A stretch of DNA of 64,000 nucleotides from Apostichopus japonicus (lineage: Eukaryota; Echinodermata; Holothuroidea; Aspidochirotida; Stichopodidae), in contig NC_092575.1 in assembly GCF_037975245.1 (NCBI RefSeq), positions 3,291,001 to 3,355,000 on the forward strand. The letters run 5' to 3'. The notes below the pieces were generated by a model that was not told the DNA's origin, made no database searches, and saw only the letters and a program-made list of their open reading frames with translations. This document shows positions 1 through 64,000 of this stretch, in pieces. A program made the translations under genes and the position numbers. Position 1 is the stretch's first letter. The number at the start of each line of letters is the position of its first letter.

Positions 1-3000
1 ATTTTTACACTGGGATGACGTAATCGGATACCCTGGATGATTATTCGCAAGTCTTGGGGTAGGCCTATTAATATGATGCTACCGTCAGAAATTTCATGCT
101 AGTAAATTTATTGTCTAAATATCCAGCTACCAAAACAGGTCTGTAGCTAGACTTCAATGGATCATGGCGGTACTGCTCAAAGTTATTTAACTTTTGTTTT
201 CTTTGGGAGGGGGACAAATATTGGCGGAGGGGCAGGAAGCTTGCTCATAGCTATACCACTTTTGTCAAAGAAGGTTAACTTGGATATTTAGAGCATGTGG
301 GAGTAGGGTTTGAGGGAATCCAATGACTGCAGATGGCTCCTAATAAGCGTGAAATAATCTCCAAAAGTATTCATTTCTCATAATCCTTACCATCTCTTGA
401 TAATTCTCAACTTCCTTAGAGTAAATTTCTGGGGCAGAAATTCTAAAAGAGGACTTTTGGAAACTTTCACTGGCTTTAGAGGCAATGCTGATGAAATTTT
501 CAAATGCCAATCAAAAGACAAATACGTTCAAATACCCATAAACAAGAGACAAATGAGGACACAGTGAAACCAAAACAACAACAAATTATATAGGCATAAT
601 TTATTAATTTATTGCTTCCTTAAAAAAGTTGCGAAAAAGAGACTACGATTTTTGCAATTCTTAGTTCTTCTTAACATATTAAAGCCTCGTTATGCATCAC
701 ATTATGAATTACATTATGAATTATCCCGGCGATCTCTGTTCTTGATGGTCTATAAGCAATTTTGTTTGCTACTATTGTGCTTGTCGTAAACGATATTTTT
801 TTATTCGAATTTTTCATTCTCTCAATATCTGCGAACGCGCAAAATTTTGGCAAAGAGTACATATTGTCATGATCGTGCGATTAAGATCTGAAAAAGGATA
901 TGAATTACAATGGTGGGCTTTCACGGATAAACAGAAATATAGTAAAAGTTGTAACATAGGCAAGGAGAGGTTACACATTTCGAATAGAGATAAACCAAAT
1001 ATAAAAGAGTCACATTAAGAACAGAAACATGATGGTCGACTTAACAAGTCGACTTATGATGAAACAACAACAACAACAAAAATTATTAAAATTGATACAA
1101 TCAAAATGAAAGAGATACATATTGTGAAAATTTTGCACTGTTTGGGACTTCTCATTCCATACTGCCAGACATCTCTCTAGAAATGTTATGTATGCAAGTT
1201 AAAAAAAAAAAAAAAAAAAAAATACAGCTAGATATATAAATTTACCAACCGGATTCTCCTTTCATTCAATTAGATAAGCACTGTCGGGGCGTTTGTGTCT
1301 TTGACTTTGGCTAGCTTTTCATGAAAACCATTACAGACACTTACAAGTAAAGAGACGTGTGCATAGGGCTCCCTCATATTAATCTTTCCAGCAGAGGGGG
1401 TTTCCAACACCAGGGGATAGGCAGAGGAGGGAAAGTCATGCACCCCCAATTCCCACCCCCAATTCAGATGCATTTCACAACAATGATGTTCACGCATGAC
1501 TGGCATTGCCATAGGTTACACTTTCAAGTTTCAACAGCACTGAACATTGGACAACAGAGTACTTCCCCCTCCCATCCCCCCACCCCACACTTCCTTCCTC
1601 CACCCCACAAGCTCAAACCTGTGTCAGGGTCCCAGCTGGATAGGTTGTTTTATAACTGCTCTTTGGTTCATTCTATCAATTTTCACAACAAGCAAGAAAC
1701 CACTTTTGGTAGCCATTGCATTGACTGGTAAATTAAAATGTAGACAAAATTATTACGTCAAGTTTAAATTCACAATTATTCAAATTTGGTTATTAAAATT
1801 TCCTCATTTTACGTTGCTAAATATGGGTTACATGAAGCAATGCACAGATGTATAATATAAGAAGATGATGCAACTGAAAATTTTAAAAAAACATTCTAAA
1901 ATATGGTGCGATACAATTTGGCACTAATGGTTTTGAAATGTACTGATTTGACATAAAACAGATTTTCATTAAAAGAGAACTTTCTTGGCCCGCGACATTT
2001 TTTTCTGACGACTCTTGGGACAATAAAAGAAGTAGTTCTTGACCTGTGCACCAAGTGGAAACTAACTCTTCCCTATTCTACGTTGATATAAGAGAAATCG
2101 TGAGGACAGGCCTGCCATGTCCACTCCCAATAATTTCACAGATTTTTCATGCAGCCTTGTTGCCCCGCACAGGCGACAATTTGAACCCCACTGAACTTCT
2201 GATCTGACTCCAAATCTCAAACCTGATTTGAGTGTCAGTTGGTGAACAAACAAGTTTAAAAGGCATTTCAATGCTCCATTTAAAGTTGGAACAAATAGAT
2301 CTCAAAATTGATTAAAAAATTGAACAATTTGTTCAGCTTAATATAAAATTACAATTAATTTCAAAGATTGAAGAAAACACACCGCAATCACCTTTTTGCA
2401 AAATGGGAATTGCTGGAGATAAATTTGCACTTCCATATCAACATGTCTCAGGAAAAGACTGGAGTAAGGCATACGCCGTGTGTGGTTTTAGTCGATACCA
2501 AAGATTTAAAATTTTAAAAATTATGTAACATTCATTTCTTACAAAATGCATCTCTAACAAGACACAGTTATCTACTCAACAGGCTTGATTATATCTAGGC
2601 GTAAAATGCTTTCATCACTAACTCTTTCATAAAAAATAAAATTTCTTTCCTCACTCTGAAGTAGCTCCACTTCCTTCACTAGCATCTATGCATAAATTAG
2701 AAACACAAACTATAACTACAGGTAAACAATAGCTTTGCTCCATATCTACAAATAAAAAAAAAATAAAAAATTACTGCAAAAACATGACTATTCCACATTA
2801 ATTTCTTTTTTTTTCAAACTGAATAAAATCTGATTTTTCGTTAACAAAACATTTCTATATATACGCCTAGCAAATACATATGTGTGCTAGTTTGCATAAC
2901 TAAAGAAACAAACAAAGGTAAGCTAAGGATTGATAGGAAGAGTCCCAGAATATTGGTCTCAAATCACTTTCCCCCAAATCATTTTAAATGACTCAACAGT

Positions 3001-4301
3001 CCTCTCCCTGAATGACTGTATGTATGGCTTTAATAATAGGTTACACTAACAAATTACCCTGTACTAAGAAACTGATATTGAAACTAAATTTTAAACGTGA
3101 TCGTAACAAGTTTGTTTAACTTTCATCCATGGAGGAAACACACATGAGTCACTGACTAGACATAGATTCAGAGAAGTAGTTGATTGTGACACATTACAAA
3201 CCCGTTAAAAACTTGGTACTACACATTAAGAAAAGTTCATAGGTTGTAGATCACTCATATCTGATACCACACTGATATAAGCATTCAAACGTTTGTGCGT
3301 CATGGTCCCAAATGTCAGGTTGACCGATCCCTGTCGAGCTTACAGACTCGGACCGATCAAACCTCAGCAAGGTTTCGTATGAGGTCACCGACAGCCAGCA
3401 TGTCTATTTGCCCCGGACAACCTTTCATTAGCATTAAATGTTGCGACGAATGTTGTTCAGCCCATCGGACACGAATGACGAAACACCGACTAACACATCT
3501 TCACAATTCTACGGTGAAATATGACAACCTCTTGTTTCATATTAGATCCAACAGTCTTACTAGCAAAATTTATAGGCACTGTGTACAAACAGTGAAGGTT
3601 ATAATTTGGAGAAATAATAACAGCCTTTTTGATGATTTTAGAAGGCAAATGTTCCTTCATTACTTGCACACAGTTCAATCCAATCCATGGATTTTTCATC
3701 GCTCTTAGTGGTTTACTCTCGAAAAAAAAAAAAAATACTGAGAAGTCATGACTTGCATCTATTGAAAAAATTACTAGACAAACTGATCATCCAAATGGCA
3801 TGACCTAAGGTTAATACCCACAATCCTATTCACTTCCTGTTTTTTATATACACAACAACTTAAGTTACAACCATACCCTTGCTGGAATGTGGGATGTTGT
3901 TACAATTTAGCAAACACGATCCAATCGGGTGTTTGCTCAAGGTATTTCAGAGTCCTTCCTCGCTTGTGGAGGGCTTTTATTTCTTCCGATGAAGGTACCA
4001 GAAATTTATAAACCGTCACGAAAAGTTCAATCCTTTGTTTTTGGGTCGATATGGAGAACATGTAATGTTTACTTACAGTCCAGCCTGCAGTAAGAGTTTA
4101 TATTCCACACATTTTCTTTTTTCTCAACCATGTCTGAAGTGATATTTATTTGATGTGTTTTAAACATCACAAAAGACAACTGAGAATATTTCCTTTGACC
4201 AGAATAACTAAGAATGACCAGATAACCCTAGTGTAATGTAAGGACGGAGCTGCTGGAATTGTGGCTTTACATCGTAAGGGTCATATTTCAAAGTCGCTCC
4301 A
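1..4301. other. Downstream flank of CHEK2, no gene recognised
   Basis: AT-rich sequence with short homopolymers (a poly-A run near 1201-1222, CAA repeats near 1066-1080). Several short open frames exist but none has a recognisable domain, splice context or composition different from the background. Minus-strand AATAAA signals occur at 4145-4150 and 3977-3982, so the CHEK2 3' UTR probably ends within a few hundred bases of its stop codon. I see nothing else supported here. Confidence 0.6.
4145..4150 (-). terminator. Candidate polyadenylation signal of CHEK2
   Basis: AATAAA on the minus strand, about 150 bases past the CHEK2 stop codon. It is the nearest canonical hexamer downstream. This is only a motif match. 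Confidence 0.4.
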
Positions 4302-7300
4302 TCAAGCTGGTCTAGTGTCGTCGCTCTCGTAACTACTAGACCTGCTGCTTTTCGTGCTCATCTTCCTCCCGTTTTCGCTCGAGTCTGGATAATTCTCATC
4401 ATCGCCTTTGTCGTTTTCGTCCTCCCTTAATCTCTTCTTCCCGGGCACCTTAAAAATTTCAGAATTGACCATAAACCAGAAAATTATAATAATAATATGG
4501 AAGAACATAATAATAAATAGTGATGACGACAATGATGTGTACAATGAAAAAAAAAAAATTATACAGACACTGTGTTGTTGTGAAAAAAAAAATGGAGATA
4601 TTTTGTATAAAGTATGCAACATTTTCGTTGGTTCTCAAGGTATGACCCACAAGATTTACACATATTATTGATACTAATGTGTCCACATTAATTTTTCCCC
4701 CCAAAATTATCAATGTATGATCTCAATTATTCAGAATTAGCCAGGTTTTGATTTTCACAAATTTCTTTTAATATATATAGCAATGTTTCTGGTATGAGAT
4801 ATAAAATTTATTATACATAATAGTAATAATTAAAATTTAAAATGAAGGGGGGGGGGGAGAAGGAGTTAAAATTGAGCACTTTTCACTTTCTAAAGAAAAT
4901 TATACAAAGAAAGACTCACAGCTGGGGGTGGCATGTTGTTATTGATGATGTTTGGATGCATCAGCTGTTCCGCTCTTCTCTTGATGTCTGGATTGGATAA
5001 CCAAGAATGCTGAAGCGCCTTCGTCGTGGTCAGTCTCCGTTGGGGGTCCACGGTCAGTAGCCTCTTGATGAGATCTTTGGCTAGGGGTGACAGGAGAGGA
5101 AAGATATTGAACATTATTTTCATAATAATGCAGCAGCTCTTTGTCATATTGGCTAGGGGTGGCAGGAGAAGAGAACAATTTTGAACATTACTTCACTATA
5201 AAGTATAACTTATTTGTCAGAAATAAAAGAAGTACGGTTATGCCGTAATCTGTTATCGAGAAGTCACCACAAAATGTCATTGAAAAATGAAAACAGAGGC
5301 ATGGTGTTAAAACATCTTTGGAAATCAATATAATATATACTTTAATCAAGACAAATATCAAATTAAGAAAAGAGAAGTGTTTTATAAGTAGAGGTTAATG
5401 AAATCAATACACTTTTCTTTTATATTTGCTTTTTGCTCCTGCAACTGATGACAAGTTAACTCACCCAGGCCTGAAGAGAGATGGACAGTGGTTGGGGAGT
5501 GGTTGGGGAGTGGTTGGGGGGGGAATGCAGGGATCAGGGGGTTACATCCCTGGGATCAATTGGCCGAGGGGGGGAGATGGGAAATATGGGATAAAACATA
5601 TCTTATCATATTTTCATAATGCATGGAAAGAAAAATGAAGGCTTAAAAATTGTTGCCCTGGTGATATACTAGTAACTGAGGTCGGACCGACGCCTCTTGA
5701 CGCTACTGGACTTACCATCATCCGATATTCCAGACCAGTATTTATCGGGAAAACTGTAGTAGCCTCTTTTGATCTGATCATTGAGTGGCATAATCTTGAT
5801 TTCTTCTGAGAAAGGTGGATAACCCCCTAAACTGAAGAAACGGGAAGAAACGGGAACAGAGAGAGGATACTAAGATCATCTTTGAACAACAAGCAGAGAA
5901 AAAGTACAGAGCTTTTAGAATCTCCAGTTAAACGACAGCATTTTCAAAGTAAATGACGAAGGTAGACACCATTGCTTCTTTTTCCTTCTGAAGTTTACAA
6001 CTACAACACGAGAAATGAATAAATTATGCAAATTATCAAGAACAGTGCCACCAAAGACAACAGCATCTCTCATTTCAAATCTGAGAAACAACATGTTACA
6101 ATCACCATAATGCATACCATCACCAACACGAACTAACTGATCCCTTACTGAGAGCGCTTACAATTAATGTTTTTGTCTTCCACCAAAACAATAGCAGAGA
6201 ACGTGACACCTTTGTTTCGGTTGAATATATAATTTGCTCAATCTCTTCGAATGGGCCAAAACTTTGTCAAAAACTTTAAATGATCGTGATTGAGTGACTG
6301 TTTACTACATAATAGTAATGAAAGAAATATTGTTTTGATAGACCGTTGAGATTGAATGCGTAATGGGGGCTTTAAGGGTCATCAGCATTTCCAACATATG
6401 TTAGCAAAAATTTCTAACAACTTTAAAAAAATGCCCCACCAAAACAAATGCAGTAAAAAAGTGCAGCAGTGTTTTGGTCACAGGAACACTATTTTTTCTG
6501 TGAGACAATATTCCTGGCAATCAAACATACCCACCCAAAATTAAAATGTGTAATACAGATAAAAACAAAAAACTCATCCCCACACATGTGAATACAGTGT
6601 AACCATGGTAACTTACCATATAAAGAGTATCACCCCGAGGCTCCAACAGTCTACGGCTCTACCATATCTACTGATACCTCCCCCTGCGACTATTTCGGGT
6701 GCTAAGTAGGTCGGCGTGCCGCACTGTGTCTTCATGAAAGAAACTTCACCCACGAATTTGGAGAGCCCAAAGTCCGTCACTTTGACGAGTGTTTCCGTCT
6801 TATCGTTGACTAAGAGAATGTTTTCTGGTTTAAGGTCCCTGTGGCTGATTTTGTTGTCATGAAGGTACTAAACAAAAACAAACAAAAACAAACGAAAAAC
6901 TACATCAATGAATTTCTTGACGAGAACCTTGACAAAAATCTGGATAGAGATTTGATTTAGAAAAAGCAATCAAGCAATAGTTTGTCAAATTTTCAAGATC
7001 TCAGACTACAACAAGCTAGTCCTATATCTCATCCTTTCCAAACAGCTGGGATATTACCATGGTTACAAATGTCCCATTGGTAAAGTAGTTTTACACACAG
7101 TATTAGTATGTAGGTTACATTTACTGCATGGACAAATGTGACACACTAGTTCACACACTAGATCACACACTAGTTCACACTAAGAATGTGGATGGGTCCA
7201 CAGTCCCATTTCCCCAGCTTAAAACTACCAGAATCCAGGCCCCAACCAGAAAGCCAGCAAGCTTAGTGATACCTTGCCTTATAAGTTTATATTGTATATG

Positions 7301-10300
7301 GAATCAACTGATTGATAAAGCAACTGAGGAAAATGTGTCCTGAAGTCAAGTACCAGAACATCATACCAGATGACTTAATCATTGCAAAGGTATTATACTT
7401 CTGAATGTTGATGACAGATAACAGTCATTAGTGAAAGTGGAAAACCCTCTCAGCCACTTAAAAAGACGAAAGGTAAATTCCTATGACAGTTAGTGACACA
7501 GAAAAGCCATTCATCATAGAAATCATTGCATTTGCAAGCTTAAGATAAATTCCTTGTTCCTGGTGCAAGTTTAGAGGGAAAATAATATATGGTTTCAGGT
7601 TTTCTATCTTACCTTACCTTTCCTTACCTCACCTTACTTTACCTTACCTCACCATAAGCTGTCCAGTGTCCTACCGTCGAGACAAATTCAATGAAAAACA
7701 AGTCTTTTTGAGAACTAAGGTGTGACATACTGAGTGCTAAACAATGTTAATTCTTCCATATTTCTCTGTTATGCTTACCTTACAGGCTACTAATATTTGG
7801 TAGAACATAACTTTGGCAGTATCTTCTGAAAATTTGCCTCTGCTGCTAACCCTGTCAAATAGCTCGCCACCTTCGACTCTGAAATACGGACGACATTTTG
7901 TTCAAAATTACAATCGTAATATTTGACTTTTTTTTTAGCGTATTTCTTTTAGAGGAACTTCCGACGACATCGATATAAATACATTCAGCATGAATTTAAT
8001 TTAATCGCAGAGTAAAGTTATTTGGGTGTTACCTCAAGTCATATCTTGGAAGCGAATAATTTATTACAAACAAGGAAATCAAAAGAGAACAGCATAGCTG
8101 CTATAATAGCAAATCACCACACAGACTGTGTATTTCTCCCAGCCCTGCATAATGCATGCAACCATCAATCAGAGGTGTTGCAAATTTTGCTGCTTTAGAT
8201 AAGCGATTCATGCGACAAAATGTTGCTCAACGCCAGACTATTTCTCTAACAGGATAGGGAGGCCTACCACTGGTCAAGAAATTCATATTTTTTTTTTTTT
8301 TTTTTTTAAATCAAAATCTGTTGGACGTAACTCGAAAGGGACAGCAGCTAATATCCAGATCAAATGAGTTTATTGAATTACGTGCAGCCAAAGTAGTAAT
8401 GGGTAGAATCGACTAACAAGTAAGGCTACTCACAGTTCTAGAACAATAAATAGTCTCTCTTCTGTTTCATAGACGTCTTCTATTTTTATAATACAAGGCT
8501 GTGGAGAAGGAAAACCAGAAGTGAAGACATTGTGTGTCAACGCAAAGTAAAAAAGCTAAAAGGGAGAAGAAATCTTCTAGCCTATTGATTAGAAATGACC
8601 GAAACTGTCTAGTTGAATGTCATAATCTTGCTCATATTTTGAACCAGTGGTACTCTTAATGAAAAAAAAATGAAAATTGACCAAAGCATTTTTTTACATT
8701 TAATGAAAAGATTCTGAAGTCATCTCTGAATATATTTTTTGTTTGGGGGGGCGGGGGAATGGGGGAGGGAGAGAGAATGGGGGAGGGAGAGGAAGAGGGA
8801 GAAAGGAACATGGCTTGAAGATGGGATGTCCCAAGGTATGACATGGCTTAGGACATTGAAATTATGAGGACTGCAGATGCACTTTAACAGTATATTACGC
8901 ATTTGTCCCAAAATCTGCAACACGATTGATAACCCACACACACAGAAAATAAGACAACTCATGAAAGTATTCACTAGTACTGACAATATGATACTTTCAG
9001 TTCAGGATTATAGATTAGAAACTAAAAGCAAGATTTAAAACACAAATGAAGAAAGACACTTACGTGGTTCAGGGCTTTTAGAATTCTGACCTCTTCCATC
9101 ACAGCTTTATCCATGTTCTGGAAATAAAAATAAAAAGAGAGGTAAAGGAGAGAGGTACAAATATTACTGGAAGAATCCCTCTGTATACAAGGACAAACAG
9201 AAGGATACGTGACCAAAATGAACACACAGGAAAATCTAAACGACAGATCTGTTGATATATCCTGCAATGAAAATATTATCCTTTTAAATAGCAACCTTTT
9301 ATCTGGCCAGTATCCTCTAGTGACAATGTACACAAGCTTCTCGTTACACTGTTTAAGTTTGAATAGCTTACATTTCACTCATTCCAAGTAGAAAAGAAGG
9401 CTAGAAGGGAAGGAAGCACATGTGGAAGAAATACTTGAAGGACAATCCTATAATGACATGGGGGGGGGGGCTTATTGGTTACCTCAAGCCCTATGACATT
9501 TCTATAACTTAATCCCTGGATTATCAGAGTTAATCCTCCTCCTTCTCTTACCTTCATCATCGTTCCACCCATCGAAAACGTCTTCTTCTCGATAATTTTG
9601 ATAGCTACCTTTTGGCATGAATCCTTCTCAAATGCCAGTTTAACCACTCCACATGCACCCCTGGAAAGAAAAAAAAAATTACCACTGCAGTTTTACTGAC
9701 TCTGAAAATATTCCTGATTCATCAGACAGATTGTGTATAGGGGAGGAGGGAAGTGGGGGGGGGATGGGAAGAGGGAGGATAGTGGGGGTAGTTATATGTT
9801 ATGCAATCACGATATTCTTTTTGAGTGACCCTTGGTTTCAACTATGTTAATGCGATTATAGAATGTGCTGATGCCAGGTCAGCCGGTCGATTCCACTCTT
9901 GAGTGCCGGGAACTGGCTTGGCATTTTACTGGACTTAAAAAAAAATCTTGCTCTAGTGACTAAAGATATGTTCCACTTAAAAATGCTATAAAAATCTCCT
10001 CTTTTTACTTCGGGTTCAGGGATTCACTGAACTTAGCTGACACTTTTACCAAATCAAATTTGATGACAATAAAAAAAACTGGTGCCCAGATGTCTATTTG
10101 CAAATTAAGCGATGCCTTGTACTTGTCCTGTGACAGTGTTGTTCATGTATGTGTTCAGAGCATAGCAGACTCTCTCTAGGTGGTATGCATCTGCTCTACA
10201 CTGTTGCAGTCAAGTGGTTAAGGTGACAGAGTTGAGATCTAAGGTTCGTAGGTTGAAAGTCCGTGCCAGATTATTATGTTTTGTCCTTTGAGATTTATGT

Positions 10301-13300
10301 CATTTATGTCTCTTCATACCAAGGTGCATAAATGGGGACTTTTGAGGTAACAAAACAGTTGTGTGTGCCTTATATTGGCTCCTCTATGGACGTGTGAATG
10401 TGATGCACCTTGGTAACGCAAGAGCGATTGTTTGGAATTGTGCAGACAGGCTGGGAGTGACGAGTTACCAGAAAGTTATAACTTTTGTAAAGTCTTGTAA
10501 GAAGGCCCTTGGCCTTGAGAGAGACCTGTACACATTTCAACTTAACACCTTTTTTATACCTAATGCAAGAAACTAACAATAATTTTTTTTTGTTCTCTTA
10601 GACATCACACACAAATCACCAACCAATGCTACAGCTGAGTAAACGAAAGATGATAATAATATAAATCAGCAGTTATTTTTACGGCGCTTAAGCGACAACG
10701 AATGTGGAAGAATCCCGCAAGGGCTTATGGATTGCAACTTACACGTCGGGTGGCTTCCAATTCAGCATTTTTATCTCAAATTTGGAATCTGTTAATTTTA
10801 GAAAGTCATATCAGATGGGAAAACCGTAGATTGCTCTTGGATGAAAAACCCACCTTACTATGTATGACCCGGCGGGGTATAGAACCCCGAACTTCACGAT
10901 GGCTAAACCTCATTGCTTCAAATGCCACCGCCTTTATCCAATGGGCCACAGCACTGGTAACATGACAGCGATCGAACAAATCAGTTTGGGGAGGTTTCGG
11001 TTAGAGCGCCCTTGGCCAGCCAGAGTAAGACGGAACAATTTAAACAGTATCATTTGATATGATTTCGTCTCTTACCCCCTCTAACTGCCACCTACACCAC
11101 TCCCTTCCTCCCACTCACGATCAGAATCGTCCGACTCACCTTCCAAGTTGCTTCGAGAGGATGTATTTAGCTTTCATCTCTGCGGGCATTATCTTCTGCT
11201 CTTCTTCACACATGCAGGTGTCCACAAAAACGTAAACTGAAATAACAAATAGTCGGGAGAAATGTTCTATCAAGACAATTGAGAGAGTGAGGCAGGGATG
11301 CAGAGGTCTATCAACTGAAATCTGTAGGATTAACTGTTGTCTGGACTGACAACTCTTTGAGTACTTCCTTTGATTGACAGCATAAATAAAGTTATAATTA
11401 ACTCAAAAAGTTTTTTCTAAAACACATTATTGCAAATATACACTGAGACTTGAGAGTGCTACTAATGGACTTCAACTTTGTCTCATTTGATCTTTCATGT
11501 AACAATAATTTCCCAAATCTTTGAACAAACGTGAATATAGTTACTTTGAATTTCACAAGAAAGAGCATAAATGGCAGTTTCACTTGCCTCTAAGGGTACG
11601 CCCCGGGGAATCATTTTACGCAGTAATGCATTGCAAAATGCTACAGTAAATGGACATATTGCTATGCAAATGCAAAGATTTATAGCAACTCTTACGTACA
11701 AAGGAACACTTAGGGATAAAAAAACACTGCTACAAAAAAATTTGAATGCTTAATTATTCCCTACTCCCCATTTGCTTAAATTGGCATTAGCAGAAGTGTC
11801 AATAGTATGCACAAAGGATTGGGGGGGGGGGAGTGGAGGGTTATGTCTCCCACCTTTTCAATTGCCAGTCATGGGGGAAATGGTTCAGCTGTGGGAAAAT
11901 GGTTCAGTCGGTGTATTTGTTTTCACATTCAGTTGGGCAAGAATCAGACTGCTCCTGTACAATATAATTTACAACTTTCCACAAAAAAAATTCAAGAGTA
12001 TTTGGTATTAACACATCCTTGTGTTTTAGACATAATTGTGGGCCTAATTTATTGTCTAAATATGCCTCAGAAAATGCAACATTTTGTAATCCTTTGAAAT
12101 CCTCTGCAGTCCAATGGCAGACCTGTTATACCTACCTTTATTCTGTGGTATGGATAATGCTATCTCATCGTTGTTATTCAGAATTCTCTTTTTGCCTCTG
12201 CCTGTGAATAAAACAGGGAATTATGAAAATTAGCAATTTGCCCGATTAATTTAATGTAACAAAATACTCTAGTGTTTTACTTTTAGGTGAGAGGTATTCC
12301 AAATCATCTGAATTTCACAAACAAATCCCTCGTCTTAAACAACATGTGAATAACCACAGTAGTTCTGTTGTATCCGAGTATGACACAAGCAATGAATATA
12401 CATCTCACTTACCCACTTTTTCTCCATTGACAAAAGTACCATTGGAGCTTTTGTCTTCGATGAAAACAAATGTTGCATCGTCCTTCACCTCCTGTTGAAG
12501 AAAGTTATTAAAAATGATCTTACAACTTCACAGTGAAGTGTTCAAAACTATTGCTTACTAAACATGATACCATAAAGCGTCTTAATCAAAATAAATAAAT
12601 ATATACATTTAAGAAAATAATAAAAATAAAATAAATAAAACATTGATTAAGTCATTGCAAATATTTTAACAATGAGCAAGTTGATTGTAAACAGGAATGA
12701 AATGTCTTCCTTCCCTGATGCTAGTAGAGAGACCATTACTGGCCTCAGTTATATGCTAGACCACAGTAGCTAGATTTTTATGGGGACAGATACTGTGGGA
12801 GAGATTATTAGTCTACATCGAAAACAGTACTCCGCTCCAAAATCTGATCAGAATGACGAATATTGCCTATTTTCTCTAAGCATGGCCGTAGTACTTGCAG
12901 AATTTGCCAATGGCACAACTGTCGTTATTTTTGTTGATAGGACACATATTAATGCTGATCAAAGGAACAGACACGTGACTAATAGACACATCAGCAATAA
13001 TGCGATTTACGAGAAACTTTCAAGAATAACAATAAACCTTTACTACCTTGTCGATGATAAAATGTGTCTTGCTGATGGTCCCAAACGTAGGTAGTTTTGA
13101 GAGCTCTGGTGTGTTGAAGCAGACATCACAGCTGGCATCTCGTCCAAACACGTACCTGTCGCTGCTATCTAAGAGCTCTGATAGTCAGAAAATAGGAATG
13201 AACTTTGAAAGCAATATCAAGAACTTGTAAGGAAAAAACGATTACAAGTACGACACTTCACGTTATATCCGTTTTCTATCAATATAAACATTTTCTATCG

Positions 13301-15321
13301 ATATTTAACAAAATATTTTCAGTTATTCGTGACACCAGGTTAAAATCATAGCTAGACAATAGATGTTATATAACATACTGGTGACTCCCCACATAGGTGA
13401 GAGCTGGGCTAGTGCTTGTTACAGTATGCCTACTAGCATTTAAACATATCACCCCTGGGTATATAAGAGACACATTTTCAAAGGCCACCCATGTGTGAAA
13501 ACATTTGCGAGATTATAACCTACATTATGACCTTGTCAGGTTACCTAGGCAACGCCCATATCTCAAGGATCCAAACAAACTATTGTAGACTATATACAGA
13601 AGTTACTGAAAATGTCTGATATCGGAGAGCCTTTTTTTCTCCCAAATAGTTGGGCGTTTAAAGACGATAATTAATCTTAAATAAGGCTTTAAGGACTTGA
13701 CATTCCAAGGGAACACTAATTATGATATAATATATGCAAATGAAACCTTCCAATGACAGACAAAAACAAATGTGTTACCCTGATTTGTGATTGCATAAGT
13801 GATATGGGGCTCGTTATTTAAAATAAAACAATGAATCAGGAAGATTGTGTGGATTAAGCAACAAACTTATGGTTTCACCAAAAACAGCTTTGACTGTGAT
13901 CAGTGAATAATCACAGCTACTGTACTTTGGGAAATTAGTGTAAACAAGATTTGGGAATTTATATACAATTTTGGACAATTGTTTTGGGAGTAGCCAAACC
14001 TGTTGGTAAAATTTACTTAATTTAGTTACCAATGTATACTTTACAAGGCTTGCTACCCAAAGTTTACTTGAATTTAAATTTTTGTGTATAAAACGATAAT
14101 ATCATCATTAACATCCGAACACATCCTTATTTAAGGCTGTTTGAAAACAAGGCCTGCAGTCTCACACTTGTAAGAGTAATAATCATAATAATAAAATATC
14201 ATAGATACATGTTAGTAATGTAAACTGTACTGAATTTAATATCACACACCAATACCTCATATTAAGAGTAACGTATAGTAATATCCTCCCCCTCTGCCCA
14301 CCCCTATCCCTTCCCCATTTATATTTTTTTTATATACAATTTTGGACAATTGTTTTGGGAGTAGCCAAACCTGTTGGTAAAATTTACTTAATTTAGTTAC
14401 CAATGTATACTTTACAAGGCTTGCTACCCAAAGTTTACTTGAATTTAAATTTTTGTGTATAAAACGATAATATCATCATTAACATCCGAACACATCCTTA
14501 TTTAAGGCTGTTTGAAAACAAGGCCTGCAGTCTCACACTTGTAAGAGTAATAATAATCATAAAATAATATTAGATACATGTTAGTAATGTAAAACTGACC
14601 TGAATTTATATCACATACCAATACCTCATATTAAGAGTAACGTACAGTAATATCCTCCCCCTCTCCCCCACCCCTATCCCTTCCCCATTTAAAATTGACC
14701 TTCAAACTCTATAGAATTATCACTCCACATACTGTGAAATTTTTTACCTCTTATTATATACTAAATATGCAGTAAAGTGTACATTAAACCATTACAGATA
14801 TTAAACTATGCCAGTGTTTACTGGGAAGCACAATGTTTACTTTTGTGGTTATAGCACTTAGTTCACCACATGGTTTAAGTGCTTAACCAACCTTGCCACA
14901 ATGTACAGTTATGTTTGGCAGCAAGTTGCATGTATTTTCTTCCATATTATAATAAAAAACAAAGTTAGCTTCTACCTAGAAAACAAGGCTATTACAAATA
15001 AATCTCCCACATTCTGTGTTTGAAGTTCACAGACTGGCTTATATATTGCTAGTGTACACATATGTGGCCACAACCTACACACACACACATTGACATCAAC
15101 ATTGTAATAAGCTTTACTAACTAACCTTCTACTTTAAAGGCATCAGATATTGGAAATAATTTCCCCCATGTTTTGATTTCTAAGCTACCCAGCGTCCCCT
15201 GGTAGTCAACATCGACGTCATCTTGGACTGGGATCGTCTCCATACTTGATACAGTTCCTGCTGACGATAGACTGCTGGATGTATTGTGTGCTGCAGATCC
15301 ACTCTGTGCTGTTAGACTCAT
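4302..15321 (-). CDS. CHEK2: Chk2 checkpoint serine/threonine kinase (13 coding exons)
   Basis: Nuclear kinase that relays ATM-dependent DNA damage signals. Coding exons in transcript order: 15126-15321, 13047-13177, 12413-12491, 12136-12201, 11140-11236, 9552-9660, 9064-9117, 8434-8498, 7779-7878, 6617-6867, 5716-5831, 4920-5080, 4302-4448. All have AG acceptors and GT donors in consistent phase, giving 523 residues (human 543). The FHA domain is about residues 66-155, with FGRD (77-79), SKTH (101-104) and SNGTF (125-129). The kinase domain is about 180-450, with glycine loop GRGACG, VAIK lysine 211, HRDLKPEN (308-315), DFG (331-333), activation segment [10 protein letters not shown] and the WSLGVILF helix. 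The tail holds a basic GKKRLRE patch matching the human nuclear localisation region. The start is the ATG at 15321: the frame is open back to the acceptor, but the likely upstream exon ending at 17028 has an in-frame stop and no ATG. No SQ/TQ cluster is visible before the FHA domain. Confidence 0.95.
5484..5525 (+). repeat. G-rich short tandem repeat, G-quadruplex-like
   Basis: About three copies of an 11-base TGGTTGGGGAG unit run into a poly-G stretch inside a CHEK2 intron, between the exons at 4920-5080 and 5716-5831. It has four or more G-runs close together, as needed for a quadruplex on the plus (non-template) strand. Confidence 0.6.
7607..7652 (+). repeat. CCTTA-type pentanucleotide simple repeat
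   Basis: Degenerate tandem array of ACCTT / ACCTC units within a CHEK2 intron. A second short local repetition of CACACTAGTT-like units lies at about 7140-7180. Confidence 0.7.
10195..10600 (+). mobile_element. tRNA-derived SINE (plus orientation)
   Basis: Starts with a tRNA-like segment: an A-box-like AAGTGGTTAAGG near 10211 and a B-box-like GGTTGAAAGTCC near 10250. This is followed by a body containing CAAGGTGCATAAATGGGGAC, a word typical of invertebrate tRNA-SINE bodies. It lies in a CHEK2 intron. Boundaries are approximate and no target duplication was identified. Confidence 0.55.
10650..10955 (-). mobile_element. tRNA-derived SINE (minus orientation)
   Basis: Read on the minus strand, it begins with a tRNA-like head (TGGCCCATTGGATAAAGG as A box; GGGGTTCTATACCCC as B-box/T-arm). 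It then has a body and a tail segment containing AAGCCCTTGCGGG and an ATAATA-rich end. The tail segment (10686-10758) recurs at 49702-49773, which supports dispersed repeat status. It is inserted in a CHEK2 intron beside another SINE. Confidence 0.6.
13958..14691. repeat. 371-bp tandem duplication in CHEK2 intron
   Basis: Copy 1 is 13958-14328 and copy 2 is 14329-14691. They are nearly identical, differing by a few substitutions and small shifts in an ATAATA tract. The high identity indicates a recent segmental tandem duplication. It lies in the first coding intron of CHEK2, and no coding or RNA feature is recognised inside it. Confidence 0.9.
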
Positions 15322-15639
15322 GGTGATGGACCGGCCTAAAGTCAATATGACCAGCGATGTATAAATAGCACACTATGAATATTCATTAGCAGTAGTACTT
15401 GTGTAAATAATCACCCATTAACCTTTGGTGACTTTTGATCAACTTTTGAAAGTGTTGACTACTTTGTTGTACTATTGTATATTTAAGTATTGTGTAAACA
15501 ACTGCTACACTGTGCAGTAGTTTTCACTTTTCTCACTATGGTCACAATAGTCACTATAACATAGGCATTATAGTCAGTGGTGACACTTTCTTCTAATTAA
15601 TTTCATTGCTTTGTGTGGTCATACCGATTGGATGAGATA

Positions 15640-15927
15640 GGGAAAGGTTATGTGGAAGGGGAAGAGAGGAGAATTAGTGGGAGGGGCAATGAGTATAGGA
15701 GTAATAAGAAGAATAAAGGTGATGTAAATGGAGGTAAGATGAGAGGAAGGCTGGCAGGGGAGGGGGTGGGGGAGGGGGAAGGGAGAGTGGTGACAAGGGA
15801 TGGAATAGGATTAGATCTAGGAGAGATGGGAAGGGAGATAAAGTGGAAGGGAAGGAAAGGGAGGGAAGGTGAAGGAAAGGAAAAGAAGGAACGGAGAGAA
15901 GGTGAGGTAGGGGTAAAAGTGAAGTAG
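15640..15927 (+). repeat. Polypurine (GA-rich) tract
   Basis: Almost 290 bases dominated by A and G on the plus strand. It lies between the first coding exon of CHEK2 and its likely 5' UTR exon. Long polypurine-polypyrimidine tracts can form triplex DNA. Open frames on both strands here reflect low complexity and are not genes. Confidence 0.75.
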
Positions 15928-17028
15928 GGAGACCCTACAATGAATATATACAATACGTACACATAAAGCATGCATATGTAAATCTATATGTAATAAAATC
16001 ATTTGCCTCCCAATTGGAATGTCATAAATAGCAAGTGTGTACAAACTCAGACTTAAATGTTGATAAGTGTAATATCATGTCAGGTATAGGAGAGGTCATC
16101 TACTAATTTTTTAGTAATGCTTACGTAAGTACTGTATTTGAATTTCACTAGATCGAGTCCCAACAAAACATGAGACTTTGAACCCAATATGCAGCAATCA
16201 ATTCTATTCAGTCTAAGTTGAAGGACTTTGCTGAATGTCTACAAGCCCTACCCTCATGTTTAATTTAGAAAGAATGTAAACTCAAGAGTGTGGGAAGGAT
16301 GGTTGGATTTCTTCTTATGAACCAGGGTGAAGCCTATCACTAAAATGAACTTTTCGTTTAGTTTCATGCCTTATGCAAGAAAAATTCACACATAAATTTG
16401 AATGCTAATGCTAAAAGGGTTGTTTTCAGTGTTGAGCCACTGCTTTGCTTTAGTTTTGAAAATTCAGAGAAAAAAATGTAAATTCATGTTCGTAAACTCT
16501 TGCAGAGCTATGTTTTTTTTATATTTAAATTAAACACATGGTGTCAGCTGAGCTTAATACAGTAATTAAAATAATATGCATGACAGGCAAATGTAAGAAT
16601 TATAGCTAGCCTAGGCCTAGGAGTAGGGTATTGACATCATACGTGTTTCATGGAGAATCTGAGAATGTATAGGTAGGCCAAGTATAAATTATGTGGCATT
16701 TTTAATGGTATTTTTAAATGGTCAGTGGTAAAACTGTTTTAGTAAAAGCCTTTCCACGATAAGTGAAGATTGGTGCAGTAAAACAGAGGTAGGACTATGC
16801 TAAGCATACAGTAGTAGCCACTGGCAATGGTAGTACCCGGCCTAAATAAGAGTAAAACTAAGACTAAGACTGAGTGACAATAGTTGATTACGTAATACTA
16901 ATTTGCCTAGGCGTAATGTGGTACAACAATAAACAGTATCATGACTTTAGGTTTGACAAGCTAGGCCAAAGTGACTTCGTAAATGCATGGGGTACTCTCT
17001 CAATAATCTGACTTGTTATAGCCTCACC

Positions 17029-17704
17029 TGGGTACGGTTGATTTGATTCACTAAAAACAAGAACGTTTCAGAATTTTGCTATGGAACGTGTATATTTGAT
17101 GACACGTAACTTCCAAAAAATCACTTCTACTCGCTACGCTCGTCTGAATTGGGACACCCAGCTATCGTACCGAACCAGCAGGCCAGGATCTAGGACTGCT
17201 CGAACTCGATTTGGAGTGCCTCTTCCTAGTTGGAGTCGACCAAAATATTGAAATGGTTAAAAAAGGAAATATGTACCCATTTTAAAGTTTATTTTTGTCA
17301 ATTTGGGTTATCTATAGCAAAACTATAAACTAACAAACTAAAAAAATTATAAGTTTTCATTTAAAAAAAAATATATGTAGTTTCTAGATATATTAAATGA
17401 CATCTATATTGAGTTTATTCCTTTTAGAACAATCAAAAGGGCAAACACGTGCCAAAACATTGTAAGTTTAGACTTGCGACTAGTTTCGCTACGTCCAGAC
17501 AGCGACCGCACAGCGACAGGGAAGTTTTACAATGTATACAATTCTGAGCCAGACCGGTCTTCTTCTTTGCAAAGCAAAAAAATAAAGCGGAATGTTACAC
17601 TTACAGTCACGCATTGATCCGATCACCCAGGTCAGCATTTTGGAAATATTTCTCCAGTAGTTCAGTTCAACCGCAGTTCGTGTGAGGTCAGGCAGATATA
17701 ATTA
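17029..17704. promoter_or_regulatory. Probable bidirectional promoter between CHEK2 and CRCP
   Basis: The minus-strand sequence CCCAG|GTGAGG gives a good donor with its exon edge at 17028, fitting a CHEK2 5' UTR exon whose next exon carries the start codon. The CRCP start codon lies at 17705 in the opposite direction. The two genes are therefore head to head, with at most about 670 bases between those points. No TATA box is evident. Transcription start sites cannot be read from sequence alone. Confidence 0.5.
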
Positions 17705-20700
17705 ATGGAAGTGTGAGTATATGGTCTTGAGAGTACACTATTTGGCTCACAAAGTCAAACACAATGGTGGGCCCAACTACGGCATAGGCTAAGGTAATTT
17801 TTTAAGTAGGGTTTTAGTAAGAAGCCTAGGCTCGGCCTGACCATAGCCTGCTTTGCCTAAGTAAAGCTAGACGAATTGAACAGAACTTGAATCAACGGTG
17901 GTTATGTACATATTATGATGTAGCAATTGTCGTTGTTGGCTATCATCTAAGTGAGGCCTAACATGTACTCTACTTCAGCCCCAGAGGTTCATTTTTTTTG
18001 GCTGGCTTGACAAGTCCTTACTAGAAAAGGCATAATCAAATTCAATGGTACTAAATGTTTGGGCCCAAAGGTTGCTCAGTCAGAACAAGTGTGCAATAGT
18101 TATTATTATACTAAAATGTTAGAAGTAGAATAGTTCAGTTTCAAATCAGTCTCAAGAAGTGAATTGTTCATAGGAAAGAATGCTAAACTCATATTTTACT
18201 TGTGTACTTCCTTCAAATGCTATGACATTGGTTGCCACCTTAATGAGCAGCATTTATACATGCATTATACATGATATGGATTATCCATGTACTGTAGGAT
18301 GCAGCCTTCAAAGTGTTCTGAAGAAAAATTTCCTGTTAAAACACCCCATCCTCTGACGGGCATGTCCGCAAACTAGAAAGCAGCAGGATCCTTATATTGT
18401 ATTAATCCACTGATGATAAAAGAAATGGTACATTCTAATGCTTTAAATTTGGTCAGTACACAAATGTGTGCCTGTAACTACTTGTAATTTCTTGTGTGGG
18501 GTTCAAAAAAGGGGTGGGGTGTGTGCATTCCCCGGATTCAGGCATGTCTGTGTTGTGTCTTGTATGCGTAGTTTTGAATTAAGAATTAACCTTCAAAGTT
18601 CTATTGTAAATAAATCTTAAATTTCCAAAGTTACATAGAAAGTTTGAATGATGGAATGTAGGAGGAAGTGATGAAGCATCAATTATAAATTTTATTCAGA
18701 TTTTCTCTATGACTCTTCCTTATTTTCAGTATAAATGAGAATGCTGCAATGCTTAGTAATTATGAGGTAGGTATATTTTAATTACCCCTTTTTGACCCAG
18801 TTTTCATGCTGTTTTATCGTTCTTAAAATGGAAACGTTCACTCAGAGTTTTTGTAACATGTGGATATGCAGACTTCTTTCACATTGTAAAAGGAATACTC
18901 TCTTTGAAGTTTGAAAATGACTGACCAGTATTTTTAACTTTTTGACATATTTGGGGAAAATATTGATAACCTTTAATATGCACTATTTTGTGTGGCATGT
19001 ATTTATTGTCTGAATTGTTATTTTTATCCTATGTTATCCAATGTAAATATTTATTACCCATGAAAATGAACAATAGAAAATTGACTGGGAAATTATAAAT
19101 AATGGCCATAAATTTCTTTACTCTTTCCCAGTATTTATTTATTTTGTATAAAGTTTATATCTAAATATTACTCAAACTTGTACAAGTGATTTGAAGTGCA
19201 GCCAATTAACAGAAGATGCTCTACATTATTTACAAGAATTGTTGTACAGTATGTAAATCTTTGAAAATCGAGTGATAACTGTTCCAGACTATAGTATTGA
19301 TTTTGTTGTATTTATTTCACAGGTTCTGACATTATTAAAGGAACTGCAGTCGCAAAATGGTGCCAGCAAAGGAAAATCAGGGAAAATTCAGCAGAATTTG
19401 GCTACCATTTCATATGAGGTCGACTAGTAAATTAGTTACATTTGTATTTATGCATAAGTGTAATTTATAAATTCGATTATCGCCATAATGTTCAGAGCAT
19501 AGCTGTGAAAGAATAAATCAGCAGTGTGGGTTTTGAAGATTACACAAGGAACATTATCTGGTAGATGACAGATATTTGCCTTAATGTCCTACCTGTCAAT
19601 CTGGAGAAATTAAAGGTAGTCTGTACTAGCCTCAAATTATAGTATACAAATAATGAATGGTTTCCATTCGTGCAATAGTGCAAACATTTCATGAGTTGTA
19701 AGATGGAATGTTCCATTCAACTCAGCTGCGCCTCGTTGAATGGAACAAATTACATCTTTCAACGAATGAAATATTTGCACTATTGCACGAATGGAAACCA
19801 TTCATTATTTGTTTTATACAACATATTATAGTAAGATGGGTAAAATGCACTCATGCAACAGATTGTTTTGAACAGACAGGTTTCTCTGCTCTCTTACCAT
19901 TGAAAAAAGTGCTACCAAAAAAGTATAACCCATGGTTCTATTTCATAGAGTGGAATAGAGCGCATTTTGCATGTAATCGACGAGCAATTGACCAATCAAG
20001 TGACGAGAATACAATTAGGTGTTGTATATTGTGCTATAATTGCTAAATGTTTTCAAAAAGTACTTTCCTGGAGGTATTTAATCTCCAAATTGTTCTCAGA
20101 CATTCTAAATGAACACACGACATGACTGGATGTCCCGGTGAGGTAAATTTCCACCAGGGTGGTAATAGAAACAGTTTTAGAATTTTGACCAAAGGTGACC
20201 ATATTTCTAAAATCTGGCATATTTGGGGTCGATACAGCATACCTTTAACACCTTGAGTTGTGTGTTGGTTCAAGGAGACAGGTGTGATGTTATACTGTAC
20301 AGTAGATGCAAAACACCCAGAAAAGACCAAATTTTCATTCTGTTTTTCTCATTCTTTGCTACAACCTTGGATCTGATATTTCATTCTAGTTTCACCAAAT
20401 GGGTGGCAGATGGGAGGGAGGAGGGGTGGGGGGGGGGGAGAATTGTGGATTGTGAAGATTCCAATATACAGAATTGCATTTGGTGCTTGAGCAACCATAG
20501 TATTTACCTAAGCGTGACTTGTGCAAGTCCAACTGTGACATCATTGAGCCATATATGCTTGAATTTTAAATAGATGTCTGTAATTTTGACTATGTTCTGT
20601 GATGGCAGGGTATTGTGAATGCTGTATCTGAAATATTGAAGTTTATAACATGACCAAAATAGCAACACTGTTTACTTTCAGCATGAAAATAGGAAAGAAA

Positions 20701-23423
20701 GAGAAGGGAAATAATTTGTGTTTGAATCTCCTAGTTAAACTGTGATGTTGATCACCCATTTACAAAATGGCACCCCCCCCTCCCCCAGACATGATGTTTG
20801 AACTAGGATATCTCCCAAATAACAGACTTTTCGTAGCTGTTTTGTGGAGTTGTTCCTCACGAAGGAAAACTTGGTCAAAATTTAAAAAAAAATCAAAATC
20901 ATACTTTGCTGCCACTCTCATTGTACGTTTGCTGCCTTGGACATGAAATAAAATTTGACCCTCCTTGGTTCCTGGAATTACTTTGGAAAGAAAGAAACCC
21001 CAGGGGTGTATTTCAGAAAGTTTTGAGTAGTTTTTGTCATACTTTAATTTGGAGGCAATACAGATGATGTTTGATAATGTTGTTGTTTTATTTTCAGACT
21101 GTCACATACCTTGAGAAGACTCCTTGTAAATACCAATCACCTGAGATAATTCAGAAGTTACTTCAAGAGTTAGCTCCATTCAGTCTGACCAAGTAAGTGG
21201 ATATTTCAGGCTCCAACGATCCTCTCAGTTATAATAAAAGTTAGGTTTTGATCTCTTCAGGAAATCTGAAGATATGATATTGATGTTGACCAGCTTTCAT
21301 GCCGACATCAGCGTGATATTATTTACACTTCTGGTTGAAAGGGACTGTTGGAATATTAAGGGGCATCACAGTACTAGGTGATGCTATGTTTGAAAAATGT
21401 TTCTCATATTAAAGCGGCATTCTGTGTTTTGTCGCCGTCTTCCACTTTTTTGACAAGTCCATCAAGTTTTGTACATATGTCAATCACAAAACAGCAGATA
21501 TAACTAAGATATTAGCCAAGTTTTTTCCCTGCCAAAAGCGTTAATTGGCAAGTAATTAAGGAAGTTTGCAGATAATGAGAAAAGTTTCCTCCGACAAGTT
21601 ACACATTTCATATTAATCGCATACAGTTCCCCCAACCCACTAGTTTGAATTCAACCAATCAGAGATGCAGGTTTAGTTATGAGCCGTTGCTAAAATAGAT
21701 TCGAACATCGAGTTGGTAACTTGGTACAAATCAAGCATGGTGTTGTATTATATATTGGTCAATGACGTTCGTAGCTTTTAAATATTCATATGATGGGTAA
21801 GGTTTATTTGGATCCCAACGGAAAATATCTTTGAGAAAAACAAAGTTGAAAGTTGTAAATTTTTCGACTTTTGTGCCACCATTTGAAGCAAGATTTGAAT
21901 AGATAAGCTAGTTATGTATGTCGTTATGGCATCGTGGAATCAGTGAGGTTGAGAAAAACCATAGAAAAGGATGCAAAATGCTGCTTTAACTCCAGGATAA
22001 ACATCTTAAGGTCCAAGACTGTGAAGGTAAATGCCCAGTAGTCATATTTTTCATCAATATTATGAAACAGGAAGGATGTGAATTATGGGCTGTGAATTGA
22101 TTCCAACCTGTGTTGCTCTTATCATGCCAAGGTGAATGAATTTTGTAACTTTGGAAACAATCATATCTTACATTTTCTACACATGTAAAGTCAAAGTGGT
22201 CAGATTTATATTGTCCAAATCCTTCAAACATTGGGGATAGTTCGTTGGACACTTCTAATGTCCAATCTAAAACTTCTAATTAATCTAAAACTTTTAATGG
22301 TTCTCGATAGTGTATGAAATCCAGGGACAATTCCTGGGACACTTTTCATCTAGAGTCGATACATGAAATCCTGGAACTGTCCCCAGAAATGAGGGATGTT
22401 TGGCCAGCTTTACCAAAGGGAGTCTTCGCATTATCCAATCTCACTCAACTTTTATATCAAATTTTCTTGTCAAGTGAGAAAATGTTATGTGGTGTGGTTT
22501 TACTGGTGATGCATTCGAGCATGGTTTTAATTCTTATTCCTCCCTACAGTTTTATTATTCCACTGTATGTACAATATGGTTTTATATATTAGTCAATATT
22601 GTCTATTTAGTTTTATGTTCTATATATCGTAAAGGGTTGTTTATTTTCTTTACTTTTTGTGTTCCTAGGGCAGAAAAGCTACAACTTCTAAACCATTGTC
22701 CAACAACAGCTGTAGAAATTCAACTGGTAAGAAACAAATGTTGTTTTCCTTTCTTTACAAAGCATAGTATTGATGTAGATTTATCAATATTCAAATGTGC
22801 AGTTTACCTTTGAAATGAAGTCAGTTTCAACACTGTATATGCTGGGGTAGTTGCAATATTTTAGAGATTTTTTTTTGCATGTCGACATATTATGAAATGT
22901 GGATAATATCCTAATAACTATATACGCTAGGAAAATTATAACAATGGTGACCTACTTAAAGTTCAGACCTCGAGTACGACCACTATTTGTACCATTTACC
23001 TCACTGAGACTTTTAACTGTTTATTTCTGAGCATCTGGGATTAATTGTCATGTTTATTACATCCACGAAGGAAACTTTTATCGAGGGCATTTTATTATTA
23101 ACTGTTAATAACTTTGGTATCATTTCCTCTCCGCGTAGATGATAGAAGAAAGCGAAGAGAGATTGTCCGAGGAAGAGATTGACAAGTTACTAGATGTCAT
23201 TGCAAGATGTCTACCAGGAGAGCCAGAGGAAGAGCAGGAGGGGGAAGGGGAAGGTGAAGAGGAGGGGCTGGTAGGGGAGGAGGAAGAAGGGCAAGAAGAA
23301 GGGGAGGAAGAGGAGGGAGTGCAAGGGGAAGAAGAGGGGGACAAGGAGGGTGAGGATGGAGAGGATGAGCAAGAAGATGAAGAGATGGAGGCAGAGGAAG
23401 CTATTGAAGTTATAGAAGACTGA
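17705..23423 (+). CDS. CRCP: DNA-directed RNA polymerase III subunit RPC9 / CRCP (6 exons)
   Basis: RPC9 pairs with the RPC8-type subunit to form the stalk of RNA polymerase III in the nucleus. Exons: 17705-17712, 18730-18766, 19323-19418, 21098-21192, 22669-22726, 23139-23423; all junctions are GT-AG and in phase. The 192-residue product opens MEVINENAAMLSNYEV, close to the human MEVKDANSALLSNYEV. It retains KTPCKYQSPEI, LTKAEKLQLLNHCPTTAVEI and MIEESEERLSEEEID, all strong family matches. The start exon is only 8 coding bases. The last exon adds a long Glu/Gly-rich acidic tail from about residue 125, making it about 44 residues longer than human CRCP (148). Introns carry a hairpin element (19648-19810) and a MITE (21410-21989). 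Confidence 0.93.
19648..19810. mobile_element. Fold-back hairpin element in CRCP intron 3
   Basis: Two inverted arms of about 75 bases, sharing AATGAATGGTTTCCATTCGT at the outside and reaching a short central loop near TCAGCTGCGCC. Arm identity is high with a few mismatches. This matches a small palindromic MITE. A clear target duplication was not found. A longer open frame that begins in the right arm has no recognisable product. Confidence 0.7.
21410..21989 (+). mobile_element. TTAA-flanked MITE, copy 1 (family TTAA-2)
   Basis: Bounded by TTAA on both sides, with short terminal inverted repeats AAGCGGCATTCTG and AAGCAGCATTTTG. A second copy in the opposite orientation lies at 53775-54099 and shares long internal stretches, including TTTTGTCGCC and CTAGTTTGAATTCAAC. 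TTAA target duplications are typical of piggyBac and Kolobok elements. No transposase is present. It lies in CRCP intron 4. Confidence 0.7.
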
Positions 23424-24878
23424 CGGATGGTATTTTTCAAATCTGCTTTTCGAGGTCATCCTGCTTGCCTTTGATGGCGCCTCGAGGAGCTGAGGTTGGA
23501 TTGGCAAGCTGTAAAACACGTTGGAAGCATGGCACTGAGAACTCAAAACAGCTTGTTTCTTTGGAATTATTTCAAGGGAAAGTTGAGCACAGTATGACAG
23601 TGGTACCAAAGAATTTGGTTTTGACAAGCTTATTGATTTGTTTTGTTTATGGCAAAGGGTATGAAAGTCAGTTTGGTACTTAATGTGTCGGGAAAGCATC
23701 GAAATAACATCAAAATGTGACTTTGGCTTCACAAGGAAACAAAATTGACAAAGGTCGTGTAATTGTCATTCATCCAGTGAAAGCTTCTCGAAAGGCACAG
23801 AGTTAATATCGTAATTTTTTTCTGTCTCAAGGCCGGTAGAAAATGTTACATTCCATGAGCCACATACCATTTGAGTAATTGTGCAATAATTTAGTCTTAT
23901 TTAGAATATTTTCTACGAATACCAGATTTGCTGTATTTGAGCACGATCTTTTTTAAAGATAAAGGTATAAAGCAGTCAAGGATCATAATCACAGATGATC
24001 ACTATGGTCTTTTCCAAAACAAATGCTTAAACAATGCTTGTAAGTAGTAATTTCCAAAAATTGCCACACTTTACTGTTTGAACATTCTGTGATGAGAGCG
24101 TGGTTTGCGTGTAATCAAAGGTAACAAAAGAAAATGATTTATTGTAAGCATCTTTCATAAAATGCTCACTGGTAGCGTTATAGGAACTTAAAAGTATTCT
24201 GTGATCTTTATGAGGAATACACACGCCAAAAACAACAGTGAAACTTGTGTGTATACATTATATCTGTTTTATTTGCAGTATATTCACTCTCCAGCACATG
24301 GCATCATTGTATTAAACATTGAATCATTTCAAGTACCACTTAACTTGACATACAAAACAAAATCAATGAGAATATCAAAAGGAAATCAAATCAAACTTTA
24401 CAGTGAATCTTTTGAATACATGTAAGCTGTTTCATTTAAAATCCATCTTAAACAACTGTTTCCTTGGATACGGTGTGACCATATGAAAATTTGCAACAGC
24501 AACAGCCAACGATAATTCACACTTCTCTTTTCTGCGATGAACGTTCAAGCATCGGTTTCCTCTGCCAAATCACAGCACACATATTCGATTTTGATCATCT
24601 TTTGTCACTGGAGACCTGTAACGAAGAAACAAATTTTTGATGTCATCACAGGTCAAATTCTTGACATGTATTTGTGGTTGTTCCCAGGGAAAGCAGGCCT
24701 AACATTTGGTTGTCTGACAAATACAGCCAAACAGCAAAGACCAATATGTACACTGTAGCAGAGATGAGTAGGTTGGTGATAGAAGACCAGCCTTGGGGAG
24801 GGGGGGGGGTGCAGATTGTAATGATAATTATACAATTTTCACCACCAGTAACAAAGGAGATTATTCCAAAGAGTTCTG

Positions 24879-24884
24879 AATAAA
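24879..24884 (+). terminator. Candidate polyadenylation signal of CRCP
   Basis: AATAAA about 1.46 kb after the CRCP stop codon. The intervening sequence 23424-24878 holds no convincing gene and would be the 3' UTR if this signal is used. Confidence 0.3.
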
Positions 24885-24899
24885 AAGCTATTAGTTTAA

Positions 24900-25936
24900 A
24901 ATCTCCCTCTTTGTGTCTTTGTGTGATTATTCATGTAGAAGCAAAGTACTTCAAACTAAATACCAAATATTATGTAAATGAGCAATTGTACCGATAGGCG
25001 TATTCTTGTGTGGGCGTACATGTATAGAGTGTAGCAATAGGCTATGGTGAGCTTGTATCGATGCATCGCTGTTTAATTACGTAACAGAGATTTCAAACGT
25101 ATCGGGCGCGGCGCGCTGTTTGTGGTTCGTGCGTGCAACTGGTGTGAGGGTGTGCGTGTGATAGAACTTTCTTGTGTATGAAAACGTTTGGGAGAGCTTA
25201 TGAATGAGGCGGTGAGTATGGATGGTTGACAGGCCAACACTTGTGAGCGACTGAGTACGTTTGATTCATATATGTGTAGTGAGCTTGTGACTTGTAAGTA
25301 AATTATGTTATATATTTTATATTTAGTTTGCTCCAGTTGAGTTTTAAATTTATTCAAGTAAACCGTTGCTCCAGTTGAGTTATTAAATTATTCAAGTAAA
25401 CCGTTGCTCCAGTTGAGTTATTAAATTATTCAAGTAAACAGTTGCTCCAGTTGAATTATTAAATCATCCAAGTAAACCGTTAATCTTTTGTTTCTGCGTT
25501 ATCTTTGCAACTTCTCTCTCCTGAGTCATCATACTTTTGGGAGGGCATGCCAGTACGGAAAACCACTAAATTTACAATTACACAGATGAACCAAACAACA
25601 TTACTCGATGATGATGATCATGGGACTTATCATTATTTTCTATAAACAAGTCAATTGTTTTGAGGTATACGCTCTAAAATGTTGTATCATCCATGTACGA
25701 TTTATTGATAATTCCCTCCAATAAGCATCCTGTGGATGTGCCACTGTTCTCATAGTTGGATAAAGGGACATTATTTGAAACCAAAGTGTAAATGAAGGCT
25801 GTACAGCTCGCATAGGGACATGTGCATAATACAAATATGATAATAGGACCAGAACATGTATAAACAAAGTATGAACTATGGAGTAATTAGGTACCTTAAG
25901 TCAGGATCCTAGCGGTGGACCAGAGGAAAGAACGTT
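24900..25936. other. Intergenic sequence between CRCP and CHCHD2
   Basis: The convergent 3' ends of CRCP (plus) and CHCHD2 (minus) meet here. Apart from the 38-bp minisatellite I see no gene, RNA or element. If CHCHD2 has an additional tiny last exon (see the CHCHD2 entry), it would lie in this interval. Confidence 0.5.
25329..25486. repeat. 38-bp minisatellite, about 4 copies
   Basis: Four tandem units built on GCTCCAGTTGAGTTATTAAA followed by TTATTCAAGTAAACCGTT. The outer copies are more diverged than the inner two. It is intergenic. Confidence 0.9.
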
Positions 25937-28224
25937 CTACTCACCGTATGAGAGCTTGCACTCTTTCAAGGCTTCGTTGAATCCCTGGCACATGCTGAGG
26001 TCTGCCTGGGTCTCTGAACAGTTGAGAAACTGCTGTAACTGGTATTGACAAGGATTCTGGTATTGCTGTTGCTGGGGGCCTCCCTGCGGGGCAGGTTCTT
26101 GGTATGTGACATCTGGCTGGTCTGAACGGCCACCTCCTGTAATTGCTGAGCCAATAACATGGCCCTGCACGAAAGAAAGAAAATAGAATGAGGAATGTCA
26201 CAGAAAACATGTTGCAAACTATTTGTGGTATCGATGCAAGGTACAGTACAAAATGCATACATTCATTGGGCACAAGCGAAACTGACAGCACCAACATTTG
26301 AAGCTACCAGCCTCAGTGATTTCAGTACTTCCATCAACTTCAAAATGTCATTAAAAGTTTTTGGGAAATATCATTCAGAGCTTAAAGAAATCATTTTGAA
26401 AAGTGTCTATCCACATGTGTTACTAGAACTAGTTATTTGGGGAGAAGAGGGTTGGGGTGAGGGGGGGGGACAATGGGTATGAGAAAAATTTAAGCCTTAA
26501 GGTAATAATGGCATAATTGAAATTTTCAAAGGACAGTTGCTTCTCATTTGACTCACTGGATCAGAGTGAGTTAATACTATTTCATTGAAAGAAATTGTAA
26601 TTTGACACTTTGATTTAACAGGGCCGCGAAGACAATTGAATCAAGTAGAAGTATTTGTGGCAGTTGGTGCGATCAGTAGAGTCCAACTATGAGAGGCACA
26701 GTGTAAATTTGGGCATGGAAGACACAAATTTTGTACAGCTTTGATTCTATCATGAGTTATTTATTAGTAGAGTAACTATTAATCACAATAAAATTTGCTC
26801 CCAATCTTTATATGTAAGCTGGGTTAGGTCAATCTCGACTTACATCTACATATGATGATGATAGTTTTACTGGTAGTCTTTGCAACAGAGTTGGTCTTTG
26901 TTTGAAATCAACTAAAATGGCTCTCAAAGGATTTGAACAACTGTTGTGCAATAAAATCATAGCACAGTTATGTGCAAGCTGTCAAGGTTACATGTAGACA
27001 ATCAAATACAATTGTGAGCTACTTGAACCAGTCATGGAATAATCCCTTTTAAGGAAATCATACATACAACAATTTTTATATAAAGTGATTTCATTTTTGT
27101 ATTGATATTTGTAGGTATTCATCAATCTTTGATTGTCTTGAGAAACGTTAACCTACCACTGTTGACCCAATCGCAACACCACCAGCTGTTGCTGCCATTT
27201 GGCCCATAAGCCCTGGTTGTCTGGGTTGGCCCATTGCCATTGGCTGTTTGGGAACTGGTGCTGGGGCTGTCTGCCTTGTTGGAGCAACTGCTGTTGTCCT
27301 AGGTGATGGAGACCTAACGAAAGGAATATGAACATAATGATTTATGGATTACACATATTTAGGAATAAAAAAGAAATAAATATGGCAAAGGCTAACATTG
27401 TTCGATTTGAATATAGGGCCTAAGCTGAGTTAAAGGAGAATAAATCTGGGGTTTTGCAGTGACCTCATAGTAGAGACTTATATTTTTACACCCTCTGTGA
27501 AATAACTAGTCAAAACAAACTTTCCCCGAATTTGCAGGAATTTTCTAATTATTTTTTCCCACCTACTGTGTTGGTTTATATGGAAAATAGACTTTATCTC
27601 CCACTTAACATTTCTTTTCTTTGGCTTAATTATTGTTGGTATTGACAAAACCTTTTCTGTTGAAATCCACAATGTGGCTCGCATATGTCACGAAACAAGC
27701 AGAAACTGTCAGAATTCAAAAATGGTTAATTCCATGGGTGACAAATAAATCAATTTTTAAGGTAGAAAAAAGTGTTTTGAAGCATTTTTTTGATTCTGTA
27801 AAAAAGAGTGTACAGCAGAGGCTAGGGTATATTTCTCTTTAAACTAGTAGGCTAACAAGTAAAGTACTGTAACATGATTTAGGCCTAGCCTAGGGCTAAA
27901 ATAAATATGATTGAATAAGCCTATACTAAACATGCAACAAATGAAACATGATATCGCATACCTGTGCAGTGAGTACTAGTAATAGTATCAATATTATCGG
28001 CATTGTGATATACATTGGAGTATGTAAAGCTAAAAGGCAAATGAACTCATCATGTTCTTGAATTGGTAGTTGGGCTAGGCCCCCTAGGTCATCTAGGACT
28101 ACAGTAACTTAGGCCTACATCTGCTTCTGCATAGCCTGTCGCATGATCGATAACTCATGAGACTGAAAACTTGCCTACGGACAGGCGAAATTGATCTTCC
28201 CCTACTTCTTCCTCCACGTGGCAT
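25937..28224 (-). CDS. CHCHD2: CHCHD2-like twin CX9C mitochondrial protein (3 exons)
   Basis: Small mitochondrial intermembrane-space protein with a nuclear stress role in vertebrates (family knowledge). Exons in transcript order: 28175-28224, 27157-27313, 25937-26164, giving 144 residues (human CHCHD2 151). It opens [11 protein letters not shown], like human MPRGSRSRTS. The middle has [20 protein letters not shown] and [11 protein letters not shown], matching the conserved hydrophobic segment. The C-terminus has two CX9C motifs ([11 protein letters not shown] and [11 protein letters not shown]). The correct frame requires exon 1 to end at AG|GCAAGT, a GC donor: the nearby GT gives the wrong frame for the family. 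The stop overlaps a donor-like GGTGAGT, so an alternative last exon is possible. CHCHD10 is the close paralogue and cannot be fully excluded as the ancestral orthologue. Confidence 0.9.
27430..27842. mobile_element. TTAA-flanked MITE-like insert in CHCHD2 intron 1
   Basis: TTAA at both ends and imperfect inverted termini (AAGGAGAATAAATCTGGG against AAAGAGAAATATACCCTA). About 410 bases with no coding capacity. The terminal match is weak, so this is less certain than the other TTAA elements. Confidence 0.4.
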
Positions 28225-29382
28225 TTTGGATTGATGGTAATTCAATAAAAACTAAAAGCAATAGAAATATATAACATCAAGGAACAGAAATAATAGCTGC
28301 CAAATAAATTAGTCGTATGGCGATCTTTGTGGAAGTTTGTTATATAATGTGCAATTGCAAATTACAATGCAAATTACGCAACTTTCTCAAGAATATTACG
28401 TCACTCTGTATTTTTGCTAATTTCTATGGAACGCCATGGAGATGGTCGACTGATTGTCACGAAACAATCAGAGGAATGAATGTAACATGGTAGCCTGGTA
28501 CAAGAGAGAGAGAGGGGGGGGGGCACACAAAATACTGCATGTACCCAAACGAGATATCATCCACTCCTCTTCCGAAAAATTGCATGAATATATTATATAT
28601 ACAACGCACTTTGAAGTAAGAGCAAAAACCTGTGCGAAAGGGCCAGAGATGGAACGAGGTTTTAAAACAACTCGCATGCGGGTGAAGGGGGGGGGGTGAG
28701 TCTGATCCCCCCAACACATATTCACACATTCACACCGAAGAATCACACGGAAAATTACACATCCAGCAGCGCATTTTGAGCGACATCATGATTAGAGCTT
28801 TCAATTTGGTTCAGAATTAGGTCTACATGCAAAATTCTTGAGTTGGGTGTTCATCCTTCAAACCTCCTGGATCCAGGCCACTCTCTAACACTGCACAATT
28901 TTTTAATTTATTAAAATCATAGTTTTGGCATCAAGTTTATGACATAACTTAGGAAACACGGCAGATCGCCGGATCCGTGAATATGTCACTGAAATATTAC
29001 CCCTAAGAAGCTCGTATTTCTGTCCTTTGTGACCCCCCCCCCCCCCCAAAAAAAAAATACCCATAAAGGAGATGTGTGCTTAACTTATGTGAAATAACTA
29101 GCGTAAAGGACAAAGGCGTAGGTTGTGGTATTCTATTTTGAATTAAAATAACGTTCGCTCGTTGGTAGTTTATAGCCGTACAGAATTGAGTCAGTGTTCC
29201 ACAATTCGTTATGAATGTATAGTATTACATAGACTTGACTTGTAAGTACCCGGATGATAAGTGAGACTTATAGATCCAAACAATATGTCCATAAGATAAA
29301 CATTGCAATCAATTAAAGACAGAAAGTTATATAGGATCATTGTTCTATATCTTAAGCGTATGTAGGCCTACTTCAGTTTCTT

Positions 29383-29565
29383 TTAACGAGCCGGCGGTAT
29401 TGGGGACTGGGAAGGGGAACCGCCATGAAATGGAAGAGGAAACCCCTCCGCTACTTCCTGCCCATGATGCCACCAATGCTTCCGGTCCGTAACGCGAAAG
29501 GTCAGAAGATACTTACGTCGTGTTTGGATGAAAAACTTTCCTATCACGTATTGCCATTTAGTCAT
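29383..29565 (-). CDS. Doubtful small open frame or first exon
   Basis: A 60-codon frame with a true ATG at 29565. It begins MTKWQYVIGKFFIQTRRK, an aromatic/basic N-terminus that could be a mitochondrial presequence. After codon 16 the sequence reads CGAC|GTAAGTAT, an excellent splice donor, so the real product may use only the first 16 codons and continue in an unseen exon. No family is recognised. It lies 1.2 kb upstream of CHCHD2 on the same strand. Confidence 0.2.
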   Translation of the reverse strand: MTKWQYVIGKFFIQTRRKYLLTFRVTDRKHWWHHGQEVAEGFPLPFHGGSPSQSPIPPAR

Positions 29566-32259
29566 GCTACTGATTATACTGATAAAGGGTCAAAGGTTAT
29601 ATAGAAGTTATCCTACGATGATTTTGTAATGGTATATACCCCCCCCCCCCTGCCCTCCTTGGCACGCCCCAATGGCTAAGTTATCGTAAGCCATAGGAAG
29701 CTTCACTCGGTTTGCTCAGGCTTCAACAAGCTGTTACTGACAACCATCTTTACTGGAACATTTAGTTTATCTCAGTTTAAATATCTGGATCAGGAGGGAC
29801 AACGAGACCCCATGAAAGAACAAAGGGGCGAAAGAAGAGGGAAAAAAACATTAAACAGAAATCGTGAAACCGCAAATCCCATAACAGTTCTTAAAATATA
29901 TGTCTCAGTGAAGCATTAATTCTTCAAGCAATGACAATTTTAAAGAACGCAATGCGTCTATACAGTTTAAAGATAAACTTCTCAAAATGATCTAAGAATA
30001 ATCTGGAGGTGGGACGTCGAGTTATTGTGAAAATTGTAAGCAGTTTTAAGCGTCTTAAGGAAATTTCTTGGAGATGTTGTTGAAACTCACTCAGTCATGT
30101 AAATGATTCAAACACGGTCAAAGTGTGCTTTAGTAACGGCGTGAGTCGTTCAGTGGAAACAAAACGTCACGGCGAGTACCTCCGGAACAACGAACCACGT
30201 TCTTGAATTCAGGGGCGTGATATTGGAAGTTATCAAAGGTGGGGGCAGAGAAATTGTTGCGTTGTAGATACTGCAGGGACCCAGTTGAAACATGTTTATA
30301 TTTTATCTCGACATTTGCTTGTTTTTCTTTTAATTGTCAATTTGTCATTTCTCAAAAACATATTCGTATTTAATTTAAGACTTTTTCCTCAAAATGTTAA
30401 CTTCTTGAATCAAGACTTGTACATTTTATGAAGAAAATTTCACTATTGTATATCAAAATTTAGGATCGGAATTTTTACTTTGTCAAAATTTCTACTAGGC
30501 CTATATACCTTGCGACTGATAGCTGGTATCGAAAGATTAGTTGATTCAATTTGACTTTATTTCAAAACTGAGTTGGACTACTCAGTCAAATTTTCGGCTT
30601 TTAATGTCGCCCTTTTATATTTAACCGAGATTACGACCATTTGCCTACCCTTGAAGCTCGGAGTTTCGTCTAAAATCTAAATAATAATAGACTATGTTGA
30701 GATTTGGAAAGAAATTCTTGATGACATATTGCCATAGAAATTGAAGTAGTTCAATTTCATTACGTGTTGCCCACTAATCTGATTGCCAAATGTCAATCAT
30801 CAATATCCATCATGTTTCGTTGCCAGCATGTGTTGCCATAACATGACATCATATCAAAATTTGCATGAAGGTCATAACGTCATGTGTCTTTTGGCCAATT
30901 GCCAATTGCATGATAAGTCTGGTTAAAAAGTATAAGTCTTCTGTCCATTGGGGACCACCGTATTTAGAAGTGAAACTTACCATGTATGAATAAACTGGGA
31001 GGTGACGTCACATTTTTAATTGTTAGCTTACTCGGATGACGTGGTATCTGAATCCCACATTACAGGCAAGAGCATTATTCGACAAAGTAGTGAACCGCCA
31101 CTCAGGCATATCATCCTGCGTAACCAATCGCCTAGCACACCTAGCTAGCACAGATATAGTTCAAGAAATAGTGTGTCGGTGTCCGCATTAAATTGTTTAT
31201 TTTCGGAGTAAACAACTTAATCGGTGAGACGTCATATAAACAATCCAACGTGATCACGCTGAAGATGTCTTGGTTCTTCGCCATCGTTTGAAAGTCACCA
31301 TTTCGTAGTTAACTGGTAAATTAACATTAGTCATTGTTACTTAGCCTACATTCATTGAACTTACTAATACTAGTAAGTAGTGGGCCTATCGCATAGGCCT
31401 ATAGTATATGTTGTTATTGTTACTGTATTGGACCTAAAAAGTAAAATAGGCCTAAGAAACAGTTACTAGTCAGGCCTGGCCCTTATTCACAACCTTTGTA
31501 ACTTTCAATGATGACTCAATCAATACCTCCAAATGTCAGTTTATTTCTGTAGGACCCAAGTCTTTAGTCTTGGTAATAATGGTAATAATTGTATATGCCT
31601 AACAGTAAGTTGACTAACAGTACTAGCCTAGCCTAACAAGTAACAGTACATTTGCCAGTTGGCTATGATCTGTGTTGTACTACACCCTTAGATACTTAAT
31701 TACTAATATATGTAATCTATCCGCGTCAGATGTTGGTCAAACTGGGAAATAATATTCCGCTCCTCAGGGCCAATGGTACCCTCAAGTGTGGATCCATGAG
31801 GTGTGGGGGTTAACCCTCCATTTTAACCTTGAGCGCACAAAAATTCAAAAGAATACAGCCTAAAGTTAGGGCTTACTGTAGATCTAGGCTAGCCTAGACT
31901 CATGCTACAGATCAGCACTCACACATTGACACCTGTAGTCATAATTCATACTAGCCTACATCATTCAGTCTTGGCCTAGACAGAGTTGCTGTGTCGACTA
32001 AACATCAAGTGTAAGTGTAACTAGTACAAGGCCTAATTGAAGGGTATGGTATATAGTGTAAGACTTATACTGCGTGCTATGCATGTCATCTTATTGGTGT
32101 TATTGTTCTCTTCACTTACCCATTATTGTTATGTTAATGTCTGTATGGTATGCCTTGCAGCTGGTGTACTGCACTGCTATATGCAGTGCAGTGTTAGAGG
32201 AAATACAGTTCTGCACTCATTACCAACAGGTCTGTTAACATCTCTTCTATTTTATCTGT

Positions 32260-32304
32260 ATCGCTTCTCGGCCTTTTGGGTAAGATCATGTGTAGTATCT
32301 GTTC
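32260..32304 (+). pseudogene. U2 snRNA 5' domain fragment (chimeric snRNA pseudogene or SINE head)
   Basis: About 43 bases match the 5' end of U2 snRNA: ATCGCTTCTCGGCCTTTTGG, then TAAGATCATGTGTAGTATCT, including the branch-point recognition GTAGTA, with two mismatches. After GTTC the similarity stops abruptly: stem-loop IIa, the Sm site and the 3' stem-loops of U2 are absent. It cannot encode a functional U2. The following 150 bases contain a small CTCAGG/CCTGGG hairpin and may belong to the same retroposed unit. Confidence 0.7.
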
Positions 32305-33333
32305 CCTTTCTAGGGAAATGTTGATACACACCCGATGATGATCACACAGTCACAGTCTCGATGCAAGGGGACTGCTGGGTTGAGAGCGGATCAGTCGTTT
32401 GGTAGTTTGGTTTTCGCACTCAGGTTCTTTCCTGGGTGACTTTTCTTAAAAAGTATCTCTTCGATTGTGCCTTGTCCATCCATCCCTTTAAGTTGTACTG
32501 TACTCTACAGTATCATGGTGTACAGTAACTGCACTGATATACCAATACACACTTTAGTTAAGTTGCGGTGTGTTAGGTCAAATTACAGATTTTGCAATCA
32601 CAATTATAATCTACAATGACCATATGAAAATGGTTAAACTTAGTATAATAATTGTAATTATTTATCCCATTTGTCCCATTTCTGTTTCTTGACATAAATA
32701 TTGTCATGTACTAGTATGCTCTGTATTTAAGCTATTAGCTGTGTTGTAGGGTAGGTGAATGTGCTTCACATAATAGATCTAATAATTCTATTTTTCGAAG
32801 GTTGATTTTCAAAAGGTTTCCCCGCTAAAGTTTTCTCCTTTTCCATTTTTTTATCTTTTTTTCCTTGTGGTGACTAGGTTGAAAACTAAACCTCGTTTTT
32901 TCTAGCGTCCATCACATGTACCTACTTTTTTCTTTTTATACCAGACACCTGTATTGACTGTTGCATTCATGGGAGAAGAAAACAAATTTGAATTGAATTT
33001 TTCAATCATTTAAACTCAATATTAAACAGGTTTTACCCTGTATTTCTGAGGTGACAACAATATGAGTCTGTTAGTAGATCTGCAACAGTGCTAAATTTAC
33101 AGTTAGGGAATTTATTAATTTTAATGACAATGTTTTTTTTATTTTTTTTTTTATTGCAAGGGCATGAATAATTACAGGAACATGAATGACTGAGTAGTGT
33201 AGTATTTAAAACATTTAACATTTGCATTGTTGATTTCAGGTATCAAGAAACTACCAGATAAAGTTCTTACCTTTCCAACCAACTGTTTCCCAAGCAAAAA
33301 TAAGAGAAAAAGCAACAAGAAGTTTGGGTCAAG

Positions 33334-36300
33334 ATGGATACATCTGCTATTGTTCAAGGTGTCCAGTTCCAGGTTGTGCAACATATGAACAAGACAGAAT
33401 TAGAGGAATTCCTGGAGAAAGACGACAGAGTTCAGTCTATGGTGGACGATCACAGTGTTGTAAGAGAAATTTTCAACTTTGTTTTGGTTTCATGGAGTTT
33501 TTTTAGTCATGAATGTTGCTGCTGTGTTGACGTGTTGTGTATGCTATTTTTATAACATTTATTAATTATAGAAAATAGGTTTTGTTTTTCACAGGATAAG
33601 TTATAAGACAAATAAGTTGTATTCAATTGAAACATTTTGCCGTTGTAAGGGCAGGGATACGTGCAGATTTCTTCTAGTATCCTTAAAGTTCACGATTAAT
33701 TTGTAATTAACATAACTATAGGGTAGCAGTGAAAATTGTCATATTCTTATTCTTATGCAAATGGAACAAGGCCAACCTGGCAAGAGACATCTGTTACAGA
33801 AGTATGTTTATAATGCTATATTCTTCGATGTTGATTTGAATGTGTGATTTTTTTTGTTTTGGGTGTTTTAATGTCTCTTAATAATATGAAAAACTGTAAA
33901 TTGTGATCTATTATAATTAATTTGCTTAATGGGATAGTATGCATTAGCTGCATTAGCCATGAAGCAGATTGGGAAGACTACTTATTGTATTACTTTATAT
34001 CTGATGCTGCATATCCTCAATCATTAGGTACTCTGTTGTGTCACCTGGCTCCAGATTACCCCCCCCCCTGCCCTGAAGAGGTTGGATGTTACCCCTTATA
34101 TGTTTCTTCTTTGAAAATGGATGCATTTTTTTCACTGGGAAAATTTTTCATTTTTTTGGCAGGTGGTTGCGAAGAAAAAGGAGAAAGCAATGGTAATTAG
34201 TGAATCTCAAAGCCTGTCAGCTTTTAATTTGTCTAATGAATCGAGACTCTTGGAAAACAGACAAAAGCTTCTCAGTTTGCACGTCGAGAACAAGAACGCC
34301 AGAGAAAATTACGAGAGAAATAAAAGGAAACTAGGTAAATATTCAAAATATTGCTGGAGCAGCCTTTTCAGCTATGTTCACTATTAATAATCGTCTAATT
34401 TTACTCACAAATTTGTTTTGTATCGATATGCATATATTAATAAATGTAAATATATATATATATATATATATGTCAAGTAAGCAAAGCCCACCTCTATGTC
34501 ACAAAGGCCAAATACTGCCCTCTTCCTTCTCATTCTACCACTGAACAGTTGGACATTTCAGTATTACATCAAGGGGGGGGGGGGGTGGGGGGAGGAGAGG
34601 GGTGTAAGGGAGTTGAGATGGGAGCTCAATACTTGCAGATAATAGAAGTGTTTTTTTTTGTATGAAACGTTTTTACATGGATGAAGTTGGTAATACACTC
34701 TTACACTCCCTACGTGCTCTACCCCTATCTCACCCTTTCAACTGGGCTTTATTGTAGCATGCATATTAAGTAACACAGGACCTGCGTCATTAGCTTGAAG
34801 AAGGTAGGGAGTTGGTGTACAACAAATTTATCAGTCATCACTTTTCTGAAATATTCCTGGAATAAGGGACGTGGGAAGGGGTGAAAGTTCCAGCAATTGG
34901 GAGTCATTTTGTCATGTCAGTTGGATTTCCTCGTCGAAGGCAAAACGAATCACTAATGATTGTGACGGTGTGTGTGCATATGACGCCTTCAGTAGTAAAC
35001 AGAATGAGGCCAAAGGTACTGTACATACACGGTGTATTAATGTCACACTCGGGTTGTGACTCCATCTTACAGCATCATCATAGCAGAGGCCATCAAAGAT
35101 AAATTTCCCAGTCAGTGCCAGATGCCTGCAGGCTGTATGTATAAAACTCTGTTATCGTTGTGACGTAGAGTGTGTCGGAATCTTTAAACTATTAAAAGGA
35201 TTTGAACCTGAGAAACATTTCAGACCAAAGTGATCTCCTCCACTCAATGGTTGTTGAATAAGAGGTTCAGTTTGAGTAGAATCTTAAAGGGTATGAAGAC
35301 TTGCGCACAAAGAAACGTCTCATGCCGCTAATCTGACCTAGTTTTGAACGAGTTGTAACAGAAGCGTTAGACACCACCATCGATCCCAGAAAATACATGC
35401 AAAGCTTGCAGTACCGTCGGTAATTAGACACTAGTGTACAGTCAGTACATACAGATGCTGTCAATACCCACAGCACAGTCTAGAAACGATACAGCAATTG
35501 ACATTTCAGGTCCAGCTAAAGATAACAAGGTATCGCGTTTCATTACTGTCTGCATTTTGTAGAGTCAAGCAGAAAAACTTCACTTGCAAGCAACGGAAAG
35601 TTAACTTTTTTTCTGAGCGCGGCACACGGTTTGGGGCGAGTCTTCAATGCCTTTAAGATGATGAAATTTGTGAAAGAAAGTACTGATGTTAGAAAACTTA
35701 GAAACCTTCACAATTGCCAGGTATATTCTATTACTTGAGGAAAGACATGGATGTCTTTTTCCAATTTTGTTATGAAATATGGTGAGTCACAGGCACTGAC
35801 AAAGTTTTCATTGACCCCCCCCCCTCTTTTTCCCTCTCCTTTTCTTTGCAACAGATGAAATAGCGAGCAAATATTCACTGGCAGCTGCAAAGAAAATGTT
35901 AGAGACGAGTGCTACGAAGAAAGAGGAAGATTCGGAGGTAAGAAAGGGTTAGAGTATATATAGGTTATCCTTTTAGTTTTGGAGACGGGAAAAGAAAAGG
36001 ACCCCTCCTCCAGTGGCACGAAATATCACCACATTGTTTCCAAACACATGCGACAAACTCAGGAACAGAGTTTTCTCTCGTAACGAAACATTCATTAAGC
36101 TCTGCTTTGTAGACACAGAGGCTTCTCTGTGCTGTAAACAGATATCATAGTCTGACGTCTCTCCATGATAAGGTTTTAAAATTAGGAACATAGCATCATT
36201 TTACGATTCGGGTAGGACACAACCCCAGACATGATTTTGCAATGTTATAATAATGGATTTTACAATTTAGACACCAACCACTTATACATCTATACAACTA

Positions 36301-37124
36301 TTCTGTATCCAATCTCTGTCTCTTTTCCTACACCCTACCCCCCCACCACCCTACCCCCCCACTCAAATATGTCTCTTGTTAATGTACAGTTTGAACTTAC
36401 ATCACAACATTGCATCTATATGATAATGAATTACATCACCTCACAACCTTAGCACCACCACGTTTTACCGTGCCTAAGAGATACAGTATCCAGTCCCATT
36501 TGCCCAACCAGTCACAAATCCCTCCCTGCCACACACCCTCTCGCAGTGAAATTGGATGCAGTATTAATACCCCCCCCCCAATTCCACGTAATTTTGGAAT
36601 CCAATGGTGAAGCCTACATAACATTGAAGTTGCCTTGTGTATTCCCCCCCCCACCCCCACTATGTTCTGTAGAGTTGTGTTTTACTCACCAAGGTGATTT
36701 CATTGTAGCGTAGTAAAACCACGTTTTTTTTTTCGCCCTTTTGTTTCAGGATATAGCAACCAGTTTCATGGACGGCGAGATGACCGTGAACGAATTCTTA
36801 CAGTCATTCCAGACTTGCAGACTCGAAGCCCATCTCAAGAGGATAAAAGCCGACAAGATGAGGGAACTCGTAAATAAATTACCGAACTATCAAAACGTGA
36901 CATTCGCGAGCCCACACGCAGCCCCGACAATCGGACCACCTGTGGCGGCGCCTAGAGATCTCCCCAGGACACCGCATCCAACACCCATGTACCAGATGCC
37001 CCCCCAACCACCCATCCCATATGGCAAACCCATGCCGGCACCAAGAGTTCCGGTCTACGCCCCTGGAGTGCCTCAGAGCTACTCCAGTTATCAACCTCCC
37101 AACGGGGAGATAGCGTATTATTGA
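33334..37124 (+). CDS. VPS37B: VPS37 ESCRT-I subunit (4 coding exons)
   Basis: ESCRT-I component that acts with TSG101, VPS28 and an MVB12/UBAP1 subunit in sorting ubiquitinated cargo on endosomes. Coding exons: 33334-33459, 34163-34334, 35855-35937, 36750-37124, all GT-AG and in phase, for 251 residues. The Mod(r) domain covers about residues 8-170. It has an N-terminal KTELEEFLEKDDRVQSMV helix, a coiled coil around ENRQKLLSLHVENKNARENY, and the conserved end SFMDGEMTVNEFLQSF with RLEAHLKRIKADKM. Residues from about 175 form a proline-rich tail, as in VPS37B and VPS37C. Choice between B and C is uncertain, since invertebrates often have one gene. The ATG at 33334 follows an acceptor at 33240 and an intervening leader. 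A TTAA MITE lies in intron 2. Confidence 0.9.
35284..35656. mobile_element. TTAA-flanked MITE, family TTAA-1, copy 1
   Basis: TTAA at both ends, with terminal inverted repeats AGGGTATGAAGACTTGCGC and AGGCATTGAAGACTCGCC. A second copy, reverse oriented, is at 47482-47802. The copies share words such as ACACTAGTGT, CCAAACCGTGTGC and CTGGACCTGA. No coding capacity. It lies in a VPS37 intron. Confidence 0.8.
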
Positions 37125-40100
37125 AGGAAAAAAAGGCCAAGTGGATCGTTCACAGCGTACCTGTATATGGAAGGCTGGATGTTATAACAAAACTCTGTAT
37201 CCGAAATGTGTTTGAATTCATTTTGAAAAGCAGGATTTGTCCAACCTTTTTACCGTGGAGTGGCCGGATTTTTTTTCCCTTTTCGGAGCGTAATTGTGGT
37301 ACTTTGCAAAGTGTTTGCCGACCACTGACTTCACAGCGCAACAAATAATTAAGTAATGGATCATGCTATGATTCATCACACTGTAGTTCGCCATCTGTGA
37401 ATATTACCTCCGACCTCGGTATGTGGCTCAGGAGAAAAGATTGATCATCATCATATATTATACCAACTCCTTGCGAAGCCTACTCACGACATGACTTTAC
37501 CGGGATTCCAAATGAGTTCAATCAGAATTTTGTGTTTACCTTTTTTGTTTTAATGTATTTTTTTTCAAACACATTTTGCATCCAGGATGAATTCATGCGG
37601 AATCCCCTTCGGTGTTAGTTTCGTCTTAAGGATGTGGTAACAAAACCATATTGCATGACCAGTCCATCATAATGGCATACATGAAGAGATGGTTTTCTCT
37701 CTTATTATTTAGAATAATATAGTCATAAATTATGAGAAGATAACAATTTTTTTCCCGTTCCAAACATGTACTGATAAATATGTCAGTGATTTGAGACAAA
37801 ACAGTAGTGTAGGCACTATGGAACCTCCATGGGTATACTTGTGCATCATTCACCTTGTTCGTCACGTGCATCGTTCCAAGTCAGGGATCCGGAGGGTGAC
37901 ATCCCTATGTTCCGACGTCTCTATGTTCCAACGTCTCTATGTTCCGACAAAAAGAAAAAATTTGGAGCAACTTGTTTCATCCCAAAATTTGTTTGTATCA
38001 ATACTAAGAAAAGTAGTTTTGCGATCCCAGTATTTTTGTGACCAAATTTTTTTTGGAACTCATTTTTTCCCCAAAAAAGTCCCAAAAATAATTTTTAGTC
38101 CGAAAAAAATTTGGTCCGAAAAAATGTTGGTAAAAAAAATTTTGAGTCCCAAAAAAATTTTGGTCACAAAAATATTGTGGTCTACAAAATTGCTTTCTTG
38201 GTACAAAAAATTTTTAGGATTTAAAAAAAAAAGGGTTCTGAATTATTTCTTTTTGTCAGAATATAGAGATGTCGGAACATAGAGATGTAACCATCCGGAG
38301 TAGAGCTGGAATTGTAGAAAGGGGGTGAAAAACGTCTAAAGTGACAAGAAATAGACAGCCCTTTTTCATCAAAGAAATATATGAAGTTTCACATGGTGAA
38401 GTGCATTATACAAGACTTAAGTCATTTAAGAACCTTGGGTGTCTAGTAGACCCATAGGTAAAGTTCACCCTGCCAATCTTTTTGTATGTTTTTTTTTTTC
38501 TTTTCTCGGTGCAGTTTATTACTGTCAACCTTATGATGAATATTTATATATTTGGGAATTTCCTTGGTGCTGATTGGAGTGTCAATATCTCGGCAGAAAA
38601 TTATTATACCACTTCTACTCAGTAGTACCCTGATATGGAAAGGTGTATGAAGAACACAAAAAAAAAGAACAAAAAAAAAAGACAAGCTGAACGTGTCACG
38701 TTTTTCCACAGGGAGGGTGAACCTTCACTAAGTAGTGGTGTGTCACATGTGTGACCCCAGGCATGGTGAACCTTTACTAATTAGTGATGAAGATGAAGAG
38801 TGTAGGATTTTGCCATATTAGGAGTTTAGGATACTTAACACAAAATTTATTTGGTACAATTATCCAGAATTTTAAAGTGACTATAATTAATCGAGACAGG
38901 TATTAACGTTTGATTACTTGATATTTAATTGGCTTGTAAACTGATAATGTAGAATTAGATACAAAACCAAATTTTTTTTTTTTCTGCTTTGTAAAAATAA
39001 TAATCGGAATTAACTTATGTGGTAATGCTGTATCTAAACTTTATAAAAAAAGAATAATTTTGTTTTTGTTTTATGATTGCAAATGAAATTGATGTGTGCC
39101 TGTAAATGTTGGGGGAAATGGTAGGATTGGCAGATGTATGTTTAAATTTCAATGATTATTAAATTGCTTTATCTGGTACAGATGATCACCCTATGAGGTC
39201 ATTTTTCAGAGGACTTTCCGTATTTCAGAAAGCTCGGTTTCACACAGTTAAGACACAACTTTTTTTGTATATTATGTACTTTCGTGTCATGAAACGGACA
39301 GTTTGACCAATATGAATGTCCTGTTTCCATTGTCTAAAATTTCCCAGGTCAGTTTGTTATTACTCAATAACATATTTTTAAGTATGAAATATTATCGATA
39401 TCCTGTCTCTCTATAAAGAGATTTAAGAGATATAAAATGAGAGATATAAATGATTTAGAACTGTAGAAACTGTCAGTATTCATTGCTTTGAAGCATGATA
39501 TGGGATGACAGAATAATTTCATTGCAAGAGGCTTTGTCTTTTCTGTTCTTTACCATCATAAGTGGCCTGCGCTGAAAGTGATAATATGGTCTGAAATTTA
39601 AATAGTATATAACGCAGAGCTTCTGATTTTAAGTACATTGATCCAACTTCAAATTTCATAGCTTGCTCGATTGTTGACATTTAAAAAGTTCTAATTTATT
39701 CAACTTTATTAGGTCGAGTGCATTGCGCAATATTCTGTGATGTCATACCCGTACTGCACTCACTTACTGCTGTTGTTTTCCTTTAAAATTGAAATGGTGT
39801 TGTATCCAGAGAGCTTCAGCCACCACCCCCCCCCCCACCACTCTCCAGAATAAGATCAGGGAGGGAGAGTTGAACGACATTACATGTTAAACCCCATGAG
39901 TGGTGGTTGTGCCCCCTGGTCGTATGACCTTGTAATAAGACTGTAACTGTGTGGTGGGATGTAACTTTATGTTAATGAGATCAAGTGACCAGAATTCGGC
40001 GTTGCGAGTTAAGTGTCTGTCAATGCGCGACATCACAGATTATTGCACCATGCACCAGTTATATGATTTCATAACAAACATCAGGTGGAATTTTTCTAAG

Positions 40101-43100
40101 TTACTGATCAGTAAATTTAATTCGTCAATCGTGTTCCAGTCCGCAATTTCTCTCTGAAATTAATACCGGAGTGAACTAGGTAAGAGTTTAGTCGCACAGA
40201 CGATCAAAGGCTCAAATATCGGGAAGACAATGTATCCATCCTTTTAAAGATATAGCCTCTGTGGCAGACATCTCGTTTCTAATGAACCATATGCTAATCC
40301 ATATGCTAATTAGTTCATCAATTATACATTGAATAACCATGGTATCTGTATTAGCTAGCATTTTCTGTTTCTGTTCTACTGGTCAAAATCAGCATCTTGT
40401 TGGTTTATTAGCAATATCTACATGAATCATCAAGCATTAACAAAATTGCAATGTTATATTCACTTATGATGAAAATGTGTCTTTCAGATGAAGATAATGT
40501 AACAAACGTTGAAATTTAAATTAAAAAGGAAATATACCTGTTTTTAATACGATAACAATGGCTTCTAGGAAGCACTCTGTGTTTTTGTGTCCAAGTCTGA
40601 GCAAGAAGTTTCTGTTACATCTATTTTGAAAATGTGTCCTACTGTGATAATACTTTTTTTGTAATTTTAAATTTGTTTAGTTATCTATAAAAATTGTTTA
40701 CCTTTGCACCATACTCAGTATCTCCATGATTATAATAATTTCTCACCCTCTAACTTATATACAGCTTAGCAAGGATTTAAAACTATTTGCTTCAGAAAGA
40801 CTGCATGCTGGTGTGTGTGAATTTTTAGTCCCTTTGCTATTAACATACATGGGACATATATTGCCTTGTATTTCATTTAAAAAAAAAATTACCTTTATCA
40901 ATCTCTGGTAGTGCATATACTTAATCAAATTTCTTAATATTTCATTTGAGAGGTCAGAAAAAGTTGCCCCTAGATATGTTAGAAAGACTGCTTATAATGG
41001 TCTATACTCAATTTCCATTGGTTTATCTTTAGGACCTCCTTACAGCCACTTTTTTTTTAACACTGGGGCAGTTGATAAGATCAGATTGAAGTTAAAAGAA
41101 AAGAAAGATTTGAAACATTAAAATGCAAACATTTTTTTGGGTAAAACGGGTGATCTTAATAGTCGCATCCACTTGTACCTTTTCCAGTTCAATCAATTAA
41201 GAAGGTTCAAAGTTGATTATCCTCTTGAATACATTTTATTTGGTTTAGACTCATCAATACTTGCTTACCTTAATTGCACACAACATGTTTCTTCCTTCAC
41301 TTTAGCTGGTTGTATATCCAATTCCAGGATTATCTTAATATCAAAATTTTGACCAAGATTAATTTCATTGTAGTAAAACCTTGTGTAAGTTTGGGGAAAT
41401 TCTTTGAGGCTGGTTGTAAATTTACGTTTGAAGATGAAGAATATTATCAGTATTTGAGATATATTATATTCTAGCATGTTTGGGAAAATATTGTGATGAC
41501 CTAAAGATTTGTTTTGATAAAAAAATAAGGCTCAACTGCCATCAAAAATATTTTTTTTACTCGATTGAACATTTAGGCTTCTTATGAATGTGTCAGAAGA
41601 CATGAGTTACTTGTTCCACATGTCCTGCAGAAAACATATAAATAGTAAAATTGACAATTTACATTTATTTTCATATTTGGCCATGAATAAAGCCTGTTGT
41701 AAATTTGATACTACAAAATCCTTTACCACTTATTGAACAGGAGGAGGAAGGTCATATGGCTACACTCTGTTACATGAGGTGGATCGGTACCTCGAGTCGA
41801 TCATAAAATTTAAAGATCGACCAAGAATCGGCACCCCAGCGTCTTTAAGTGAAAAATTGGTAAAAGTAAGCTCCTTACAGGCTCTGATCCTTGAAACTAT
41901 TCCAAAACATTTGAGGGGTGAGTAAAAATTGACAATTAAATTTTTCAGTGTGTTTAACTACTTTTAGGATAGGAGAGTTCTTTTTTCCCCTTCTTCCTTA
42001 TAAGCATGGCTGACCATTTTTTGACCGTCTAGCATATTTGGGAAATTGGGGGCAGCATTGATAACCTTTAAAGATCTTCAGGGGCTTGTATATTTCAGCG
42101 TTAAAGTCACTGCAACATATTTTAGTTGGATGTTATCACTTTCTATCTTCTTTCCAAGTGTGTCGGAACACTCGACATCTTAGATTTATCTCTTTCGCAA
42201 GTACACAATTTTAATATGTTATTCTTGATACAGATGATGATAATACAATAGTAACTAAACTAATTATTTTGCTCAATGTTTTGGTTTTTTTTTTATGGCA
42301 TGAGCTATTTCTGTAAAGGTTAAGAAATTACACGTAACTCAAAAGCTGCCAACTTGTCAGGTGAAGCTTGACTAGAGTGTTCATATTGACCTATGGTAGC
42401 TTATAAGGAACATTATAAGGTTACCTGAAAAAGTAAAAAATATTGAGAAAAATTTTGAGATTGAAAGTCAAAATTTTGAGTTTTTCAAGTTTGATTTGAT
42501 CATATCACTGATAAACCTTTTATCATCCTGCAATATTTGAAAGACAGTTTGATTGATGCAGGTGAAGGAAAGCTAAAATTGTCCTTTTGGTTTGTTAATC
42601 CTGATCAGCTCCCATTGTCTTGCCCTCCCAAATTTCACCTAAAGAAAGGGGAACAAGTCATGACGTATGAGAGGGGTGCAATCGAACAGTACCCCAATCC
42701 TCTCCATGGGGTACCAACATGAAAATGAAACCAGATTTGAAGTTAAAAAACTTGTTCTAACATAAATTGTAAGGGGACTACAATGTTTTTTTTTACAAAC
42801 ATGTAACCAGGTCGTATTCCCCATCTGACCCAACTTTACTTGGGGCCTGATCACATATGACCAGATTATTGGAAACTTTATCAAATTAGTATAGCTTTCT
42901 TTCAATATCACTCTTCTGGCTCAAATGGAACAAGAGTACAGTTCATCATGCATAGGCCCAGGTTAAAACTATGTGGGGCCCTACGCCTTATTTTTATATA
43001 TTTTTTTATTGCGGGAGGGGCCCTATTCCCCTACGACGGATGACATATCCATCAAATTAACTTTTTCTGGATTTCATACTTGCAGAGTCATCAACGATGT

Positions 43101-44912
43101 CCAGGAAGCCGATGTCTTGTTAAATCCAACTCAATGGTCACCAAAGGGGTAACGCAATTACTCTTGGCATAATGTCAATCAAAGCTGGATTTTCACTAAT
43201 TTGCAACAAAAAAAAGGATTGTTACCTTCATGCGGGGCCATAAATTTGGGGGCCCTAGGCCATGTTTTACTTAGCCTATATCATAATGCAACACATAAGC
43301 ACACCAAGACTTAAAGTGAACCTTTATAGTCCTGTGGTACCAGGTCCCAGGGAACCAGTGGACATTTCTCTGCCTCCCCCCCCCCCTCCTCCTATGGAAA
43401 AATGACTGCCTACATACTGTATGGCATGTCTGTGAAAAAAAAGCTGGAACACTTGACATTATATAATGTTATTAAAATCTCTATTATATTGTACTTTCCT
43501 GACCACCTTGGGTCAAAGCACATGAATCGAAATTTGTCATATTTAGTCTCTTTGCCACAACTCCAGCCACAGTTGAACTCACAGCAACAGATCAAATATC
43601 TCTCTTGCCAGGGAATACTTTAGGTGGTAACATTTTGTGCAGCACTTTTTGAGGCTTGTGACTCTTGCTTCTCATTAAATACTAAAAATATTATCATACT
43701 GTGAACTCAAAAAACTGTGACAAAACCTAAAATATGCCAAGCAAAATCTGAAAATGCTAAAATTACGAAGCTAAATTATTCTCCGACTTCAACGATAACA
43801 TTATTTATGCTTCTTAATAATTATCTTACGGATCATCGAGAGAAAGACGTGGATGGTTTTTATCGAGGAGAACAAAAATGACCAAATAGCAAATAAATAA
43901 CCTGATTTATTATTCAACCTTCTCTTATGAATATTCATAATACAGTCCGAAACATCACAATCATGGTGACTCGTCATTCAACCTTTTTTGTTGCCAAGGT
44001 TATTTAATTTGAAAATCAATGATTGATTATCTATTTGAATGAATCTATTTGGAAGTTGAACATGGTTATGTAAAAACATTAATTATTTTATTTACTTTAT
44101 CATAGAGGCCCCTTTGTTGAGGGCTCCAAACTTAAAATCTCCACCCTAAAGGCATATCAGTCATAGATTTACCAAATGGTGACCTACAGTTCAAATATAC
44201 ACATTTGGTATGTAGCTTGATATCACCCTTGTAATTGCACTTTCCTTAAATTGGGTAAAAACATCAACAGGGAACCAGAGAGATTAGTATTCAGGACATA
44301 GAGATTCCCATATGAGGTGCGTGTCACTTTATGTGGCAGAGTGTGATGAGGTCGGGGTTCAAGGTATTTAACTCACATGAATGTATGAAGTGTTACATAC
44401 ACATCACATGCCTGCACATTGACATGACTGCTCGCTGTTAAAGGTCATCATCATGAATGAACCTCAAATATGCTAGAAAGTTCAATTATGGCCACTGGTG
44501 CCCATTATGTCAAAAAGCATTTAACTACCAATGTCAGGCCTCAGATTGTTTCCCTTCTTTAGGCTATATTCATAGATGTCCAATTTTCTCCATTTTTATG
44601 TGAGGATCTGTTAGATGGTCAGAGCCTTGACAGCCAATAAAAAGAAAAACCCTTTGAAAATTTTTATCAGCAAGCTAACATTTGCTGATGAAACTGATGT
44701 CCTTTAAAGTTACAAGCACCCGTAATGTATCAACCTCGCTAATTGATGTAACAAATGAAAATGACCAACTGTATATATGTCAAATTCAGTATCCACACAA
44801 CAAGATTCAATGGTTATCTCAATATTTAAACTTTCTTTTGTTTGTCTGCTATCATAAATAAAAATTAAAAATATTAAAAATGGATCCCAGATAATCTATC
44901 ATACTGTAAAGG
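37125..44912. other. VPS37 downstream region / probable long 3' UTR plus intergenic
   Basis: Holds the 37895-38292 inverted-repeat element and an AATAAA at 41686-41691 that could end a long VPS37 3' UTR. Otherwise it is AT-rich with poly-C runs near 39826 and 43376. Open frames here are short and show no domain. I see no further gene up to DNAJC30. Confidence 0.5.
37895..38292. mobile_element. 398-bp inverted-repeat element with 8-bp target duplication
   Basis: Flanked by ATCCGGAG on both sides (37887-37894 and 38293-38300). Ends are inverted: GGTGACATCCCTATGTTCCG on the left and GGTTACATCTCTATGTTCCG on the right complement. Each end repeats the CTATGTTCCGAC motif two to three times. The interior is A/T homopolymer-rich with no coding potential. 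An 8-bp duplication fits hAT- or Merlin-like nonautonomous elements. It sits just downstream of VPS37. Confidence 0.85.
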
Positions 44913-45617
44913 TTATTCTCTCCTTATTTTGTTATTCTTACCCGAATCTTGTTTAAATTTGCTTTCGTTAAAAGGGACCCATCCTAACAATTTAAAAGAA
45001 CCGAAAGCGAACCCTGCACACATTAAGGCTATAAGTACAAAGGGAGTCCTCTGAGCTCGGTCCTGCAGTTTCTTATATTCCTCCGCTCTCAACTGCCGGT
45101 ACTTTTTCTCTTCCTGATGTTTGTCTATATTCGCGCGGTACCGCTTCTTCAAGAATTCGTCTATCACGTTCTCGGTGTGGGCGCTCCTGAACGTGGCCGT
45201 GAACTGGTCGCCCATTTCCCGGGCCCTGGGCCCTGTCGGGGCAGTGGCCTCGGAGTGATGCCGCTGCTGACCCATCCTGTCTCTGTGGGTGAGGATACCC
45301 TGGTCGTACCTCCTCCTCAGCTTGCCGTTGCCGAGGACGCTGTAGGCGTCGTTGATCTTCGAGAACATCTCCTGGGAAGACTTGGAGCCTTTGTTTCGAT
45401 CGGGATGGTACTGCTTGGACAGTTTGTAGTACGCTGATTTGATTTGTGCTTGGGTTGCATTGTTTTGGAGTCCCAGGACTTGGTAAAGGTTAAATGTATA
45501 GTTCGTAGAGTATCCTCTCCGTGGTATATGACGGTTTGTGCGGGTGATTATGGGGAAGTGTGTTGTCTTCAGTCTCCACGATAAAGACCCCCATTGTGGT
45601 TTCTGTAGTTGCTGCAT
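44913..45617 (-). CDS. DNAJC30: DNAJC30-like mitochondrial J-domain protein
   Basis: Single coding exon, 234 residues (human DNAJC30 226). A basic, aromatic N-terminus resembles a mitochondrial presequence. The J domain spans about residues 43-107, with the HPD triad at 71-73 (KQYHPDRNKG) and a helix IV ending LRRRYDQG. Family-typical ATQAQIKSAYYKLSKQYHPD closely matches human DNAJC30. A charged linker precedes one transmembrane segment near residues 191-212 and a short polar tail. DNAJC30 acts at the inner mitochondrial membrane, associated with ATP synthase and complex I turnover (family knowledge). An acceptor-like CCCATTTTAG sits 10 bases before the ATG, so the 5' UTR is probably spliced and extends toward 46000-46900. 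Confidence 0.88.
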   Translation of the reverse strand: MQQLQKPQWGSLSWRLKTTHFPIITRTNRHIPRRGYSTNYTFNLYQVLGLQNNATQAQIKSAYYKLSKQYHPDRNKGSKSSQEMFSKINDAYSVLGNGKLRRRYDQGILTHRDRMGQQRHHSEATAPTGPRAREMGDQFTATFRSAHTENVIDEFLKKRYRANIDKHQEEKKYRQLRAEEYKKLQDRAQRTPFVLIALMCAGFAFGSFKLLGWVPFNESKFKQDSGKNNKIRRE

Positions 45618-46599
45618 TTCAGTCCTAAAATGGGATTTTCACCTGGACGGGCAGGAAAAAAGCTCAAATGAGTTTTTGTGGTATGGTGTAATCGACAAAT
45701 TTTGAAATGAATGAATCGTTTATAATTAATGTTGAAATAAGTCCCTATTTAAATGTCTCGTCCCCAAATTCAAATGGCTTCCAATGAAAGCAATTTATAG
45801 ATCAACAAAAACTTAGGTCTAGTGAAATTTCAGTTCATAAAGTGCAATATAAATTAAATCGACCACAATGAATTTGCGATCAATTTACAATCTACTTAAC
45901 CTCAGATACTTCAAATGATACGGATCCCCTGTAATGCTTGTGGCATGATTTTGTTCAGTTTTGCTGAAGTATATAAGCCCCTATTACAGTGACAGCAGAC
46001 CTAGCTTGACCTAATTGGTACCTTGTCTCCCTTAGTTGATCATAACAATAAATTTCTTAATAAAACACACTAAACACTTTTGAAATACTATATAACAACA
46101 CTTTAAGCAAACTATTATGTCAGCAGGACTTAATCTATTAATAATCTTCATTATAAGTTGTAAAGATAATTCAAGTTTCAAAAAAGTTTTAAAATAACTA
46201 ACAAAACTTGTACTAAGTATATGCTCTACTGTTCTTTCTAACTAGCCTACTGAATTATTCCCAATAGCAGAGGCATAGAATTGTAGGCTTGGATGATCTA
46301 TGGTATCTTTTCTATGCTAACATAGCAAATGTTCTTTGGATAACCGTAGAAACCATCTCTCTGACAAAAATAGCAGCTCCGTTTGAAATAATTGTTACTG
46401 TTTGACCTAGCAATGAAGACGTCACATGTGTCTATGCTACTGTAGTACTATTACTAAATATGCCTAAATAAGACGAAGGCTTAGTCTATTCCCAGTGTCT
46501 AAGAAAGTGTGTTAGCTTAAAAATTGGTGGTCTAACTTAACAATAACACTTACAGTTAAGGCCTAGAGTCCTTGGGCATAGCATAGGCCTTGGTTCTGT

Positions 46600-46687
46600 C
46601 ACAGGCACTCGTAACGTTATCTAGGAGTATATATAAACACCGTGTTTATATATACTATACACCTAGATAACGTTACGAGTGCCTGTG
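46600..46687. repeat. Near-perfect 88-bp palindrome (cruciform-forming)
   Basis: Outer arms of 26 bases match perfectly (CACAGGCACTCGTAACGTTA and onward to CTAGG, against the complement at 46662-46687). Inner arms of 15 bases (AGTATATATAAACAC) also match perfectly around a one-base centre, with a 5-base bulge at 46657-46661. It lies about 1 kb upstream of the DNAJC30 start. Confidence 0.95.
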
Positions 46688-47481
46688 GGTTCAGTTAGGC
46701 TACAATAACTTAGGCCTAGGAATCCGATACTTCTGCACACCACACACTTGATGTAAAGGGGGAAGGCTACTTGGCCTAGTTATACTAGTGCCAGTGGACG
46801 GATCGACCATTTCACCTTCTTGAAGACAGGGCAGACCTGCATCAGGGAATGTCCTTATCGCACCGGTGGTTTGATTGCAGTGTTATTGTTAATCCACAGC
46901 TAGCATGCAGCAACCGGTAAGATTGAGTAATCCATGTTAGATTGCCTGGAAAATATATCAAAACGAAAATAGCGCCATCTATTTTCATTGAGCCATTTGG
47001 CTAGATGGGTTGGAGAATACTATGCAATACCTCTATCATTGGCGAGCTCGAACTCTAAAGAGTCATTGTGGGTAAATTTGTGAGTGCCATGAAAGTGCCA
47101 AGCCATCTGCTATGATTAAATGGGTACGACATGTCTGTTGAAAGCTTCTATTTTTAGGTGATGACAACCTTGGAAATTGGCAGTTATTAAGAGGAGCAGT
47201 AAAGCGTGGTGCCACACCTGTAGGGATGAAAAATAGTGATACCTGCAGACCTGTCTACATAACCACTGACAATTATTCCACCCCTTTGGGTCTTGACATG
47301 GAGCAGCCAAAGATTTCATCCTAGCCTCTGGGTCGAGGAGGGAGGTGGGGGGGGGGGGTCAGATAGTTGGTAGAGGTGAAGGAATCCATGGCAAGCCTGG
47401 ATAGTATCATTGTCAATATGTTATTTCCATATAACTATAAACAGTCACCTATTAAAATAAGCTAATGTAGGTGACAAGTTT

Positions 47482-47802
47482 TTAAGGCATTAGAGACTCG
47501 CCCCAAACCGTGTGCTGTTGCTTGCAAGTGGCGTTTTGTTTGTGTCGCTTACAAAATGCATACAGTAATGAAACGTGATATTTTCTTATCTCTAGCTGGA
47601 CCTGAGATGTCCATCGCTGTATCGTTTATACCATGGAGGTAAAAACAGACTGTACACTAGTGTCTATTTACCGACAGTAGTTAGCTGTTTGTGTATTTTC
47701 TGGGATTGATGGTGTCCAACACTTCTGTTACACCTCATTCGAAACTAGGTCAGATTACCGACATTAGACGTTTCGTTTTGCGCGAGTCTTCACACCCTTT
47801 AA
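47482..47802. mobile_element. TTAA-flanked MITE, family TTAA-1, copy 2
   Basis: Inverse-orientation copy of the element at 35284-35656. It has TTAA at both ends, termini GGCATTAGAGACTCGCC and AGGGTGTGAAGACTCGCGC, and the shared interior word CCAAACCGTGTGC. Confidence 0.8.
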
Positions 47803-48471
47803 GACGAAGGGCCCGAGTAGGGGTGAAGGGGTGTGGCTGGACAGAATGTAGGTCTACCCACTATCCAGGGCTGCAAATACAACAGACCAAATTGATGATG
47901 GCTTAAGAAAAGAAACAAATAGGAGAGACATGCATAAAAAAGGAATAAAGGAAATTCATTCATTGCCCAATATGATTTTATTTGGTCAGTGGTTGTACAT
48001 ATCAGAATACGCATCCTTTAATGCATCCAAGTAAATACAACTACTTCCATATACTGAAACCAGTTTTAGGCCCTGACTTAATATACTAACTAGCATGTTA
48101 AACTACTGAAACTACAAAAGCTTTAATGATGAATAGTGTTAAGTAAGGTACATTCTGAAGGTGGCTCTCACTGCTATTACTACCAAACATCTTACATTAA
48201 CATCTAAAGCAACAAAGGTAAGTGGGTGGGGGGGGGGGTTAATTGGGTGTTGAACTTAAGTTACATCCATTTTGAAAAGGGCTCTCGCTTCTATAACTAC
48301 CACACACTCTTACATGAACATCGACAACAGCAGCAAAGGTGAGGGGGAGGGGGGATTAAACTTTTATAACCAGATTGTGCTTAAGTATTCAAAAGTCCCA
48401 TGGTTTATTTGCACTGATTGAAGAAAATCTTCCGGGGCAAAATTTAAACCACACTTTCAGATTCACACTGA

Positions 48472-49358
48472 TCAGACATTTTCACACCCACTTGCACAGG
48501 TGTAGAGGACTTCTTGCACAGGTGTAGAGGACTTCTTGTACACGATTTTAATAATATTATTTCGATGTAGCAAAATGACAACAACAATGCAAACACCAAA
48601 GGTAACAGCAACACCTAAGGCAAAAACACCAATGACAACACCAATTCCAGTATCTTTCTCCTGGTTAACCATGTTCCCTGGGGTGGTAAAGACACCCTCT
48701 GAAGTAATCTCAGTAGGGACACTTGTGGGAGCCTGGTCATTCTTGAAACTAACACTAAATCCAGCATCTTTCTCCTGGTTAACCATGTTCGCTGCGGTGG
48801 TAGTGACACACTCTGGAATAATCCCAGTAGAGACACTTGTGGGAGCCTGGTCATTCTCGAAACTAACACTTATCAATTTGGGCATCCACTCAGTTAAGTT
48901 ACAATTAATTGCTGTGCTATTATGAAGTACAGCCACAGTTACCTCGGACAACACACACGAAGTGTTACATGCATCAGTGGGGAAGATGTTTTTCACATAC
49001 AAATCAATCTTGTGCAAATTGGGCCAATTTTTGAGAACATCACATGGTATAGTGATGTTACCCATATCATCCATAAACAGCTCCTCTACTTTTGTAAAGT
49101 ATCGGAGATGTTGCTGTCCTTTGGACAGGTCTAAGCACCTGACCTCAATACACTTAGGGTGTTGGTTAAACCAATCTGGTCCCTTTTGGGCAAGACTGAG
49201 GCACACATCACCATCTCCTACACACCGTCCTGAGGCAGAGCCACCTGGTATCATAGACAAGAGAGTGAGTGCACCAGCAAGAGCAACAAAGTGTGAGCTA
49301 CTCTTAGAACGATGGTTTCCCAAGCTACTCTTAGAACGATGGTTTCCCCGAGGTATGT
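48472..49358 (-). CDS. Unrecognised type I membrane protein, terminal exon (partial)
   Basis: An open frame of 295 codons in a 3'-terminal exon. The acceptor is CATTTCAG|AC at 49359, phase 2. No in-frame ATG lies near the exon start, so the N-terminus comes from an unseen upstream exon. In order: a tandem GNHRSKSS/GNHRSKSS repeat; a hydrophobic segment (HFVALAGALTLLSMIPGG); a Cys-containing ectodomain with one leucine-rich-like stretch (VEELFMDDMGNITIPCDVL, WPNLHKIDLYV) and N-glycosylation sequons (NIT, NTS, NST, NLT). A 38-residue unit repeated twice follows (NDQAPTSV...MVNQEKD). It ends with a transmembrane helix (GVVIGVFALGVAVTFGVCIV) and a short cytoplasmic tail. This suggests a receptor-like surface protein; no family is assigned. 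Confidence 0.65.
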
Positions 49359-50324
49359 CTGAAATGAGAACAAAAAAAAAACAGAAGTTGAATGAATAAT
49401 TGAAGCAGAAGACAAGGAAACAGGATTTTTCACTGATATTTACTCAAACAAGTCTTCTCAAATCCTATGCTGCAGTAAACGACTTGTATTTTGCTCAATT
49501 CTCCTGTACCTGAGGGTCTATTTATTGCAGATTTCAAAAGGATTTACGGAAACAGAACACCATACATCAATTGGTTTGGATGATTTATCACAACACTGCT
49601 GTATTTATCACAGTAATGGCTAATCATAGTAATCGCAAACCTTGTTTTCTTAAACATATTAAGTTACTCTGTAGCTCATAATCGGCAGTCATTTTCACTA
49701 CGCTTAAGTGACCACGAACGTGGCAGAAGCCCGCAAGGGCTTATGAATTGCAACTTTCAGGTTGGGTGGCTTCTTCTATTTAAACGTTTTAACTTAAATT
49801 TTGATTTATCTAATATTTGTAGAAAATGATCAAACATGTTATAGTCATCTGCTCATAATCACATCCAAATACTTTTACCCCTGACTTGTACCTAATGTAG
49901 ATTTATATGAAACCAATCAAGTCTAACACAGGAAACAGCCTGCCAAACTACAAAATTGCAATGTGAACCTACTTAGTTTAGCCATAGCTATTACAACAAC
50001 AGTGCTGTTTTTGTGCAACAAGACACATATGCATAAGTTGTGGAAATGACATTTTGCAGGAATAAAAAATAGTTTATCTGATGAAGAAGATCAGATTCAG
50101 GACATACTGCATTGTCAATTTTCAAAACCTTATTTGTTTTTAATGGTTTGTCAGAGAAGACACGAAATGGTCAAATGTTAAGACTGCTAAACGCGACTGG
50201 ATGTTACCCCAGCAGTTTTTTAAATGATAATGTCATGGATGGTATGCCTCTGTATGCCTCTAATAAGCTTCTGCTGAAGATTGCGAAAGGTCAAGATTTT
50301 GCCAGGTTGAAGCCCTGTCAGCTT
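49359..50324. other. Gap with SINE tail fragment
   Basis: Contains a SINE tail fragment at 49702-49773 and otherwise unremarkable AT-rich sequence. Upstream exons of the membrane protein gene may lie here or beyond the LINE, but none could be fixed. Confidence 0.4.
49702..49773 (-). mobile_element. SINE tail fragment
   Basis: About 72 bases closely matching 10686-10758, the tail of the minus-strand SINE, including CCCGCAAGGGCTTATG. It lacks the tRNA-like head, so it is a truncated copy. Confidence 0.65.
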
Positions 50325-50585
50325 AAGTCAACATGTCTATAACCAATCACCCAGTATGAAATGGTACATGTACCTACAATCATTCACCCAGGATGAAGTG
50401 GAATGTCTACAACCAATCACCCAGTACAAAATGGTACATGTCAACAACCAACCACCCAGTATGAAGTGCTACATGGCTACAACCAATCACCCAGCACAAA
50501 GTGCTACATACTGTATCTACAACTGACCACCCAGTACCATCAGTATGAAGTGGTACATGTCTATTACCAATCAACCATCATGAAA
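50325..50585. repeat. 35-bp minisatellite, left block
   Basis: About seven degenerate units built on ACATGTCTACAACCAATCAC followed by CCAGTATGAAGTGGT. The array is the same as at 53074-53420 and is interrupted by the LINE between. Confidence 0.9.
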
Positions 50586-53073
50586 TTATTATTATTATTA
50601 TTATTTATTGAATTTCATATAGCGCAACCCCAACAAAGTTTTCGGTTGCGCTTAACATCAAAATACAAAGATAGAAAAACCAATTATAAGAAAATAAGAT
50701 CTCAAATGGCGTAGAAAAATATACTAGATGAATGTACAAAAATATACAATTGCTATGAAATTCAAAGAGAAAAATAGAAAATGCAAAATGTTATATAAAA
50801 TGTAAAAGAGAAATTCAAAAATATGAAATATAAAGAATACAAAAATTGAAAAATTGAATATAAAAGTGATTAGCCAGGAAATAAATATGTTTTGAGTTTT
50901 CTTTTAAAAATTGCAAGATTCTCAGAATGTTTGACATGGTTAGGTAATTTATTCCATTGCTCGGCGCCAAATACACTTATTGCTCTTGAAGCAAAAGTGG
51001 CCCTCTGTGTTCGTGGAATGATCAGTTTATAAAGAATATTATTTGAACGTAGAGACCTACTAGATTGTGGTGCTAAAGTGAATCTAGATATAAGATATTG
51101 AGGAGCAGATTTATCAACAACGCATTTAAAGACCAGCGTTAATATTTTGTGCAGAATTCTTTGTCTGATGGGAAGCCAATGCAACTCCTTTAAAGCTTCA
51201 GAAGCACTATCCTCCTTTCCTCTTTTCAGAACAAGTTTGGCAGCCATGTTTTGAATTCTCTGAAGCATCATAATAACAACATTTGGTAGATTAGCATAGA
51301 GGGAGTTAGCATAATCTAAGTGACTTATCACTAGTCCTAAAACAATAGTATGGCAAGCATCCTTGGTTAGTAAATGTCTAATGTTTCTTACAAGTCGAAG
51401 TCCTGCCATGGCAGCTCTACATTTGGCAGCAATGTGAGTCTTCAACGTTAAATGAGAGTCCAGATATGCGCCTAAATATTTTACACAATTTGAACTAAAT
51501 ACGGTAGTGTTATTGATACAAATACTGTCTAAAGCACACTTAGATAATAATTTCTTCGATCCAACTTGTATATATTCAGTTTTAGTTTCGTTCAGTTTTA
51601 GTCTATTCTGGTCCATCCAAACTTTTACATCCCTCATAGTTGTTGAAATTTCATTTCTGACTGTGTTTGCCTCATCGAAGGTTGGTTTATGCGATTGTTT
51701 AATTGCATGATCATCCGCATAGCCATGTAATTGGAATGAATCCGGAATGACGTATCGCAATGTGCTTGCATATGCCGAGTACAAAACAGGTCCTAACAGA
51801 CTTCCTTGTGGGACACTGAAATCCAGTCTTTTGGAAGATGATAATGACCCATTGATATTTACACAACATTGTCTGTCAGAGAGATAATTTGCAAACCATT
51901 CTAAAGAAATTTTACCAAGCCCATATTCATTTCCTAGCACCTCCAATAACACTTTGTGGTCTACAGTATCAAACGCAGCCGAAAGGTCCATCAAGCACAT
52001 TTGTGTCACTTGCTGTTTCTCCATGGCCCATAACAAGTCGTCCAATAAGCTTACGAGAGCAGTCTCACAGCTGAAATTAGCTCGGTATGCAGACTGATAT
52101 GATGGAAGAGGAGCCGATGACTGAAAGTGCGAATTCAACTGTCCAAGTACCACTTTTTCGACTACTTTGGAAAGAATAGGGAGATTACTTACTGGTCTGT
52201 AGTTTGACAAATGTAAGCCCACGCCATGCTTTTTGATTAATGGTCGAATAATTGCTGTTTTCCATTCATTAGCAAACATACCATTTTCCAGAGAAAAATT
52301 TACAATCTTTGTAAGCGGGCTTATGACCACTCCCAAGACAGCCTTCAAGAGTGGTGTTGGTAAGATGTCAGATTGACATGTTTTTGATGACATACTGCTT
52401 ATAATACTAGCAAGTTCATCTTCTGTTACAATTGTAAAGGCAGTAAGATTTTGCGATATTTCTCTCATGGGCGGCTTGTAAAGTTCATTGTCATGAAGGT
52501 CGTTTCTTATACTTGTGATCTTTTGCAGAAAATAATCAGCAAAACTATTTGCAAGCGTATCATCATCTCGAAAGTCCGATGGCAATGGGTTATTAGCTTC
52601 TTGACCGGTGATTCTTTTAACCAGCGAGTAAAGGCGCTTTGTGTCTTTGCCGATTTCCTGAATTGAGTCGCTAATAACATTTTCTTTTGCAAACTTCAGC
52701 ATGGAAGAATATTTTGATTTTTCGTTTCTAAAAGATGTCCACGTTTCAGCAGATTTCCTTCTCTTCCAAATTTGCTCTTTGTTTCTCACCAATTGTTTTT
52801 GCTTTTTAAGTTCTGTTGTAAACCAAGGTTTCATTTTGCGTACACTAACGGCTTTAGTGATCAGTGGGGCATGATCGTCTAAGACAGACGTAAGATTTTC
52901 ATTGAAATTTGCTACATAATCATCAATATGTTCTACCGTGGGTGGGTTCTCTTTGAATCTGGTTTCGAGATCAGACGAAAAAGACTCTAAATCAATCGCT
53001 TTGAGTTTTCTAAAGGTGATTCTCTTTTGATGACGTTTGACTTGCTCCTTTAGATTTAAGGAAAATGCAATAA
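50586..53073 (-). mobile_element. 5'-truncated L2/CR1-type LINE with long open RT frame
   Basis: On the minus strand, one uninterrupted frame runs from the truncation at about 53073 to the stop at 50870, over 700 codons, with an internal ATG at 52834. It has RT motif A MDLSAAFDTVDH, motif B SVPQGSLLGPVLY, motif C GYADD, the thumb/connection word LHWLPIRQRI and the C-terminal AEQWNKLPNHVK typical of L2/CR1/Rex-like elements. The endonuclease half is missing. The 3' UTR carries a hairpin (AGCGCAACC ... GGTTGCGCT) and an (ATT)n-type tail on the plus strand at 50586-50610. An open frame of this length implies a fairly recent insertion. Confidence 0.92.
50870..52834 (-). CDS. LINE reverse transcriptase (within the L2/CR1-type element)
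   Basis: 654 codons from the internal ATG. The frame continues upstream without a stop to the truncation point, so the ATG is not the native start. It would prime reverse transcription at a nicked target. The catalytic aspartates of motif A (MDLSAAFD) and motif C (YADD) are present, but the copy cannot mobilise itself without the endonuclease. Confidence 0.9.
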   Translation of the reverse strand: MKPWFTTELKKQKQLVRNKEQIWKRRKSAETWTSFRNEKSKYSSMLKFAKENVISDSIQEIGKDTKRLYSLVKRITGQEANNPLPSDFRDDDTLANSFADYFLQKITSIRNDLHDNELYKPPMREISQNLTAFTIVTEDELASIISSMSSKTCQSDILPTPLLKAVLGVVISPLTKIVNFSLENGMFANEWKTAIIRPLIKKHGVGLHLSNYRPVSNLPILSKVVEKVVLGQLNSHFQSSAPLPSYQSAYRANFSCETALVSLLDDLLWAMEKQQVTQMCLMDLSAAFDTVDHKVLLEVLGNEYGLGKISLEWFANYLSDRQCCVNINGSLSSSKRLDFSVPQGSLLGPVLYSAYASTLRYVIPDSFQLHGYADDHAIKQSHKPTFDEANTVRNEISTTMRDVKVWMDQNRLKLNETKTEYIQVGSKKLLSKCALDSICINNTTVFSSNCVKYLGAYLDSHLTLKTHIAAKCRAAMAGLRLVRNIRHLLTKDACHTIVLGLVISHLDYANSLYANLPNVVIMMLQRIQNMAAKLVLKRGKEDSASEALKELHWLPIRQRILHKILTLVFKCVVDKSAPQYLISRFTLAPQSSRSLRSNNILYKLIIPRTQRATFASRAISVFGAEQWNKLPNHVKHSENLAIFKRKLKTYLFPG

Positions 53074-53420
53074 TGGTACATGTCTACAACCAATCACCCA
53101 GCATAAAGTGCTACATGTCTACAACCAATCACCCAGCATAAAGTGCTGCATGTCTACAACCAACCACCCAGTATGAAGTGCTACATGTCTACAACCAATC
53201 ACCCAGCACAAAGTGCTACATGTCTGCAACCAATCACCCAGCACAGAGTGCTTCATACCTACAACCAACCACACAGTATGAAGTGGTTCACGTCTACAAC
53301 CAACCACCCAGTATGATTTGGTACATGTACCTTCAATCAATCATCCAGCACGCAGTGGAATGTCTACAATAAATCACCCAGCATGAAGTGGTACATGTCT
53401 AAAACCAATCACCCATTTTG
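53074..53420. repeat. 35-bp minisatellite, right block
   Basis: About ten units of the array found at 50325-50585, resuming in phase (TGGTACATGTCTACAACC) after the LINE. Variation is mainly in the CAGTATGAAGTGGT half, with CAGCATAAAGTGCT as the alternative form. Confidence 0.9.
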
Positions 53421-53472
53421 ACTGGTTGGAAGTGCAAACAGTATTAAATGAAGGTACTGGAAAGAATAAGAG

Positions 53473-55402
53473 CTAATTTTTTGATGGCTTACTCTTGATG
53501 GAATCCTGGACATCAGGTGTGCTCTCTCTTTCATTCCACCCAACATGTGTAGTACTGCCATTAAACACAAATTCGCTTCGGTAATTCTCTGGCTTTGATG
53601 ATTCTTCGATCGGCTCATTCGGCTGCAATGAGAATACAAAGTAAACAATGAATATAAGTGTGAAAAAGGAGACTTGACATGTCGGTGGTGACATCATGGT
53701 GTGACAGGACATCATGGTGTGACAGGACACCATGCTTTATATGTGTACATTGTGAATGGCAGTGGTACGGACTCAACTTTTTCGGAATGCTGTTAATAAT
53801 CTATTTTAAGCAACAGCTCATAAACAAACATTTTATCTATTCACTGATTAGTTGAATTCGAACTAGTGGATTTGGGGAACTGCATGTGATTAATTTGAAA
53901 TGAGACAGAATGTCAGAAAGATACTCTTCTCATTATCTGCAGAAGTCCTTAATTACTCGCCAATTCATGCTCTTGGCAGGGGAAAAAATTGGTTAATTTC
54001 TTAGTTTGCTGAATTTTTTTGTCATGAATACCTGCAAAAAACTTGATGGCCATGTCAAGACCGTGGCAAATCGGCGACAAAACAAAAAAGCTGCTTTAAA
54101 ATAGTTTATTTGTTAAAAATTTATATCTCTGAAAACCATTTATGATATGTAAATTGTACACTAAAATCTGTGTGGAAACCTTTCATGATATGTATAATGG
54201 TGACAATGTCACCTCCTCAGCATAGGCCTAGATGTAAATTTTAATCACCTGTTTTTATCTTAACTCTGATAACTCGAGCAAACCATGCTTCTTTAACTTT
54301 GCATAGACAACAGAAAAACCCTTGCATGACCTAATGGTCTGAACATTAGACTAAGTTGTCCTGCCACTTTGTGCTCTACTGACCACACATGGCAAAAAAA
54401 CCTACACAACTTCTGCATGTAGAGAAAATTTTAGGACTTTGCCCCCCCCCCACCCCCTGTTGCCCTTGTAAATTGTAATCACTAAGCTAGACATACACAT
54501 CGTGATGCATTGTCATATCCACCCTGTCTTGAAAAACCTGCACTGGCTACCTGTAAAATATCGTATTATGTATAAACTTCTCCTTATTGTTTATAAATCA
54601 CTTAAAGGACATGGTTCAAATGTATATTTCTGACTTATTACATATTTATGTCCCCTCTCATAATCTGAGATCCACCTCTCAATTTTTATTATCTGAAATT
54701 AAGTCCAAACATTCTTGGGGGGGGGGGGGGTAGGTCATTTATCGTTTCTGCCCCTCGCTTATGGAATCAACTTCCCTTAAAAATCAGACAAGCATCTACT
54801 CTCTCTAACTTTAAAAAGAGCATCAAATCCCACTTAATGACAAAAGCTTTTATATAATCTTGAAACATTAAGTTTTTCTTTTGTCATTGTTTTGTATTAT
54901 TTTGTATTTTATTTGTATCATTTCTAATTGTCAATTGCGCCATGAACATTCTTTGAGTGGTGTGTGCGCATTACAAGTCATATTACTATTATTATTACAG
55001 TATGACAAGTGGCAGTTCAAACATGGACACTTTCAAACAGTTTATTAAGATCAACCAAACACTTAAAACTCTGACCAGTATTGATCGTGCTCTAATCAAT
55101 GACCATACAATTTTTTCACCTCCACCAGGCACCAAATCTATAACGGGTTCTTGCATTCCCTAGTAAAGGCAGCCTTTTACACTGCAGCCTTATACAAAGA
55201 GTCTGATGTTCCACCAAGACATCTTATTCCTTTTGCAAGTAAAAGCATCAAATATAATAACATGTATGCAACTTGGAAAAAAAGAATGTTGAATACTGAG
55301 GCACACTTGAACCATGTAAGGGTTTTTGGGTGGAATTAAAAAAAAACTTACCGTCTTCAAGTCCTCCTCACAATGACAGGCCGCTGTATTCTTGCTTTCC
55401 AT
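53473..55402 (-). CDS. Possible small two-exon gene, unrecognised
   Basis: Exon 1 is 55352-55402: MESKNTAACHCEEDLKT, then the donor ACG|GTAAGT, with an acceptor TTTTACAG six bases before the ATG. Exon 2 is 53473-53622, following TTCTCATTGCAG; it encodes PNEPIEESSKPENYRSEF and on to a stop after SIKSKPSKN. Joined in phase 0 they give 66 residues, acidic and polar, with no signal peptide or membrane segment. No family is recognised. Further exons between the two cannot be excluded. Support is splice-site quality plus coding-like composition, so this remains a candidate. Confidence 0.45.
53690..53731. repeat. 18-bp short tandem repeat
   Basis: Two to three copies of GACATCATGGTGTGACAG in the intron upstream of the second exon of the small candidate gene. 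Confidence 0.8.
53775..54099 (-). mobile_element. TTAA-2 MITE, copy 2 (inverted, truncated)
   Basis: Reads on the minus strand from TTAAAGCAGC at 54099. It matches the element at 21410-21989 over about 320 bases (TTTTGTCGCC, CCCCTGCCAA, GGCGAGTAATTAAGGA, CAGATAATGAGAA). The far end is lost, so only one terminus remains. Confidence 0.75.
54520..54995 (+). mobile_element. LINE (L2/CR1-like) 3' end fragment
   Basis: Plus-strand frames give LHWLPVKYRIMYKLLL, APRLWNQLPLKIRQ and FKKSIKSHL, the C-terminal RT region of L2/CR1-type LINEs. They are followed by a GCGC-paired 3' hairpin and an (ATT)n tail near 54985-54998. A poly-G run interrupts the frame at 54717-54731. This is an old, 5'-truncated copy. 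Confidence 0.75.
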
Positions 55403-55879
55403 TTTGTCTGTAAAAGCTGAAAAAGAGGAGAAAAACATGAATAAAATGAAAAACAAAAAGTTGCTGGGTGAATAAATGATAGGCCTAACGAAAAACATGC
55501 TTTTCACCTGGCAGCCAGACAAATCAGGCATACTGCCCCCGTTTTTCGTCTGGCTGCTGAGTGACAAAATAAAACTGTTTTTAATATATGCAACTCTGAA
55601 CAGTCCAAAGATGCTTTTACCGAATTATCACCCAGGGAATCCATGTGAGAGCTATGGTCATTTCGCCCAACCATTTCTTTACTCATATTCAGTCAGAATA
55701 ATATCACTTTTCTATTTCACTAGTTTAATTTGATTTATTTTGGGTTATATTATTGGTAGGTAAATAAAGTGATGTCCGTTCGATATCGATCGGAGTCTGT
55801 GCAGTTAGGCAATGAGCCGTTTGCATGTTTGAGGAACTGTATACAGTAGTTGTCATCTTTCTGGAGCATTGAGTGGCCC

Positions 55880-56040
55880 GACTTCAAGTTTCCTTAATAT
55901 TCGGTTCGTATCTTGTAACGTTAACAATTCCCGAACGTTTCCTTACTAATGTTATACAAACTAAAGGACTTCAAGTTTCCTTAATATTCAGTTCGTATCC
56001 TGTAACGTTAACACTTCCTGAAGGTTTCCTTATTAAATTG
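55880..56040. repeat. 87-bp tandem duplication
   Basis: Two adjacent copies starting GACTTCAAGTTTCCTTAATA at 55880 and 55967, about 85-90% alike by eye. A degenerate GTTGGGCGAAATG repeat follows at about 56095-56165. Confidence 0.85.
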
Positions 56041-56175
56041 ACCAATATGGAAGTATCATATTTAATCAATGTTGGTCTAAATGACCAGCAAGATTGGGCT
56101 AAATGACCATGCTGGTTGGGCGAAATGGTACAGTAAGGTTGGGCGAAATGGCAGTTGGGCGAAGTGACCAGCTTC

Positions 56176-56895
56176 CATCTCAAGACAGGGAAAGGACCAG
56201 ATCAATAGTAGTTCCAGAAACATGAGTAGCACCATGTACATGCTGCACAAACCCCATCATGTCTATGATGTCAAGGAAGACTTTGCAAGTGCATCATGTT
56301 GGATATTTACATGACAGTTAAAATCTCCCATGAGAATTGCAGGTTAGTTTGCTGCAGTTATACTTTCCAGAAAATCAGAAAACTCATCAATGAACACTCG
56401 TTTTATAGGAGGTGGGGCATAGATGATATAGAGATCGAAGGATTTTCCACCAGAGGTATTGAGGCACAACATGCACTCAAAAGAGTTGAAAATAGCGGTC
56501 ATACTAATTAGCGTCAACAGGCCCATTTCACGACTGAAACCATCGTGCATACATATTTTTCACGGGAAAAAATGTTTTTTCGTAAAAATAGTCAACTTTC
56601 TTTGTCCGTAGAATTGGACGACGTGATGCTATTGCGCTAGAGCAATGACTTTGGACCGCACCATTATGATATGGGTGGGGAAAAATATGTATGCACTATG
56701 GTTCCAGTCAGTTTTAAACGTATTTCCTGATACACTCTGCTTACAACCATTGTATTTGATGGTATTTTAAACTTGTTGTCTTGAGTTTCTCGTGAAATGG
56801 GCCTGTTGACGCTTATTAGTATGACCCGAAAATAGAGACTGCGTTTTTACTGACACTGACAATCCATATTAAACTCATCAATTCAAATATATAAC
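56176..56895 (-). mobile_element. LINE endonuclease fragment, interrupted by a MITE
   Basis: Minus-strand frames read KNAVSIF | NSFECMLCLN, then FDLYIIYAPPP, AILMGDFNCHVNIQH and HVSGTTIDLVLS. These are the YRPP, GDFN and GHTLDL-like motifs of the apurinic endonuclease of L2/CR1-type LINEs. The frame is contiguous across the insertion at 56496-56827 once one copy of the 8-bp duplication is discounted. Both ends are truncated. Confidence 0.8.
56496..56827. mobile_element. 332-bp MITE with GAAAATAG target duplication
   Basis: Target duplication GAAAATAG at 56488-56495 and 56828-56835. Terminal inverted repeats begin CGGTCATACTAATTAGCG (left) and GGGTCATACTAATAAGCG (right) and continue through GTCAACAGGCCCATTTCACG. 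A second inner inverted pair contains TGCATACATATTTTTC. No coding capacity. The 8-bp duplication suggests a hAT-, P- or Merlin-like parent. Confidence 0.9.
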
Positions 56896-57453
56896 TCTGC
56901 TTGACTGTTAACAGTTTAGGTTGCCTGCTGTATCGTTGCTACTGCTAGTAATATTTGAAGGTGCATCAACTACGAAGGTGCGTCAATTATGAAGCTTTTA
57001 CTGAACTAAAGTAGTAGTCTAAACTTAACCTTAGTCTAGACTAGGCATAGGCCTATACCAGTTAACGCACTAGCCCTAGCCTAAGTAACGGAAAGCCTAC
57101 TGAAGGCCTAGCTTACGTTTCCGGATGTCAACCCCGGGCCCTAGCCTAAAGCCATACAAGTTAAATGCTTAAGTATGCTCACCAACTGGGGGAGTTAAGG
57201 ATTGTTTTGCTTTCCAAAGTTGTCACCGACAACGATTCAATTTCACTAGATGATATCGCACGTGGGCTGTACCGCTGTTGTGAATTAGACACAGATTTCT
57301 GCATATGTCACTGTGTAAAGTACAAGCACTGCAAGTAACTGCAAGTCATTGAAGACTGATGTGAAGTAAGTTACTTATTCCGCGTTCCTCGTTCGACATT
57401 CGACGAATATGGCAAGCAATGTGGGGTCAAACGCTTATGGTAGGCCATACGGG

Positions 57454-58910
57454 TATGGTAGGCCATACGGGAAATAATTGCTGATTTAATGTCCGTACGA
57501 AATAAAATTATTACCGGTATTAATTCTATTTAATACCGGCATTAATTCTCAGCCAATCACCATGCAGCTTCATATGCCGGAATTAAATATAATTAATACG
57601 GGCATTAAATATAATTAATACGGACATTAAATAGAATTAATACGGGCATTAAATATAATTAATACGGGCATTAATAAAATTAATACGCGCATTAAATAGA
57701 ATTAATACGGGTATTAAATAGAATTAATACGGGTATTAAATAGAATTAATACGCGCATTAAATAGAATTAATACGGGCATTAAATAGACCAATCACATCA
57801 GCAGGATTCTCACTTGGTCATCTGATCTGATCGCCGCGCCAACCTACAACTTACATTCTTCGAAGAATAACAAGACGGTTCAAAGCATTGCGAACTGATA
57901 AAACATCGGACTGGGATTGAGGGTCAACATTTGTCAATAACCTACAAGTATCGTTCGCTTCTCGACGAAAATCATGCAAAAATTGTTCTTTGTCTGTCAT
58001 GCGTGCCATTGCGTTGTATGTTGTACCTTGATTGCTAGCTACAACTACACTGCTCTCACGCTGGGGGATTAACACTAGCTCAGACTGAGCATGGTAACAA
58101 AATTCGCTGATGTGATTGGTCTATTTAATACCCGTATTAATTCTATTTAATGCCCGTATTAATTCTATTTAATACCCGTATTAATTCTATTTAATACCCG
58201 TATTAATTCTATTTAATACCCGTATTTATTATATTTAATGCCCGTATTAATTTTATTTAATACTGGCATATGAAGCTGCATGGTGATTGGCTGAGAATTA
58301 ATGCCAGTATTAAATAGAATTAATACCGGTAATAATTTTAATTCGTACGGACATTAAATCAGCAATTATTTCCCGTATATGGTAGGCCATACCAGTTCGC
58401 AATGCTTTGAACCGTCTTGTTGTTCTTATTTGAAGAGCAAAATAGTGCGGTGAACGTAAGTTGTAGGTTGGCACGGCGATCAGATCAGATGAACAAGGGA
58501 GAATCCTGCTGATGTGATTGGTCTATTTAATACCCGTATTAATTCTATTTAATACCCGTATTAATTCTATTTAATACCCGTATTAATTCTATTTAATACC
58601 CGTATTAATTCTATTTAATACCCGTATTAATTCTATTTAATACCCATATTAATTCTATTTAATGCCCGCATTAATTCTATTTAATGCGCGTATTAATTCT
58701 ATTAATGCCCGTATTAATTCTACTTAATGCTGGTATTAAATACGTTTAATGGACCGCATAAATAAGCATCGAGATGCGCTCACTTGATTGGACGATTTAT
58801 GTGGTACATAATTCGTATTTATGTGGTACATAATTCGGATATATGTCGGACATAATTCAGCAATTATGTCGGACATAATTCAGCAATTATTTCCCATGCG
58901 GCCTACCATA
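57454..58910. mobile_element. Family A composite copy (A1 plus extra half, A3) inserted in A2
   Basis: Begins TATGGTAGGCCATACGGG at 57454 and ends GCGGCCTACCATA at 58910, flanked by TACGGG (57448-57453 and 58911-58916). It contains a complete palindromic element to about 58391 with its core in reverse orientation. This is followed by a second, more diverged partial core (58395-58520) and another right arm. The extra half implies an unequal exchange or nested event inside the family. Confidence 0.75.
57851..58009 (-). CDS. 52-residue frame in family A core (copy in A1)
   Basis: MARMTDKEQFLHDFRREAN starts the frame, which ends LNRLVILRRM. It is acidic-basic and probably helical. It is identical at nucleotide level to 59900-60058. 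The 3' end reads GAAT|GTAAGTTG, a strong donor, so it may be a captured first exon. No family is recognised, and it is unlike any transposase I know. Confidence 0.4.
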   Translation of the reverse strand: MARMTDKEQFLHDFRREANDTCRLLTNVDPQSQSDVLSVRNALNRLVILRRM

Positions 58911-58916
58911 TACGGG

Positions 58917-59552
58917 TATGGCAAGCCGTGTGGGACAAACACTGCATAATATATCCGCGTATTAATTGGAATTTATACGCGTATTAATTGGAATATATAC
59001 GCGTATATATTATTAGCCAATCATATGGCTTAAATATATCCGCGTATTAATTCGAATATATACACGGTTATGGCAAGCCATGTGGGACAAACACTGCATA
59101 ATATATCCGCGTATTAATACGAATATATACGCGTATTAATTGGAATATATACGCGTATATATTATTAGCCAATCAGAAGTCTTGAATATATCCGCGCATT
59201 AATTCGAATATATATACGTATTAATTTCAATATATATGAGGATTAATTCGAATATATACACGTATTAATTCGAATATATACACGTATTAAATCAAATATA
59301 TCCTCGCATTAATTCGAAAACATGTGGGGATTAAATCCAATATATGCACGGATTAATTAGAATATACACATTTCCGCTCTTGCTGTGTACATATACCAAC
59401 GATAAATGTTTGGCGGGCTCGCGAGATCGCTTCAAAAAGCGAAACTTTACACATGTAGGCTACAACACAAGTATATTCGAATTAATACGCGTATATATTC
59501 GAATTAATACGCGGATATATTATGCAGTGTTTGTCCCACATGGCTTGCCATA
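58917..59552. mobile_element. Fold-back family B copy B1
   Basis: TATGGCAAGCCGTGTGGGAC at the left, CACATGGCTTGCCATA at the right, flanked by TACGGG (58911-58916 and 59553-59558). It has a long left arm of 22-bp units (ATTAATTCGAATATATACAC plus GT), a core from about 59365 with GCTCTTGCTGTGTACATA and TTTGGCGGGCTCGCGAGATC, and a short right arm. 636 bases, no transposase. It reused the same TACGGG hexamer as the preceding insertion. Confidence 0.9.
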
Positions 59553-59899
59553 TACGGGAAATAATTGCTGATTTAATGTCCGTACGAATTAAAATTATTA
59601 CCGGTATTAATTCTATTTAATACCGGCATTAATTCTCAGCCAATCACCATGCAGCTTCATATGCCGGTATTAAATATAATTAATACGGGTATTAAATATA
59701 ATTAATACGGGTATTAAATAGAATTAATACGGGCATTAAATAGAATTTATACGGGCATTAAATAGAATTAATACGGGTATTAAATAGACCAATCACATCA
59801 GCGAATTTTGTTACCATGCTCAGTCTGAGCTAGTGTTAATCCCCCAGCGTGAGAGCAGTGTATAGTTGTAGCTAGCAATCAAGGTACAACATACAACGC

Positions 59900-60058
59900 A
59901 TGGCACGCATGACAGACAAAGAACAATTTTTGCATGATTTTCGTCGAGAAGCGAACGATACTTGTAGGTTATTGACAAATGTTGACCCTCAATCCCAGTC
60001 CGATGTTTTATCAGTTCGCAATGCTTTGAACCGTCTTGTTATTCTTCGAAGAATGTAA
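59900..60058 (+). CDS. 52-residue frame in family A core (copy in A2)
   Basis: Same frame and same nucleotides as 57851-58009. It lies between the 5' part of the core (AGCAATCAAGGTACAACATA) and the donor-like GTAAGT, 11 bases before the GGTTGGCGCG at which family B copy B2 is inserted. Function unknown. Confidence 0.4.
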   Translation: MARMTDKEQFLHDFRREANDTCRLLTNVDPQSQSDVLSVRNALNRLVILRRM

Positions 60059-60074
60059 GTTGTAGGTTGGCGCG

Positions 60075-61077
60075 TATGGTAAGCCATGTGGGACAAACAC
60101 CGCATAATATATCCGCGTATTAATTCGAATATATACGCGTATTAATTCGAATATACATGTGTTGTAGCCTACATGTGTAAAGTTTTTGAAGCGATCTCGC
60201 GTATGGCAAGCCATGTGGGACAAACACTGCATAATATATCCGCGTATTAATTGGAATTTATACGCGTATTAATTGGAATATATACGCGTATAAATTATTA
60301 GCCAATCATATGGCTTAAATATACCCGCGTATTAATTCGAATATATACATGGTATTTATTCGAATATATACGCGTATTAATTCGAATATATACACGTATT
60401 AATTTCGATTATATATACATATTAATTCGAATATATACACGTATTAATTCGAATATATACACGTATTAAATAAAATACATATGGGGATTAAATCCAATAT
60501 ATGCACGGATTAATTAGAATATACACATTTCCGCTCTTGCTGTGTACATATACCAACGATAAATGTTTGGCGGGCTCGCGAGATCGCTTCAAAAAGCGAA
60601 ACTTTACACATGTAGGCTACAACACATGTATATTCGAATTAATACGCGTATATATTCGAATTAATACGCGGATATATTATGCAGTGTTTGTCCCACATGG
60701 CTTGCCATACTCGCGAGCCCGCCAAAACATATATCGTTGGTATATGTACACAGCAAGAGCGGAAATGTTTTTTCGTGTATATTCTAATTAATCCGTGCAT
60801 ATATTGGATTTAATCCCCATATGTATTTTATTTAATACATGTATATATTCGAATTAATACGTGTATATACTCGAATTAATACGTGAATATATTCGAATTA
60901 ATACGTGTATATATTCGAATTAATACGTGTATATATATTAGAATTAATACGCGGATATATTTAAGCCATATGATTGGCTAATAATATATACGCCTATATA
61001 TTCCAATTAATACGCGTATAAATTCCAGTTAATACGCAGATATATTATGAAGTGTTTGTCCCACATGGCTTGCCATA
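60075..61077. mobile_element. Fold-back family B copy B2, inserted in the A2 core
   Basis: TATGGTAAGCCATGTGGGAC at the left, CACATGGCTTGCCATA at the right, flanked by GGCGCG (60069-60074 and 61078-61083). The A1 core keeps the unfilled sequence at 57835-57840 (complement strand). The element is in reverse orientation (short arm first) and is itself interrupted by B3. 1003 bases including B3. Confidence 0.92.
60202..60709. mobile_element. Fold-back family B copy B3, inserted in B2
   Basis: TATGGCAAGCCATGTGGGAC to CACATGGCTTGCCATA, flanked by CTCGCG (60196-60201 and 60710-60715). The unfilled target CTCGCGAG is seen in B1 at 59418-59425 and again in B0 and B3. 508 bases; the most deeply nested and so the youngest insertion on its branch. 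Confidence 0.92.
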
Positions 61078-61941
61078 GGCGCGGCGATCAGATCAGATGA
61101 CCAAGTGAGAATCCTGCTGATGTGATTGGTCTATTTAATGCCCGTATTAATTCTATTTAATGCGCGTATTAATTCTATTTAATACCCGTATTAATTCTAT
61201 TTAATGCCCGTATTAATTCTATTTAATGCGCGTATTAATTTTATTAATGCCCGTATTAATTCTATTTAATGCCCGTATTAATTCTATTTAATGCCCGTAT
61301 TAATTCTATTTAATACCCGTATTAATTCTATTTAATGCCCGTATTAATTCTATTTAATGTCCGTATTAATTATATTTAATGCCCGTATTAATTATATTTA
61401 ATACCGGCATATGAAGCTGCATGGTGATTGGCTGAGAATTAATGCCGGTATTAAATAGAATTAATACCGGTAATAATTTTATTTCGTACGGACATTAAAT
61501 CAGCAATTATTTCCCGTATGGCCTACCATAAACGCTGCACAATATATCCGCGTATTAATTGGAATTTATACGCGTATTAATTAGAATATATACGCGTATA
61601 TATTATTAGCCAATCATATGGCTTAAATATATCCGCGTATTAATTCGAATATATACACGTATTAATTCCAATATATACACGTATTAATTCGAATATATAC
61701 ACGTATTAATTCCAATATATACACGTATTAAATAAAATACATATGGGGATTAAATCCAATATATGCACGGATTAATTAGAATATACACGAAAAAAAAAAC
61801 ATTTCCGCTCTTGCTGTGTACATTTACCAAGGATAAATGTTTTGGTGGGCTCGCGAGATCGCTCCAAAAAGCGAAACTTTACACAGTCATGTACAACACA
61901 TGTATATTCGAATTAATACGCGTATATATTCGAATTAATAC

Positions 61942-62133
61942 AGAAGAGGTTATAGCGCTTACACAGGTTAAATCTCTTACCAAGGTGGCTAAATCCTGAC
62001 TAGTCCAAAATCACAACGTTGCAACACGGTGCACACACACAGAAATATTTTCTGAGTTCTCCGTACGCATTGATTTTGCACAGGAATGAGATCTCAAAAT
62101 AAAATAAAGTTCGTTATATAGATACAGTCAACC
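61942..62133. other. Single-copy spacer between the fold-back nest and the satellite
   Basis: About 190 bases with no repeat or gene recognised. It marks the abrupt loss of family B homology and the start of the satellite. Confidence 0.5.
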
Positions 62134-64000
62134 ACCTCCGTGGGGTGTTGCAAATGTTCAGAGCCCCCAGTCCCAAGCCCCCCCACGGTATGGTACTCAT
62201 CCTTCATGAACACCTAGCTGGTACATACGAAATTTGGGTCAGGACTTAGTTTGGGTCAAATCCCTATTTTCCTTGGCGCACGGGGCCCGGAACACATGCC
62301 AGATATGCCAATTTTGTTTTTGCCTTAGAAAAAAAAATGAAACAGCTCCCATTGACTTTGTGTTAGCTCCGTGGGGTGTTGCAAATGTTCAGAGCCCCCA
62401 GTCCCAAGCCCCCCACGGTATGGTACTCATCCTTCATGAACACCTAGCTGGTACATACGAAATTTGGGTCAGGACTTAGTTTGGGTCAAATCCCTATTTT
62501 CCTTGGCGCACGGGGCCCGGAACACATGCCAGATATGCCAATTTTGTTTTTGCCTTAGAAAAAACATGAAACAGCTCCCATTGACTTTGTGTTAGCTCCG
62601 TGGGGTGTTGCAAATGTTCAAAGCCCCCAGTCCCAAGCCCCCCACGGTATGGTACTCAAACTTCATGAACACCTAGCTGGTACATACGAAATTTGGGTCA
62701 GGACTTAGTTTGGGTCAAATCCCTATTTTCCTCGGCGCACGGGGCCCGGAACACATGCCAGATATGCCAATTTTGTTTTGGACTTAAAAAAAACATGAAA
62801 CAGCTCCCATTGACTTTGTGTTAGCTCCGTGGGGTGTTGCAAATGTTCAGAGCCCCCAGTCCCAAGCCCCCCACGGTATGGAACTCATCCTTCATGAACA
62901 CCTAGCTGGTACATACGAAATTTGGGTCAGGACTTAGTTTGGGTCAAATCCCTATTTTCCTCGGCGCACGGGGCCCGGAACACATGCCAGATATGCCAAT
63001 TTTGTTTTTGCCTTAGAAAAAACATGAAACAGCTCCCATTGACTTTGTGTTAGCTCCGTGGGGTGTTGCAAATGTTCAAAGCCCCCAGTCCCAAGCCCCC
63101 CACGGTATGGTACTCAAACTTCATGAACACCTAGCTGGTACATACGAAATTTGGGTCAGGACTTAGTTTGGGTCAAATCCCTATTTTCCTCGGCGCACGG
63201 GGCCCGGAACACATGCCAGATATGCCAATTTTGTTTTGGACTTAAAAAAAACATGAAACAGCTCCCATTGACTTTGTGTTAGCTCCGTGGGGTGTTGCAA
63301 ATGTTCAGAGCCCCCAGTCCCAAGCCCCCCACGGTATGGTACTCATCCTTCATGAACACCTAGCTGGTACATACGAAATTTGGGTCAGGACTTAGTTTGG
63401 GTCAAATCCCTATTTTCCTTGGCGCACGGGGCCCGGAGCACATGCCAGATATGCCAATTTTGTTTTGGACTTAGAAAAAAAATGAAACAGCTCCCATTGA
63501 CTTTGTGTTAGCTCCGTGGGGTGTTGCAAATGTTCAGAGCCCCCAGTCCCAAGCCCCCCCCCCACGGTATGGTACTCATCCTTCATGAACACCTAGCTGG
63601 TACATACGAAATTTGGGTCAGGACTTAGTTTGGGTCAAATCCCTATTTTCCTCGGCGCACGGGGCCCGGAACACATGCCAGATATGCCAATTTTGTTTTT
63701 GCCTTAGAAAAAACATGAAACAGCTCCCATTGACTTTGTGTTAGCTCCGTGGGGTGTTGCAAATGTTCAAAGCCCCCAGTCCCAAGCCCCCCACGGTATG
63801 GTACTCAAACTTCATGAACACCTAGCTGGTACATACGAAATTTGGGTCAGGACTTAGTTTGGGTCAAATCCCTATTTTCCTCGGCGCACGGGGCCCGGAA
63901 CACATGCCAGATATGCCAATTTTGTTTTTGACTTAAAAAAAACATGAAACAGCTCCCATTGACTTTGTGTTAGCTCCGTGGGGTGTTGCAAATGTTCAGA
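62134..64000. repeat. 229-bp satellite array, more than 8 copies, runs off the window
   Basis: Unit starts at 62141, 62372, 62601, 62830, 63059, 63288, 63517, 63750 and 63979, so the period is 229 with two length variants. Each unit contains TGGGGTGTTGCAAATGTTCA, GGCGCACGGGGCCCGGA and CAGCTCCCATTGACTTTGTG. Two versions alternate in part of the array: one with TCAGAG and CTCATCC, the other with TCAAAG and CTCAAAC. Open frames inside are an effect of the repeat. Confidence 0.97.

Follow-up and report, generated by a model that had tools for sequence, protein, structure and literature searches.

A nest of short, probably IS3EU-type transposons in Apostichopus japonicus, with CpG-centred target duplications and full-length relatives that pair a transposase with a HECT gene

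IS3EU is a sparsely described superfamily of eukaryotic transposons. Its transposases are described as DDE integrase-like enzymes that are related to IS3 and IS481 and have no HHCC motif. The available part of one source (PMC10045372) gives the superfamily TA..TA ends and, usually, a 6-bp target duplication. For fungal IS3EU, the accessible text of another (PMC12730594) specifies 6-bp duplications and ends of the form TAYGG..CCRTA, and describes, in the TET families, an alpha-kinase gene opposite to the transposase. The IS481EU elements of parabasalids are given duplications of about 4, 15 or 25 bp, with TNT..AYA ends in T. vaginalis, in the part of PMC10045372 that covers them.

Fold-back elements (Drosophila FB, Galileo and Tetris, and TU of sea urchins) have inverted arms of tandem units and mostly lack coding capacity. 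For TU, target duplications of 8 bp are reported. Duplications of about 6 bp are possible in Dada and in Polinton; Polinton/Maverick elements are large, with a 6-bp duplication, an rve-type integrase, and PolB and capsid genes. In the accessible sections of PMC4079207, Tetris is reported with duplications of 8-10 bp and units of about 220 bp, and Galileo with extra transposase sites within its tandem units.

The window analyzed here is a stretch of 64,000 nt (NC_092575.1, positions 3,291,001-3,355,000) of the Apostichopus japonicus assembly GCF_037975245.1, which comprises 671.6 Mb in 35 contigs. All feature coordinates below are those of the window.

Structure of the nest

The window contains a stack of at least six short transposon pieces, one inside another, which are denoted A and B and have the following layout:

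57408..57435, plus strand: left piece of B0, with left tip TATGGCAAGCAATGTGGG and left flank GACGAA
57430..57435, plus strand: AACGCT, left copy of the A2 target duplication
57436..61530, plus strand: A2 including its nested insertions (981 bp without them)
57448..57453, plus strand: TACGGG within the left tip of A2 itself, target of both A1/A3 and B1
57454..58910, no single strand: A1/A3 composite, consisting of a nearly complete A in inverted orientation (57454 to about 58377) and a truncated direct A (58378-58910)
58911..58916, plus strand: TACGGG, shared by A1/A3 (as its right duplicate) and B1 (as its left duplicate)
58917..59552, plus strand: B1, whose left end is duplicated in tandem over 152 bp (TRF array 58908-59218)
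59553..59558, plus strand: TACGGG, right duplicate of B1
60069..60074, plus strand: GGCGCG, left duplicate of B2
60075..61077, minus strand: B2, interrupted by B3 (489 bp once B3 is removed), in reverse orientation in the alignment to B3
60196..60201, plus strand: CTCGCG, left duplicate of B3
60202..60709, plus strand: B3, an uninterrupted B element of 508 bp
60710..60715, plus strand: CTCGCG, right duplicate of B3
61078..61083, plus strand: GGCGCG, right duplicate of B2
61130..61402, plus strand: 22-bp tandem array in the right arm of A2, 12.5 units
61531..61536, plus strand: AACGCT, right duplicate of A2
61537..61941, plus strand: right piece of B0, its right tip lost near 61941

An earlier note on this DNA had read the ends as a stacked history of insertions, each starting with TATGG, ending with CCATA and lying between 6-bp direct repeats. 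This reading holds: all five nested insertions (A2, A1/A3, B1, B2 and B3) have these ends, and each is flanked by an exact 6-bp duplication. Because A1/A3 and B1 used the same TACGGG site, either of these two insertions may have come first. The two A copies of the A1/A3 composite have one pair of outer ends in common, and a clean duplication was not seen at their inner junction (58378).

In an excision test, the inserts A1/A3, B1 and B2 were removed from A2 together with one duplicate of each target. The excised A2 of 981 bp aligns tip to tip with two undisturbed genomic A copies of 979 bp each, L082 and L083, both flanked by TACGTG on both sides, at identities of 99.7% and 99.3%, respectively, with two gap positions in each case. 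Long inverted repeats are difficult to assemble and the inner junction of A1/A3 is untidy, so that an artefact arising from collapsed palindromes has to be considered; however, the five exact duplications, an empty site that is more than 99% identical to two independent genomic copies, and the contiguity of the assembly make it extremely improbable. The nest is genuine, and its coordinates, tips and duplications are confirmed. Elsewhere in the genome, nine of the 10 A/B pairs measured are of the B type and span 379-476 bp; among the first 10 A/B pairs, the duplication is exact in six and within one mismatch in seven.

The arms are tandem arrays with a period of 21-22 bp, and the inverted arms of A2 are nearly identical (97% over 248 bp), in agreement with the earlier description of fold-back-like arms built of tandem units. 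Perfect palindromes were rejected as the general arm unit: they exceeded the maximum of 200 shuffles in only 2 of 10 arrays, both from a sister family in the same genome, D (14 and 15 palindromes versus shuffle maxima of 8 and 11). The A arrays contain fewer palindromes than the shuffle mean (1 versus 6.6 and 8.2), and the counts for the arrays of B, the 22-kb element, C3 and C20 fall within the shuffle range. As palindromes are mostly not above shuffles, our claim is limited to the 21-22-bp period.

Full-length relatives with a transposase and a HECT gene

According to the earlier note, these ends and duplications matched no nameable family. This statement has been overtaken, given that the available parts of the IS3EU descriptions report 6-bp duplications with TAYGG..CCRTA ends in fungi (PMC12730594) and, for IS3EU in general, TA..TA ends with usually 6 bp (PMC10045372). 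IS3EU was already among the comparisons proposed in that note, as was a genome check for autonomous relatives. The genome does contain full-length relatives that encode a transposase, end in the same way and are flanked by 6-bp duplications; none with the identical 18-bp A/B tip was seen.

Five full-length copies were delimited (C17, 22,377 bp; C16, 21,919 bp; C3, 18,357 bp; C6, 18,675 bp; C12, 18,474 bp). Like A and B in the window, all five have TATGG..CCATA ends, and identical 6-bp flanks were present in every case, although the C12 copy lies inside a GAC repeat, so that its flank match proves little. An exact 6-bp duplication was found in two of six D-family elements; for two D-type elements, L029 and L031, the fetched pieces did not reveal a right end.

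The full-length copies carry an integrase-core transposase of the rva_4 type (PF24764; E 8.7e-74 in the C17 copy and 9.4e-73 in the C3 copy). D2 and E are invariant in all six transposase frames and 34 residues apart in five of them, and the presumed first D (H-x-D-G) occurs in all four loci in which that exon was read. The nearest bacterial profiles are IS481 (E 1.4e-7) and IS3 (E 0.025), both below the cut-off, as is expected of the IS3EU lineage from the available part of PMC10045372; PF00665 likewise matched only below the cut-off. No HHCC pattern was seen upstream of the core in four of four loci, as judged from plus-strand frames of at least 40 aa, from which an intron-split motif could escape. 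A search of solved structures with the HECT frame and the C20 transposase gave nothing up to E 1, and the transposase alignment returned only HTLV-2 integrase (E 0.22) and two interferon-gamma entries (0.6).

As in the fungal TET families, a second gene lies opposite to the transposase, here a convergent gene for a HECT ubiquitin ligase that passes its profile cut-off in the C17 copy (E 8.2e-6). The transposase-HECT pairing was found at 20 of 30 HECT loci, in convergent orientation in all 20, and this arrangement is kept between families in which HECT identity is 25-40%. Across the fetched pieces, which span the C17 copy in full, HECT (491 aa) and rva_4 (262 aa) provide the longest open frames, and none of the 10 further frames scanned matched a Pfam family at E 0.01.

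These gene contents bear on the possibility that A and B come from another group with duplications of about 6 bp (Dada, hAT6 or Polinton) and have TA ends by chance. Duplications of this length are indeed left by hAT6, in the part of the literature available. However, the full-length copies tested encode rva_4/IS481-like transposases rather than those of hAT, Dada or Merlin, and the complete C17 copy, with its TATGG ends, contains no PolB-sized open frame and, beyond its two genes, no Pfam match in the frames scanned; such an origin is barely credible. IS481EU and bacterial IS481/IS3 resemble the present elements in the transposase core, but IS481EU differs from them in its ends and in the length of its duplications.

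The A elements are linked to the coding elements by a piece of the transposase gene itself:

57855..58009, minus strand: exon 1 of the transposase gene in A1, with the start codon at 58009 and followed by GTAAGT
59900..60054, plus strand: transposase exon 1 in A2, frame MARMTDKEQFLHDFRREANDTCRLLTNV..., 47% identical to the first part of the transposase gene in the 22-kb element (E 4.4e-8)
60055..60060, plus strand: GTAAGT after exon 1 of A2, the presumed splice donor

What A has kept of the transposase gene is its start codon, its first exon and the presumed splice donor. The exon 1 peptide of A2 is identical in L082 and L083, and A2, A1, L082 and L083 all match the beginning of this gene in the 22-kb element, aligned M1 to M1, better than any other fetched locus. 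Furthermore, the right arms of A2 and the 22-kb element are 63% identical over 307 bp in a tip-anchored alignment, and a CCAAT box lies 100 bp from the tip in the left arm of A1, the right arm of A2 and both arms of the 22-kb element. In the C3 copy its distance is 115 bp, and it is absent at the corresponding place in two D-type elements. The best tip match to full-length elements is 14 of 18 bases for A and 15 of 18 for B1. B contains no exon, and its link consists of the tips, the target, the duplication length and the arm period.

No full-length element with an exact A or B tip was present among the tips listed. An rva_4 match lies no more than 25 kb away from one of 73 A tips and, of 155 B tips, from two among the first 100, which together make up a single short B pair; as far as listed, none of these is part of a full-length element. 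Twenty stretches of 9-10 kb beside tips on C1 and C2 contained no rva_4 match. One of these stretches is L009, an 8.1-kb B-tipped element with the duplication CCCGTA, the frames of which look retroelement-like by eye. Those A tips on C1 that have a spacing of about 7.65 kb sit within a tandem gene array.

Based on the ends, the 6-bp duplications, exon 1 in A and the full-length rva_4 relatives, A and B are most likely internally deleted, non-autonomous cut-and-paste DNA transposons of the IS3EU type (probability about 0.88), an assignment made by published descriptions and profiles. The likeness to TU and FB pointed out in the earlier note is real in architecture and ends there: the duplications are 6 bp in all five window insertions, compared to the 8 bp reported for TU and to 8-10 bp in Tetris, the units are 21-22 bp long, and the transposase family is identified. 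If A and B were nevertheless fold-backs of that kind, moved by ectopic recombination or by an unrelated transposase, the tips of the rva_4 elements would be convergent. The 22-bp tandem units and near-identical inverted arms would fit such an origin, but the tips, the position of the CCAAT box and the CpG-centred 6-bp duplications are common to the rva_4 elements, and for A the first exon of an rva_4 transposase gene refutes it unless the match at E 4.4e-8 is fortuitous. We consider a fold-back origin very unlikely.

CpG-keyed target sites

The tip motif TATGGYARGCCATRYGGG occurs 470 + 446 times in the genome, compared to 0 occurrences of a reversed-pattern control. For 704 of these 916 A/B tips, positions 3-4 of the duplication are CG, against a background of 2.35%; 97 tips have no pyrimidine-purine step there. 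Among the distinct fetched tips, CG was found at positions 3-4 in 48 of 55 and in 0-5 at each of twelve other offsets, and the majority bases of the A/B-type target are YACGTR. Exceptions without CpG include one 18-kb copy at ATAGTA and the B-type copy L027 at CACTTT. The D family prefers CGNNCG, with CG at positions 5-6 in 12 and at positions 1-2 in 9 of 13 cases.

Several insertions sit in CpG-bearing arrays of other copies, and the signal could be a by-product of insertion into CpG-rich DNA (other copies or islands) with no read-out of the target. The restriction of CG to one register, and the different register of the D family, argue strongly against this, and we regard it as highly improbable.

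Altogether, A and B can be assigned to a known, nameable superfamily. What is new, as far as the literature was searched, is the CpG-keyed targeting and the pairing of the transposase with HECT, for which no published account was found. For IS3EU, the same search yielded neither of these features, nor a length of 18-22 kb, nor arms of 21-22-bp repeat arrays, in all of which the present elements differ from those described.

Proposed mechanism and implications

We propose that the rva_4 transposase of a full-length element acts in trans on the short copies. It would bind the tips and/or the 21-22-bp arm arrays, excise the short copies and join them to the target at a 6-bp stagger that has CpG in its centre (in the majority YACGTR); gap repair would then generate the target duplication. 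The elements may pile up on one another because their own tips and arrays supply CpG targets. In the nest, two insertions went into TACGGG of the A tip and one into CTCGCG of B2. The HECT protein probably has an accessory function, exerted either on the transposase or on a protein of the host.

A wider reading is put forward only tentatively, as it is more doubtful than probable. These elements might represent a giant two-gene IS3EU lineage in which the transposase reads CpG directly, the register switching between YACGTR and CGNNCG at the same stagger, and in which insertion is potentially sensitive to methylation. The long-conserved HECT protein might tune the level of the transposase or disarm a host restraint.

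For this superfamily, the A. japonicus genome offers recently moved copies, exact full-length structures, a recurrent HECT partner and, side by side, two sister families that differ in their CpG-based targets. Three questions can now be put to the test: by what means an integrase-type transposase recognizes a dinucleotide at the centre of its 6-bp stagger, whether insertion is blocked or attracted by methylated CpG, and why a DNA transposon carries a ubiquitin ligase. The nest itself provides a worked example of fold-back-like elements as cut-down members of a coding superfamily.

Reconstruction of the nest

The genome examined comprises 671.6 Mb in 35 contigs, and the window corresponds to C15:3291001-3355000. 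For the nest at window positions 57408-61941, the earlier note had described five inserted copies of two related fold-back element families, A and B, and their coordinates, TATGG and CCATA ends and exact 6-bp repeats were all verified in the window sequence.

Inserted copies of the nest and their target duplications
A2 (window 57436-61530, in the B copy B0): AACGCT, exact, 6 bp
A1/A3 (in A2): TACGGG, exact, 6 bp
B1 (in A2): TACGGG, exact, 6 bp
B2 (in A2): GGCGCG, exact, 6 bp
B3 (in B2): CTCGCG, exact, 6 bp

A1/A3 and B1 hit the same TACGGG, which lies within the left tip of A2 itself, so that the order of these two insertions is not deducible. A1/A3 is a composite of a near-complete, inverted A copy and a truncated, direct A copy, the left end of B1 is duplicated (152 bp), and B0 has lost its right tip. 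Removal of A1/A3, B1, B2 and one duplicate of each from A2 leaves an empty-site form of 981 bp. Undisturbed A copies, each 979 bp long with TACGTG at both flanks, are present at loci L082 (C5) and L083 (C16), and over its whole length the emptied A2 is 99.7% and 99.3% identical to them, respectively, with two gap positions each. Given this tip-to-tip match, A2 is genuinely built up of successive insertions, recent enough that 99% identity persists. Among 18 A-type pairs picked by eye from the tip list, 12 measure 959-1084 bp, and the remainder 568-826 or 1361-1859 bp.

At C1:1251161-1313371 (L010), the A tip recurs, mostly about 7.65 kb apart, together with what looks like a gene (a 277-aa frame, resembling a sulfotransferase by eye); a local tandem duplication therefore probably copied the A insertion along with it. 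An 8.1-kb element with B tips and a CCCGTA duplication on both sides (L009, C1:20279812-20287915) contains retroelement-like frames and is probably a B element later entered by a retroelement. In the window, a 229-bp satellite (about 8 copies, 96% match, 62136-64000) begins directly after the nest and reaches the window end; arrays of a related 35-bp repeat, one on each side, border a reverse-transcriptase frame (PF00078, 50870-52834, minus strand; whole region 50331-53415), and a DnaJ-domain open frame (PF00226) lies at 44913-45617, minus strand.

Full-length relatives with two convergent genes

A Pfam profile search for the integrase core rva_4 (PF24764) gave at least 143 matches in the genome, merged into at least 84 loci, which are lower bounds resting on 150 of 224 candidates scored. 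Tracing outward from some of these matches identified both ends of five copies, in every case TATGG..CCATA with the same 6 bp on either flank.

Full-length copies and their identical flanks
C17:3915727-3938103: 22,377 bp, TGCGGG
C16:42948954-42970872: 21,919 bp, GCCGTA
C3:14225777-14244133: 18,357 bp, GCCGTC
C6:9733116-9751790: 18,675 bp, ATAGTA
C12:10474482-10492955: 18,474 bp, GACGAC (weak evidence, because the copy sits in a GAC repeat)

Full-length relatives, which the earlier note had proposed to look for, are present with a transposase, ends of the same kind and 6-bp duplications; among the tips listed, none with an A or B tip was seen. Each of the five copies contains matches to rva_4 and to HECT, a ubiquitin-ligase domain, which are convergent by coordinates. 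The complete sequence of the C17 copy (the 22-kb element) was covered by the pieces L040, L038, L042 and L041: its left gene has rva_4 (E 8.7e-74) and an exon resembling HTH (E 1.6e-4 with PF13384, below the cut-off), and its right gene a HECT domain (E 8.2e-6, above the cut-off). A TC motif close to the C terminus, which we take to be the site of the catalytic cysteine, is conserved in all three of the HECT frames examined. D2 and E do not vary among six transposase frames, each from a different locus; the spacing between them is 34 residues in five frames and 40 in that of C20. What is presumed to be the first D (H-x-D-G) belongs to an exon or frame further upstream, which was read at four of these loci (L030, L032, L037 and L038).

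A genome search with the HECT frame from the C17 element gave 36 matches (30 loci once merged). An rva_4 match lies within 12 kb at 20 of these loci, convergent in all 20, and no rva_4 match was found within that distance at the other 10. Between families, identity among paired loci is 25-40%, and the partnership is therefore old. PMC12730594 describes a similar layout in fungal TET-bearing IS3EU families, in which, however, the gene opposite the transposase encodes an alpha-kinase rather than HECT.

A 397-bp repeat (L042:553-2755, 5.6 copies) lies between the two genes of the 22-kb element, and a 161-bp array separates those of an element of the sister tip family D (L029/L034). Of the 143 rva_4 matches, 59 are on C17, and 55 of these lie in C17:15-27.5 Mb, which holds 34 of the 84 merged loci. 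The transposons have a graveyard or refuge there, perhaps in a region where recombination is low.

Exon relic, arms and target sites

The open frame of A2 at 59900 begins MARMTDKEQFLHDFRREANDTCRLLTNV and continues into GTAAGT. Among extracted genomic loci >500 bp, the closest to this frame is the beginning of the transposase gene of C17, aligned M1 to M1 (47% identity across 47 columns, E 4.4e-8; second-best match, E 0.25). The peptide of this exon relic also occurs in A1, L082 and L083; a comparison with the loci extracted earlier, several of them with A tips, did not detect it elsewhere. Aligned from the last base inward, the right arms of A2 and the C17 copy are 63% identical over 307 bp. 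In A1 (left arm), A2 (right arm) and the C17 element (both arms), a CCAAT box is located 100 bp from the tip; the distance is 101 bp in B3 and 115 bp in the C3 copy, and two D-type elements have none at the corresponding place. B lacks such an exon; what ties it to the full-length elements is its tips and target, together with the length of the duplication and the period of the arms. An rva_4 match lies within 25 kb of one of 73 A tips, situated 2.4 kb away from the C16 copy, and of 2 of the 100 B tips listed, both belonging to one short B pair on C13.

The arms repeat every 22 bp in A, B and the C17 element (at this lag, the same-base fraction is 0.49-0.72) and every 21 bp in the two D-type elements; two helix turns per unit suggest repeated binding on one helix face. 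The C3 array has a period of 42 bp (104 bases tested). At L030 (C20:27729937-27731074), a divergent rva_4 copy with a 431-aa frame and the 40-residue D2-E spacing, an array of period 105 bp stands on the 5' side in place of 22-bp units. Perfect palindromes exceeded shuffles in two D-type arrays only.

Across the genome, CG occupies duplication positions 3-4 at 704 of 916 A/B tips, against a background frequency of 2.35% (loci >3 kb plus window), and a pyrimidine-purine step is present there at 819 and absent at 97. For 55 tips from the window and extracted loci, distinct by flank and tip although a few belong to a single tandem array, CG is found at positions 3-4 in 48 and in 0 to 5 at each of the twelve other offsets, with YACGTR as majority bases. 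Counter-examples of the A/B type and among its full-length relatives are the 97 tips without that step, the C6 copy at ATAGTA and L027 at CACTTT. Tips of the D family (TATGGNAAGCCRTTTTAACATTTA; 1,175 in the genome with at most one mismatch) prefer, for the most part, CGNNCG: among the first 100 exact tips listed, CG is at positions 5-6 in 64 and at 3-4 in 5, and among 13 distinct extracted tips at 5-6 in 12, 1-2 in 9 and 3-4 in 3. The fit is poorer for two D-type tips that adjoin a transposase gene (L031, CGCACA; L033, GGTTCG), and the duplications were exact in two of the first six D pairs.

Classification and mode of transposition

IS3EU elements have TA..TA ends and duplications of usually 6 bp, according to PMC10045372, and fungal members are described with TAYGG..CCRTA ends in PMC12730594. 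The closest bacterial profiles to the transposase are IS481 (E 1.4e-7) and IS3 (E 0.025), both below cut-offs. A scan of four loci revealed no HHCC pattern in the part that precedes the core. Judged by these descriptions and profiles, A and B are very probably non-autonomous IS3EU-type transposons related to the full-length copies, a reading to which we assign a probability of roughly 0.88, and not higher because the C12 duplication is part of a repetitive stretch and only four of the six loci yielded the first catalytic D. The resemblance to TU and FB fold-backs proposed in the earlier note extends to the architecture of the arms and no further. Neither a HECT partner nor a CpG-centred target has been reported for IS3EU in the literature searched; subscription papers or Repbase Reports may contain an earlier description.

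Most likely, A and B move by cut-and-paste in trans. Observed directly are the exon relic, the coding relatives, the empty site, the target bias and the ends with their duplications. The full-length copies would supply the rva_4 transposase, which would recognise the tips, and perhaps the arrays too, and excise A or B; HECT may also play a role. Both 3' ends would then be joined 6 bp apart around the CpG step, which would be a flexible one.
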